36,758 nucleotides of DNA from a virus. The translations under genes were made by a program, and so were the position numbers. Numbering within the stretch: position 1 is the stretch's first letter; every line of letters begins with the position of its first letter. Shown here piece by piece: positions 1 through 36,758 of the stretch. The notes under the pieces are model-generated. The model was not told the DNA's origin. It worked only from the letters and a program-made list of their open reading frames with translations, and did no database searches. Where the stretch lies: the IMG/VR virus record IMGVR_UViG_3300022752_000191, positions 1 through 36,758 of that record; one strand, written 5' to 3'.

Positions 1-1
1 A

Positions 2-277
2 ACAACAACAACCACAGTTTTGTACACGGTTCCTGCTTCAACAAGCACAATTGTTAGCAACATTGCAGTTACAAATACTGCGGCAACATCAGGTACATTT
101 ACTTTGGCGTGTGGTCCAAGCGCAGGTCAAATTGCACTTCACACTACAACGGCTATTGCTGCAAACTCAACTATTTACATTGATTTAAAGCAGGTATTAA
201 ATACCACAAACACAATTACAGGCGGAGCAAGCGCTACCACAATTAACTTTCACATTAGCGGAGTGGAGATTTCGTAA
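2..277 (+). CDS. Small tail-fibre-associated protein, 5'-truncated by the window edge
   Basis: The reading frame is open from base 2 to the TAA at 275-277 and has no obvious start after the edge, so the N-terminus is missing. The visible protein is Thr/Ser/Ala-rich, with a beta-strand pattern (LYTVPAST, VSNIAVTNTA) and no membrane segment. This fits a small virion surface or fibre-associated protein. It is clearly homologous to the truncated gene at the other end of the window (36628-36758), which has the same TTTTVLYTVPAST start. The stop overlaps the next start (TAATG), so it is co-translated with the glycine-rich adhesin gene. No specific function is recognised. Confidence 0.75.
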   Translation, partial: TTTTTVLYTVPASTSTIVSNIAVTNTAATSGTFTLACGPSAGQIALHTTTAIAANSTIYIDLKQVLNTTNTITGGASATTINFHISGVEIS

Positions 278-1170
278 TGGCAGCAACACAAATACCAGTA
301 CCTAGTGCTGGCGGACAACAAACTTTAACTCTGCAACAAACAATTACATCTACAGGAACAGTAACTATTCCTGCTGGAATTACTCAGGTGTATGCAATCA
401 TCATTGGCGGTGGCGGTGGCGGTGGACACAATTTTTCTGGCGGTAGTGGCGGCGGTGGAGGCGCTGGAGGCGCTGGTGGATTTTTTCAAGGTTGGATACC
501 TGCAAGAACTTCAATGTCTTGCACTATTGGTGCTGGCGGTACTGCTGGTCCTACAAACGGTAACGGAGTAATTGGTGGTTCAACAATATTTGATAGATTT
601 ATTGCAGGCGGCGGCGGTCGCGGCACATCAACAAGTGAAAATGGCGGCAATGGATTTTTAGGCGGCGCTGGTGGTGGAGCAGGTGGAGACGGTAGTACAG
701 CGCGAGCAGGCGGCAACGGAAGTGTTGGAATGAGTTTTGGAGTTGCTGGAACAGGAGTTACTAGTGGCGACGGTACTTCAGCAAGTAGTGCTGCAGGTGG
801 CGGTTGCGATAATGGTAATAGAGGTCGCGACGGTGGCATAGGGCTTTCAGGCGGCGGTGGTGGAGGTGCTCATTCATCTGCTGGTATTGGCGGTGCTGGG
901 GGTGCTGGCTTAATCGGCGGTGGTGGCGGCGCAGCCGTAGTTGCAGCGGCAGGAGCAGGCGGTAACTCTTGTTCATTTACTGGCGGTGCTGGCGGCGGTA
1001 CAAATGGTGGCGGGGGCGGTGGCGCTGGTTATCTTGCAAACGGTTCGGCTGGTAATGCCAACGGTACTGGTGGCGCAGGAGGTTCAGGCGGCGGCGGTGG
1101 AGGTGGCGGTACGCAAGCAACACGAACAGGTGGCGCAGGTGGCGCTGGCTGTGTTTTGATTTACTACTAA
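277..1170 (+). CDS. Glycine-rich tail fibre/adhesin protein
   Basis: This 297-residue protein has an N-terminal beta region of about 45 residues (TLTLQQTITSTGTVTIPAG, then VYAIIIGG). The rest is almost entirely Gly-rich, with runs such as GGGGGGG and GGAGGAGG, and it ends in VLIYY. This layout (short beta anchor, polyglycine body, hydrophobic C-terminal strand) is typical of phage glycine-rich tail proteins; in S16-type adhesins such sequences form packed polyglycine-II helices that bind receptors. I infer a receptor-binding role. The DNA is locally GC-rich because of the Gly codons (GGC/GGT), in contrast with its AT-rich surroundings. The start overlaps the preceding stop (TAATG), with GGAG upstream. 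Long antisense frames here are by-products of this bias. Confidence 0.8.
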   Translation: MAATQIPVPSAGGQQTLTLQQTITSTGTVTIPAGITQVYAIIIGGGGGGGHNFSGGSGGGGGAGGAGGFFQGWIPARTSMSCTIGAGGTAGPTNGNGVIGGSTIFDRFIAGGGGRGTSTSENGGNGFLGGAGGGAGGDGSTARAGGNGSVGMSFGVAGTGVTSGDGTSASSAAGGGCDNGNRGRDGGIGLSGGGGGGAHSSAGIGGAGGAGLIGGGGGAAVVAAAGAGGNSCSFTGGAGGGTNGGGGGGAGYLANGSAGNANGTGGAGGSGGGGGGGGTQATRTGGAGGAGCVLIYY

Positions 1171-1185
1171 AAGAGAGGTAACAAA

Positions 1186-1383
1186 ATGGCTACTTACGCA
1201 GTTATGAACGGTGACATTGTTGAAAACATTATCGTTGCCGACTCATTAGAAATTGCAGAGACAGTTACAGAAAAAATTTGCGTTGAATACAACACAAATA
1301 ACCCTGCTGGTATCGGCTGGATTTATAACGGAACAAAGTTTGTTGAACCGACAACGGAGTCAAATACTGACACGATAGAGTAA
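1186..1383 (+). CDS. Small conserved tail-module protein
   Basis: A 65-residue protein preceded by a good ribosome site (AGAGAGG) 7 bases before the ATG. It begins with a compact beta pattern (MATYAVMNGDIVENIIVAD) and has a GIGWIYNGTKF motif near the end. This pattern recurs in small proteins encoded beside phage fibre genes, where the GWxYdGxxF segment is common. The C-terminus is polar (TTESNTDTIE). It lies between the adhesin and the minor tail protein, so a fibre-assembly or tip role is likely, but I cannot assign one. Confidence 0.65.
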   Translation: MATYAVMNGDIVENIIVADSLEIAETVTEKICVEYNTNNPAGIGWIYNGTKFVEPTTESNTDTIE

Positions 1384-1387
1384 CGGC

Positions 1388-2509
1388 ATGACCACGACAT
1401 ACCGATACCTGTTCGCAGATTTGCTGACCAATACAATCATTGGTGAGTTATCTTTAACTGGCGTATCTTTTGGTTCTCAACTTAATCAAGCAGGTTCATT
1501 TCAAGGTCATATTCTTTTATCAGGCGTTAATTCAAAAGCATTTAATGTAACAAATGCAACAATTCCTACTAAGTGCGCCGTGTATGTAGATAGAGATGGC
1601 GTTCTTGTGTGGGGCGGAATTATCTGGAATCGCAGTTATCAATCTTCAAATCAAACTCTTTCATTTAACGCCAGAGAGTTTGAGTCATACTTTGAAAAAC
1701 GCAGAATTACATCAGACCAAGTATTTACAAATGTTGACCAATTAAGCATTGCGCAAAACTTAATTTCATTAGCGCAAGGTGTTCCATATGGCAATATCGG
1801 TGTGCAAGTAGGCGTTGAAACTTCTGGCGTATTGGTGTCTAGGACTTATTACAATTACGAAAAGAAAACTTACTACTCTGCATTACAAGATTTATCGCGT
1901 GCAGAAAATGGTTTTGACTTCAATATTGATGTTGCTTATGACGGTTCTGGCGCGCCTACAAAAACACTTAATTTAGGTTATCCAAGAATTGGAACAACTT
2001 ATTCTTCAACAAATCCAAGCGCATTATTATTTGAATTTCCTGCTGGAAATGTTGTTGAATATGAATATCCCGAAGATGGTTCATTAGTTGCTAACACTTT
2101 ATATGCGTTAGGTGCTGGTTCAAATGAAGGTAAATTATCTGCAACCTATCAAGACACAACACTTTTGACGGCTGGTTGGGCTTTATATGAAGAACAAGCA
2201 AATTATTCAGATGTAACAGATGCAACTTATCTTGCACAATTAGCACAAGGACAAGTTAAAGCCGTTAATTATCCACCAACAATAATCAAACTTGTTGTAC
2301 CTGCGTATGTAAGTCCTGTTTTTGGCACTTATTCAATCGGTGATAGCGCACGATTACGCATTACAGATGAAAGGTTCCCTTCAACTGGTACAGGTACTGC
2401 GGTTCAGTCTGGTTTAGATGCAATTTATAGAATTGTTGGAATTGAAGTGCAGCCCGGTGAAAATGGTCCAGAGCGTGTAACATTGACTTTAACACAAACT
2501 ACAAACTAG
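1388..2509 (+). CDS. Minor tail protein, Gp37-like baseplate hub type
   Basis: A 373-residue protein. It starts with an FADLLTNTIIGELSLTGV segment, then a beta-rich N-terminal region with the VLVWGGIIW motif (about residues 72-80), a central FNAREFESYFEKRRI stretch, and a C-terminal region ending in GPERVTLTLTQTTN. The VWGGIIW and FxAREFESYFxxR pattern fits the siphovirus Gp37-like minor tail protein family of actinophages, which has a gp27/hub-like fold at the tail tip. Its place between fibre genes and the lysis cassette supports this. The Shine-Dalgarno sequence is weak, so translation may be coupled to the gene ending 5 bases upstream. Confidence 0.75.
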   Translation: MTTTYRYLFADLLTNTIIGELSLTGVSFGSQLNQAGSFQGHILLSGVNSKAFNVTNATIPTKCAVYVDRDGVLVWGGIIWNRSYQSSNQTLSFNAREFESYFEKRRITSDQVFTNVDQLSIAQNLISLAQGVPYGNIGVQVGVETSGVLVSRTYYNYEKKTYYSALQDLSRAENGFDFNIDVAYDGSGAPTKTLNLGYPRIGTTYSSTNPSALLFEFPAGNVVEYEYPEDGSLVANTLYALGAGSNEGKLSATYQDTTLLTAGWALYEEQANYSDVTDATYLAQLAQGQVKAVNYPPTIIKLVVPAYVSPVFGTYSIGDSARLRITDERFPSTGTGTAVQSGLDAIYRIVGIEVQPGENGPERVTLTLTQTTN

Positions 2510-2515
2510 GAAATT

Positions 2516-2731
2516 ATGGCATACATTAATCAACCGCCTGAGTTAAGAGTTTTATTTGCCGACTTTGACCGCAGATTGCGTTTGCTTGAAACTGCTACCA
2601 GATTTACATTTCCTAATGTAACATCAGACCCTAGCAATCCGCGCAAAGGTGATGCTTGGTTAAATACAACAACCAACCAAGCCAAAATCGTTGATGCAAC
2701 TGGAACTGTACGCATACTGAACTGGACATAA
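2516..2731 (+). CDS. Small virion-module protein of unknown function
   Basis: 71 residues starting 7 bases after the hub gene, with GGAAATT just before the ATG. The N-terminal half is helical and charged (LFADFDRRLRLLE). The C-terminal half contains NPRKGDAWLNTTTNQAKI and ends in RILNWT, a short beta pattern resembling the GDxWxNTTT..K motif of phage tail-fibre tip domains. This suggests a small tail-tip or fibre component. It overlaps nothing, and the next gene begins 2 bases after its stop. Confidence 0.65.
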   Translation: MAYINQPPELRVLFADFDRRLRLLETATRFTFPNVTSDPSNPRKGDAWLNTTTNQAKIVDATGTVRILNWT

Positions 2732-2732
2732 A

Positions 2733-2927
2733 ATGACTGTAAATGAATGGATAGGTTTTGCCGTAGGTGTATCAACACTTGTCGGTGCGGTTGCTATTGG
2801 TGTGCGGCATCTTGTTAAATCCTATCTTGCAGAATTAAAACCAAATGGTGGAAGTAGCATAAAAGACTCAATTGCAAGATTAGAACAAAGAGTTGATGAT
2901 TTATTCAAACTGATGGCGGAGAAATAA
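2733..2927 (+). CDS. Small membrane protein, possible holin or lysis partner
   Basis: 64 residues with one hydrophobic segment at about residues 6-25 (GFAVGVSTLVGAVAIGV), then a basic stretch and an amphipathic C-terminal helix (IARLEQRVDDLFKLMAEK) that looks like a coiled coil. This one-TM plus coiled-coil layout is common beside phage endolysins. The stop is directly followed by the endolysin ATG (TAAATG). With the membrane protein at 3402-3644 it makes two candidate holin/antiholin genes around the lysin. Which of them forms the hole cannot be told from sequence. Confidence 0.6.
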   Translation: MTVNEWIGFAVGVSTLVGAVAIGVRHLVKSYLAELKPNGGSSIKDSIARLEQRVDDLFKLMAEK

Positions 2928-3383
2928 ATGACACAAATAGAACAAATAGCAAGATTACAAATCGGTTATACCGAAACTGGTAATAATGACACCATGTACG
3001 GCAAATGGTATGGATTAAATAACCAACCTTGGTGTGCAATGTTTGTTTCATGGTGTTACGCACAAGCAGAACAAGTTGAAAAGATTGCGGCAAGTACAAA
3101 AAAAGGATTTGCTAGTTGTGATGCAGGGTTAAAATGGTTTGTTAAAAAGAATAAATTAGTACCAACAGGACAAGCACAATCTGGCGATATTGTATTTTTT
3201 CAATTTGATACAGATGCAGAACCAGACCATGTTGGTATTGTTATTAAAAATGATGGTAAGAAGTATTTGTGGTGCATTGAAGGCAATACGGCTGGCGACA
3301 ATAAAGGTTCACAATCTAACGGTGATGGTGTGTATTTGAAAAAGCGCGCATATTCACTTGTTATGGCTGTGGCACGCCCATAA
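2928..3383 (+). CDS. Endolysin, CHAP amidase/peptidase domain
   Basis: A 151-residue single-domain protein of the CHAP family (cysteine, histidine-dependent amidohydrolase/peptidase) that cleaves peptidoglycan. The catalytic Cys lies in NQPWCAMFVSW (about residue 36) and the His in EPDHVGIVI (about residue 103), followed by the usual strand with CIEGNT. GDIVFF before the His is also typical. There is no signal peptide and no separate cell-wall-binding domain, so it is shorter than modular actinophage lysins and presumably needs a holin for export. It sits between two small membrane-protein genes in a lysis cassette. Confidence 0.88.
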   Translation: MTQIEQIARLQIGYTETGNNDTMYGKWYGLNNQPWCAMFVSWCYAQAEQVEKIAASTKKGFASCDAGLKWFVKKNKLVPTGQAQSGDIVFFQFDTDAEPDHVGIVIKNDGKKYLWCIEGNTAGDNKGSQSNGDGVYLKKRAYSLVMAVARP

Positions 3384-3401
3384 CAATTGGAAGGAGAAAT
3401 G

Positions 3402-3644
3402 ATGAGTTACAAAATGAAGTCAATGCTTAAATCTTATGCTCGTGGAGTATTAGTAGCGATAACACCTTTACTTGCTACTAACATTACAGATTTGCGAGCA
3501 TATGCAATTGCTATTGTTTCTGGTGTTATTGCTCCTGCGTTACGCGCAATAGATAAAAATGACCCAGCATTTGGTGCAGTTGCGGATACTGTTGAAAATT
3601 CCATAATTGTTGCTGCTAGCAACAGTAAGAAAAAAACTAAATAA
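3402..3644 (+). CDS. Small membrane protein, probable holin
   Basis: About 80 residues with two hydrophobic stretches (VLVAITPLLATNI and AYAIAIVSGVIAPAL) and a lysine-rich tail (SNSKKKTK), as in many class II holins. A strong ribosome site (AAGGAG, 3391-3396) precedes two consecutive ATGs at 3399 and 3402. The second has the better spacing and was chosen, although dual starts are a known holin control device. The gene lies directly after the endolysin, which supports a role in inner-membrane permeabilisation. It is followed by a strong hairpin. Confidence 0.65.
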   Translation: MSYKMKSMLKSYARGVLVAITPLLATNITDLRAYAIAIVSGVIAPALRAIDKNDPAFGAVADTVENSIIVAASNSKKKTK

Positions 3645-3649
3645 CACTT

Positions 3650-3690
3650 TGACTAGGCGGTTGTATTGGGGAAGTTCAACCGCCTAGTCA
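3650..3690 (+). terminator. Perfect 14-bp hairpin after the lysis genes
   Basis: TGACTAGGCGGTTG (3650-3663) is fully complementary to CAACCGCCTAGTCA (3677-3690), with a 13-nt loop. It falls between the holin stop and the HNH start. There is no U-run directly after it, so it is not a classic intrinsic terminator; it could be a U-less terminator, an mRNA end stabiliser or a protein-binding stem. Its core (TAGGCGGTT/AACCGCCTA) recurs in the hairpin at 9702-9762. Confidence 0.6.
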
Positions 3691-3701
3691 CAGGTATTCA
3701 T

Positions 3702-4094
3702 ATGGATATTGAAGGCAGATTTCACATTAAATACACCATCACAAATGAGTGTTGGTTATGGAACGCATCTAAATTACAAAGCGGATACGGTTTATTTACC
3801 GATGAAACTGGTAAAACAATTACCGCACACAGATGGTCGTATCAACACTTCAAAGGTGTAATTCCACAAGGTTTGATAATTGACCATATATGTCGTAACC
3901 CTAGTTGCGTTAATCCAAAACACTTACAGGCAATAACTCAATCAGACAATATAAAGAGAAGTTTGCATGTAAAAGCAAGAAGTGCCAGAACACATTGTAA
4001 ACACGGACACGCATTTACGCCAGAAAATACTCGGTATGTAAAAGGTCAGCGTGGGCGTAGATGCGCCACTTGTGCCAAAATAAGTAAAGGCTAA
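3702..4094 (+). CDS. HNH endonuclease (homing type)
   Basis: About 130 residues from ATG 3702. An upstream TTG at 3666 would extend it, but that start lies inside the hairpin. The N-terminal region has ECWLWNASKLQSGYGLF, a motif typical of phage HNH homing endonucleases. The core has AHRWSYQHFKG, then DHICRNPSCVNPKHLQAIT with the catalytic His and the Asn-containing zinc/metal loop. The basic C-terminal tail carries HCKHGHAFTPENT and RRCATCAK, a second Cys/His cluster likely to bind zinc and DNA. It would nick or cut DNA at a specific site and is probably a selfish insertion. No intron or disrupted gene is visible beside it. Confidence 0.85.
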   Translation: MDIEGRFHIKYTITNECWLWNASKLQSGYGLFTDETGKTITAHRWSYQHFKGVIPQGLIIDHICRNPSCVNPKHLQAITQSDNIKRSLHVKARSARTHCKHGHAFTPENTRYVKGQRGRRCATCAKISKG

Positions 4095-4095
4095 T

Positions 4096-4123
4096 TTGCG
4101 GTTTCTTATACGAGCAACATACT
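4096..4123 (+). promoter_or_regulatory. Possible promoter upstream of the 4163 gene
   Basis: TTGCGG (4096-4101) and CATACT (4118-4123) are separated by 16 bases, about 40 bases before the next start. The match to a sigma-70-like consensus is only moderate, and there is no other support. Confidence 0.3.
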
Positions 4124-4162
4124 TTTGTGTGTATGATTTGCTTAACGAGAAAGGTGGCAATT

Positions 4163-4402
4163 ATGGGCTTGGCAGATAAGTTAGAAGAGGCAAACAAGAA
4201 TAAGAAACCATCAAACTGGTGTCCGTACCAATATATGTATGACAATTTAACGCCAGAAAATCAAAAGGCATTAGATGATGCGTGGGCAAAAGGTTTATCT
4301 GCAAATGTTGTTTTAAGTGCGCTTAGGTCGGAAGGCATTAAAAGTAGTAATGAAGCAATACGAGCACATAGAAATGGTGTTTGTAAATGCCCGAAAAAAT
4401 AA
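4163..4402 (+). CDS. Small putative DNA-binding protein
   Basis: 79 residues from the ATG at 4163, which has AGAAAGGTGG upstream; a longer start at 4127 lacks a ribosome site. The middle (LTPENQKALDDAWAKGL) and the following SANVVLSALRSEGIKSSNEAIRAHRNG look like two helices plus a helix-turn-helix, a pattern seen in small phage regulators. The C-terminus, CKCPKK, may bind metal together with the earlier Cys (NWCPYQY). It overlaps the next gene by 16 bases. The function is not established. Confidence 0.6.
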   Translation: MGLADKLEEANKNKKPSNWCPYQYMYDNLTPENQKALDDAWAKGLSANVVLSALRSEGIKSSNEAIRAHRNGVCKCPKK

Positions 4403-4638
4403 ACAAAATTCTTGAAGATAGACAACAAATACACGGTGATGCAGAAGAAAACTTTGCACGCGCTGGTCGTGGTTGGGGCGCATTATTAGGTATTGGTGAT
4501 ATTCCTGCGTGGCAAGTGGCATTAATGATGGATTTCTTCAAGTCTGTGCGGTGTGTATCAAATCCGTTACATGAAGATAACTGGTTGGACAAATTAGGTT
4601 ACACAAAACACGGTATGGAGATAACAAATGAGTCTTAA
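4387..4638 (+). CDS. DUF6378-like small phage protein
   Basis: 83 residues. The motif ILEDRQQIHGDAEENF at the start and the later VALMMDFFKSVRCVSNPLHEDNWLDKLGY match a common small phage protein family of unknown role (DUF6378-like). In this family the segments (R..hHG....) and (K..R......H.DNw.D..GY) are conserved. It overlaps both neighbours (16 and 11 bases), so it is translated within the same operon. No catalytic function is assigned. Confidence 0.7.
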   Translation: MPEKINKILEDRQQIHGDAEENFARAGRGWGALLGIGDIPAWQVALMMDFFKSVRCVSNPLHEDNWLDKLGYTKHGMEITNES

Positions 4639-5683
4639 AGATGCGTTTGATGATTTGCCAGAAGATATTGAGTCAAAAGATGTAATTGAACTACGCCGTG
4701 CGTTAATGCGTACTCAAAAACAATTATCTGATACAAAGAAAAAGAAAGATGATTTTACTGCGGCAGTTGTACAAGCGGCTCATGATGCAATGCTTTCCAT
4801 GGGCGGAGTACCACCTGTACCAACACCAACAAAAGATATTCGTAAAAAACGCGGTGAAGTTGCACTATTACATTCAACGGATTGGCAATTAGGTAAGCAA
4901 ACTCTTACATATAACACCAAAGAGTGTGAGCGCCTTGTTAAACAAAGTATTGAAAAGACAATTAAAATTGCAAATATACAACGCGCTGACCACCCAGTTA
5001 AAGAAATTGTGTTGATGCTTGGTGGAGATATTGTGGAAAACACCACCATATTCCCAGCGCAAGTATATGAAGTAGATAGCGACATAATGACTCAGTTTGT
5101 GGAAGCATCACGCATACTTATAGATATTGTTCGCATACTTCTTGCTAACTTTGAAAAGGTAACTGTGGTATGTGAACCCGGAAATCACGGGCGTATTGGT
5201 AAATTTGGTGAGTTACCAAAAGATATTAACTGGGACAAACTTACATATATGTTTGCAGGTCAAGCACTAAGAGTTGAAAAACGCCTTGACTGGCAAATGA
5301 GCAAAGAAGATATCCAGCGTGTAACTATTGGAAACTACAAAGCGTTGCTTATTCACGGTGATGAAATTAGATGGGGTACTGCATCAACCATTGTTCGTTT
5401 TGCAGACCGATGGAAGTCTGGCGCATATAAATTCTTTGATGAAGTGGATAACATTACAAAAGGATTTGACTTCCGCGATTTATACATTGGGCATTACCAT
5501 CAACATCAATCTTGGAATATGGCTAACGGTGAGGGAAGCGTGTTTATGTCTGGCGCGGTTGAAACTGGTAATCGCTATGCGCGAGATTTGCTTGCAAGCA
5601 ATGGTGAACCTTCACAACGCCTACATTTTGTTGACCCAGAAAAGGGCCGTGTTACTTCCGAATACAGATTATGGTTGGATTAA
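4628..5683 (+). CDS. Mre11/SbcD-like calcineurin-type phosphoesterase
   Basis: 351 residues. An N-terminal helical region (about 1-75, Lys-rich) precedes a metallophosphoesterase core. Visible metal-binding motifs are STDWQLG (D-x-H-like site where W replaces the usual His), MLGGDIVEN (GD), EPGNHGR (GNH), LLIHGDE (HGD) and YIGHYHQHQ (GHxH). This set fits the Mre11/SbcD-like nuclease fold, with the first motif diverged. The protein probably processes DNA ends or hairpins during replication or recombination. No SbcC/Rad50 partner is encoded here, so it may act alone or with a host protein. Its 3' end overlaps the convergent gene by 4 bases. Confidence 0.75.
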   Translation: MSLKDAFDDLPEDIESKDVIELRRALMRTQKQLSDTKKKKDDFTAAVVQAAHDAMLSMGGVPPVPTPTKDIRKKRGEVALLHSTDWQLGKQTLTYNTKECERLVKQSIEKTIKIANIQRADHPVKEIVLMLGGDIVENTTIFPAQVYEVDSDIMTQFVEASRILIDIVRILLANFEKVTVVCEPGNHGRIGKFGELPKDINWDKLTYMFAGQALRVEKRLDWQMSKEDIQRVTIGNYKALLIHGDEIRWGTASTIVRFADRWKSGAYKFFDEVDNITKGFDFRDLYIGHYHQHQSWNMANGEGSVFMSGAVETGNRYARDLLASNGEPSQRLHFVDPEKGRVTSEYRLWLD

Positions 5684-5904
5684 TCTTCATCTTCATAATC
5701 ATCACCGTTATCGGCAGTAATTAGCCGCATATTTGAAACATCAACGCCATTTTCTTTTGCGGCAGTCATTGCTTCCTTAAATACATTTAGCGCACGGTTA
5801 GTTAAATCATCAATCATGTCGGGATATTCAGTTTCTGTTCCTAATTCAACAGTCAAACCACCGCAACGGATTGCGATTTGTGAATAATGTGATTTATCAG
5901 CCAT
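5680..5904 (-). CDS. Small acidic protein, the only minus-strand gene
   Basis: 74 residues, read on the minus strand from the ATG complement at 5902-5904. The sequence has a beta-like N-terminus (SQIAIRCGGLTVELG), a helical middle (DDLTNRALNVFKEAMTAAKE) and a very acidic tail (DNGDDYEDED). It converges with the phosphoesterase gene, overlapping by 4 bases, and diverges from the large RNA promoter. No Shine-Dalgarno sequence is visible; a -10-like TACACT lies about 7 bases before the ATG, so a leaderless transcript is possible. The function is unknown. Confidence 0.65.
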   Translation of the reverse strand: MADKSHYSQIAIRCGGLTVELGTETEYPDMIDDLTNRALNVFKEAMTAAKENGVDVSNMRLITADNGDDYEDED

Positions 5905-6016
5905 GGCAGAAGTGTATGCCCACTCACGCTGGACTACGCAAGTGTTACAAATAATGTGTTGCGGATTAAAAAACTGCCTACTTTTTAATAAGCCTTGTAA
6001 GGCTATTTGCGGACAT

Positions 6017-6044
6017 TTGAATAGTAATTACATATATTTATACT
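6017..6044 (+). promoter_or_regulatory. Strong sigma-70-like promoter of the large RNA/early operon
   Basis: The -35 element TTGAAT (6017-6022), a 16-base spacer and the -10 element TATACT (6039-6044) give one of the best promoter matches in the window. The predicted start of transcription is near 6051. No reading frame follows for about 800 bases, so the first product would be the structured RNA described at 6051-6791. Confidence 0.7.
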
Positions 6045-6056
6045 AATTACATATAT
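6025..6056 (+). repeat. 13-bp direct repeat around the -10, possible operator
   Basis: TAATTACATATAT occurs exactly at 6025-6037 and 6044-6056, 19 bases apart (close to two helical turns), on either side of the -10 box. This arrangement suits a repressor or activator binding as two units on one face of the DNA. A short palindrome AGCCTTGTAAGGCT (5991-6004) lies just upstream, between the divergent promoters. Confidence 0.5.
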
Positions 6057-6791
6057 GAGTACCTCTATGGGGCTGTAACGGCGTTATATACGCCTTCTAA
6101 AACCCACTTCTGTATGGTCTGATAGACTTCTCTTAGTACGAACAACTAAATAGTGGTTTTAGAAATCGACAGAAACCGTTACCCATAGGGATATGGAAAA
6201 AACGAGATTAACGCCTAGGCACTCGAACACTTCGGCTATCGAAAGTAAATTACCCACACGCAGCAACATATGACAACTAAATATCTACAAAAACCTCGGT
6301 GAAGGCATCGGATTAACGCGTATGCACCGCACCGCTCTGGCGAGGTTTGAAGTTAGATATTTTTCAAATAGGAGATATTACGGAAAGCAAATTTAGTTAT
6401 TTAGTTTGCACCGTTCAGAGTATCCAGTAACAGATTGTAAGTCCGAACAAAACCAGCACAAACTGTTAGTCGCTGACATTCACGCTAACAGTAATTAGGT
6501 ACAGGTTCGGTATTCGGTAAGGTTCACAATTCACCGATATAACACATTACAAAAAGTTATGACACGCAAATAAGGGAACGCACGCAACGGATAAGTCCTT
6601 GACAAGTGACAAAGACAGGCACCCACAGTAGTTGCTAATCAGCGCACTCCAAATAAGGCGGAAGTCGGTATGGAGAATTTATCTCAGAGGTCGGTCTGAC
6701 GAACCGATAGTGGTACACATTCCACAAACACATAAATAACTAGGGACAAACAAATTCCGAAACGGCGTTGGCACTAAAAGTCAGCGCCGTC
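6051..6791 (+). ncRNA. Large (~740 nt) structured noncoding RNA
   Basis: The region has no convincing gene, a strong promoter at its start and many mutually compatible helices. Examples are 6063-6070 with 6183-6190; 6075-6081 with 6176-6182; 6095-6108 with 6152-6164 (13 bp, one bulge); hairpin 6133-6137/6145-6149; 6279-6287 with 6354-6362 plus 6291-6298 with 6341-6348; 6462-6469 with 6485-6492; 6443-6448 with 6505-6510; 6647-6651 with 6671-6675. A motif GATTAACGC-N4-GCAC is repeated in two hairpins. Size, complexity and phage setting recall giant ornate RNAs such as GOLLD (lake and Lactobacillales phages) or ROOL, but I cannot match the sequence to either from memory. The 3' end would be set by the hammerhead-like element at 6757-6830. 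Confidence 0.7.
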
Positions 6792-6830
6792 TAACCGCTT
6801 AGGCAACGGTTACTGATGATGGTACGCCTA
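6757..6830 (+). ncRNA. Hammerhead-like ribozyme (type II), weak stem II
   Basis: The elements are in type II order: GAAA (6759-6762); stem III of ten pairs (6763-6772 with 6780-6789, loop ACTAAAA) plus A6762-U6790; cleavage nucleotide C6791 in a GUC context; stem I TAACCG (6792-6797) with CGGTTA (6807-6812); catalytic CTGATGA (6813-6819). Stem II is poor: CC (6757-6758) can pair with GG (6821-6822) only if U6820 is extra. The stem I loop TAGGC (6800-6804) is complementary to GCCTA (6826-6830), giving a possible stabilising pseudoknot. Cleavage would follow C6791. The core is right, so I judge it a real hammerhead, but its activity is uncertain. Confidence 0.65.
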
Positions 6831-6856
6831 TCAAACTACAAACAAGGGATAAACAA

Positions 6857-7072
6857 ATGGCAATGAGCAAAATGGATTACGAAGTAATCGCAGCACTAAT
6901 AGTAAAAGCAAAAGAGTTCCACCCAGATGCAACAGAAGGACTTGAATCACTAACAATGATGCTAGTCGGAGCATTTGGCGCAAGTAATTCACGATTTCGC
7001 CCAGATTTCTTTCTAAAGGCGGCAGAACATTCATCAGTAAATCCATTTACAACATCTAACTGGCAAAACTAA
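6857..7072 (+). CDS. Small early protein of unknown function
   Basis: 71 residues, mostly helical (MDYEVIAALIVKAKEF; LESLTMMLVGAFGA), ending in a polar segment. A ribosome site of the recurrent type AAGGGATAAACAAATG precedes the start. It is the first gene downstream of the large RNA and the hammerhead-like element, so it would be read from an RNA beginning at 6792 if that cleavage occurs. No family is recognised. Confidence 0.65.
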   Translation: MAMSKMDYEVIAALIVKAKEFHPDATEGLESLTMMLVGAFGASNSRFRPDFFLKAAEHSSVNPFTTSNWQN

Positions 7073-7095
7073 CTAAGAGAAAAGGGGTAAAACAA

Positions 7096-7557
7096 ATGGC
7101 ACTATCTTGGGATATAACAAAATGCGCAGACATTCAACTATTACAGTCTGGCACGGAATGGAATAAAACAGAGGGCATTATCTTCTCAACTATGAGCGTG
7201 GATATGCACCAGATTACAGAAGAAAACGCAATTGAGTTTTACGCAAGATTAAAATTGCTTTCTACTGTTTACAACGGTTTCTTTTACGATAAAGAAACAA
7301 ATCAGTATGTTGAACCAACATTTGAAGATGTACAGATACGCATTGGACTAATAACCAACGCTTATTCCAAAAACACCTTCAAGCAATGGTTTAAGCGTAT
7401 CGCTATGGCACATCACAAAGATATTACCGAGAATAAAATGTTAGCGGCTTATTACTCCGCAAAGGCAGAGATTGAACAACTTATGGAAGAAAAGGCAACT
7501 TATACCGAACGCAATGAAAGTTTTGCGTTTGACTTACAACCAAGAAGTGGGGCGTAA
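7096..7557 (+). CDS. Conserved-looking early protein of unknown function
   Basis: 153 residues with a good ribosome site (AAAAGGGG). It is a mixed helical protein with no Cys cluster, membrane segment or known catalytic motif. Notable segments are YARLKLLSTVYNGFFYD (about 48-64), NTFKQWFKRIAMAHHKDI (about 94-111) and a C-terminal coiled-coil-like stretch (YSAKAEIEQLMEEKATY). Its stop overlaps the next start (TAATG). It lies in the three-gene segment bounded by the two hammerheads. Confidence 0.65.
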   Translation: MALSWDITKCADIQLLQSGTEWNKTEGIIFSTMSVDMHQITEENAIEFYARLKLLSTVYNGFFYDKETNQYVEPTFEDVQIRIGLITNAYSKNTFKQWFKRIAMAHHKDITENKMLAAYYSAKAEIEQLMEEKATYTERNESFAFDLQPRSGA

Positions 7558-7772
7558 TGGGAAATATAATTCAATTACCGACAAAATGCAGTTGCGTATC
7601 AACCCCAGTAACAGATATTGAAGCCGATTTAGCATTTATTGTTATTGCGCCAGAAATATTTGCTAGAGCAATTGCTTCAAATAACGGTGAAATGGCAATG
7701 AAAATAGCAGACCAGTTAATTGAGAGTAGCAATTCTCTTGGTTTGTACGCAATTCATAAATCACATTCATAA
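7557..7772 (+). CDS. Small early protein upstream of the hammerhead
   Basis: 71 residues, with an N-terminal basic/Cys segment (PTKCSCVS) followed by helical repeats (EADLAFIVIAPEIFARAIASN, EMAMKIADQLIE). It is translationally coupled to the gene before it (TAATG). The last base of its stop codon is the first base of the type II hammerhead stem II, so its mRNA would end about 23 bases after the stop when the ribozyme cuts. No function is recognised. Confidence 0.6.
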   Translation: MGNIIQLPTKCSCVSTPVTDIEADLAFIVIAPEIFARAIASNNGEMAMKIADQLIESSNSLGLYAIHKSHS

Positions 7773-7824
7773 GGCGAAACCACCTTCGGGTGGTCTAGTG
7801 CTAAATGGCACTACTGATGAGCCT
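7772..7824 (+). ncRNA. Type II hammerhead ribozyme
   Basis: All parts of a type II hammerhead are present in order. Stem II 5' strand AGGC (7772-7775); core GAAA (7776-7779); stem III CCACC-UUCG-GGUGG (7780-7793); U7794 and cleavage nucleotide C7795; stem I UAGUGC (7796-7801) with GCACUA (7808-7813) around a 6-nt loop; catalytic CUGAUGA (7814-7820); stem II 3' strand GCCU (7821-7824). Stems I, II and III are perfectly paired and the invariant core bases are intact. Cleavage after 7795 would separate the preceding gene from the mRNA that starts the 7854 gene, leaving a 5'-OH leader. Type II hammerheads are known in bacteria and phages. Confidence 0.92.
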
Positions 7825-7830
7825 CATCAG
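7814..7830 (+). promoter_or_regulatory. Anti-ribozyme palindrome over the catalytic strand
   Basis: The catalytic CUGAUGA (7814-7820) is followed, after GCC, by its exact complement UCAUCAG (7824-7830). Pairing them would form a 7-bp hairpin and disrupt the hammerhead core and stem II, so this downstream strand could switch the ribozyme off once transcribed, or impose a kinetic window for cleavage. Confidence 0.6.
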
Positions 7831-7853
7831 AAACTAACAAAAGGGATAAACAA

Positions 7854-8366
7854 ATGACCGAAGAAACAACACAAGTAACAACAGAAGAAACAACAGACCC
7901 AACAAAACTAACACTTACAAATCAACAAATTGCAGAAAGTGTCGTAAAAGATTTACCTGCAAATGAAATCGTTAATGAAGTCAAACGCTTACTTGACGAA
8001 GTTGATTACCGCAAGAAAGAAGCGGCACTTGCAAAAGAAAGAGCAACACAAGGCACTTCAAGATACTTAAATCTTTTTACATCACTTGAAGAATTTATCA
8101 AGGAACATGTAAAAGATGAACAAATCAGTATTGACGACCTCAAAGAATTTGCCGAGGAAGTTAATATCTCACTTACAAAATCCATCAGAGTTACATTCAA
8201 TGTTAAGTGCGAATATGAGTTTGATGTTCCACTTGATTACACAGAAGATGATATTTCAGATGGTGATTTCACTATCCGTATTTCATCAAATATTAATGAT
8301 GAACAAGTTGAAGAAACATCAGAGTCATATGAAGTGGAAGATTTTGAGGTGCAAGATAATGACTAA
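7854..8366 (+). CDS. Acidic early protein of unknown function
   Basis: 170 residues, strongly acidic. It begins with a Thr/Glu-rich low-complexity segment (MTEETTQVTTEETTDPT), then a coiled-coil-like middle (VNEVKRLLDEVDYRKKEAALAKERA), and ends with acidic beta segments (YEFDVPLDYTEDDISDGDF). It is preceded by AAAAGGGATAAACAAATG, the leader immediately after the hammerhead. The acidity could mean DNA mimicry or interaction with a basic protein, but that is only a guess. It overlaps the next gene by 8 bases. Confidence 0.65.
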   Translation: MTEETTQVTTEETTDPTKLTLTNQQIAESVVKDLPANEIVNEVKRLLDEVDYRKKEAALAKERATQGTSRYLNLFTSLEEFIKEHVKDEQISIDDLKEFAEEVNISLTKSIRVTFNVKCEYEFDVPLDYTEDDISDGDFTIRISSNINDEQVEETSESYEVEDFEVQDND

Positions 8367-8676
8367 TACAAGAACAATTACAGTTACCGTTAAAACAACA
8401 GAAACAGTAACAAATGAAGTAGATACATGGCTAACAATTAATCCAACCAGTTTTTACCATGATGCGTGCGTATCCAAAGGGTATTGCACCGCAGAACAAT
8501 ATCTGGTTATCAATTGGTCAAAATGGATTAAGTGGTATTCAGACTCAATGGCGCACGGTACAAGTTTTATTACCGTACCTTTTCCAGCATTCGTCGGTGA
8601 CACTTACGCAATTGCGTTAGCCGTTGCTGCCGAATTAAACAAACCAGTTACAACAACCGAAGGGATAAACGCATAA
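8359..8676 (+). CDS. Early protein of unknown function
   Basis: 105 residues from the ATG at 8359; a longer in-frame start lies inside the previous gene and was not used. The N-terminus is a Thr-rich beta segment (TRTITVTVKTTETVT), followed by an aromatic region (WSKWIKWYSDSM) and a hydrophobic FPAFVGDTYAIALAVAAEL helix. It overlaps the preceding stop and touches the DUF932 start (TAATG), so all three are one translational unit. Confidence 0.6.
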   Translation: MTNTRTITVTVKTTETVTNEVDTWLTINPTSFYHDACVSKGYCTAEQYLVINWSKWIKWYSDSMAHGTSFITVPFPAFVGDTYAIALAVAAELNKPVTTTEGINA

Positions 8677-9686
8677 TGGCACACAGACTAGAGGAATTTG
8701 CAGACGGAACTTCCGCCTTCTTTTCCGCACGAGAGGTTGCTTGGCACAAACTAGGCACCGTTACAGAAGGCGCACTCACCGCAGAAGATGCGCTAAAAAC
8801 TGCACAACTTGATTGGGAAGTCATCAAATCTGATGACCCTGTATCAACAATGGTTCCTATGTACGGTAATTCTGCTATGGAACAAGGTTCAATGGAAGAA
8901 ATCACATATGCAGATAAGTTTATGACTTATCGCTATCACCCAAAGACAAAAAAGGCGCAAGCACTTGGCGTTGTGGGTAATCGCTATACACCAGTTCAGA
9001 ACCTGCAAGCATTTTCATTCCTAAATGCAGTTGCCGATGAAAGTGGCGCGGTATTTGAGACTGCTGGCAGTATTGACGGTGGTAAAAAAGTCTTTATGAC
9101 TATGAAGATGCCAGAAGGATTGCAAATCGGTGGCGTAGATGCTATTGATTTATATTTGATGGCTTGGAACACACATGATGGCACTTCATCATTTAATGTT
9201 CTAGTTACTCCTATCCGCGTGGTTTGTCAGAACACGCTAACTGCGGCAATCGGAAGTGCTAAATCCACTTTTACATTACGACATACGCCAAATGTGGATA
9301 ATAAAATCCAAGCGGCACGCGAAACACTTAAATTGACATGGAAATACACAGAGTCATTTGAACAATTAGCAAATAATCTTCTCGGTCAGAAAATGACTGA
9401 TAAGGAATTTTATTCATTAGTTGAAAATGTATTTCCAATTGATGACCCAGAAAGCCCACGCGCAGTAACTATGGCGGAAACTGCACGCGGAACACTTAAT
9501 GGTTTGTGGAAAGCACCAACACAAGCCAATATTTTCGGCACAAAATGGGCGGCATATAACGCCTTTACCGAATATGCGGATTGGGCTAAGCCAGTTCGTG
9601 ACAAAAATCCAGATACTGCTAGGGCTATCAGAATAGTTACTGGCGCAGGAGATAACTTCAAGAATAAAATCTTGAACCTGCTATAA
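8676..9686 (+). CDS. DUF932 phage/plasmid-like protein
   Basis: 336 residues matching the DUF932 (TIGR03299-like) family common in phages and plasmids. The hallmark segments are REVAWHKLGT near the N-terminus (about 20-29), YHPKTKKAQALGVVGNRYTPVQN (about 91-113), FNVLVTPIRVVCQNTL (about 173-188) and the late AYNAFTEYADW motif. Its molecular function is unknown; family members are usually in early or replication regions, as here. It is preceded by the recurrent AAGGGATAAAC leader and followed by a perfect 15-bp hairpin. Length is normal for the family. Confidence 0.88.
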   Translation: MAHRLEEFADGTSAFFSAREVAWHKLGTVTEGALTAEDALKTAQLDWEVIKSDDPVSTMVPMYGNSAMEQGSMEEITYADKFMTYRYHPKTKKAQALGVVGNRYTPVQNLQAFSFLNAVADESGAVFETAGSIDGGKKVFMTMKMPEGLQIGGVDAIDLYLMAWNTHDGTSSFNVLVTPIRVVCQNTLTAAIGSAKSTFTLRHTPNVDNKIQAARETLKLTWKYTESFEQLANNLLGQKMTDKEFYSLVENVFPIDDPESPRAVTMAETARGTLNGLWKAPTQANIFGTKWAAYNAFTEYADWAKPVRDKNPDTARAIRIVTGAGDNFKNKILNLL

Positions 9687-9701
9687 GTCACCACAAGTCG
9701 G

Positions 9702-9762
9702 TAGGCGGTTTGGCACAAGTCGGGTAATAGTTAAGTAACCCCACGAAGTGCCAAACCGCCTA
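9702..9762 (+). terminator. Perfect 15-bp hairpin after DUF932
   Basis: TAGGCGGTTTGGCAC (9702-9716) is fully complementary to GTGCCAAACCGCCTA (9748-9762). The 31-nt loop contains an inner GGGT/ACCC stem. No U-run follows, so termination is uncertain. The outer half shares TAGGCGGTT with the hairpin at 3650-3690. The rest of the gap to 9883 holds a possible promoter. Confidence 0.6.
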
Positions 9763-9833
9763 ATCGTTTATAGAGCGTGTTTCTACTATTAGGCATAACA
9801 ATAAATAGATATACGACTTGCACTTTCAATTAC

Positions 9834-9862
9834 TTGAACTCAAAAAATAAATCGTCTAATCT
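9834..9862 (+). promoter_or_regulatory. Possible promoter of the recombination/replication operon
   Basis: TTGAAC (9834-9839), a 17-base spacer and TAATCT (9857-9862) lie 22 bases before the 9884 ATG, in the longest gap of this region and after a terminator-like hairpin. The -10 match is weak. Confidence 0.4.
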
Positions 9863-9883
9863 AGTTAATGGAGGCAAACCCAA

Positions 9884-10099
9884 ATGATAAACACCATATT
9901 AGGCATCTCATTTTCTTTATTCACCGCAGTATCGGTATTGACTTTGAATACCATGAATTCAAATCCACTTAAATTAACACTACGCGGTAGGCGTTTTCTA
10001 TTCGTAGTTGCATTTGTAATTGGAATAGCACTTTACCAATTTGCAATTCATTTCTTTTGGTATTGCAATGAAACTGGCTGCATTATTGAGTGGAAGTAG
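9884..10099 (+). CDS. Small two-TM membrane protein
   Basis: 71 residues with two membrane segments (TILGISFSLFTAVSVLTL and FLFVVAFVIGIALYQFAIHF) joined by a basic loop (LKLTLRGRRF), and a short C-terminal tail with two Cys. It has a good GGAGG ribosome site. Being first in the operon before the recombination genes, it might be a superinfection-exclusion or membrane-anchoring protein, but there is no direct evidence for that. Confidence 0.6.
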   Translation: MINTILGISFSLFTAVSVLTLNTMNSNPLKLTLRGRRFLFVVAFVIGIALYQFAIHFFWYCNETGCIIEWK

Positions 10100-10113
10100 G
10101 CAGTTTTTTAATC

Positions 10114-10284
10114 ATGGATAAAAACATATCAAAATTTATGTATAACACGGTAAAAAACTTTAACCGTGCTATTGAAATGGATAACGCGGAATTAACATGG
10201 GCAGTTATCAAAAACCTACAAGATGTTGTAAGCAGTTATGAAATTGCCGCTTACGAACAAAAACAACTAACGAAAGGCAAATAA
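10114..10284 (+). CDS. Small helical protein
   Basis: 56 residues from the ATG at 10114, which is in frame with a weaker upstream start. It is a fully helical, charged sequence (NTVKNFNRAIEMDNAELTWA, then SYEIAAYEQKQLT). No ribosome site is evident, so translation may depend on readthrough from the membrane-protein gene. The stop is directly followed by the next ATG. The function is unknown. Confidence 0.5.
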   Translation: MDKNISKFMYNTVKNFNRAIEMDNAELTWAVIKNLQDVVSSYEIAAYEQKQLTKGK

Positions 10285-10503
10285 ATGGCACGAATAAAAA
10301 TAAAAGCAATAATCGGTGTAGATATGCCAGAACCAAAACAAGGCATAGAAAAATTAACAACAAAAGAACGCAATTACCAACTTAAAGAATATGCCACAGA
10401 AGTTATTTTGGACGCACTTAATATGGCAGATTTAAATCCAGAAATTACTCGCTTAAATTTATCTCGTAAAACAAAATTAGAAGGAGAAATAAATGGAAAA
10501 TAA
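10285..10503 (+). CDS. Small basic/helical protein upstream of RecT
   Basis: 72 residues, beginning with a short beta strand (RIKIKAIIGVDMPEP) and continuing as a charged helix (EKLTTKERNYQLKEYATEVILDAL). The gene's last codons contain the ribosome site for the RecT-like gene (AGAAGGAGAAATAAATG), and the two overlap by 11 bases. No family is recognised. Confidence 0.55.
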   Translation: MARIKIKAIIGVDMPEPKQGIEKLTTKERNYQLKEYATEVILDALNMADLNPEITRLNLSRKTKLEGEINGK

Positions 10504-11296
10504 ATCGGCGCTGGCGGTCAATTCTGACCAACAGATGTGGGACACGAAACAGTTAGCCGCTTTAAAGCAATTAGGGCTAACAAATGCAAGTAATGGAGAT
10601 TTAGCAGTATTTCTTCATTACGCACAACGAACAGGGCTTGACCCATTTGCACGCCAGTTGTACATGATTGAACGCGGTGGTAGATACACCATTCAAGCAT
10701 CTATTGACGGACTGCGAATAGTCGCACAACGCTCTGGTGAATACGCTGGACAAGTCGGACCGTTTTGGTGCGGTGAAGATGGCGTATGGACTGACATTTG
10801 GTTGGAGAAAACACCGCCTCTGGCGGCAAAGGTTGGCGTATTGCGCAAGGGGTTTGTTGAACCACTTTGGTCGGTCGCTAAATTTGATGGTTACAACGCA
10901 AATAGTCCAATATGGAAGAAAATGCCAGACTTAATGATTGCTAAATGCGCAGAAGCGTTAGCACTTAGAAAGGCGTTTCCTAACGACCTATCGGGTATTT
11001 ACACCGCAGAGGAAATGGAACAGGCAAATTCAGCACCGATTGCGCCAGTAAGTGCAGTTGTTGAAATACCTGAACCAAAACCAGTTGAAGCACCACATAT
11101 GGTGGCTATGTATCAAGACACGGTACAAGTTATTAAGAAAACAACAGATTTGGAAGAGTTGCGTAAGTTATTCAACGATTTCAAAACTAATCTTGATAAT
11201 GAATTTACAGACCGCGCTACAAATGAACTGACTACTCTCCGCGCAGAAATTATGGAGAGAAAAGCATTTCTTGAAGGCGAAAAGGCAAATGGATAA
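10493..11296 (+). CDS. bet: RecT/Bet-family single-strand annealing protein
   Basis: 267 residues. The N-terminal two-thirds contains the RecT/Bet core: FLHYAQRTGLDPFARQLYMI (about 40-59), YTIQASIDGLRIVAQRSGEY (about 64-83), VGVLRKGFVEPLWSVAKFDGY (about 118-138), and the KMPDLMIAKCAEALALRKAFP helix with the typical ALRKAFP ending (about 146-166). The C-terminus is a charged tail. The protein anneals complementary single strands in phage recombination and end repair, usually with an exonuclease; the partner here is probably the Cas4/RecB-like nuclease at 12531. It has a strong ribosome site. Confidence 0.92.
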   Translation: MENKSALAVNSDQQMWDTKQLAALKQLGLTNASNGDLAVFLHYAQRTGLDPFARQLYMIERGGRYTIQASIDGLRIVAQRSGEYAGQVGPFWCGEDGVWTDIWLEKTPPLAAKVGVLRKGFVEPLWSVAKFDGYNANSPIWKKMPDLMIAKCAEALALRKAFPNDLSGIYTAEEMEQANSAPIAPVSAVVEIPEPKPVEAPHMVAMYQDTVQVIKKTTDLEELRKLFNDFKTNLDNEFTDRATNELTTLRAEIMERKAFLEGEKANG

Positions 11297-11615
11297 TTCA
11301 AGTTTCTATATGGAACTTGATTTTAGTACCGAATTAACACCTGCGGAACGATTTGCACAGTTTCACGCAAACAATCCGCAGGTGTATTCGGCGCTAAAGT
11401 CTATGACTGCTGAACTTGTAAATCGGGGTCGGCGCAGAATTGGCATAAATATGCTATTTGAAGTATTGCGCTGGAATTACTACATGGAAACTGATGACCC
11501 TAACTCTGATTTCAAGATAAATAACAATTATGCACCGTATTACTCACGGCTAATAATTGATGAAAACCCACAATGGGCAAATGTATTTGAACTACGAACA
11601 ATGAGAGGCAAATAA
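11289..11615 (+). CDS. Conserved hypothetical in the recombination operon
   Basis: 108 residues from the ATG at 11289, overlapping the RecT-like gene by 8 bases. It contains AERFAQFHANNPQVYSAL near the N-terminus, then RRRIGINMLFEVLRWNYYME and NNYAPYYSRLIIDENPQW, a pattern found in small phage and mobile-element proteins of unknown role. There is no obvious catalytic residue cluster. It touches the next gene (TAATG). Confidence 0.65.
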   Translation: MDNSSFYMELDFSTELTPAERFAQFHANNPQVYSALKSMTAELVNRGRRRIGINMLFEVLRWNYYMETDDPNSDFKINNNYAPYYSRLIIDENPQWANVFELRTMRGK

Positions 11616-11839
11616 TGAATACAAATACAAACTGGTTAGATTTTGTTTCTAAAATTGGAACAAAAACAACTACAACTACAAATAGTGTGACTATTAAAAA
11701 CAAATCTGAACAACCGCTAATTTCAATTACGCCAGATAAGTTATTTGAACTGTATGGCAATCTTGTTTTAGCAGGTTTTTCAGAAGATGAAGCACTCATA
11801 ATTATTGTGGGAATTGCCAGAAATGACTCAAATAAATAA
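11615..11839 (+). CDS. Small hypothetical protein
   Basis: 74 residues, with a Thr/Lys-rich N-terminal half and a helical C-terminal half (DKLFELYGNLVLAGFSEDEALIIIVGI). The latter resembles short helical regulators with an FSEDEALxI motif that are common beside Cys-rich mini-proteins in actinophages. The start overlaps the preceding stop, and its 3' end overlaps the zinc-ribbon gene by 17 bases. The function is unknown. Confidence 0.6.
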   Translation: MNTNTNWLDFVSKIGTKTTTTTNSVTIKNKSEQPLISITPDKLFELYGNLVLAGFSEDEALIIIVGIARNDSNK

Positions 11840-11963
11840 TCAACCGCAGTTTCGTTGTTGGTATTGCGGATACTGGAAAGAGGAAGCAATGGCACAATGC
11901 AACACATGCGGTAATTCAGGGAAGGAAAAATATATTGGTAACACCACAAGCAATAGAAAATAG
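11823..11963 (+). CDS. Mini zinc-ribbon protein (46 aa)
   Basis: A short frame, ATG 11823 to TAG 11963, encoding FRCWYCGYWKEEAMAQCNTCGNSGK, a compact CxxC...CxxC zinc ribbon. It overlaps both neighbours and would share the early operon. Tiny zinc-ribbon proteins are often DNA- or RNA-polymerase-binding regulators in phages; no specific target can be named. Confidence 0.55.
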   Translation: MTQINNQPQFRCWYCGYWKEEAMAQCNTCGNSGKEKYIGNTTSNRK

Positions 11964-12273
11964 ACTCGCATCATTATCTAAGGAAGTTGATGATGCGCAC
12001 GATTTTCTTGAAAAGGCAGAACACGCCTATCACAAAGCAAAGGCAGATTACGAGATTGAAATGGCTCATTCTCGTATGAAATTATCGCCAGAAAAAATGC
12101 GTGTTCAAGATGTACAAGATTACGCATTGATTGTTTGTCAAGAACAATACAAAGCACTTAATCAGGCAGAAGCGGTTGTAAAAGCCGCACGAGCAAACTC
12201 AACGCGTATTCGCACACAAGTGGATATTGCACGCTCTATTGGAACTTCCGTTAGGGCTTCACTTGAAATATAA
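11935..12273 (+). CDS. Coiled-coil hypothetical protein, TTG start
   Basis: 112 residues. The TTG at 11935 is chosen because AAGGAAAAA sits at good spacing upstream and no in-frame ATG exists nearby. The protein is almost all helix (KEVDDAHDFLEKAEHAYHKA, EQYKALNQAEAVVKAARAN) and is likely a coiled coil. It lies between the mini zinc ribbon and an acidic protein. The function is unknown. Confidence 0.6.
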   Translation: MVTPQAIENRLASLSKEVDDAHDFLEKAEHAYHKAKADYEIEMAHSRMKLSPEKMRVQDVQDYALIVCQEQYKALNQAEAVVKAARANSTRIRTQVDIARSIGTSVRASLEI

Positions 12274-12284
12274 AGGGAGAAAAA

Positions 12285-12527
12285 ATGAACGCAAAACTGA
12301 TAAAAGCAATTGTTGAACCTTTGCCAGATGATGAACTAATTGTTACATATTGGTTTGATAAGGAACAGGCAAATGATTTAGCAGCAGAACATGATGAAGA
12401 ACCACTAACAAATGAAGAGTGGAAAGCATTATGGGAAAAAATGTCAAAGAATAAACAACTTAATCAAATGGCAGATGAGTTATTTGATGAGTTATTTTGG
12501 AAAACAATCGAAGCACGAAAGGGATAA
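12285..12527 (+). CDS. Small acidic protein
   Basis: 80 residues, highly acidic, with PLPDDELIVTYWFDKEQAND at the N-terminus and long helices afterwards (EEWKALWEKMSKN, MADELFDELFWKTIE). It has AAAGGGAGA upstream. Its location directly before the nuclease gene suggests a role in the recombination module, but no family is recognised. Confidence 0.6.
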   Translation: MNAKLIKAIVEPLPDDELIVTYWFDKEQANDLAAEHDEEPLTNEEWKALWEKMSKNKQLNQMADELFDELFWKTIEARKG

Positions 12528-12530
12528 CAA

Positions 12531-13448
12531 ATGCAAATAGATGAAATGTTAATGAAGGCATTAACAACATACGATAATAACCGCGAACGCTCACAACAAA
12601 AGCAAATCGGAGTATCACAAATCGGTGGTTGTCGTAAGCAAGTATGGTTACAAATACAAAATACGCCAAAGACAAATGAAACACTCAAATTACCTGCACT
12701 TATGGGTACCGCTATTCACAAAATGATTGAAGAAGCGTTAGTGAAAGACAATGCGGCAAATTGGGGTGATTACTGGTTGGAAGAAGAAGTTGAATATGAC
12801 GGTTTGAAAGGTCATATTGATTTATATATTCCCAGCGTAGGCGCAGTTGTGGACTGGAAAACCACTAAATTGAAAAATTTAACTTATTTTCCAACCACAC
12901 AACAACGCACACAGGTTCAGTTGTATGCATATTTACTTACAAAAAATGGACATACACCTAAAACAGTTACACTTGTGGGCATTCCGCGTGATGGAGATGA
13001 ACGCAATATCAAATTGCACACCGAGGAATATAACGAGGCAATGGCACTTGAAGGTTTGAAGTGGTTGCGAGAAGTGCAAGATATGGATACTGCTCCAGCA
13101 CCTGAAAGATACGCCGCACAATTCTGCAAGTTTTACTGTTCATATTACGGTGAAAGTTGTGGTGGAAAGGGAAAAGAAGTAGCGGAAACAACTATTACAG
13201 ATAATCAAACTGTTTCCGCTATTGAACGGTACATAATCCTTTCAGAAGATATAAAGGAACTACAAGCGGAACAAGATGGCATTAAGTCCTATTTACAGGG
13301 AATTGATGGCGTTACTCCAAATGGCAATATTGTTAAATGGACTCAAATCGCAGGGCGACAATCAATTGACGAGAAAGCAGTTGAGGAAGCGTTAGGTTTC
13401 GTCCCTAAGAAACAAGGCGAGGCAACAATGAGATTGACGGTGAAATAA
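12531..13448 (+). CDS. Cas4/RecB-like PD-(D/E)XK nuclease with iron-sulfur cysteines
   Basis: 305 residues. Motifs in order: GGCRKQVW (first cluster Cys, about residue 34), GTAIHKMIEE (about 63-72), GLKGHIDLYIP (GHxD, catalytic Asp), VVDWKTTK (D-x-K), QRTQVQLYAYLL (QxxxY), and a late Cys trio CKFYCSYYGESC (about 202-213). One early Cys plus three late Cys is the Fe-S arrangement of Cas4/AddB-like nucleases. The enzyme probably resects DNA ends to give substrate for the RecT-like annealase. A C-terminal extension of about 80 residues looks like an extra helical/winged region. The gene is followed directly by the replication gene. Confidence 0.85.
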   Translation: MQIDEMLMKALTTYDNNRERSQQKQIGVSQIGGCRKQVWLQIQNTPKTNETLKLPALMGTAIHKMIEEALVKDNAANWGDYWLEEEVEYDGLKGHIDLYIPSVGAVVDWKTTKLKNLTYFPTTQQRTQVQLYAYLLTKNGHTPKTVTLVGIPRDGDERNIKLHTEEYNEAMALEGLKWLREVQDMDTAPAPERYAAQFCKFYCSYYGESCGGKGKEVAETTITDNQTVSAIERYIILSEDIKELQAEQDGIKSYLQGIDGVTPNGNIVKWTQIAGRQSIDEKAVEEALGFVPKKQGEATMRLTVK

Positions 13449-14266
13449 TGGCGTGGATAAAAATTGACGATAGTTTTCCCGACCACCCGAAAGTGGTTGG
13501 TTTATCTGATAAAGCATTCCGTGTTCATATTAACGGATTATGTTATTGCGGAAAGTATTTAACTGATGGAAAAGTGCCAATGAAGATTGCGGCACGATTT
13601 GCGGAAGAAAATATGGCAGTTATCGCAGAGTTATCTTTGGCTGGGTTATGGCTAGAAGATTTGCCAAATAACGGATTTATTATTCATGATTATCTGGCAC
13701 ATCAAACTAGTAAAGACCAAGTGGAAATAAAGCGTGCAAATCTTAGAGAAAGACAAAAGCGTTATCGAGATAAACACGCAGTACCAGATAACAACTCAGA
13801 ACCAGTTGATGATGGTTGGGATAACGCGTTAGTAACAGAGCCAGAATACAGAATACAGAATACAGAATACATAAAACAGAATACAGAAGAAAAGAAACTA
13901 CTTCCCACTCCAAGAGTGGCAAGTGCCAAAGAAGCAGTTGAAAACATTAGCAATAAATTAACAGAAGCACGCGCTAATGGTATTAACGCATGGAACTTAT
14001 CTCGATTAGTTGAAGATGAGTGGGATAAGTTGCATAACAATAACGATATAGGCGGTTGTATAGCACTAACTGCGTGGTATGTAGCAGAACTACAAACACG
14101 CCAGTTATCCAGCGTAGAAATTGGGCGCATTGGTCAAATGACAAAAAGGTTTGGTCGAATAGCGTTATTAGCAATTGACGAAGCCGCAAGTAAAGATTTA
14201 ACAGATTTAGTAAGTTACGCATACCGCGTGGCGCAGAATATGTATAAAGAGAGGCAAGGCAAATGA
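13448..14266 (+). CDS. Replication initiator, O/DnaD-like, with iterons inside the gene
   Basis: 272 residues. The N-terminus (AWIKIDDSFPDHPKVVGLSD, later VHINGLCYCGKYLTDGKVP) is the winged-helix start typical of phage replisome organisers; a linker rich in charged residues follows, then a helical C-terminal domain (WNLSRLVEDEWDKL...). It should bind the phage origin and recruit host helicase. No phage helicase or loader is encoded. The linker DNA holds heptamer repeats (13843-13884) that look like the origin. The gene follows the nuclease with TAATG and overlaps the next with ATGA. Confidence 0.75.
   Translation: MAWIKIDDSFPDHPKVVGLSDKAFRVHINGLCYCGKYLTDGKVPMKIAARFAEENMAVIAELSLAGLWLEDLPNNGFIIHDYLAHQTSKDQVEIKRANLRERQKRYRDKHAVPDNNSEPVDDGWDNALVTEPEYRIQNTEYIKQNTEEKKLLPTPRVASAKEAVENISNKLTEARANGINAWNLSRLVEDEWDKLHNNNDIGGCIALTAWYVAELQTRQLSSVEIGRIGQMTKRFGRIALLAIDEAASKDLTDLVSYAYRVAQNMYKERQGK
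13843..13884 (+). repeat. Tandem heptamer iterons (candidate replication origin)
   Basis: AGAATAC occurs four times in a row (13843-13870). A diverged unit (ATAAAAC, 13871-13877) follows, then a fifth copy (13878-13884). The repeats are in the variable linker of the initiator gene, as the lambda origin lies within gene O. Confidence 0.55.
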
Positions 14267-14490
14267 ACCAAGAATTCAAAGATAAGTTAGACCGATTAGC
14301 AAAAGCAGCAGAAGATGTATTAGCGGAATTACAAGAGCAAAAAAAGTCACCAGAGACGATTACAGACTTGCAAAGTAACGACCCTAAGTGCGTTATATGT
14401 GACGAACCAGCAAGTCACCAGAAACTCGGTAGGTATGTTTGTGAGTATCACTGGGAACTATCTAACGACCACAAAAGAGGGAGAGACTAA
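14263..14490 (+). CDS. Small Cys/His protein
   Basis: 75 residues. The N-terminal half is a coiled-coil-like helix (EFKDKLDRLAKAAEDVLAEL). The C-terminal half is KCVICDEPASHQKLGRYVCEYHWE, a CxxC...H...C..H cluster likely to bind zinc. It is coupled to the initiator gene by ATGA. It may be a small DNA-binding regulator or replisome accessory; the exact role is unknown. Confidence 0.6.
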   Translation: MNQEFKDKLDRLAKAAEDVLAELQEQKKSPETITDLQSNDPKCVICDEPASHQKLGRYVCEYHWELSNDHKRGRD

Positions 14491-14663
14491 TGAAAACATA
14501 TGGAGATTGGATAATCAGTAAATTGGCTGGTGATTTAGGCGTAACAAATCAGCAAATTGAACAAGATATAAATGCCACTAAACAAATTCAGCGTTATATT
14601 GTGGCTGAAATTGAAACATATGAAGAACTTGTTAAAACATTACATGGAAAGGTGGGCAAATAG
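14490..14663 (+). CDS. Small helical protein (57 aa)
   Basis: A short frame of 58 codons, ATG 14490 to TAG 14663, whose start overlaps the previous stop (TAATG) with GGGAGAGA upstream. The product begins MKTYGDWIISKLAGDLGVTN and continues as a charged helix (YIVAEIETYEELVKTL). The function is unknown. Confidence 0.5.
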   Translation: MKTYGDWIISKLAGDLGVTNQQIEQDINATKQIQRYIVAEIETYEELVKTLHGKVGK

Positions 14664-14664
14664 T

Positions 14665-14961
14665 ATGCAGTTTTTTAATTCCAACAAATGCAAAAAACCG
14701 CATTGGACAGTTATTGAAGGCAAACTGTTACTAAATACCGAAACTGCTAAAGAACAAGATTTAGCAAAGCAGGTAATAACGGTATTAGAAACGCAAATTC
14801 GTAATCAAATAGCAAAAGAAATACTTGCGTGGAGTCCAGTTGCTAATCGGAAGGAAATCGTTAAAAGGTCGGGCAGTATTGATAACGCTTTATTAGGCGT
14901 ACAAGCCATTTGCGCAGATATAGCACTAGGTAACCAAAAGGAACAAAATGGAACCAACTGA
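14665..14961 (+). CDS. Hypothetical protein
   Basis: 98 residues from the ATG at 14665, just after the 57-residue gene's stop, with GGAAAGGTGG upstream; a longer frame start at 14572 lies inside the previous gene and is unlikely. The protein starts with MQFFNSNKCKKPHW and then forms helices (AKQVITVLETQIRNQIAKEI; NALLGVQAICADIALG). It overlaps the next gene by 14 bases. No known family. Confidence 0.55.
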   Translation: MQFFNSNKCKKPHWTVIEGKLLLNTETAKEQDLAKQVITVLETQIRNQIAKEILAWSPVANRKEIVKRSGSIDNALLGVQAICADIALGNQKEQNGTN

Positions 14962-15130
14962 GAAATTTGATTTAATTCAAAAACTGTTACGCGAAGTTAA
15001 TGAATTACAACTAACAATAGAAACACAAATAGGAGAACAACCAGCAATTAATGAAATGGCGTTTGTTTTTCTAACAGGACATAAAGCAGGAATTGATGAT
15101 GTAATGAACATACTTAGAAAGGAGTTGTAA
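14948..15130 (+). CDS. Small hypothetical protein
   Basis: 60 residues, helical (EKFDLIQKLLREVNELQLTI), with a later GHKAGIDDVMNILRKEL segment. It overlaps its neighbours at both ends (14 bases upstream, TAATG downstream). Small proteins with similar helical layouts are frequent in actinophage early operons. No function can be assigned. Confidence 0.5.
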   Translation: MEPTEKFDLIQKLLREVNELQLTIETQIGEQPAINEMAFVFLTGHKAGIDDVMNILRKEL

Positions 15131-15429
15131 TGGATATGAGATGTAACAAGTTAAATTGTTATTGCACACACACCGATGGTTGCGAAAAAGGATTTATCTG
15201 GGTGCGTTATTGCGACAAGAAAACAATTTTGCGCAACGGTGTGGAAACTAAAATTGAAACTTGGTATGATGGAGTGCGTTTTTGCCCCATCTGCGACCCC
15301 GAAAGGGCGCACATACAGAACACATCTACAACAAGTGAGGAAATGGCAGAACGCCTCAGAAATCGCTCAACCCTTAAATCATCGGATAATTACGATAGAG
15401 AAGAAGCGACCCGAACCCGAACCCTGTAA
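15130..15429 (+). CDS. Cys-rich zinc-binding protein
   Basis: 99 residues. Eight Cys in the first two-thirds (MRCNKLNCYCTHTDGCEKGF; RYCDKK; RFCPICDPER) suggest one or two zinc sites, with a likely C-x-C...C and CxxC arrangement and a GFIWVRY strand. Proteins of this type often bind nucleic acid. The C-terminal tail is basic and disordered (SSDNYDREEATRTRTL). The start overlaps the previous stop. Confidence 0.55.
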   Translation: MDMRCNKLNCYCTHTDGCEKGFIWVRYCDKKTILRNGVETKIETWYDGVRFCPICDPERAHIQNTSTTSEEMAERLRNRSTLKSSDNYDREEATRTRTL

Positions 15430-15440
15430 AGGAGTAGGAA

Positions 15441-15842
15441 ATGCAAAAACAAAATAAACAAAAAATACTTTTAACAACTGTTACAGGTTTGTTATTAGTA
15501 TTAGCAAGTCCAGCGGAAGCAAATGCACCGCTTATGTCGCAAAAACAAAAAGAGTTTCATTTAGCGCTGGAAAATCCAAAGAAATACGCTCAAATTGCTA
15601 TAAAGGCATACAACTGGAACAAAAACCAGTATGTATGCCTTAGTCAATTATGGGGAAAAGAGAGTGCTTGGAACCATAAAGCAGATAATCCAACAAGTAG
15701 CGCATATGGAATTGCGCAAATGTTAAAAGAGAAAGCAAAGCACCCAAAACCACAAATTGATAACGGATTGCGCTATATTAAGCATCGTTATGGAGACCCC
15801 TGCACCGCTTGGAAAAAGTGGCAACGACAAAACTGGTACTAG
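15441..15842 (+). CDS. Secreted lytic transglycosylase (SLT domain)
   Basis: 133 residues. The N-terminus is a signal peptide: a basic start (QKQNKQK), a hydrophobic core (LLTTVTGLLLVLASP) and a plausible AEANA cleavage site near residue 29. The mature part has the SLT hallmarks: YVCLSQLWGKESAWN with the catalytic Glu, NPTSSAYGIAQM, and late DPCTAWKKWQRQNWY. It would cut peptidoglycan outside the membrane. It sits among replication genes, not beside the endolysin, which is unusual; it might act early or be a host-like cargo gene. It overlaps the RusA start by 53 bases. Confidence 0.82.
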   Translation: MQKQNKQKILLTTVTGLLLVLASPAEANAPLMSQKQKEFHLALENPKKYAQIAIKAYNWNKNQYVCLSQLWGKESAWNHKADNPTSSAYGIAQMLKEKAKHPKPQIDNGLRYIKHRYGDPCTAWKKWQRQNWY

Positions 15843-16281
15843 CGCGCAATTTTTCATTGCAGGCAGACCAATTCCACAAGGTTCGCTTAAATTTATTAAC
15901 GGACACGCAATACATGTACGCGCACAAGACTTAGCATTGTGGCGTGCTGATATTGCGCGTGTGGCTAAGTCTGTAATTGTTGAAAAAGCAATGGAAGGCG
16001 TTGAGGTTCATTTAACATTTACGCTTTTGAAGCCCAAAACTGTTAAGCGCAATGAACCATTTGTTAGACCAGATATTGACAAGTTAATTCGTGCGGTGCT
16101 AGATGGATTAACAGGTGTTGCTTATGATGATGACCAACAAGTTATAAAAATTACTGCGGTTAAAGAATATGGTTCAGTTGAAGGCGTACTAATACGCATA
16201 ACAGATAAAACAAAGTTAAGCCGCAATCTGCTCTATGCTGAAACCGTCATTGATGATTATTTCAACACTTATGGCGATTAA
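15790..16281 (+). CDS. rusA: RusA-like Holliday junction resolvase
   Basis: About 163 residues from ATG 15790; an earlier start would overlap the transglycosylase further. The fold is shown by FFIAGRPIPQGSLKF near the N-terminus, the region ending RPDIDKLIRAVLDGLTGVAYDDDQQV with the catalytic Asp cluster (DxDKLxRxxLDxLxGxxYxDDxQV), and the following beta strand. RusA-type enzymes resolve Holliday junctions and branched DNA before packaging. The N-terminal 20 or so residues overlap the transglycosylase in another frame. It precedes an HNH gene. Confidence 0.88.
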   Translation: METPAPLGKSGNDKTGTSAQFFIAGRPIPQGSLKFINGHAIHVRAQDLALWRADIARVAKSVIVEKAMEGVEVHLTFTLLKPKTVKRNEPFVRPDIDKLIRAVLDGLTGVAYDDDQQVIKITAVKEYGSVEGVLIRITDKTKLSRNLLYAETVIDDYFNTYGD

Positions 16282-16310
16282 ACCGTCATAATAATCGCAG
16301 AAGGTATCAA

Positions 16311-16661
16311 ATGACTGATTGGAAAGCACTAAGGGAGTTAATTCTTGCACGGTGCGAACAATACTGTGAAAAGTGTGGAATAGGGTTATCAGATAACTTT
16401 GCGTTGCATCATCGCAAACTGCGCTCGCGTGGTGGTAAAGATACGGTTGATAATCTTGTGGCGTTACATCATGAGTGCCACAATCTTGGAACATTATCTG
16501 TTCATATGAATATAAAAACTGCAACAGAAACAGGACACATTGTTCCGCAACACGCAAATCCATTTGATTATCCGTTATTGCTTCCTAACGGTTCAACTGT
16601 TAAACTAACAATTGAAGGAACTTACGATTATATTGAAAGGAAAGAAGGCTATGGCTGGTGA
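16311..16661 (+). CDS. HNH endonuclease
   Basis: 116 residues. The core has CEQYCEKCGIGLSDNFALHHRKLRSRGG, then VDNLVALHHECHNLGTLSVH, with paired Cys and His residues around the HNH pocket (ALHHR, LHHECHN). This is the stand-alone phage HNH type that often nicks or cuts DNA in packaging or homing. It is in the middle of the replication module, far from the terminase, so a recombination or homing role is more likely than packaging. It overlaps the SSB gene by 11 bases. Confidence 0.8.
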   Translation: MTDWKALRELILARCEQYCEKCGIGLSDNFALHHRKLRSRGGKDTVDNLVALHHECHNLGTLSVHMNIKTATETGHIVPQHANPFDYPLLLPNGSTVKLTIEGTYDYIERKEGYGW

Positions 16662-17052
16662 AATTGTTATTTACGGAGAAGGCAGATTAGGTTCTGACCC
16701 AGAATTAAAACAAATACCGACTGGAAAATTTGTTACATCATTTTCAGTTGCAAATACACCGCGTGTAAATAAAGACGGTGAGTGGGTAGATAAGGAAACA
16801 GTTTGGTTTCGTTGTTTTATTTGGGGCAAAAATGCAACAGGCGCGGCAAATGAATTACGCAAAGGTACATTAATTTCATTTAACGGATTACTTGGACAAA
16901 GCACATATGTAAATAAAGAAGGCGTTGAAGTTAAATCGCTTGAATGCACAATTAACGGTTATGGTATTGTTCCTAAAAATACGCCAGAACCAGTTGTTCC
17001 TCATAATGAAAAACCAATTGAGGACCCGATTGATGACCCTTGGGCATTGTAG
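16651..17052 (+). CDS. ssb: Single-stranded DNA-binding protein
   Basis: 133 residues from ATG 16651 with GAAAGGAAAG upstream. The OB-fold is shown by GRLGSDPELKQIPTGKFVTSF, then NKDGEWVDKETVWFRCFIWGK, ELRKGTLISFNGLLGQSTYV and SLECTING. The C-terminal tail is short and acidic and ends in DDPWAL, like the SSB tip that recruits partners (usually DDDIPF). It coats single strands during replication and RecT-type annealing. The HNH gene overlaps its start. Confidence 0.9.
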   Translation: MAGEIVIYGEGRLGSDPELKQIPTGKFVTSFSVANTPRVNKDGEWVDKETVWFRCFIWGKNATGAANELRKGTLISFNGLLGQSTYVNKEGVEVKSLECTINGYGIVPKNTPEPVVPHNEKPIEDPIDDPWAL

Positions 17053-17063
17053 AAAGGCAAGAA

Positions 17064-17279
17064 ATGACTATTTCAGAAGTTCAGTTAGGTATTCCAGAAG
17101 GCATGGTAGATAGCCATACTGCGGTGGAAATGCTTAACATTTCGCATAACAATTTGCGACAATTAGTGTGGCGCAAAATTCTTGTACCAACAGGGAGATA
17201 CAAAAGAAAATCCTTGTTTAACATCACAGATGTTGAACGAGTGAAGGCACTTCGCACGCCGTCAATCCCTTCGGCATAG
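17064..17279 (+). CDS. Small helix-turn-helix DNA-binding protein
   Basis: 71 residues from ATG 17064. The sequence VDSHTAVEMLNISHNNLRQLVWRKILVPTGRYKRKSLF is a MerR/excisionase-like winged HTH: an xAVxMLNIS recognition helix pair, a wing with basic residues, and a FNITDVERVKAL end. It may be an early-to-late switch or a directional regulator; no integrase is present, so a true Xis role is unlikely. It is followed by a hairpin terminator. Confidence 0.72.
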   Translation: MTISEVQLGIPEGMVDSHTAVEMLNISHNNLRQLVWRKILVPTGRYKRKSLFNITDVERVKALRTPSIPSA

Positions 17280-17287
17280 CGAAACCA

Positions 17288-17323
17288 GAGAGAGGGTGCT
17301 TCCGTCCCTTTGCACCCTCTCTC
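17288..17323 (+). terminator. Strong hairpin after the HTH gene
   Basis: GAGAGAGGGTGC (17288-17299) pairs perfectly with GCACCCTCTCTC (17312-17323) around a 12-nt loop. It is followed by CCTAAATTTG, so only a weak U-tract. A terminator or attenuator before the ParB-like gene is likely. Confidence 0.65.
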
Positions 17324-17343
17324 CCTAAATTTGAAAGGCAAAA

Positions 17344-17877
17344 ATGGAACTAGAAATAAAAGTTATCGCAATTGATGATTTAACACTTGACCCAGATAAT
17401 GCGCGTGCGCATAATCAAAAGAACCTTGACGCGATTGCAAAATCGTTACAAATGTTTGGGCAACGCAAACCAGTAGTAATAACAAAAGATTTTGTTGTTG
17501 TTGCTGGTAACGGAACACTTGAAGCCGCCAGACAAATAGGCTGGAAAGGTTTATCTTGCGTTACCGTGCCAGATGATTGGGATACAGACACAATAAAGGC
17601 TTATGCGCTCGCAGATAATCGTACGGCTGAATTGGCATCTTGGAATACTGAAGTATTACTTGGGCAATTGCGTGATTTAGATGTAAATGATTGGTCTGTA
17701 ACAGATTTAGGCTTTAAAGGCTTTGATTTGAAAACACGAGATGAAATTGACACCGATTTGAAAGAAATTGGTGAGCGATTTGAAGTTGTAATTGAGTGTG
17801 ATAATGAAAATGACCAGACTGCATTATTGCTACGGTTATCACAAGAAGGGTTGCGTGTTCGCGCAATCGTTATCTAA
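17344..17877 (+). CDS. ParB-like nuclease-domain protein
   Basis: 177 residues. The ParB/Srx fold is shown by IAIDDLTLDPDNARAHNQKNL (about 8-28), AIAKSLQMFGQRKPVVITKD, VVAGNGTLEAARQIGW (the GNG/GxR-like motif, about 52-68) and KAYALADNRTAELASW. The last 35 residues (FEVVIECDNENDQTALLLRL...) match the tail found after the methylase in phage ParB-methyltransferase proteins, but no methyltransferase domain is present. The gene is followed by a structured RNA and the ABC-GNAT gene, suggesting a shared DNA-modification or DNA-processing role. The exact activity is not clear. Confidence 0.8.
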   Translation: MELEIKVIAIDDLTLDPDNARAHNQKNLDAIAKSLQMFGQRKPVVITKDFVVVAGNGTLEAARQIGWKGLSCVTVPDDWDTDTIKAYALADNRTAELASWNTEVLLGQLRDLDVNDWSVTDLGFKGFDLKTRDEIDTDLKEIGERFEVVIECDNENDQTALLLRLSQEGLRVRAIVI

Positions 17878-17881
17878 TAGA

Positions 17882-17984
17882 GTTGGGCAAACTGCCCGAC
17901 ACCTCAACCGATGAAACATAAGTAATCGGTGAGAGTGCTGGACGGCGCCCTATAAGCCATGCTTTTATGCCATGCTTATAGGGC
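17882..17984 (+). ncRNA. Three-hairpin RNA element in the ParB-ABC/GNAT intergenic gap
   Basis: Three successive stems fill the gap. GTTGGGCA (17882-17889) pairs with TGCCCGAC (17893-17900). ACCGAT (17907-17912) pairs with ATCGGT (17925-17930), extended by CTC/GAG and CAC/GTG with single A bulges. GCCCTATAAGC (17947-17957) pairs with GCTTATAGGGC (17974-17984). No U-run follows the last stem. It could be a terminator plus a structured 5' leader or cis-regulatory RNA of the 18012 gene; no known riboswitch class is recognised. Confidence 0.55.
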
Positions 17985-18011
17985 AAAGTTCGCAAGACGA
18001 GAGAGGCGCAA

Positions 18012-19142
18012 ATGAGTGTAATTAAATTAACCACAGAAATTAACAGAACACCTAGAGTGATGCAGTTAGAAGGTATCTTTGATTTACAGGCGGAAAAAAT
18101 ATCTATAACGGAAATTCCTAACAATATTCCAGACTTAGGAACACGCGATTGGAATATAGGTTTAATTGTTGGTCCTAGTGGCGCAGGTAAAACAACGGTC
18201 GCCAAAGATTTATTTAATCAAGAATTGTTAAACACGGAAACTATGCAATGGGGGCGCAATAACGCCGTTATTGATGATTTTCCAAAAGAGTTACCAATTA
18301 AGGATATTACCGAATTGTTATCAAGTGTTGGCTTTTCATCACCACCTGCATGGTTACGCCCATATGAAAATCTTTCAAACGGTGAAAAGTTCCGTGTAAG
18401 TATGGCACGCGTACTTGCAGAGAGTAAAGAGATTGCAGTTGTAGATGAATTTACATCTGTTATTGACCGTACAGTTGCGCAAATAGGTTCTGCGGCTATT
18501 GCTAAAACTGTTAGAGCGCGTAATCAAAAGTTTGTAGCAGTTGCTTGCCACTACGATATTGAAGAGTGGTTACAACCTGATTGGATTTACCAGCCACATC
18601 TTGGCACTTTCACTTGGGGGTCGGTTCAACCCCGCCCACAAGTCAATGTTGAAGTCATTTGGGCAAAGTATGAAGCGTGGAACATATTCAGCAAACATCA
18701 CTATCTAAGTAACAGTTTGAATAAATCAGCACAAATTTATATGGGATTAATTGATAATCAACCAGCAGTAATGATTGCAATGTTGCCACTTGTTAACGCT
18801 AATATTAAAAATGCTAGGCGTGTAAGTCGTGTTGTTACATTACCAGATTATCAAGGAATCGGTATTGGTAATAAGTTTATGAATATTATTGCCGCAGGGT
18901 TAAAGGCGCAAGGACTAGAAACTTATATAACTTCATCTCACCCTGCACTTATGCGTTCATTAAATAAATCTCCTAACTGGGAAATGATTAGAGAACCATC
19001 AAGAGTGTCACAAAGAGGCAAAACATCTTCTCTAACAGGTCGATTAGGTTTATCGCGTAGCCGTATAACAACTGGTTTCAGATACGCAGGGGCGCCAAAT
19101 GAAGAGATTGCTAAAGTGTTATGTCCGAGACCGCAAAACTAA
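18012..19142 (+). CDS. ABC-type ATPase fused to a GNAT acetyltransferase domain
   Basis: 376 residues with two domains. The N-terminal ABC ATPase has Walker A GPSGAGKTT (about 53-61), signature NLSNGEKFRVSMAR (about 120-133), Walker B IAVVDEFTS (about 141-149) and a His switch ACHYDI. The C-terminal half has KYEAWNIFSKHHYLSNSL, then a GNAT core (RRVSRVVTLPDYQGIGIGNKFM, with QGIGIG for acetyl-CoA binding) and SSHPALMRSLNKSPNW. It is not a transporter (no membrane domain). GNAT-fold Mom proteins modify phage DNA bases, and ABC-GNAT fusions near ParB-like genes suggest nucleic-acid modification. This is inference, not proof. Confidence 0.72.
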   Translation: MSVIKLTTEINRTPRVMQLEGIFDLQAEKISITEIPNNIPDLGTRDWNIGLIVGPSGAGKTTVAKDLFNQELLNTETMQWGRNNAVIDDFPKELPIKDITELLSSVGFSSPPAWLRPYENLSNGEKFRVSMARVLAESKEIAVVDEFTSVIDRTVAQIGSAAIAKTVRARNQKFVAVACHYDIEEWLQPDWIYQPHLGTFTWGSVQPRPQVNVEVIWAKYEAWNIFSKHHYLSNSLNKSAQIYMGLIDNQPAVMIAMLPLVNANIKNARRVSRVVTLPDYQGIGIGNKFMNIIAAGLKAQGLETYITSSHPALMRSLNKSPNWEMIREPSRVSQRGKTSSLTGRLGLSRSRITTGFRYAGAPNEEIAKVLCPRPQN

Positions 19143-19294
19143 TTTGCGCTCATGTTTATCGTAATCTGGGAAAGAGTATTTGTCCTTTATGCGGTAAAAA
19201 TACTCACGAAACGAATTGGAAGTTTGTAAATGAATTACATAAACAATGGCACGCAGACGGTAAAGCAACTTTTGGTGGTTGGTGGAGTATTTAG
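19121..19294 (+). CDS. Small Cys/His protein (57 aa)
   Basis: A short frame, ATG 19121 to TAG 19294, overlapping the end of the ABC-GNAT gene. It encodes ICAHVYRNLGKSICPLCGKNTHETNW and ends in KATFGGWWSI. The CPLCGKNTH cluster with the upstream Cys/His suggests a zinc site. It is the first of two small zinc-binding genes before the terminase. The function is unknown. Confidence 0.5.
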   Translation: MSETAKLICAHVYRNLGKSICPLCGKNTHETNWKFVNELHKQWHADGKATFGGWWSI

Positions 19295-19303
19295 TGCTAT
19301 ATT
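19295..19303 (+). promoter_or_regulatory. Possible extended -10 promoter for packaging/late genes
   Basis: TGCTATATT is an extended -10 (TGn plus TATATT) in a gap upstream of the zinc-ribbon and terminase genes. No good -35 is seen, as allowed for extended -10 promoters. Support is only from the match and position. Confidence 0.35.
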
Positions 19304-19326
19304 TGTAGTGGATTATGGGGGTGGAA

Positions 19327-19491
19327 ATGCCAATATATGCATTTAAGTGTTTCAAATGTAATGCGCAACGCAATGTTCATTTTGGGTTTGATGATAAGCA
19401 CGAATTGGAATGTGAGTGCGGTAACGCTATGAGTAAAGTTATAGGCGCAACGCCAGCGATATTTCGCGGTAATGGTTGGGGTGGCAAGTAA
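19327..19491 (+). CDS. FmdB-type zinc-ribbon protein (54 aa)
   Basis: A short frame, ATG 19327 to TAA 19491, with GGGGGTGG upstream. It encodes PIYAFKCFKCNAQRNVHFGFDD, then ECECGNAMSKVIGATPAIFRG. Two Cys pairs followed by a P/A-I-FRG ending is the layout of the small FmdB-type zinc-ribbon proteins found beside actinophage terminases. It presumably binds nucleic acid or protein. Its stop overlaps the TerS start (TAATG). Confidence 0.65.
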   Translation: MPIYAFKCFKCNAQRNVHFGFDDKHELECECGNAMSKVIGATPAIFRGNGWGGK

Positions 19492-19931
19492 TGGGAAAAA
19501 GCAGAGTTAAACCAGAAACCTTGGAGAAGGAAAAGAAGGTACTTGAATATAGGCGTGGCGGATTAACATTTGATTTGATTGCTGAACGCTTAGGTTACGC
19601 AAGTGCATCTGGCGCGCATAAAGCATATATAAGTGCGTGTAACAGAATTGTTTATGAAGATGTTGTTGAAGTGCGCAAATCTGAAATGGACAGACTTGAT
19701 ATTGCGCAAGCGGCTATCTGGGGAGATTTAACAGATACACAAAACATTGATGCAAATACTCGCGCACGGTTAGTGTTAGCGTTAATCAAGATTATGGAAA
19801 GGCGTGCCAGATTGCTTGGTTTGGATATGCCTACTAAGGCACAAGTTGAGGTAAGTATCTATGACCGAGACACAATTGATGATGAAGTCAAACGACTTGT
19901 CGCTATCCTTAATAGTCAGCCGCAGAGTTAG
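19491..19931 (+). CDS. terS: Terminase small subunit
   Basis: 146 residues from ATG 19491 (TAATG overlap). An HTH region is visible (YRRGGLTFDLIAERLGYAS, about 18-37), followed by SASGAHKAYISACNRI, a central helical oligomerisation region (RLDIAQAAIWGDLTDTQN) and a C-terminal segment that would bind the large subunit. It recognises phage DNA and feeds it to TerL. Its coding end overlaps the TerL start by 71 bases, the longest overlap in the window. Confidence 0.78.
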   Translation: MGKSRVKPETLEKEKKVLEYRRGGLTFDLIAERLGYASASGAHKAYISACNRIVYEDVVEVRKSEMDRLDIAQAAIWGDLTDTQNIDANTRARLVLALIKIMERRARLLGLDMPTKAQVEVSIYDRDTIDDEVKRLVAILNSQPQS

Positions 19932-21207
19932 ATGGATTAACCAGTTAGCACGACCTGAACAAATACCAACCGAAGATACATCTTGGACAACTTGGTTATA
20001 TTTAGCAGGGCGTGGTGCTGGTAAAACACGCACGGCGGCAGAGTGGTTGGCATATGAAGCATCTAGCAAACCTAAAACACGCTGGGCTATTGTTGCGCCT
20101 ACTTACGGAGATGCAAGAGATACTTGCGCAGAAGGTGAAAGCGGTATTGTTAATGTGTTACGCCAATATGGCACGCTAAAAGATTACAACCGTTCAATTG
20201 GTGAAATCTTTCTAACAAATGGCTCACGCATTAAATTGTTTTCTGGTGAAGAACCTGAACGCCTACGCGGACCACAACATCATGGCGGTTGGTTTGATGA
20301 GTTAGCGGCATTTAAGTATCCAGAGGCGTGGGACCAGTACCAATTTGGTTTGCGTTTAGGCGATTATCCTCAAACTATTGTTACAACTACACCAAAACCG
20401 ATTAAGTTAATCAAAGAGTTAATAACACAAGACAATGTAAAGGTAGTACGCGGTTCCACATTTGATAATGCTGCTAACTTGGCTGAAAGTGCATTAGCGC
20501 AGTACCGATTGCGTTATGAAAACACGCGCCTTGGCAGACAAGAATTGTACGGAGAAATACTGGACAATGTAGATGGTGCGTTATGGACTCGCAAACTAAT
20601 TGATGATGCTCGGGTGGATAACGCACCACCACTTGTTCGGGTTGTAGTTGCCATTGACCCTGCGGTAACTGGTAACGCTACTAGCGATGAAACTGGCATA
20701 GTTGCGGCTGGAATTGCATCAAATGGTGATTACTACATACTTGACGACAAATCTATCCGTACAACGCCAGATGCTTGGGCAAGAGTGGCAGTTGAGTTGT
20801 ATCACAAACACCAAGCAGACAAAATTGTTGCAGAAACAAACAATGGCGGCGATATGGTTATTTTGCTATTAAAGCAGGTAGATGCATCTATTGCGACAAA
20901 AAAGGTAACTGCCACTAGAGGTAAACAATTACGCGCAGAACCGATTAGCAGTTTATACGAGCAAGGCAAAGTGCATCATGTTGGATACTTTTCTGAACTT
21001 GAAACTCAAATGTGTGAATGGACGCCACAATCAGCAGAAAGCCCAGATAGATTAGATGCATTAGTGTGGGCAATAACAGAATTGAACTCTGGTGGTGCTA
21101 GTATGCTCGCATTAGCAAATATGGCATTATTATGTACAGTTTGCGGTATGCCATCACCAAAAACGGCTAGCATTTGTTCTAAATGCGGAAACAATTTGAG
21201 AGGTTAA
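19861..21207 (+). CDS. terL: Terminase large subunit with a C-terminal zinc ribbon
   Basis: 448 residues. The ATPase has YLAGRGAGKTRTAAEW (Walker A), the GGWFDELAAF region (Walker B with the catalytic Glu) and TTTPKPIKLI (motif III). The nuclease has VVAIDPAVTGN (first Asp), IVAETNNGGD and DRLDALVWAITEL (last Asp). It cuts concatemers and pumps DNA into the head. The last ~25 residues (CTVCGMPSPKTASICSKCG) form an extra CxxC...CxxC zinc ribbon that most TerL proteins lack. The start lies inside TerS, 71 bases before its stop; a later start would remove conserved sequence. Confidence 0.93.
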   Translation: MTETQLMMKSNDLSLSLIVSRRVRWINQLARPEQIPTEDTSWTTWLYLAGRGAGKTRTAAEWLAYEASSKPKTRWAIVAPTYGDARDTCAEGESGIVNVLRQYGTLKDYNRSIGEIFLTNGSRIKLFSGEEPERLRGPQHHGGWFDELAAFKYPEAWDQYQFGLRLGDYPQTIVTTTPKPIKLIKELITQDNVKVVRGSTFDNAANLAESALAQYRLRYENTRLGRQELYGEILDNVDGALWTRKLIDDARVDNAPPLVRVVVAIDPAVTGNATSDETGIVAAGIASNGDYYILDDKSIRTTPDAWARVAVELYHKHQADKIVAETNNGGDMVILLLKQVDASIATKKVTATRGKQLRAEPISSLYEQGKVHHVGYFSELETQMCEWTPQSAESPDRLDALVWAITELNSGGASMLALANMALLCTVCGMPSPKTASICSKCGNNLRG

Positions 21208-21211
21208 TGTA

Positions 21212-23029
21212 ATGGGTTTGATAGACCGATTTGCAGAAAGAGTTGCAAAAGAGATTACTAAAGCACCTAATCTACCAGTAGGTTCAATAGCACTAACAGA
21301 AACACAAATGCGTAACAATATTGGGCAAACAACAACATACGGACAAACAGATGCACTACCACGCAATCCAAATCTTGCGACAGTTCCATTTGCTCCTGGT
21401 ATGCCAATTGTTCCGGGCGCAATTAACCCACCAAACCCAGATAGTGGCAGACCAGACCCACGCAGATATGAATATCAAGTTGCGCAAAATATCAACATTA
21501 CAGAAACACGCTTAACACCTTTCAAAACATTACGCGCCGCGGCAGACCAGATTGACATTTTGCGCAGATGTATTGAAGTTACAAAAGCAAAAATACTTGG
21601 ATTAAATTGGGATATTACATTAGGCGAAGATGCCGCAGAAAAGATTATTAGCGAAATCGGTGGCGCAAGAGTACGCGCTATGCAAACTGCACGCAATAAT
21701 TACACCGAAGATATTAACCGAGTGCGTCAATTCTGGGAACAACCAGATAAGGCAAACGGATTATTATTTTACGATTGGTTAAATATTGCACTTGAAGAAA
21801 TTCTTGTGCTAGATGCGTGGGCTATATGGCCGCAAAAAACTGTTGGTAATGAGTTATACGGATTACAAATTCTTGATGGTTCTACAATCAAACCTCTTAT
21901 TGACGACCGCGGTATGCGACCAATGCCACCGTATAGCGCCTATCAGCAAATCTTGTTTGGTTTCCCTCGTAGCGAATTTACCGCACCGACAGAAACAGAA
22001 GAAGCAGATGGCGAATTTACAAGTGATGAATTGGCATATCTAATCAAGAACCGCAGAACAACTAGCGTATATGGATATGGACCAACTGAACGAGCATTAC
22101 CACTAGCAGATATTTACTTGCGCCGTCAGCAATGGATACGGGCTGAATATACAGATGGCGTTACACCTGAACTAATGATGAAAACAGATGCAAACTTTGG
22201 TAATAATCCAGACTTATTACGCGCATATGAAAACATTTTCAATAGCGATTTAGCAGGACAAACAGAACAACGCAAGCGTGTTCGTTTATTGCCAGTCGGT
22301 ATGGAGCCAATTCAATTTGATGGTTATGGCGAAAAGTTCAAAGATACGCTTGACGATTATCTTGTAAATAGCATTTGCGGACACTTTGGAGTTCAACCTT
22401 CTGAAATTGGATTTAGTCCTAAAGGCGGTTTGGGTGGAGCAGGTTTCCAATTAGGTCAGGCAGAAAGCAGTGAAGTAATTGGCGCAATTCCGTTAGCAAA
22501 TTGGGTTGCAAAAATGATTACACAACTTTCATATGTGTTTCTTGGAATGCCACGCGAACTTGAATTTAAGTTCATGGAAAGTGGTAGAGAAGATACAGAA
22601 AGCAATGCACGCACGGCTGATATAAATATCAAATCTGGAACATTAACGCTAAATGAAGCACGGTCACGCTCTGGTCTGCCTTTAATTGAAGCACCAGAAG
22701 CAGATATTCCTATCTTTTCAACTGCAACTGGTTCATATCTTGTAACAGAAACAGGTATGGTGTTAATTGACGGCACACAAACACTCACAGATGATGGTGA
22801 AGTTGAAGAAGAAGTGCCTGCAATTGAAGATGCGCCAGAGGAAGATGTAACTGATGCAGTTAAAGCGCAAAAAGAATTAAAAAAGTTTTTGCGGTTCTTA
22901 ACAAAAGCACCAGATAGGGCTTTCCGTTTTCAAGATGTGCCAGTTGTCTATGCAGATGTGTTAAACAAATTTGTTACTGCAAAAGATTACGATAGCGCAC
23001 GCTGGTATGCCGAACGCTATCTAGCATAA
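21212..23029 (+). CDS. Portal protein
   Basis: 605 residues, directly after TerL. Typical portal segments are FKTLRAAADQIDILRRCIEV (about 102-121), YDWLNIALEEILVLDAWAIW (clip/stem region), GYGPTERALPLADIYLRRQQW, the central YLVNSICGHFGVQPSEIGF with GGLGGAGFQLGQ, and a C-terminal acidic tail (EVEEEVPAIEDAPEEDV). The dodecamer forms the DNA channel at the head vertex. The C-terminal extension of about 100 residues is acidic. The next gene starts one base after the stop. Confidence 0.92.
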   Translation: MGLIDRFAERVAKEITKAPNLPVGSIALTETQMRNNIGQTTTYGQTDALPRNPNLATVPFAPGMPIVPGAINPPNPDSGRPDPRRYEYQVAQNINITETRLTPFKTLRAAADQIDILRRCIEVTKAKILGLNWDITLGEDAAEKIISEIGGARVRAMQTARNNYTEDINRVRQFWEQPDKANGLLFYDWLNIALEEILVLDAWAIWPQKTVGNELYGLQILDGSTIKPLIDDRGMRPMPPYSAYQQILFGFPRSEFTAPTETEEADGEFTSDELAYLIKNRRTTSVYGYGPTERALPLADIYLRRQQWIRAEYTDGVTPELMMKTDANFGNNPDLLRAYENIFNSDLAGQTEQRKRVRLLPVGMEPIQFDGYGEKFKDTLDDYLVNSICGHFGVQPSEIGFSPKGGLGGAGFQLGQAESSEVIGAIPLANWVAKMITQLSYVFLGMPRELEFKFMESGREDTESNARTADINIKSGTLTLNEARSRSGLPLIEAPEADIPIFSTATGSYLVTETGMVLIDGTQTLTDDGEVEEEVPAIEDAPEEDVTDAVKAQKELKKFLRFLTKAPDRAFRFQDVPVVYADVLNKFVTAKDYDSARWYAERYLA

Positions 23030-23030
23030 A

Positions 23031-23873
23031 ATGGATAGAGCGTGGAAGAAAAGACAAGGCGCAAAAGTACGCCTTGCCGCTCGGCGTGCAAAACTTGTAA
23101 GAGATGCGTTGCGTGCTTCAATAGATGTTGATGCAGTCATAAATGATTTTTATGCAATGGCATTTACAGGAAGCACAACTACCGAAGAAACACGCGCCTA
23201 TGCGCGTATTCATATTCGACCAGATAGCAAAGAAATGTTCAATGCGTTACAAACTATTTATGTGGATAGTTACACGCTTGGGCAAGATATTGCTATGAGC
23301 GCATTAGCAAAAGCAAAGATAAATAAAGCACCATCAAAAGCAGACTTACAACGCGCAATGGGCATTAACTGGGATACTTGGAAGCCCGGAAACCGTGCCG
23401 CCGCTAATTTGATTAAACCACCTAGCGGATTATCTGATTTGTTAGATAGGCGTGGTGTAACAATTCAAGGCATAAATCAAACTACGCTTGACAGAATTGG
23501 AACAATCTTAGGCAGAGCATTAGCAAAAGGTGAAACACCAGCAAGTGTGCGTGAAGAATTGGAAGATTTGCTTGACGATAGCGACCGCGCATTAACTATT
23601 GCGCAAACTGAAATGAGTAGTGCTGTATCCGTTGCTTCTAGGGAATTGTATGAAGAAAGCGGTGCGGAACTGGTAGAGTGGATAGTCGCAGACCCTTGCG
23701 ATTTATGCCAAGAAAATGCAGATGTATCGCCTATCGGTATTGACGATACATTTCCAAGCGGAGATACCGAACCGCCAGCACACCCGAATTGCGTTTGTGA
23801 TATTGCGCCGTATGTAGTAGATACACGCGATATAGGACAAGATGCATTAGACTATATTTTGAATGGAGAATAA
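23031..23873 (+). CDS. MuF-like minor head protein
   Basis: 280 residues. The C-terminal SPP1 gp7/MuF domain shows as IAQTEMSSAVSVASRELYEE, then ELVEWIVADPCDLCQENADV, and PPAHPNCVCDIAPYV, where the paired Cys and HPNC motif are characteristic. The N-terminus is basic (RAWKKRQGAKVRLAARRAKL), which may contact DNA. The protein lies inside the head, near the portal, and is injected or assists assembly. No extra toxin domain is seen. It directly follows the portal gene. Confidence 0.88.
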   Translation: MDRAWKKRQGAKVRLAARRAKLVRDALRASIDVDAVINDFYAMAFTGSTTTEETRAYARIHIRPDSKEMFNALQTIYVDSYTLGQDIAMSALAKAKINKAPSKADLQRAMGINWDTWKPGNRAAANLIKPPSGLSDLLDRRGVTIQGINQTTLDRIGTILGRALAKGETPASVREELEDLLDDSDRALTIAQTEMSSAVSVASRELYEESGAELVEWIVADPCDLCQENADVSPIGIDDTFPSGDTEPPAHPNCVCDIAPYVVDTRDIGQDALDYILNGE

Positions 23874-23876
23874 CAA

Positions 23877-24158
23877 ATGGCATTTAAGCATTTCAATGCA
23901 GGTACATTAACAACTGTATCACTTATACATCAAGTAGATAAAAACGCTAGTCCTCAAACAGCAATTAACATCTATAACGGACATAGCGCAGCAATCTTTG
24001 TTGGAGATGCAACAATTACAACATCTGGCGCAACTATTGGGCGTACCATTGCTAACGGTACATCACAAATATTTTATGCAAATGCTGGAGATATGATTTA
24101 CGCAATTTCAGCAGCAGCATCAGCCGCTGGCGCAGTAGTGATTACTTACTCAGCATAA
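23877..24158 (+). CDS. Small beta-rich head decoration or fibre-like protein
   Basis: 93 residues, mostly beta (GTLTTVSLIHQVDKNASPQ, INIYNGHSAAIFVGDATITT, YAISAAASAAGAVVITYSA). Its Ser/Thr/Ala-rich style resembles the fibre-associated protein at 2-277. It lies between MuF and the protease, where head decoration proteins are sometimes encoded. There is no signal or membrane segment. The role is tentative. Confidence 0.55.
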   Translation: MAFKHFNAGTLTTVSLIHQVDKNASPQTAINIYNGHSAAIFVGDATITTSGATIGRTIANGTSQIFYANAGDMIYAISAAASAAGAVVITYSA

Positions 24159-24161
24159 AAA

Positions 24162-26165
24162 ATGCCATATCATATTGGAGAAAAAGGCTCATACGACTGC
24201 GCTGGTTATCCAGTAGTCAAAGATAGCGATAACTCCGTTGTTACCTGCCATAAAACATTACAAGATGCTAAAGACCATTTAACGGCATTAAATATTCATG
24301 TTGTAAGTCAAGAAAAAAGCGCAGATAAACCAGATTATGAAAGTATTAACCAAGGCGGTGGTAATTCTGAGCCTTCTGATACTGATTTGTATAACAGAAT
24401 AAAGCGTGAAGCAAAAAAGAAGTTTGATGTATATCCATCAGCAGTTGCTAATGCTTGGGTAGTGCGTGAGTATAAAAAGCGTGGCGGTGGTTATCGCAAA
24501 GAAACTACCAAAATGATTTTGAAAGAAGATGGGTTTGTACCGCCAAAAGGCGCACAAGAAAACGCAAAGCGTGGCTTAGAATTACGCAGAGAGTTTAATC
24601 GTGGCGGCACTATGGTTGGGGTTGCTCGTGCTAGAGATATATCAAATGGTGCATCTTTACCGTTAGAAACTATCAATCGCATGGTATCCTATTTTGCAAG
24701 ACACGAAGTTGACAAAAAAGGAAAGGACTGGGGTAACGCCTCAAATCCTTCTCGCGGTTATATTGCGTGGCTTCTGTGGGGTGGCGACGCAGGTAAAACT
24801 TGGGCTGACAGTATTTCACAGAGAGCAAAGAAAAAGGATAAATCAATGACCACAGACTTAGCACATTCATATGCGCAAATTATTAAGCAAGAAAAGCAAG
24901 ATGATGGAACGCTATTAGTGTATGGCAAGGCAACTGATGATGCATTAGATATTGACCAACAGATTTGTGATGCAGGTTGGTTAGAGAAAGCAATGCCAGA
25001 GTGGTTCAAAACTGGCGGTAATATTAGAGAACAACATAGCAATATTGCCGCAGGTGTTGCAAAAGAATTAGATAGTAAAGCAGATGGACATTACATTTCT
25101 GCATTAGTTGTTGACCCAGTTAGCGTTAAGAAGGTTGAAACTGGTGTGCTAAAAGGTTTCTCAATTGGTATTCGCTCACCAAGAATTGTTAGAGATACAA
25201 AAGCCGCAAATGGTCGCATTATTGATGGGCAGATTGTAGAAATCTCATTAGTAGATAGACCAGCAAATCCAAATGCAAAATTAACATTAGCAAAATCGCT
25301 AGAAGGCGAAACAGAGTTAGTTCAAGTTGAAGAATTGACTGAACTATTAGACGAACCTCAAACCGTAAAAGGAGAAACAATGGAGCACGAAGAAGACAAA
25401 GCGGTTTCTGAGAAGCCGTCAAAAGAAGATATGCTAAAAATGTATGAAGAAGCAAAGTCTGCTTATGAAGATGCCAAAATGGCACTTGACGAATGTAAGT
25501 CAATGTGTAAAGAGGCTGGTATGGAAATTGATGATGAAGAAAAGGAATATGGCGAGAGCGCAGAAGAAGAAACTGCAGAAGGTTCTAAGCCAGAAGCCGC
25601 AGAAGAAGAAGTTGAAGAAGCAGAAGGCAAGAAGCCTTTGGATAAATCTGAAAAGTGCCTAGAGTGCGGTTGTGACCAGCCATCAAATGCGCATGGTCGT
25701 TCAGATGTATCAACTGCAACTATGGTTTCACCAACTGAAACTCCTAAGTCGCTAGACACAATTATTCCACGCATTGATGTAGATGGAAATGATGTTGCCG
25801 ATAACGGCACAGATGAAGATTCCTCAGATGATGAGGATTTGTCTAAAAAGACAATTACTGCAATCATTGAGAAAGCCGTAAAGAGTGCAAAAGATGCTAT
25901 AACTACAGAGGTTACTTCCTATCAAGAGGAAATTAACAAGTTAAATGCAGAATTAGCAACGGCAAAAACAAAAGCAGTAGCGGGCGGACCAAAGCGTTCC
26001 GTTATTAAGCCAGCCGTAATTGCCGAATTAGGCGATTTGTTACAAAAGGCTGCTGAATATCGCGCAAAGTCAGCCGTAACCGATGACAAAGATTTGGCAC
26101 GCGGTTACAAAGAATTGGCATCAGATTTTGAAGCCAAAGCACTAGCAATTCAAGCCAACAAATAA
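24162..26165 (+). CDS. Capsid maturation protease with N-terminal extension and scaffold tail
   Basis: 667 residues. About 1-225: a basic N-terminal region with DLYNRIKREAKKKFDVYPSA (DUF5872-like) and GYIAWLLWGGDAGKTWADS. About 229-395: an S78/HK97-like prohead protease with IREQHSNIAAGVAKEL (catalytic His), VLKGFSIGIRSPR (Ser) and EISLVDRPANPNA (Asp site). About 407-667: a long acidic scaffold with EEEV-rich repeats, a CLECGCDQPSNAHG Cys/His patch and coiled coil (EEINKLNAELATAKTK). It cleaves itself, the scaffold and the MCP N-terminus during head assembly. Two in-frame internal starts are preceded by ribosome sites (24846, 25380). Confidence 0.88.
   Translation: MPYHIGEKGSYDCAGYPVVKDSDNSVVTCHKTLQDAKDHLTALNIHVVSQEKSADKPDYESINQGGGNSEPSDTDLYNRIKREAKKKFDVYPSAVANAWVVREYKKRGGGYRKETTKMILKEDGFVPPKGAQENAKRGLELRREFNRGGTMVGVARARDISNGASLPLETINRMVSYFARHEVDKKGKDWGNASNPSRGYIAWLLWGGDAGKTWADSISQRAKKKDKSMTTDLAHSYAQIIKQEKQDDGTLLVYGKATDDALDIDQQICDAGWLEKAMPEWFKTGGNIREQHSNIAAGVAKELDSKADGHYISALVVDPVSVKKVETGVLKGFSIGIRSPRIVRDTKAANGRIIDGQIVEISLVDRPANPNAKLTLAKSLEGETELVQVEELTELLDEPQTVKGETMEHEEDKAVSEKPSKEDMLKMYEEAKSAYEDAKMALDECKSMCKEAGMEIDDEEKEYGESAEEETAEGSKPEAAEEEVEEAEGKKPLDKSEKCLECGCDQPSNAHGRSDVSTATMVSPTETPKSLDTIIPRIDVDGNDVADNGTDEDSSDDEDLSKKTITAIIEKAVKSAKDAITTEVTSYQEEINKLNAELATAKTKAVAGGPKRSVIKPAVIAELGDLLQKAAEYRAKSAVTDDKDLARGYKELASDFEAKALAIQANK
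24846..26165 (+). CDS. Nested in-frame start: protease plus scaffold without the N-terminal extension
   Basis: ATG 24846 is codon 229 of the long gene, preceded by AAAAAGGATAAATCA, a good ribosome site at suitable spacing. Initiation here would give a 439-residue protease-scaffold starting MTTDLAHSYAQII, the normal start of an S78 protease. The upstream part would then be a separate or alternative product. Use of this start is not proven. Confidence 0.5.
   Translation: MTTDLAHSYAQIIKQEKQDDGTLLVYGKATDDALDIDQQICDAGWLEKAMPEWFKTGGNIREQHSNIAAGVAKELDSKADGHYISALVVDPVSVKKVETGVLKGFSIGIRSPRIVRDTKAANGRIIDGQIVEISLVDRPANPNAKLTLAKSLEGETELVQVEELTELLDEPQTVKGETMEHEEDKAVSEKPSKEDMLKMYEEAKSAYEDAKMALDECKSMCKEAGMEIDDEEKEYGESAEEETAEGSKPEAAEEEVEEAEGKKPLDKSEKCLECGCDQPSNAHGRSDVSTATMVSPTETPKSLDTIIPRIDVDGNDVADNGTDEDSSDDEDLSKKTITAIIEKAVKSAKDAITTEVTSYQEEINKLNAELATAKTKAVAGGPKRSVIKPAVIAELGDLLQKAAEYRAKSAVTDDKDLARGYKELASDFEAKALAIQANK
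25380..26165 (+). CDS. Nested in-frame scaffold gene (lambda Nu3-like)
   Basis: ATG 25380 is codon 407, preceded by AAAAGGAGAAACA, one of the strongest ribosome sites in the window. The 261-residue product (MEHEEDKAVSEKPSKEDML...) contains only the acidic, coiled-coil scaffold. Lambda makes scaffold Nu3 from an internal start of the protease gene C in the same way; here the protease is S78 type. This would give excess scaffold over protease. Confidence 0.65.
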   Translation: MEHEEDKAVSEKPSKEDMLKMYEEAKSAYEDAKMALDECKSMCKEAGMEIDDEEKEYGESAEEETAEGSKPEAAEEEVEEAEGKKPLDKSEKCLECGCDQPSNAHGRSDVSTATMVSPTETPKSLDTIIPRIDVDGNDVADNGTDEDSSDDEDLSKKTITAIIEKAVKSAKDAITTEVTSYQEEINKLNAELATAKTKAVAGGPKRSVIKPAVIAELGDLLQKAAEYRAKSAVTDDKDLARGYKELASDFEAKALAIQANK

Positions 26166-26191
26166 TTCAAACTCTTTACGAAAGGAAACAA

Positions 26192-27892
26192 ATGGCTCTC
26201 GCACCAGTTAAAGCAACTGAGTTGTTCGGAGATGCTACTTCTGCAAAAGATGCAGCAGTACGCATGGACGAATATACAGATGCTTTCAACAAGTCTGTTG
26301 GACAATCTATTTCAGACCCATCAGCAATTATGGCAATCAAGTCAGGCTCATCAACATTTGCTCAGGCATCTGGAGACCCAGTATCAACACTTGAAGCCCT
26401 AGCAACAAATAAGTCTCTTTCACCAGATGCAGTAGGCGCGCTAAATAACGCACTTGCTTCACAACGCCTTGCAATGCAGGACATTCAGAAAGACATCACA
26501 CTTACAAGCCCACTTAGCACATCTTTCGCGGCATTTGACCTCGAAGCACCTTCTAAGTTGCTTACACCACGCCCAACACCATTGCGCAACAAGATTGCAC
26601 GCAAAAAGGGTGTCGGTACTTCACACCGTGTAAAGCGTATTCTTGGTTACACAGGTACAGGTACAGGCGGAGTTGGAAACACATGGCCGGGAGTTACAGA
26701 AAGCACAACAACTGCTTTCGGTTCAATTAACTTCCAACGCGGTCCAAAGATTTCTTACTCAGCAGATGACCTAGTGTTGCCTTACAACTCATACTCACTA
26801 TCTGATGCAGTTTCATTCGATGCAAACTTCTCAGGTATGGGATATCAGGACTTGCGCCAACTATCTTCAACATCAACACTTTACGCAACAATGTTGATGG
26901 AAGAGCGCATGATGCTTATGGCACGCGGAACTGCAACAGGATACTCTGGCGCACTTTCAGCACCAACAGTAACTGTTACTGCTCCATCAGCAGCAACAGG
27001 TCAAGTAGCACTTGCTAACAACACCTATTACATTTATGTAACTGCTGACGCAGGTATTTCATCAAGCGGTTTTGGTGAGTCAATTGTTCCGACAGTTACA
27101 TCACAGGCAACAACTTCACAGGTTTTGAAGATTGTTGTTACAGATGTTGTTGGTGCACTTGGTTACAATGTTTACATTGGAACAACAACAGGAACTGCTA
27201 ACGCTAAGTATCAGGGAACATTTAAGGGCAACACCGCATTTATTGTTGGTGCTGGTTCTGCAACTGCTGGAGACACAATTGTTTACTCAACAACAAGCGC
27301 AATCCTTGCATCACGCGCAAACGCAGATACATCTGCTTACGCAACTGGTTATGACGGAATTTTGCCTACTGTTTTGGGTCCAAATACTGGCGCTCTACAA
27401 GACATTAACGGAACATTCTCTACATCAAATCCTGGTGTTGAATATCAAAATGTATTCTCAACCTTGTATGACAATGTAAAGGCTGACCCAGATGAGATTT
27501 TCCTAAACGGCGCAGACCGTAAGCAACTCTCAGATGCAATCAAGAACGGCTCAACTGCTAACTACCGTATTAACCTTTCACAGAATGAAGTGGGAGATTA
27601 TGTTGGTGGTGCAGTAATTGGCGCTCTTAACAATGAAGTTACTGGCAAGATGGTTCCTCTAACTGTTCACCCATGGCTTCCACAGGGTGTATCACCAGTC
27701 CTTTCATACACACTTCCAATTCCAGACACAGAGGTAACAGATGTTTGGGCTAACTTCATGGTTCAGGATTACATGGGCATTCAATGGCCAGTAACTCAGT
27801 TCGCATATGAGTTCAGCACATACTTCCGTGGTAACTTCTTCTGCACTGCTCCAGCATGGAACGGCGCAGTATCAGGAATTGTCAGGGCTTAG
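26192..27892 (+). CDS. Major capsid protein, HK97-like, with inserted domain
   Basis: 566 residues, longer than the usual 300-400. The N-terminal scaffold-like helix region is followed by an HK97-like shell (LTSPLSTSFAAFDLEAPSKL, QRGPKISYSADDLVLPYNSY, QDLRQLSSTSTLYATMLMEE) and a C-terminal shell portion (PDTEVTDVWANFMVQDYMGI, FAYEFSTYFRGNFF). Residues about 253-373 are a Thr/Ala/Gly-rich insertion (PTVTVTAPSAATGQVALANN, YNVYIGTTTGTANA) with an Ig or fibronectin-like beta pattern, probably displayed on the head. Codon choice is unusual: many TTC, AAC, AAG and CTT codons, unlike neighbouring genes. Confidence 0.88.
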   Translation: MALAPVKATELFGDATSAKDAAVRMDEYTDAFNKSVGQSISDPSAIMAIKSGSSTFAQASGDPVSTLEALATNKSLSPDAVGALNNALASQRLAMQDIQKDITLTSPLSTSFAAFDLEAPSKLLTPRPTPLRNKIARKKGVGTSHRVKRILGYTGTGTGGVGNTWPGVTESTTTAFGSINFQRGPKISYSADDLVLPYNSYSLSDAVSFDANFSGMGYQDLRQLSSTSTLYATMLMEERMMLMARGTATGYSGALSAPTVTVTAPSAATGQVALANNTYYIYVTADAGISSSGFGESIVPTVTSQATTSQVLKIVVTDVVGALGYNVYIGTTTGTANAKYQGTFKGNTAFIVGAGSATAGDTIVYSTTSAILASRANADTSAYATGYDGILPTVLGPNTGALQDINGTFSTSNPGVEYQNVFSTLYDNVKADPDEIFLNGADRKQLSDAIKNGSTANYRINLSQNEVGDYVGGAVIGALNNEVTGKMVPLTVHPWLPQGVSPVLSYTLPIPDTEVTDVWANFMVQDYMGIQWPVTQFAYEFSTYFRGNFFCTAPAWNGAVSGIVRA

Positions 27893-27900
27893 TAAGCAAT

Positions 27901-27938
27901 AAAGAGGTGGCGTGCAGGAAGGCGCACGCTACTTCTTT
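27901..27938 (+). terminator. 15-bp hairpin after the major capsid gene
   Basis: AAAGAGGTGGCGTGC (27901-27915) pairs with GCACGCTACTTCTTT (27924-27938), with two G-U pairs and an 8-nt loop. There is no clear U-run after it. It may terminate or stabilise the capsid mRNA, raising capsid expression over the downstream genes. Confidence 0.6.
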
Positions 27939-27956
27939 ACTAAATGAAGGAAACAA

Positions 27957-28238
27957 ATGACAAAATTAGTGGGACCACAAGGATTAAGAGGCGTTGATAT
28001 AACCACATCTCGCGGTGTGCGTAAGTACAATCAAAACAAAAAAGGCATGGTTGAAGTTTCAAACGCAAGAGATGCAAAGGCGTTAAAGGCAGAAGGTTTT
28101 TTTGAAGCAAGTTTGATGGGTACAACAAACGATATGTCGCTTGGTTATACTTGCAATGAGTGCGGTTTTGGTAGTTGGTTCAAAAAGTGTGGTCGTTGCG
28201 GATATGAAAGTAACACACCGTCAAGAGATGGAGAATAG
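27957..28238 (+). CDS. Small head-module protein with a zinc ribbon
   Basis: 93 residues. The N-terminal part is basic (GPQGLRGVDITTSRGVRKYN). The C-terminal part has YTCNECGFGSWFKKCGRCGYES, a CxxC...CxxC zinc ribbon. It lies between MCP and the head-tail connector, where small head-stabilising or connector-associated proteins are encoded. GAAGGAAA precedes the ATG. Confidence 0.6.
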   Translation: MTKLVGPQGLRGVDITTSRGVRKYNQNKKGMVEVSNARDAKALKAEGFFEASLMGTTNDMSLGYTCNECGFGSWFKKCGRCGYESNTPSRDGE

Positions 28239-28241
28239 CAA

Positions 28242-29126
28242 ATGCCAGTAGGTATTACACCAGACACAACAGATGAAAGTGCCTACTTGACCGTTGCTGA
28301 ATATAAAAATGCACCAACATCTATTGACTATGACAATCTTGTTGTAGGCGGTAACTCTCAGGCGCAAGATGCAGAATTAGCAAATGTTATTATGCGTGCA
28401 TCTTCCTATATGGACCAACATTTTAATCAGAATTTAACTGCGCAAACATATACAGAAACACAACGCACACGCATGACTTCTGAGGGTTATATTGCGTTAC
28501 ACCCAAACAATGCACCAGTTATTCAATTATCAAATTTTCAATATGGCGGAAGCCCACTTAATTTAATTACTTTGCCAGATTGTTCACAAACTTGGTTTGA
28601 AAACCAGCAAATTATTATTCCGTTATCTCAATTATCAACTTCATATTCAAGTCAAGGGCCACTTGCATTTGGTGGTGGAATTCCGCGCCAGCAAATCTTT
28701 ATGAAATATACTTATGTGGCAGGTTATGTAAATACAAAAATTGCTAGTGCGACTGCAACTCAATCTACACTAACTGTTAGAAGTGGCGTAGGAATTATTG
28801 CTGGTCAAATTTTGCATATCTATGATGGCGCATTAAGTGAAGATGTAACAGTTGCATCAAATTATGTAAATGGTTCAACCACAGTACCTCTTACAACTGC
28901 ATTAGTTTCAACACACGCCGCAGGAGTTGCAATCGGTAATTTACCGACCACAATTAAACAGGCTTGTATTCTTATTACAACTGCATTGATTAAAATGCGT
29001 GGAGATAACTCTATGACTATGCAGGTCACAACAAGCTCTACGGCAAATGTTGATGGCGCGCAACGCTTTGGTGGAGATATTGCTACTGCGCTTGAAATGA
29101 TTAAACTTTATCGCAGGGTCAGATAA
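28242..29126 (+). CDS. Head-tail connector/adaptor protein
   Basis: 294 residues. The N-terminal half begins YLTVAEYKNAPTSIDYDNL and has the helix ELANVIMRASSYMDQHFNQ, the layout of gp6/gp15-like head-tail adaptors. A central beta insertion (STLTVRSGVGIIAGQILHIY) separates it from the C-terminal helix (TTIKQACILITTALIKMRGD), which completes the adaptor. The insertion makes it much longer than a plain adaptor of about 100-150 residues. It attaches under the portal. Confidence 0.68.
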   Translation: MPVGITPDTTDESAYLTVAEYKNAPTSIDYDNLVVGGNSQAQDAELANVIMRASSYMDQHFNQNLTAQTYTETQRTRMTSEGYIALHPNNAPVIQLSNFQYGGSPLNLITLPDCSQTWFENQQIIIPLSQLSTSYSSQGPLAFGGGIPRQQIFMKYTYVAGYVNTKIASATATQSTLTVRSGVGIIAGQILHIYDGALSEDVTVASNYVNGSTTVPLTTALVSTHAAGVAIGNLPTTIKQACILITTALIKMRGDNSMTMQVTTSSTANVDGAQRFGGDIATALEMIKLYRRVR

Positions 29127-29614
29127 TGGCAGGGCGCACAGGAGTTCGTGCCACATTGGCAACATTTTTAACAACACCGCAAATAGCAACCTTAAATCAA
29201 GTATTTACTTCATTTCCCAAGCGTATAAATTTTCAAGTTAATTCAACTGCTGGACAATTATCGCGTGCGGCAGTTGTGGTATTTATTCAATCTGAAAATG
29301 AAACACGCTTGGCAATCGGTGGTGCTACTAACGGTTGGAAGCGTGTAGATTACTCAATAATTTTACAAATCTTTCATCATTCGTTACAGAGAAACGCAGA
29401 AGATGCAATGACAGATTTTGATACACTTGTTGATAATATTAAGACAAGATTGCGTTCAGACCACCGATTTGGTGACTCAACAGGAACATTGGTTTGGCAA
29501 GGTGCTGAACCTATTATCAATGCTACTTATGGCGAACCTTCAACGGTTGCCGAGGGAGCAACGGAAACATATGCTGAATTACAGTTTGATGTTACCGAAA
29601 TGATACAAGCATAA
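29126..29614 (+). CDS. Tail terminator/completion protein
   Basis: 162 residues, coupled to the adaptor by TAATG. Its pattern (TLNQVFTSFPKRINFQ, then WKRVDYSIILQIFHHSLQRN, TLVDNIKTRLRSD, YAELQFDVTEMIQ) fits tail terminator or head-closure proteins with a beta sheet flanked by helices. Its place between adaptor and tail tube protein supports this. The assignment rests mostly on gene order. Confidence 0.65.
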   Translation: MAGRTGVRATLATFLTTPQIATLNQVFTSFPKRINFQVNSTAGQLSRAAVVVFIQSENETRLAIGGATNGWKRVDYSIILQIFHHSLQRNAEDAMTDFDTLVDNIKTRLRSDHRFGDSTGTLVWQGAEPIINATYGEPSTVAEGATETYAELQFDVTEMIQA

Positions 29615-29623
29615 GGAGAACAT

Positions 29624-29800
29624 ATGGCAAAGTATAAATACACGGGAACAGACGAGCGTGTGTTCCCTTCGCTTGGGATTGTTGTGGCGCCAAATGATGA
29701 ATTTGATGCCCCAGATGATTTTAATGCGCATGAAGTTATTAGTGTTAGTGCTAAGATTTCAACCAAACCAACCTTCACAACACCGCAGGAGAGTGAGTAA
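29624..29800 (+). CDS. Small tail-module protein (58 aa)
   Basis: A short frame, ATG 29624 to TAA 29800, with a strong AAGGAGAA ribosome site. It encodes KYKYTGTDERVFPSLGIVVA and a PDDFNAHEV segment. The YxGxxErvFP...lGi.v pattern recurs in small proteins before the major tail gene of actinophages. The next ATG follows directly. Confidence 0.65.
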   Translation: MAKYKYTGTDERVFPSLGIVVAPNDEFDAPDDFNAHEVISVSAKISTKPTFTTPQESE

Positions 29801-30787
29801 ATGCCAGCACAAAATTCCGTCCGTTCCTATATAGGAATTGCAAAAGAAGCAACAAAAGGTACTGCGGTTGCACCGACAGATTATCTTTTGGTAAATAAAG
29901 ATACTGTAAAGCCAGTAGATGTAATTGACCCATTATTTGATAAAGGGCTTCGCGGTGCTATGGTTGAAAATTACAACTATATTCCGGGTCGCACACGCTC
30001 TACATTTGATTTAGGTGGTGCGGTATTTGCTGATGGTATCGGTTACGCATTAACAGGTATTATGGGTGCTTGCGCAACAGTTGGCGCATCTGCTCCATTC
30101 ACACACACAATTTCGCTAAGGAACAGTCTTGCGGCATCTGCTGATGTTCAACCACTTTCTTACACACTTACAGACTTTTATGTTGCTGGTACGCGTACAT
30201 ACGCCGCACAACAATTCCACGATGTAACACTAAAGTTTAGTTCAGATGGAATATTGGAATTTGATGCAAAGTCCACAGGTTTTATTTCAGCAACAACTAC
30301 TGCACCATCACCATCATTTAGCACAGTATTGCCAACACCAGTTTGGCAAGGAACTGTATCTATCGGTGGATCATCAATCACAAATGGTATGAATGGTTCA
30401 ATCTCATTGAAGCGACCAGTTACGCCAATTTACGGTATCTCACAAACACAAAATCCATTTAGCGTATTTGTTGGTGCTCTTGATGTTACAGGTGATATTG
30501 AGTTTATTATGGAAGCGGATACAGAATTAACACGCTACCTAACAAACACACAACCTGCCATTGTTCTTAACTGGGCTTATGGAACAGGTGCTGCCGCAAT
30601 TCAAATTCAAGCAACCATTACAAAGGGTGCTTATACTGCCGCCGCTTATGACCGTGGAGATGATTTTGTAAAAATCAAAATTGAACTTGACGGACTTGGT
30701 AATACCACAGATGCTGGTGCTTCTGGCGGTTTTGCTCCTATTAAGTGGGTACTACAAAATGCAAAGGCTTCTGGTACTTATATCTAA
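29801..30787 (+). CDS. Major tail (tube) protein
   Basis: 328 residues, beginning RSYIGIAKEATKGTAVAPTD, with a beta-rich body (LSYTLTDFYVAGTRTYAAQQ, WQGTVSIGGSSITNGMNGSI, GALDVTGDIEFIMEADTELTRYL) and a C-terminal IKIELDGLGNTTDAGAS segment. The IGIAKEATxGTAVAPT start is a common actinophage tail-tube signature. The position before the frameshifted chaperone gene and the strong terminator after it support high expression. It polymerises around the tape measure. Confidence 0.85.
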   Translation: MPAQNSVRSYIGIAKEATKGTAVAPTDYLLVNKDTVKPVDVIDPLFDKGLRGAMVENYNYIPGRTRSTFDLGGAVFADGIGYALTGIMGACATVGASAPFTHTISLRNSLAASADVQPLSYTLTDFYVAGTRTYAAQQFHDVTLKFSSDGILEFDAKSTGFISATTTAPSPSFSTVLPTPVWQGTVSIGGSSITNGMNGSISLKRPVTPIYGISQTQNPFSVFVGALDVTGDIEFIMEADTELTRYLTNTQPAIVLNWAYGTGAAAIQIQATITKGAYTAAAYDRGDDFVKIKIELDGLGNTTDAGASGGFAPIKWVLQNAKASGTYI

Positions 30788-30801
30788 GTAACAGAGTAAA
30801 T

Positions 30802-30864
30802 GTGCTAGGGGGTCGGTTGTAGCAGTCGCCTTCCCTGCTCCCGCCCCCTAGCACCTATTTTTTG
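30802..30864 (+). terminator. Intrinsic terminator after the major tail gene
   Basis: GTGCTAGGGGG (30802-30812) pairs perfectly with CCCCCTAGCAC (30844-30854). An inner stem AGCAG/CTGCT and a U-rich tail (CTATTTTTTG) complete it. This is the best intrinsic terminator in the window and should limit readthrough into the chaperone genes. Confidence 0.88.
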
Positions 30865-30905
30865 TTGTAAAATTGGAAGGCAATAACCGATTGGAAGGAA
30901 ACAAA

Positions 30906-31262
30906 ATGTCAAAAAAGAAAATCACACTACCTAGTGGTGCAACAGTTTCATTACGCGACCCATCAGAGTTGCGTGTAAAAGACCGCAAAAAGATTTATTC
31001 AAATGCTGGTAAAGCAGATGAAGGAATTATGCAAGCACTTTCATTAACAGATGGTTTAATTGCAGTGCTTATTGAAGATTGGTCACTTGATTTAATTATT
31101 CCGTCAATCAAGATTGAGTCATTAGATGAACTTGAAATGGCCGATTACGATTTTCTTGTTGAAGAAACAAAAGATGCGCAAAAAGTGTTATTCCCAGCGT
31201 TGGCTAAAACAGAAGCAAACGAAAAGGATGCCGAAAGCCCTTTAGGAGACTCCAACGGCTAA
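30906..31262 (+). CDS. Tail assembly chaperone, short form (G-like)
   Basis: 118 residues from the ATG at 30906, preceded by GGAAGGAA. The sequence KITLPSGATVSLRDPSELRV fits the start of siphovirus tail chaperones, and the rest is acidic and helical (DELEMADYDFLVEETKDAQK). It coats the tape measure during tail assembly. The slippery CCCTTTA near its end lets a fraction of ribosomes make the longer GT form. Confidence 0.8.
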   Translation: MSKKKITLPSGATVSLRDPSELRVKDRKKIYSNAGKADEGIMQALSLTDGLIAVLIEDWSLDLIIPSIKIESLDELEMADYDFLVEETKDAQKVLFPALAKTEANEKDAESPLGDSNG

Positions 31263-31456
31263 AATGGTTGCTTGAAGGTGGTGAAAGACATGAAGCCTTT
31301 ACATATCCAGATGAAGAGTGGTTTTATTTCATTTGTGCAAAGGAATTCGGTTGGACACCACAACAAGTAGATGAACAACCTGCTGGTTTGTTGGATTGGT
31401 TAATTGCTATTTCTTCATTAGTGAAACAGGTAGAAAGTGATAATCACAAATCTTAA
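30906..31456 (+). CDS. Tail assembly chaperone, -1 frameshift product (GT-like)
   Basis: A fusion of the 30906 frame with the frame ending at 31456, made by a -1 slip on CCCTTTA (31238-31244). The heptamer is in the correct phase (C CCT TTA), and the -1 frame is open from it to TAA 31456. An SD-like AAAAGGA (31222-31228) lies 9-10 bases upstream and may stimulate slipping. The added T-part (KWLLEGGERHEAFTYPDEEW..., QPAGLLDWLIAISSLVKQ) has no good independent start. This matches the conserved G/GT strategy of long-tailed phages. Confidence 0.85.
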
Positions 31457-31868
31457 ACAAGTCCGTCAAGCGTTAGAAAAGGCTGGCGCAAATATGGACG
31501 AGGGCGCAAGAAATGCGCGAGATGAAATGATGCTTGCTTTAATACAATTATCAAAAGAAGAAATTAAAGGGCGCAGACCAGAAGGACAAAAGGCTACTTC
31601 TGGCATACCGCCTATGAACCGTTCAGGTAATTTGCGCCGTTCCATACGCGGAGAGAAGTTTCGCAAGGGTTTTGCAAGTTATTCTGCTATTGTTGGTCCA
31701 ACAATTGTTTATGGTCGTGCCGTTGAAATAGGCGGTCAATGGGCGCCTCGTTCATGGAAAGGAACTTCTGCTATGGCTGGTTTCCCTTACATGAAGCCAG
31801 CATTTATCAAATTTCGTACCGTTGCCCCTGCAATTATTGCTAAACATATTGGTCAGGTGGTCAAGTAA
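31437..31868 (+). CDS. HK97 gp10-like tail-completion protein, GTG start
   Basis: 143 residues from a GTG at 31437 overlapping the chaperone end by 20 bases. The pattern LKQVRQALEKAGANMDEGAR at the start, GIPPMNRSGNLRRSIRGEK in the middle, YGRAVEIGGQW (conserved YaxxvExGg) and FPYMKPAF near the end fit the HK97 gp10/minor tail-completion family. In most phages this gene comes before the tail tube; here it lies between the chaperone and the tape measure. Confidence 0.75.
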   Translation: MIITNLKQVRQALEKAGANMDEGARNARDEMMLALIQLSKEEIKGRRPEGQKATSGIPPMNRSGNLRRSIRGEKFRKGFASYSAIVGPTIVYGRAVEIGGQWAPRSWKGTSAMAGFPYMKPAFIKFRTVAPAIIAKHIGQVVK

Positions 31869-34717
31869 TGTCATTTTTACCACCAGCAATATTTGAGATT
31901 AAAGCAGTTGCAGATAAGGCTATTGCAGAATTTAAGCAAGTTAATAATGAACTTGAAAAGATGGAAGACCAGTCGCAAAAGGCTGGTGGTTCAATTGGTA
32001 CTATTGATAAGGCAAGCCGTATCGCTACGGCTGGTTTGTTGGCTATGGGTGCCGCATTTGTTGGTTTTGCCGCATTTGGTATTAAAGAGGCAAACGATAG
32101 CGAACAGGCATTAAACAAATTAGGACAAACAATGTCCAATTTAGGAATTAACTCAGAAGCAAATAGAACCAAAATTGAAGCACTTACCGATAGTTATGAA
32201 AAACTTGGTTTTGGTAATGAAGAAGCCGCCGCAGGTTTTAACAAGTTACTGATTGCTACTGGTAATACTACAACTGCAACCAATTACTTAGCATTAGCAG
32301 CTGATTTTGCTCGGACAAAAAATATAAGTCTTGAAGAAGCATCTGGTTCACTTGCTCGTGCGAGCGCAGGTAACGCAAAAGCGTTCAAAGAAATGGGCAT
32401 TAGTTTAGATAATACTTTGCCTAAATCAGAAGCAGTTAAAAAGGCAATGGACGAATTGAACGCCAAAATCGGTGGTCAGGCAGTTGCATATACAGATACT
32501 TTCAAAGGTTCTTTGGCGGTATTAAAAGAAGAAATTGCAAATGTGGCTGAAACTATCGGCGCAACAATTATGCCGTATCTGAAAGCATTAGTAAGCGGTA
32601 TAAGCGACGCAATTGATTTTGCTAAACGACACGCAAGCACAATGGCAATAGTTGCAGGAGTCGTCATTACTTTAACTGTCGCAATTGCATCATATTCAAT
32701 TGCAGTAAAAACTGCCGCCGCTTTAACAAAGGGTTGGGCAATTATTCAGGGAGTTGTTAAAACTGCAACTGCTTTACTTACTGGACAACAACTTGCTCTT
32801 AACGGCGCAATGGCAGTCAATCCAATTGGTCTTGTTGTTGCCGCTTCAGTTTTACTTATTGGTGCATTTGTAATGTTATGGAACAAATCCGAAGCATTCC
32901 GTAAAGCCGTTATTGCAATGTCAAAGGCGGCATTAAACGGTATTGCCTCAATTATTCCTATTGTTGCTGATGCTGGATTATCATTTATTAAATTTTTATT
33001 AAACCCTCTTAAATTGGTTTTGACGACATTATCTAAATTGCCCGGTGTTGGTAAATATGCAAAAACAGGTTTAGATTTATTAAATAAAGGACTTGAAGGA
33101 GTTAGCGATTTTGCAGATAAGGCTTCTGCAAAAGCAAAAGCACTTTCTGCCAATTTGGATAAATTCAATAAGCCAATTTCAATCAAATTCTTAAAGCCTG
33201 AAATTCCAGATTTAGGTAATACAGAAGGTGGCGGAACAACTGGCGGTGGATTAACTGCTGAACAAAAGAAAGCGCAAGCCGCTACCCAAAAAGCAAATGA
33301 AGATTACATGAAGATTGTTAAAGATTTTCAAGACAAAATTTCTACTGCACAATCTAAGTTCAATGAAAAAATGGCAAAGATTGACAAAGATTATACCGAA
33401 GAAACTGTTAAATTAAACAAAGATGCAAAAGAACAAATTGATAAGTTAAACAAAGATGCTGCCGAAAAGAAATTGAAGGCAGAAACTGACACCAACAAAA
33501 AAATTAAAGAAGCACAAACACGCTTTAATGATGAAATGGGTAAGTTAAACGCTAAAAAGGCAGATGATTTAGCAAAACTTACACAAGATAATCAAAACAA
33601 AATTGCTTCAATTACTCTTGCTGGAAATGAAAAGTTGCAATCTATTATTCAACAATCTATTGACAGATTGCGTGATGCTTTTGCTAAAGGTACAGAGTTT
33701 AGTGTTACAGATTTATTCAAAGGTTTAGCAGAAAGCGGTTCTGCAAACGCAGAAGATTTGCTTATTACAATTAAAGAAAAACTACTTGGTGCAAAACAAC
33801 TTGCTCAAAATGCTGCAATGTTACAAGCGCAAGGATTTTCACAGACATTTATCGAACAAGTTGTTGCTGCTGGACCAAAAGTCGGTAATGAACTAGCAGA
33901 TAGTTTAAGAAACGCTACACCTGAAACAATCAATGAATTAAAAGCAACTTTCCTTGAAATGGAAAATACTCAAAATCGTGGTTTAGATGCGCTTGCCATA
34001 GAAATGAATAAAGGTGCACGCCTTGCAACAGGTGAATTAAATAAAGCATATCAAGATGCTCAAAAAGATTTAGCACTTGCTCTTACCGACCAAGCAAAAC
34101 AATATGCCGAAGCACAGGCTGAAATTAACAAAACATTTAACGATGCAACCGCAGAAGCAGAAATAACACGCGATAACGCCATTGCTTCATTAAAGGCTGA
34201 TTTGGCAGAAACAATTGCTGAAATTGACAAAGATTTACAAGACTCATTAACAGAAGTTAATAAGAATTTACAAGAAGCATTGAGTCAAGCGTTCAAAAAG
34301 TTTCAAGAAGCACAAGATGAAGCGCGCAAAGATTTATCAGATACTCTTGCTGAAATTGAAAAAGATATGACTGACAAACTCAGTTCAATTACAAACGCCA
34401 CAAATGCAACAATAGCGGCTATTAAGGCACTTGCCGCTGCTTTGGCTTCTGCTAAAACATTTACTGCACCAACAGTTACAGTACCAACAACACCAACAAC
34501 GCCAATTGTATCAGTTACGCCTACTGCGCCTCAATATGTAAATACCAACACGATTGAGGGAATTAACAAAGCATCTGGTTTTAATATAACTCAAAACATT
34601 TCATACCCAACCGCAAGCGCAAGTGATATTTCTGCACAAACTTTAAGCGCAATTAAATTTGGAACTTCTGGCGGATATACTCCGAGTTATGCAACAGTAG
34701 GGTCGAGGGATAGATAA
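31868..34717 (+). CDS. Tape measure protein
   Basis: 949 residues, the longest gene. It starts with AVADKAIAEFKQVNNELEKM (helical), has conserved FGNEEAAAGFNKLLIATGNT, two hydrophobic segments (MAIVAGVVITLTVAIASYSI; PIGLVVAASVLLIGAFVMLW), and a long coiled-coil region of Lys/Glu repeats (about 470-580 and 720-860). It ends in an AT/PT-rich linker and a small C-terminal domain. Length sets tail length; 949 residues would suggest roughly 140 nm at about 1.5 angstrom per residue. It is coupled to both neighbours (TAATG). Confidence 0.92.
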   Translation: MSFLPPAIFEIKAVADKAIAEFKQVNNELEKMEDQSQKAGGSIGTIDKASRIATAGLLAMGAAFVGFAAFGIKEANDSEQALNKLGQTMSNLGINSEANRTKIEALTDSYEKLGFGNEEAAAGFNKLLIATGNTTTATNYLALAADFARTKNISLEEASGSLARASAGNAKAFKEMGISLDNTLPKSEAVKKAMDELNAKIGGQAVAYTDTFKGSLAVLKEEIANVAETIGATIMPYLKALVSGISDAIDFAKRHASTMAIVAGVVITLTVAIASYSIAVKTAAALTKGWAIIQGVVKTATALLTGQQLALNGAMAVNPIGLVVAASVLLIGAFVMLWNKSEAFRKAVIAMSKAALNGIASIIPIVADAGLSFIKFLLNPLKLVLTTLSKLPGVGKYAKTGLDLLNKGLEGVSDFADKASAKAKALSANLDKFNKPISIKFLKPEIPDLGNTEGGGTTGGGLTAEQKKAQAATQKANEDYMKIVKDFQDKISTAQSKFNEKMAKIDKDYTEETVKLNKDAKEQIDKLNKDAAEKKLKAETDTNKKIKEAQTRFNDEMGKLNAKKADDLAKLTQDNQNKIASITLAGNEKLQSIIQQSIDRLRDAFAKGTEFSVTDLFKGLAESGSANAEDLLITIKEKLLGAKQLAQNAAMLQAQGFSQTFIEQVVAAGPKVGNELADSLRNATPETINELKATFLEMENTQNRGLDALAIEMNKGARLATGELNKAYQDAQKDLALALTDQAKQYAEAQAEINKTFNDATAEAEITRDNAIASLKADLAETIAEIDKDLQDSLTEVNKNLQEALSQAFKKFQEAQDEARKDLSDTLAEIEKDMTDKLSSITNATNATIAAIKALAAALASAKTFTAPTVTVPTTPTTPIVSVTPTAPQYVNTNTIEGINKASGFNITQNISYPTASASDISAQTLSAIKFGTSGGYTPSYATVGSRDR

Positions 34718-35571
34718 TGCCTGTTGTAACAAATAGTTATTCATTTTCATTTGCAGGAATTACATTTGGTGGTTCTGGTTCGCCTTATCAAATTTTATCC
34801 GTTGAAGGTTTAGAAGGATTGCCCGGAATTCGCAATCAAGATGACAACAGAGGTTATCAAGATGGTATGTTTTCTGGTCGTGACTTTTTAGGCGGTCGTA
34901 CAATCTCAATTACATTCCAAACCTTTGCTTCTGGCGGTAATTCGGCACAAACAAACTTCAACTTAATTCAGGCAAAGTTATTACCACAAACATCTGGCAC
35001 AACGCCTTTGTATTTCATTTTGCCGCCTTCGGGAGAACAGTTTGTAAATGCGCGTGTTCGTGTTTTGCGCACATCTGTTGACCCAAATTACACATACGGA
35101 ATGATTACTTCACAAGTTGAGTTTTTTTGCCCTGACCCAAATTATTATGACTCAACACAACAAAGTGCCTCATTATCGGTATCTGCGGCACCAGGGCGCA
35201 CATATAATCGCACTTACAATCTTGTATATGGTTTTGGTTCATACACCACACTTACAAATGTTGTCAATAACGGTTGGGCTACAACATATCCAGTAATAAC
35301 AATTACTGGTCCAATTACAAATCCAACGCTTGGAAATGTTACAACAGGACAATATTTGAATTTATCGGGAACAATTACAAATACAGATACATTGGTGATT
35401 GATACTCAAAACCGACTTATTACAAAAAACGGAGTATCTGCTAGAAATTTACTTTCAACAGGTACTTGGTTTGCTGCACCAGCAGGAACTTCACAGTATT
35501 ATTTAACAGGCTCCACAACCACCGCAGGACTCACTACCGCTACCGTTACATGGTACAATGCTTACATTTAG
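34717..35571 (+). CDS. Distal tail (Dit-like) protein
   Basis: 284 residues directly after the tape measure. The N-terminus FAGITFGGSGSPYQILSVEG and the NQDDNRGYQDGMFSGRDFLG segment, then RTISITFQTFASGG, form the first Dit-like domain found in siphophage tail tips. The C-terminal half (FGSYTTLTNVVNNGWATTYP, TDTLVIDTQNRLITKNGVSA) is a galectin-like beta domain. It forms the ring joining tail tube and baseplate. Confidence 0.8.
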   Translation: MPVVTNSYSFSFAGITFGGSGSPYQILSVEGLEGLPGIRNQDDNRGYQDGMFSGRDFLGGRTISITFQTFASGGNSAQTNFNLIQAKLLPQTSGTTPLYFILPPSGEQFVNARVRVLRTSVDPNYTYGMITSQVEFFCPDPNYYDSTQQSASLSVSAAPGRTYNRTYNLVYGFGSYTTLTNVVNNGWATTYPVITITGPITNPTLGNVTTGQYLNLSGTITNTDTLVIDTQNRLITKNGVSARNLLSTGTWFAAPAGTSQYYLTGSTTTAGLTTATVTWYNAYI

Positions 35572-35580
35572 GAGAAGATA

Positions 35581-36627
35581 ATGGCATTACGCACACCACC
35601 GAGTTGGTTACAAAACGGTTCTCACCCTGCCGAAAATGACCGTTTATCTATGCAAGCAATTTATGCCACATCAGGCATTATCAACACATCTTCTCTTGCG
35701 GTAACTCAGGCGGCAGTACCTGCTATGGCGGTACAAGTTGCCGCTGGTTGGGGTGCCATTGTTGGAAGTTTTACAACAAATATGGGCGTATATCAATTTT
35801 ACAATGATGCGGCAACACAACTTACAGTTACAACCGCAAACCCTTCCAATCCTAGAATTGACCGTGTTGTTGTAACAATTCAAGATGCGTATTACACAGG
35901 TTCATCAAACACAGTTACTTTTCAAGTTATTGCAGGAACTCCTGCTGGTTCTCCAGTAGCACCTGCAACACCAGTTGATTCACTATCATTAGCGACTATT
36001 GCAGTTGCCGCTGGCGCAACTTCAATTACAAACGCCAATATTACAGATACTCGCGTAAGTGTAACTACAAATCTTCCTGTTGGAGATTTAACTGAGGTTC
36101 AGGCTGGAACAGGTATTACGGTTGCTTCTGGAACTGGACCAATTCCTATTGTTTCATTAGATGCTACGGTTATTTCTGGTTACACAACAACTGCAACGGC
36201 TGCTGGAACAACAACATTAACTGCCGCAAGCACTTCAACTCAATTTTTTACAGGAACTTCAACGCAAACAATTACTTTGCCAGTTGTTTCAACTTTGATA
36301 TTAGGCGAAGCGTATGTAATTCATAATAATAGTACAGGCGCACTTACTGTAAATTCATCAGGCGGAAACTTGGTCGTAACAATTCCTGCTGGTAATACTT
36401 ATTTATTAACTTGTATTTTGACAACAGGAACTACTGCCGCTTCTTGGGATGCCGATTTTACAGGAACAAGTACCATTACTGGTACAGGTTCAACAGTATT
36501 AGCAATTAGCCCAACATTAACTGGAACTGTTACGCTCGGCACGGCGGCAGATATTACGCAAACAGGCACAAATAGTGTAGGCTCTTTAATAGATAACATC
36601 TTTATTGACTTGATGGGAGCATGGTAA
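35581..36627 (+). CDS. Upper baseplate/minor tail fibre protein
   Basis: 348 residues. The N-terminus (LQNGSHPAENDRLSMQAIYA, VAAGWGAIVGSFTTNMGVYQ) matches a common actinophage minor tail protein domain, followed by NPSNPRIDRVVVTIQDAYY. The C-terminal half is Thr/Gly/Ser-rich beta (TLTGTVTLGTA repeats), typical of fibre shafts. GGAGAAGATA precedes the ATG. It probably links Dit to the fibre and adhesin proteins encoded at the start of the window. Confidence 0.75.
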   Translation: MALRTPPSWLQNGSHPAENDRLSMQAIYATSGIINTSSLAVTQAAVPAMAVQVAAGWGAIVGSFTTNMGVYQFYNDAATQLTVTTANPSNPRIDRVVVTIQDAYYTGSSNTVTFQVIAGTPAGSPVAPATPVDSLSLATIAVAAGATSITNANITDTRVSVTTNLPVGDLTEVQAGTGITVASGTGPIPIVSLDATVISGYTTTATAAGTTTLTAASTSTQFFTGTSTQTITLPVVSTLILGEAYVIHNNSTGALTVNSSGGNLVVTIPAGNTYLLTCILTTGTTAASWDADFTGTSTITGTGSTVLAISPTLTGTVTLGTAADITQTGTNSVGSLIDNIFIDLMGAW

Positions 36628-36758
36628 ATGGCGGCATCACCGAAAGTATTAGCAAGAACTGCGGCTTCAACAACAACAACCACAGTTTTATACACAGTAC
36701 CAGCATCAACAACAACTGTTGTTAGCAATATTGCAATTACAAATACTGCTAGTTCAAG
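36628..36758 (+). CDS. Small fibre-associated protein, 3'-truncated by the window edge
   Basis: 43 residues are visible from ATG 36628, which follows the preceding stop directly. It reads MAASPKVLARTAASTTTTTV, then LYTVPASTTTVVSNIAITNT, and is homologous to the truncated gene at 2-277. If the end were joined to the start, the frames would connect in phase. Either there are two adjacent copies or the contig ends overlap at a variable gene. Confidence 0.7.
   Translation, partial: MAASPKVLARTAASTTTTTVLYTVPASTTTVVSNIAITNTASS

Follow-up and report, generated by a model that had tools for sequence, protein, structure and literature searches.

The question raised by this locus is what occupies a long stretch without genes at the head of a rightward phage operon. 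The window analyzed is the full virus record IMGVR_UViG_3300022752_000191 (36,758 bases), to which all coordinates refer. In the ORF listing of the window, the 952 bases from 5905 to 6856 contain no ORF of at least 60 aa, which confirms the gene-free region described in the initial annotation. This gap is bordered by a minus-strand ORF at 5680-5904, a small gene here called m74, and by a plus-strand ORF from 6857 which starts the rightward operon. The gap had been proposed to encode an ornate structured RNA of about 740 nt under its own strong promoter. The single-sequence fold is weakly beyond chance (MFE -199.3 vs. -183.4 ± 7.8 in 20 shuffles, z = -2.0), and because the fold of this one sequence only slightly beats the shuffles, the structural claim needed comparison with relatives. 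As presented below, this comparison makes it fairly probable that the RNA encoded in the gap belongs to a new class of large structured phage RNAs and matures its own 3’ end by hammerhead self-cleavage. For the strong promoter, our scan found two 9/12 matches within 6010-6044, where 4.2 are expected by chance for the stretch, and since the matches do not exceed this expectation, the promoter of the RNA stays unproven. A palindrome, AGCCTTGTAAGGCT, is located at 5991-6004, in the interval which separates the RNA from the divergently oriented m74 gene. The block containing it is conserved in the closest relatives, and the palindrome is possibly an operator.

Homologues were collected by flanking-protein searches and a pattern scan. 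With the downstream protein at 7096-7557 and the DUF932 protein at 8676-9686 as queries, phages carrying the RNA were retrieved. As a noncoding element in conserved synteny, the RNA occurs in about 42 different sequences of uncultured phages (38 distinct members plus L083, L086, L090 and L091), and wherever both neighbours are visible it always lies between m74 and the first rightward gene. The closest RNA-bearing relatives have 83-93% DNA identity, and the most distant are alike in sequence at the 3’ end only. The exonuclease gene upstream of the RNA, when used as query, led mostly to phages without the element. These phages were rejected as a source of homologues, as their equivalent place has neither the RNA nor a hammerhead and the gene is a mosaic import. 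The protein of this exonuclease gene (4628-5683) is about 77-92% identical to those of RNA-lacking phages and only about 53% identical to those of RNA-bearing relatives which share its neighbours. At the DNA level, the window and two divergent homologues had no relevant match among 50,697 phage records. In the genome collection, at least 117 stretches fit a loose hammerhead-loop pattern, and the hammerhead fold was found in none of those examined. As for the host, phages of Actinobacteria are indicated by both the DUF932 protein and the exonuclease, while the terminase is mixed. Upstream of the terminase gene, the ORF at 18012-19142 has both an ABC-type ATPase part and one resembling acetyltransferases (phrog_11143, E 1e-105).

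The predicted mature form of the RNA is 6051-6791 on the plus strand, as are all RNA features described below. Its 5’ end is approximate, with the first conserved helix from 6059, and its 3’ end is the predicted cleavage site. The consensus structure from 17 sequences contains about 35 helices between 6059 and 6790. In an independent tool alignment of the 3’ half of the RNA with 14 relatives (A5), 39 of 85 pairs are double-changed. Shuffled versions gave 20.0 ± 2.6, with none of 500 as high, and slid versions gave 7-12. Six helices exceeded the best of 30 column-permuted alignments when 13 non-redundant sequences were used. All consensus helices together have 200 G-U cells vs. 83 A-C cells, and the RNA is assigned to the plus strand because of these G-U pairs. 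Helix covariation is thus present among the homologues, and together with synteny it supports the proposal of an ornate structured RNA of about 740 nt.

In the 5’ domain, all seven pairs of helix 6166-6172/6236-6242 are double-changed (82% paired). The initial annotation had singled out two helices, one of which, 6279-6298/6341-6362, forms a long hairpin arm (6279-6362) and is supported. Its inner part is 91% paired with double changes in 4 of 6 pairs, and its outer part is fully re-paired in divergent relatives, e.g., AAUAGCAAAA/UUUUGCUAUU in L067. The other, 6095-6108/6152-6164, is poorly supported and probably wrong, as pairing reaches 84% in its mostly invariant core and 13% in its extension, and it competes with helix 6155-6161/6246-6254, which is 89-90% paired and has double changes. 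The central branched domain (6432-6565) is represented by covariance model R1, and a search with this model recovered L091, L118, L071, L086 and L073 (E 5e-14 to 8e-6), while none of 14 relatives lacking the RNA and none of 6 bacterial control loci gave a match. The 3’ domain (6561-6725) has six helices found in the consensus and the covariation test, namely 6561-6567/6658-6666, 6575-6581/6642-6650, 6584-6588/6631-6635, 6597-6599/6617-6619, 6690-6695/6703-6708 and 6710-6713/6722-6725. In L081, L085, L087, L108, L126, L157 and L199, the upstream part gave no match to R1. The hammerhead is common to all seven, as is synteny where visible, and the most distant members are joined to the family by these two features only.

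Insertions in peripheral loops of the RNA occur in single members or small clades (L189 within 4250-4690; L070 and L089 in the 5’ domain). Two motifs are repeated within the RNA. The first, ACAACUAAAUA, is found at 6142-6152 and 6273-6283; most relatives retain it, and it is similar to the ACUAAAA heptaloop of the hammerhead. The second, GAUUAACGCnnnnGCAC, is found at 6206-6222 and 6311-6327. These are perhaps recurring tertiary modules. Palindromic kissing loops were considered as evidence of oligomers and rejected, as the loops do not stay palindromic among relatives.

A long-range pseudoknot between a hairpin loop, UAGUUAUUUA (6394-6403), and UAAAUAACUA (6733-6742), directly upstream of the hammerhead, joins the middle of the RNA to its 3’ end. 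Its arms are re-paired as GACAAUUAC/GUAAUUGUC in L069, L171 and L175, as UAGAUAUU/AAUAUCUA in L145, and as UUAGAUAUUUU/AAAAUAUCUAG in L091. Alignment A5, on which the 85-pair test was made, does not score this pairing, as three L069-type sequences are shifted by one column; support for the pseudoknot therefore comes from other comparisons of members. A helix suggested by RNAalifold (6555-6560/6736-6741) was rejected, the covarying pseudoknot being preferred. An 11-bp RNAalifold pairing (6421-6431/6809-6821), which would block the hammerhead, was rejected as it is invariant and is broken in the L063/L069 clade.

The structured RNA had been recognized from the window, while the hammerhead at its 3’ end, which gives it a defined end and a likely production route, was overlooked. 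This type-II hammerhead ribozyme (6755-6830) has an invariant core, covarying stems and matches to Rfam RF02276 in homologues. It begins with the 5’ strand of stem II (UUCC, 6755-6758) and GAAA (6759-6762), followed by stem III (6762-6772/6780-6790), which is closed by the heptaloop ACUAAAA (6773-6779). Cleavage is predicted after C6791, which is also where the initial annotation had ended its RNA. Stem I (6792-6797/6807-6812), CUGAUGA (6813-6819), an inserted U6820 and the 3’ strand of stem II (6821-6822) follow, and loop I forms a pseudoknot with the tail (6800-6804/6826-6830).

The hammerhead core (CGAAA, the NUH triplet and CUGANGA) is invariant in 40 aligned members. L086 (AUA) and L091 (AUC), whose retrieval by a profile did not depend on the core pattern, retain the NUH triplet, and in both the C-G pair adjoining the core is changed to U-A. 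In stems I and III, 616 of 616 cells are paired and 14 of 17 pairs have double changes, giving a covariation score of 0.654 vs. 0.200 when shuffled and at most 0.102 in slid controls. The stems contain 45 G-U cells and no unpaired cells, which again indicates the plus strand. The loop I/tail pseudoknot is kept with altered letters (UAGGC/GCCUA, UUGGC/GCCAA, GUGGC/GCCAU and GCC/GGC variants) and is absent or unclear in L108, L126 and L157. The stem III loop ACUAAAA is nearly constant, and because it hardly varies while its stem changes freely, the comparison suggests that it makes a tertiary contact. At the homologous place, Rfam identified Hammerhead_II at the exact end of the element in L075 (38.9 bits, cut-off 37), and below this cut-off in L076 (35.7 bits) and L118 (34.7 bits), with E of about 0.001-0.002. 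By all sequence features tested except a perfect stem II in its clade, the 3’ end of the window element is a type-II hammerhead. Against circularity, the ascertainment of members was checked by a search made independent of the hammerhead pattern. When a core motif of the RNA, located some 200 nt before the ribozyme on its upstream side, was the sole query, 25 contigs were returned, all in hammerhead-bearing loci; one of these contigs ends inside the hammerhead.

We propose that the RNA is transcribed as the first part of a longer transcript, at the head of the rightward operon and including the downstream genes. Once folded, the hammerhead at its 3’ end would cut the chain after C6791. The upstream product would be a free structured RNA of about 740 nt with its new 3’ end capped by stem III. 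The freed UUCC (6755-6758), part of stem II before cleavage, could then re-pair with the invariant GGGA at 6743-6746 (100% paired, no variation), which would make cleavage hard to reverse. As neither part varies, no covariation test of this pairing is possible, and we infer the refold, as we do cleavage in the cell and the start of transcription. The downstream product would be an mRNA with a 5’-OH, whose predicted leader (6792-6856) carries the stem I hairpin, the loop I/tail pseudoknot and a few tens of nt before the first ribosome-binding site and start codon. A Shine-Dalgarno-like AAGGGA at 6844-6849 precedes the ATG at 6857.

The hammerhead at the end of the RNA is one of two in the window. 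The second, at 7772-7830, is a canonical type-II hammerhead (AAGG-CGAAAC-CACCUUCGGGUG-GUC-UAGUGC..GCACUA-CUGAUGA-GCC; Rfam 29.0 bits, E 0.0018, below the cut-off of 37), and it occupies the short gap between an ORF ending at 7772 and an ORF starting at 7854. L092 has five hammerheads, and the early operon seems to be punctuated by ribozymes. Two to five type-II hammerheads are found within a few kb of the same operon in L092 (2178-5973), L085 (2178-3847), L083 (4593-5970) and L091 (2877-3894).

The first downstream genes belong to about 15-20 unrelated families, and the ribozyme and its spacing are retained. Since the families change while the ribozyme and spacing stay, the ribozyme goes with the RNA and not with one gene. 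Given how large and conserved it is, and that the genes following it are replaced, we favour a released RNA that would be a stable trans-acting or scaffold product, like GOLLD and ROOL in kind, and not waste from an mRNA. GOLLD forms a 14-mer nanocage. We regard it as an even bet that the RNA described here is a self-releasing giant RNA which acts freely while the phage infects, perhaps as a particle made of RNA only, like GOLLD and ROOL.

The element could instead be a 5’ leader which regulates the downstream operon in cis, as an attenuator, an antiterminator or a riboswitch-like element. The hammerhead would then merely tailor the 5’ end of the mRNA, and the upstream piece would have no life of its own. 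In favour of such a leader, the element is found directly before the operon, and its hammerhead keeps a nearly fixed distance to the first start codon. In most relatives, 28-42 nt separate the hammerhead core from this codon, which has an AAGGG-like ribosome-binding site; in a few, a simple ORF rule calls it 12-15 nt past the core, which is probably a wrong start. The second hammerhead between later genes also fits, as the operon is punctuated by ribozymes anyway. However, cleavage would part the leader from the message under its control, the element is far bigger than usual regulators, and its conserved parts outlast the replacement of the downstream genes. We therefore consider a cis-acting leader unlikely, though it deserves some weight.

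The proposed self-release also depends on an active ribozyme. The window copy might be inactive and survive as a structural hairpin, with the 3’ end made by a nuclease or a terminator. Stem II directly follows CUGANGA in about half of the members, while the window’s clade has a 1-nt insertion and 2-4 pairs. The extra U of this clade, between CUGAUGA and stem II, is lacking in other members, such as L056 and L070, and the window keeps just two stem II pairs. Together these features could slow cleavage of the window’s hammerhead, and the Rfam search did not report the window’s own copy at 6755-6830 even at an E of 10. Yet the core residues are invariant even within this clade while the stems covary, and a hammerhead of L091 (3316-3360) combines the same inserted U with a perfect 4-bp stem II. 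Moreover, a cleavage rate of more than 1.2 per minute is reported (PMC3088659) for a type-II hammerhead which has the pseudoknot and only one pair in stem II. Loss of activity in the window is thus rather improbable in our judgement, and self-cleavage remains our preferred reading.

The initial annotation also considered a diverged member of GOLLD or ROOL. Equal scale, a phage setting, the absence of a protein, an ornate pseudoknotted fold and a metagenomic origin would all fit these or another known large RNA class. Yet the Rfam search of the window and 18 homologue records returned hammerheads only, with no GOLLD, ROOL, OLE, HEARO or group I/II intron; matches to PreQ1 and DUF805b in the window were rejected as chance (E of about 3). 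GOLLD and ROOL are often found near tRNA islands, and hammerheads are unmentioned in the report describing this (PMC12286853), while a tRNA search of the window found none. Membership of a known class is thus very improbable. In our literature search, which was thin for subscription papers and preprints, no account of a large phage RNA terminating in a hammerhead was found. These comparisons support a new class of large structured phage RNA with no Rfam family apart from the hammerhead. A DNA element folding as single-stranded DNA, such as a replication origin or packaging site, would suit a long intergenic stretch at a strand switch of a phage genome but is scarcely credible given the complete hammerhead core, the plus-strand G-U pairs and the Rfam-recognized ribozymes at the 3’ end.

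To our knowledge, only a few classes of giant structured RNA have been described in phages, and their roles are unsolved. Another class, with no sequence relation to those in Rfam, would offer a second line of attack on these roles. The built-in hammerhead would provide an exact 3’ end and a simple switch for testing how important its release is to the phage. It may also suggest what hammerheads of bacteria and phages, whose purpose has been unclear so far, naturally do, namely free a large noncoding RNA from the message that follows.

Compared with known systems, the RNA resembles GOLLD (about 800 nt) in scale and in being phage-borne and highly structured, with a conserved 3’ part and a more variable 5’ part, and it resembles ROOL in being a large pseudoknotted phage RNA without coding capacity. 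It differs from both in having no Rfam match (for GOLLD, in sequence or structure) and no tRNA neighbour, and in ending in a ribozyme. Type-II hammerheads (RF02276) are found in phages and can be clustered in operons; they typically have a loop I/tail pseudoknot (Perreault et al., 2011, PMC3088659). The ribozyme of the window shares their permuted order, the GAAA/NUH/CUGANGA core, a short stem II and the pseudoknot between loop I and the 3’ tail. It differs in its conserved heptaloop ACUAAAA on stem III and in forming the 3’ end of a structured RNA of about 740 nt. Clustered hammerheads cut one polycistronic RNA between genes in the A. tumefaciens ardA region and others (PMC3088659). The phage operon is similar in that several hammerheads lie along one predicted transcript between genes, whereas one of the pieces which they would separate here is a conserved large noncoding RNA and not an mRNA.
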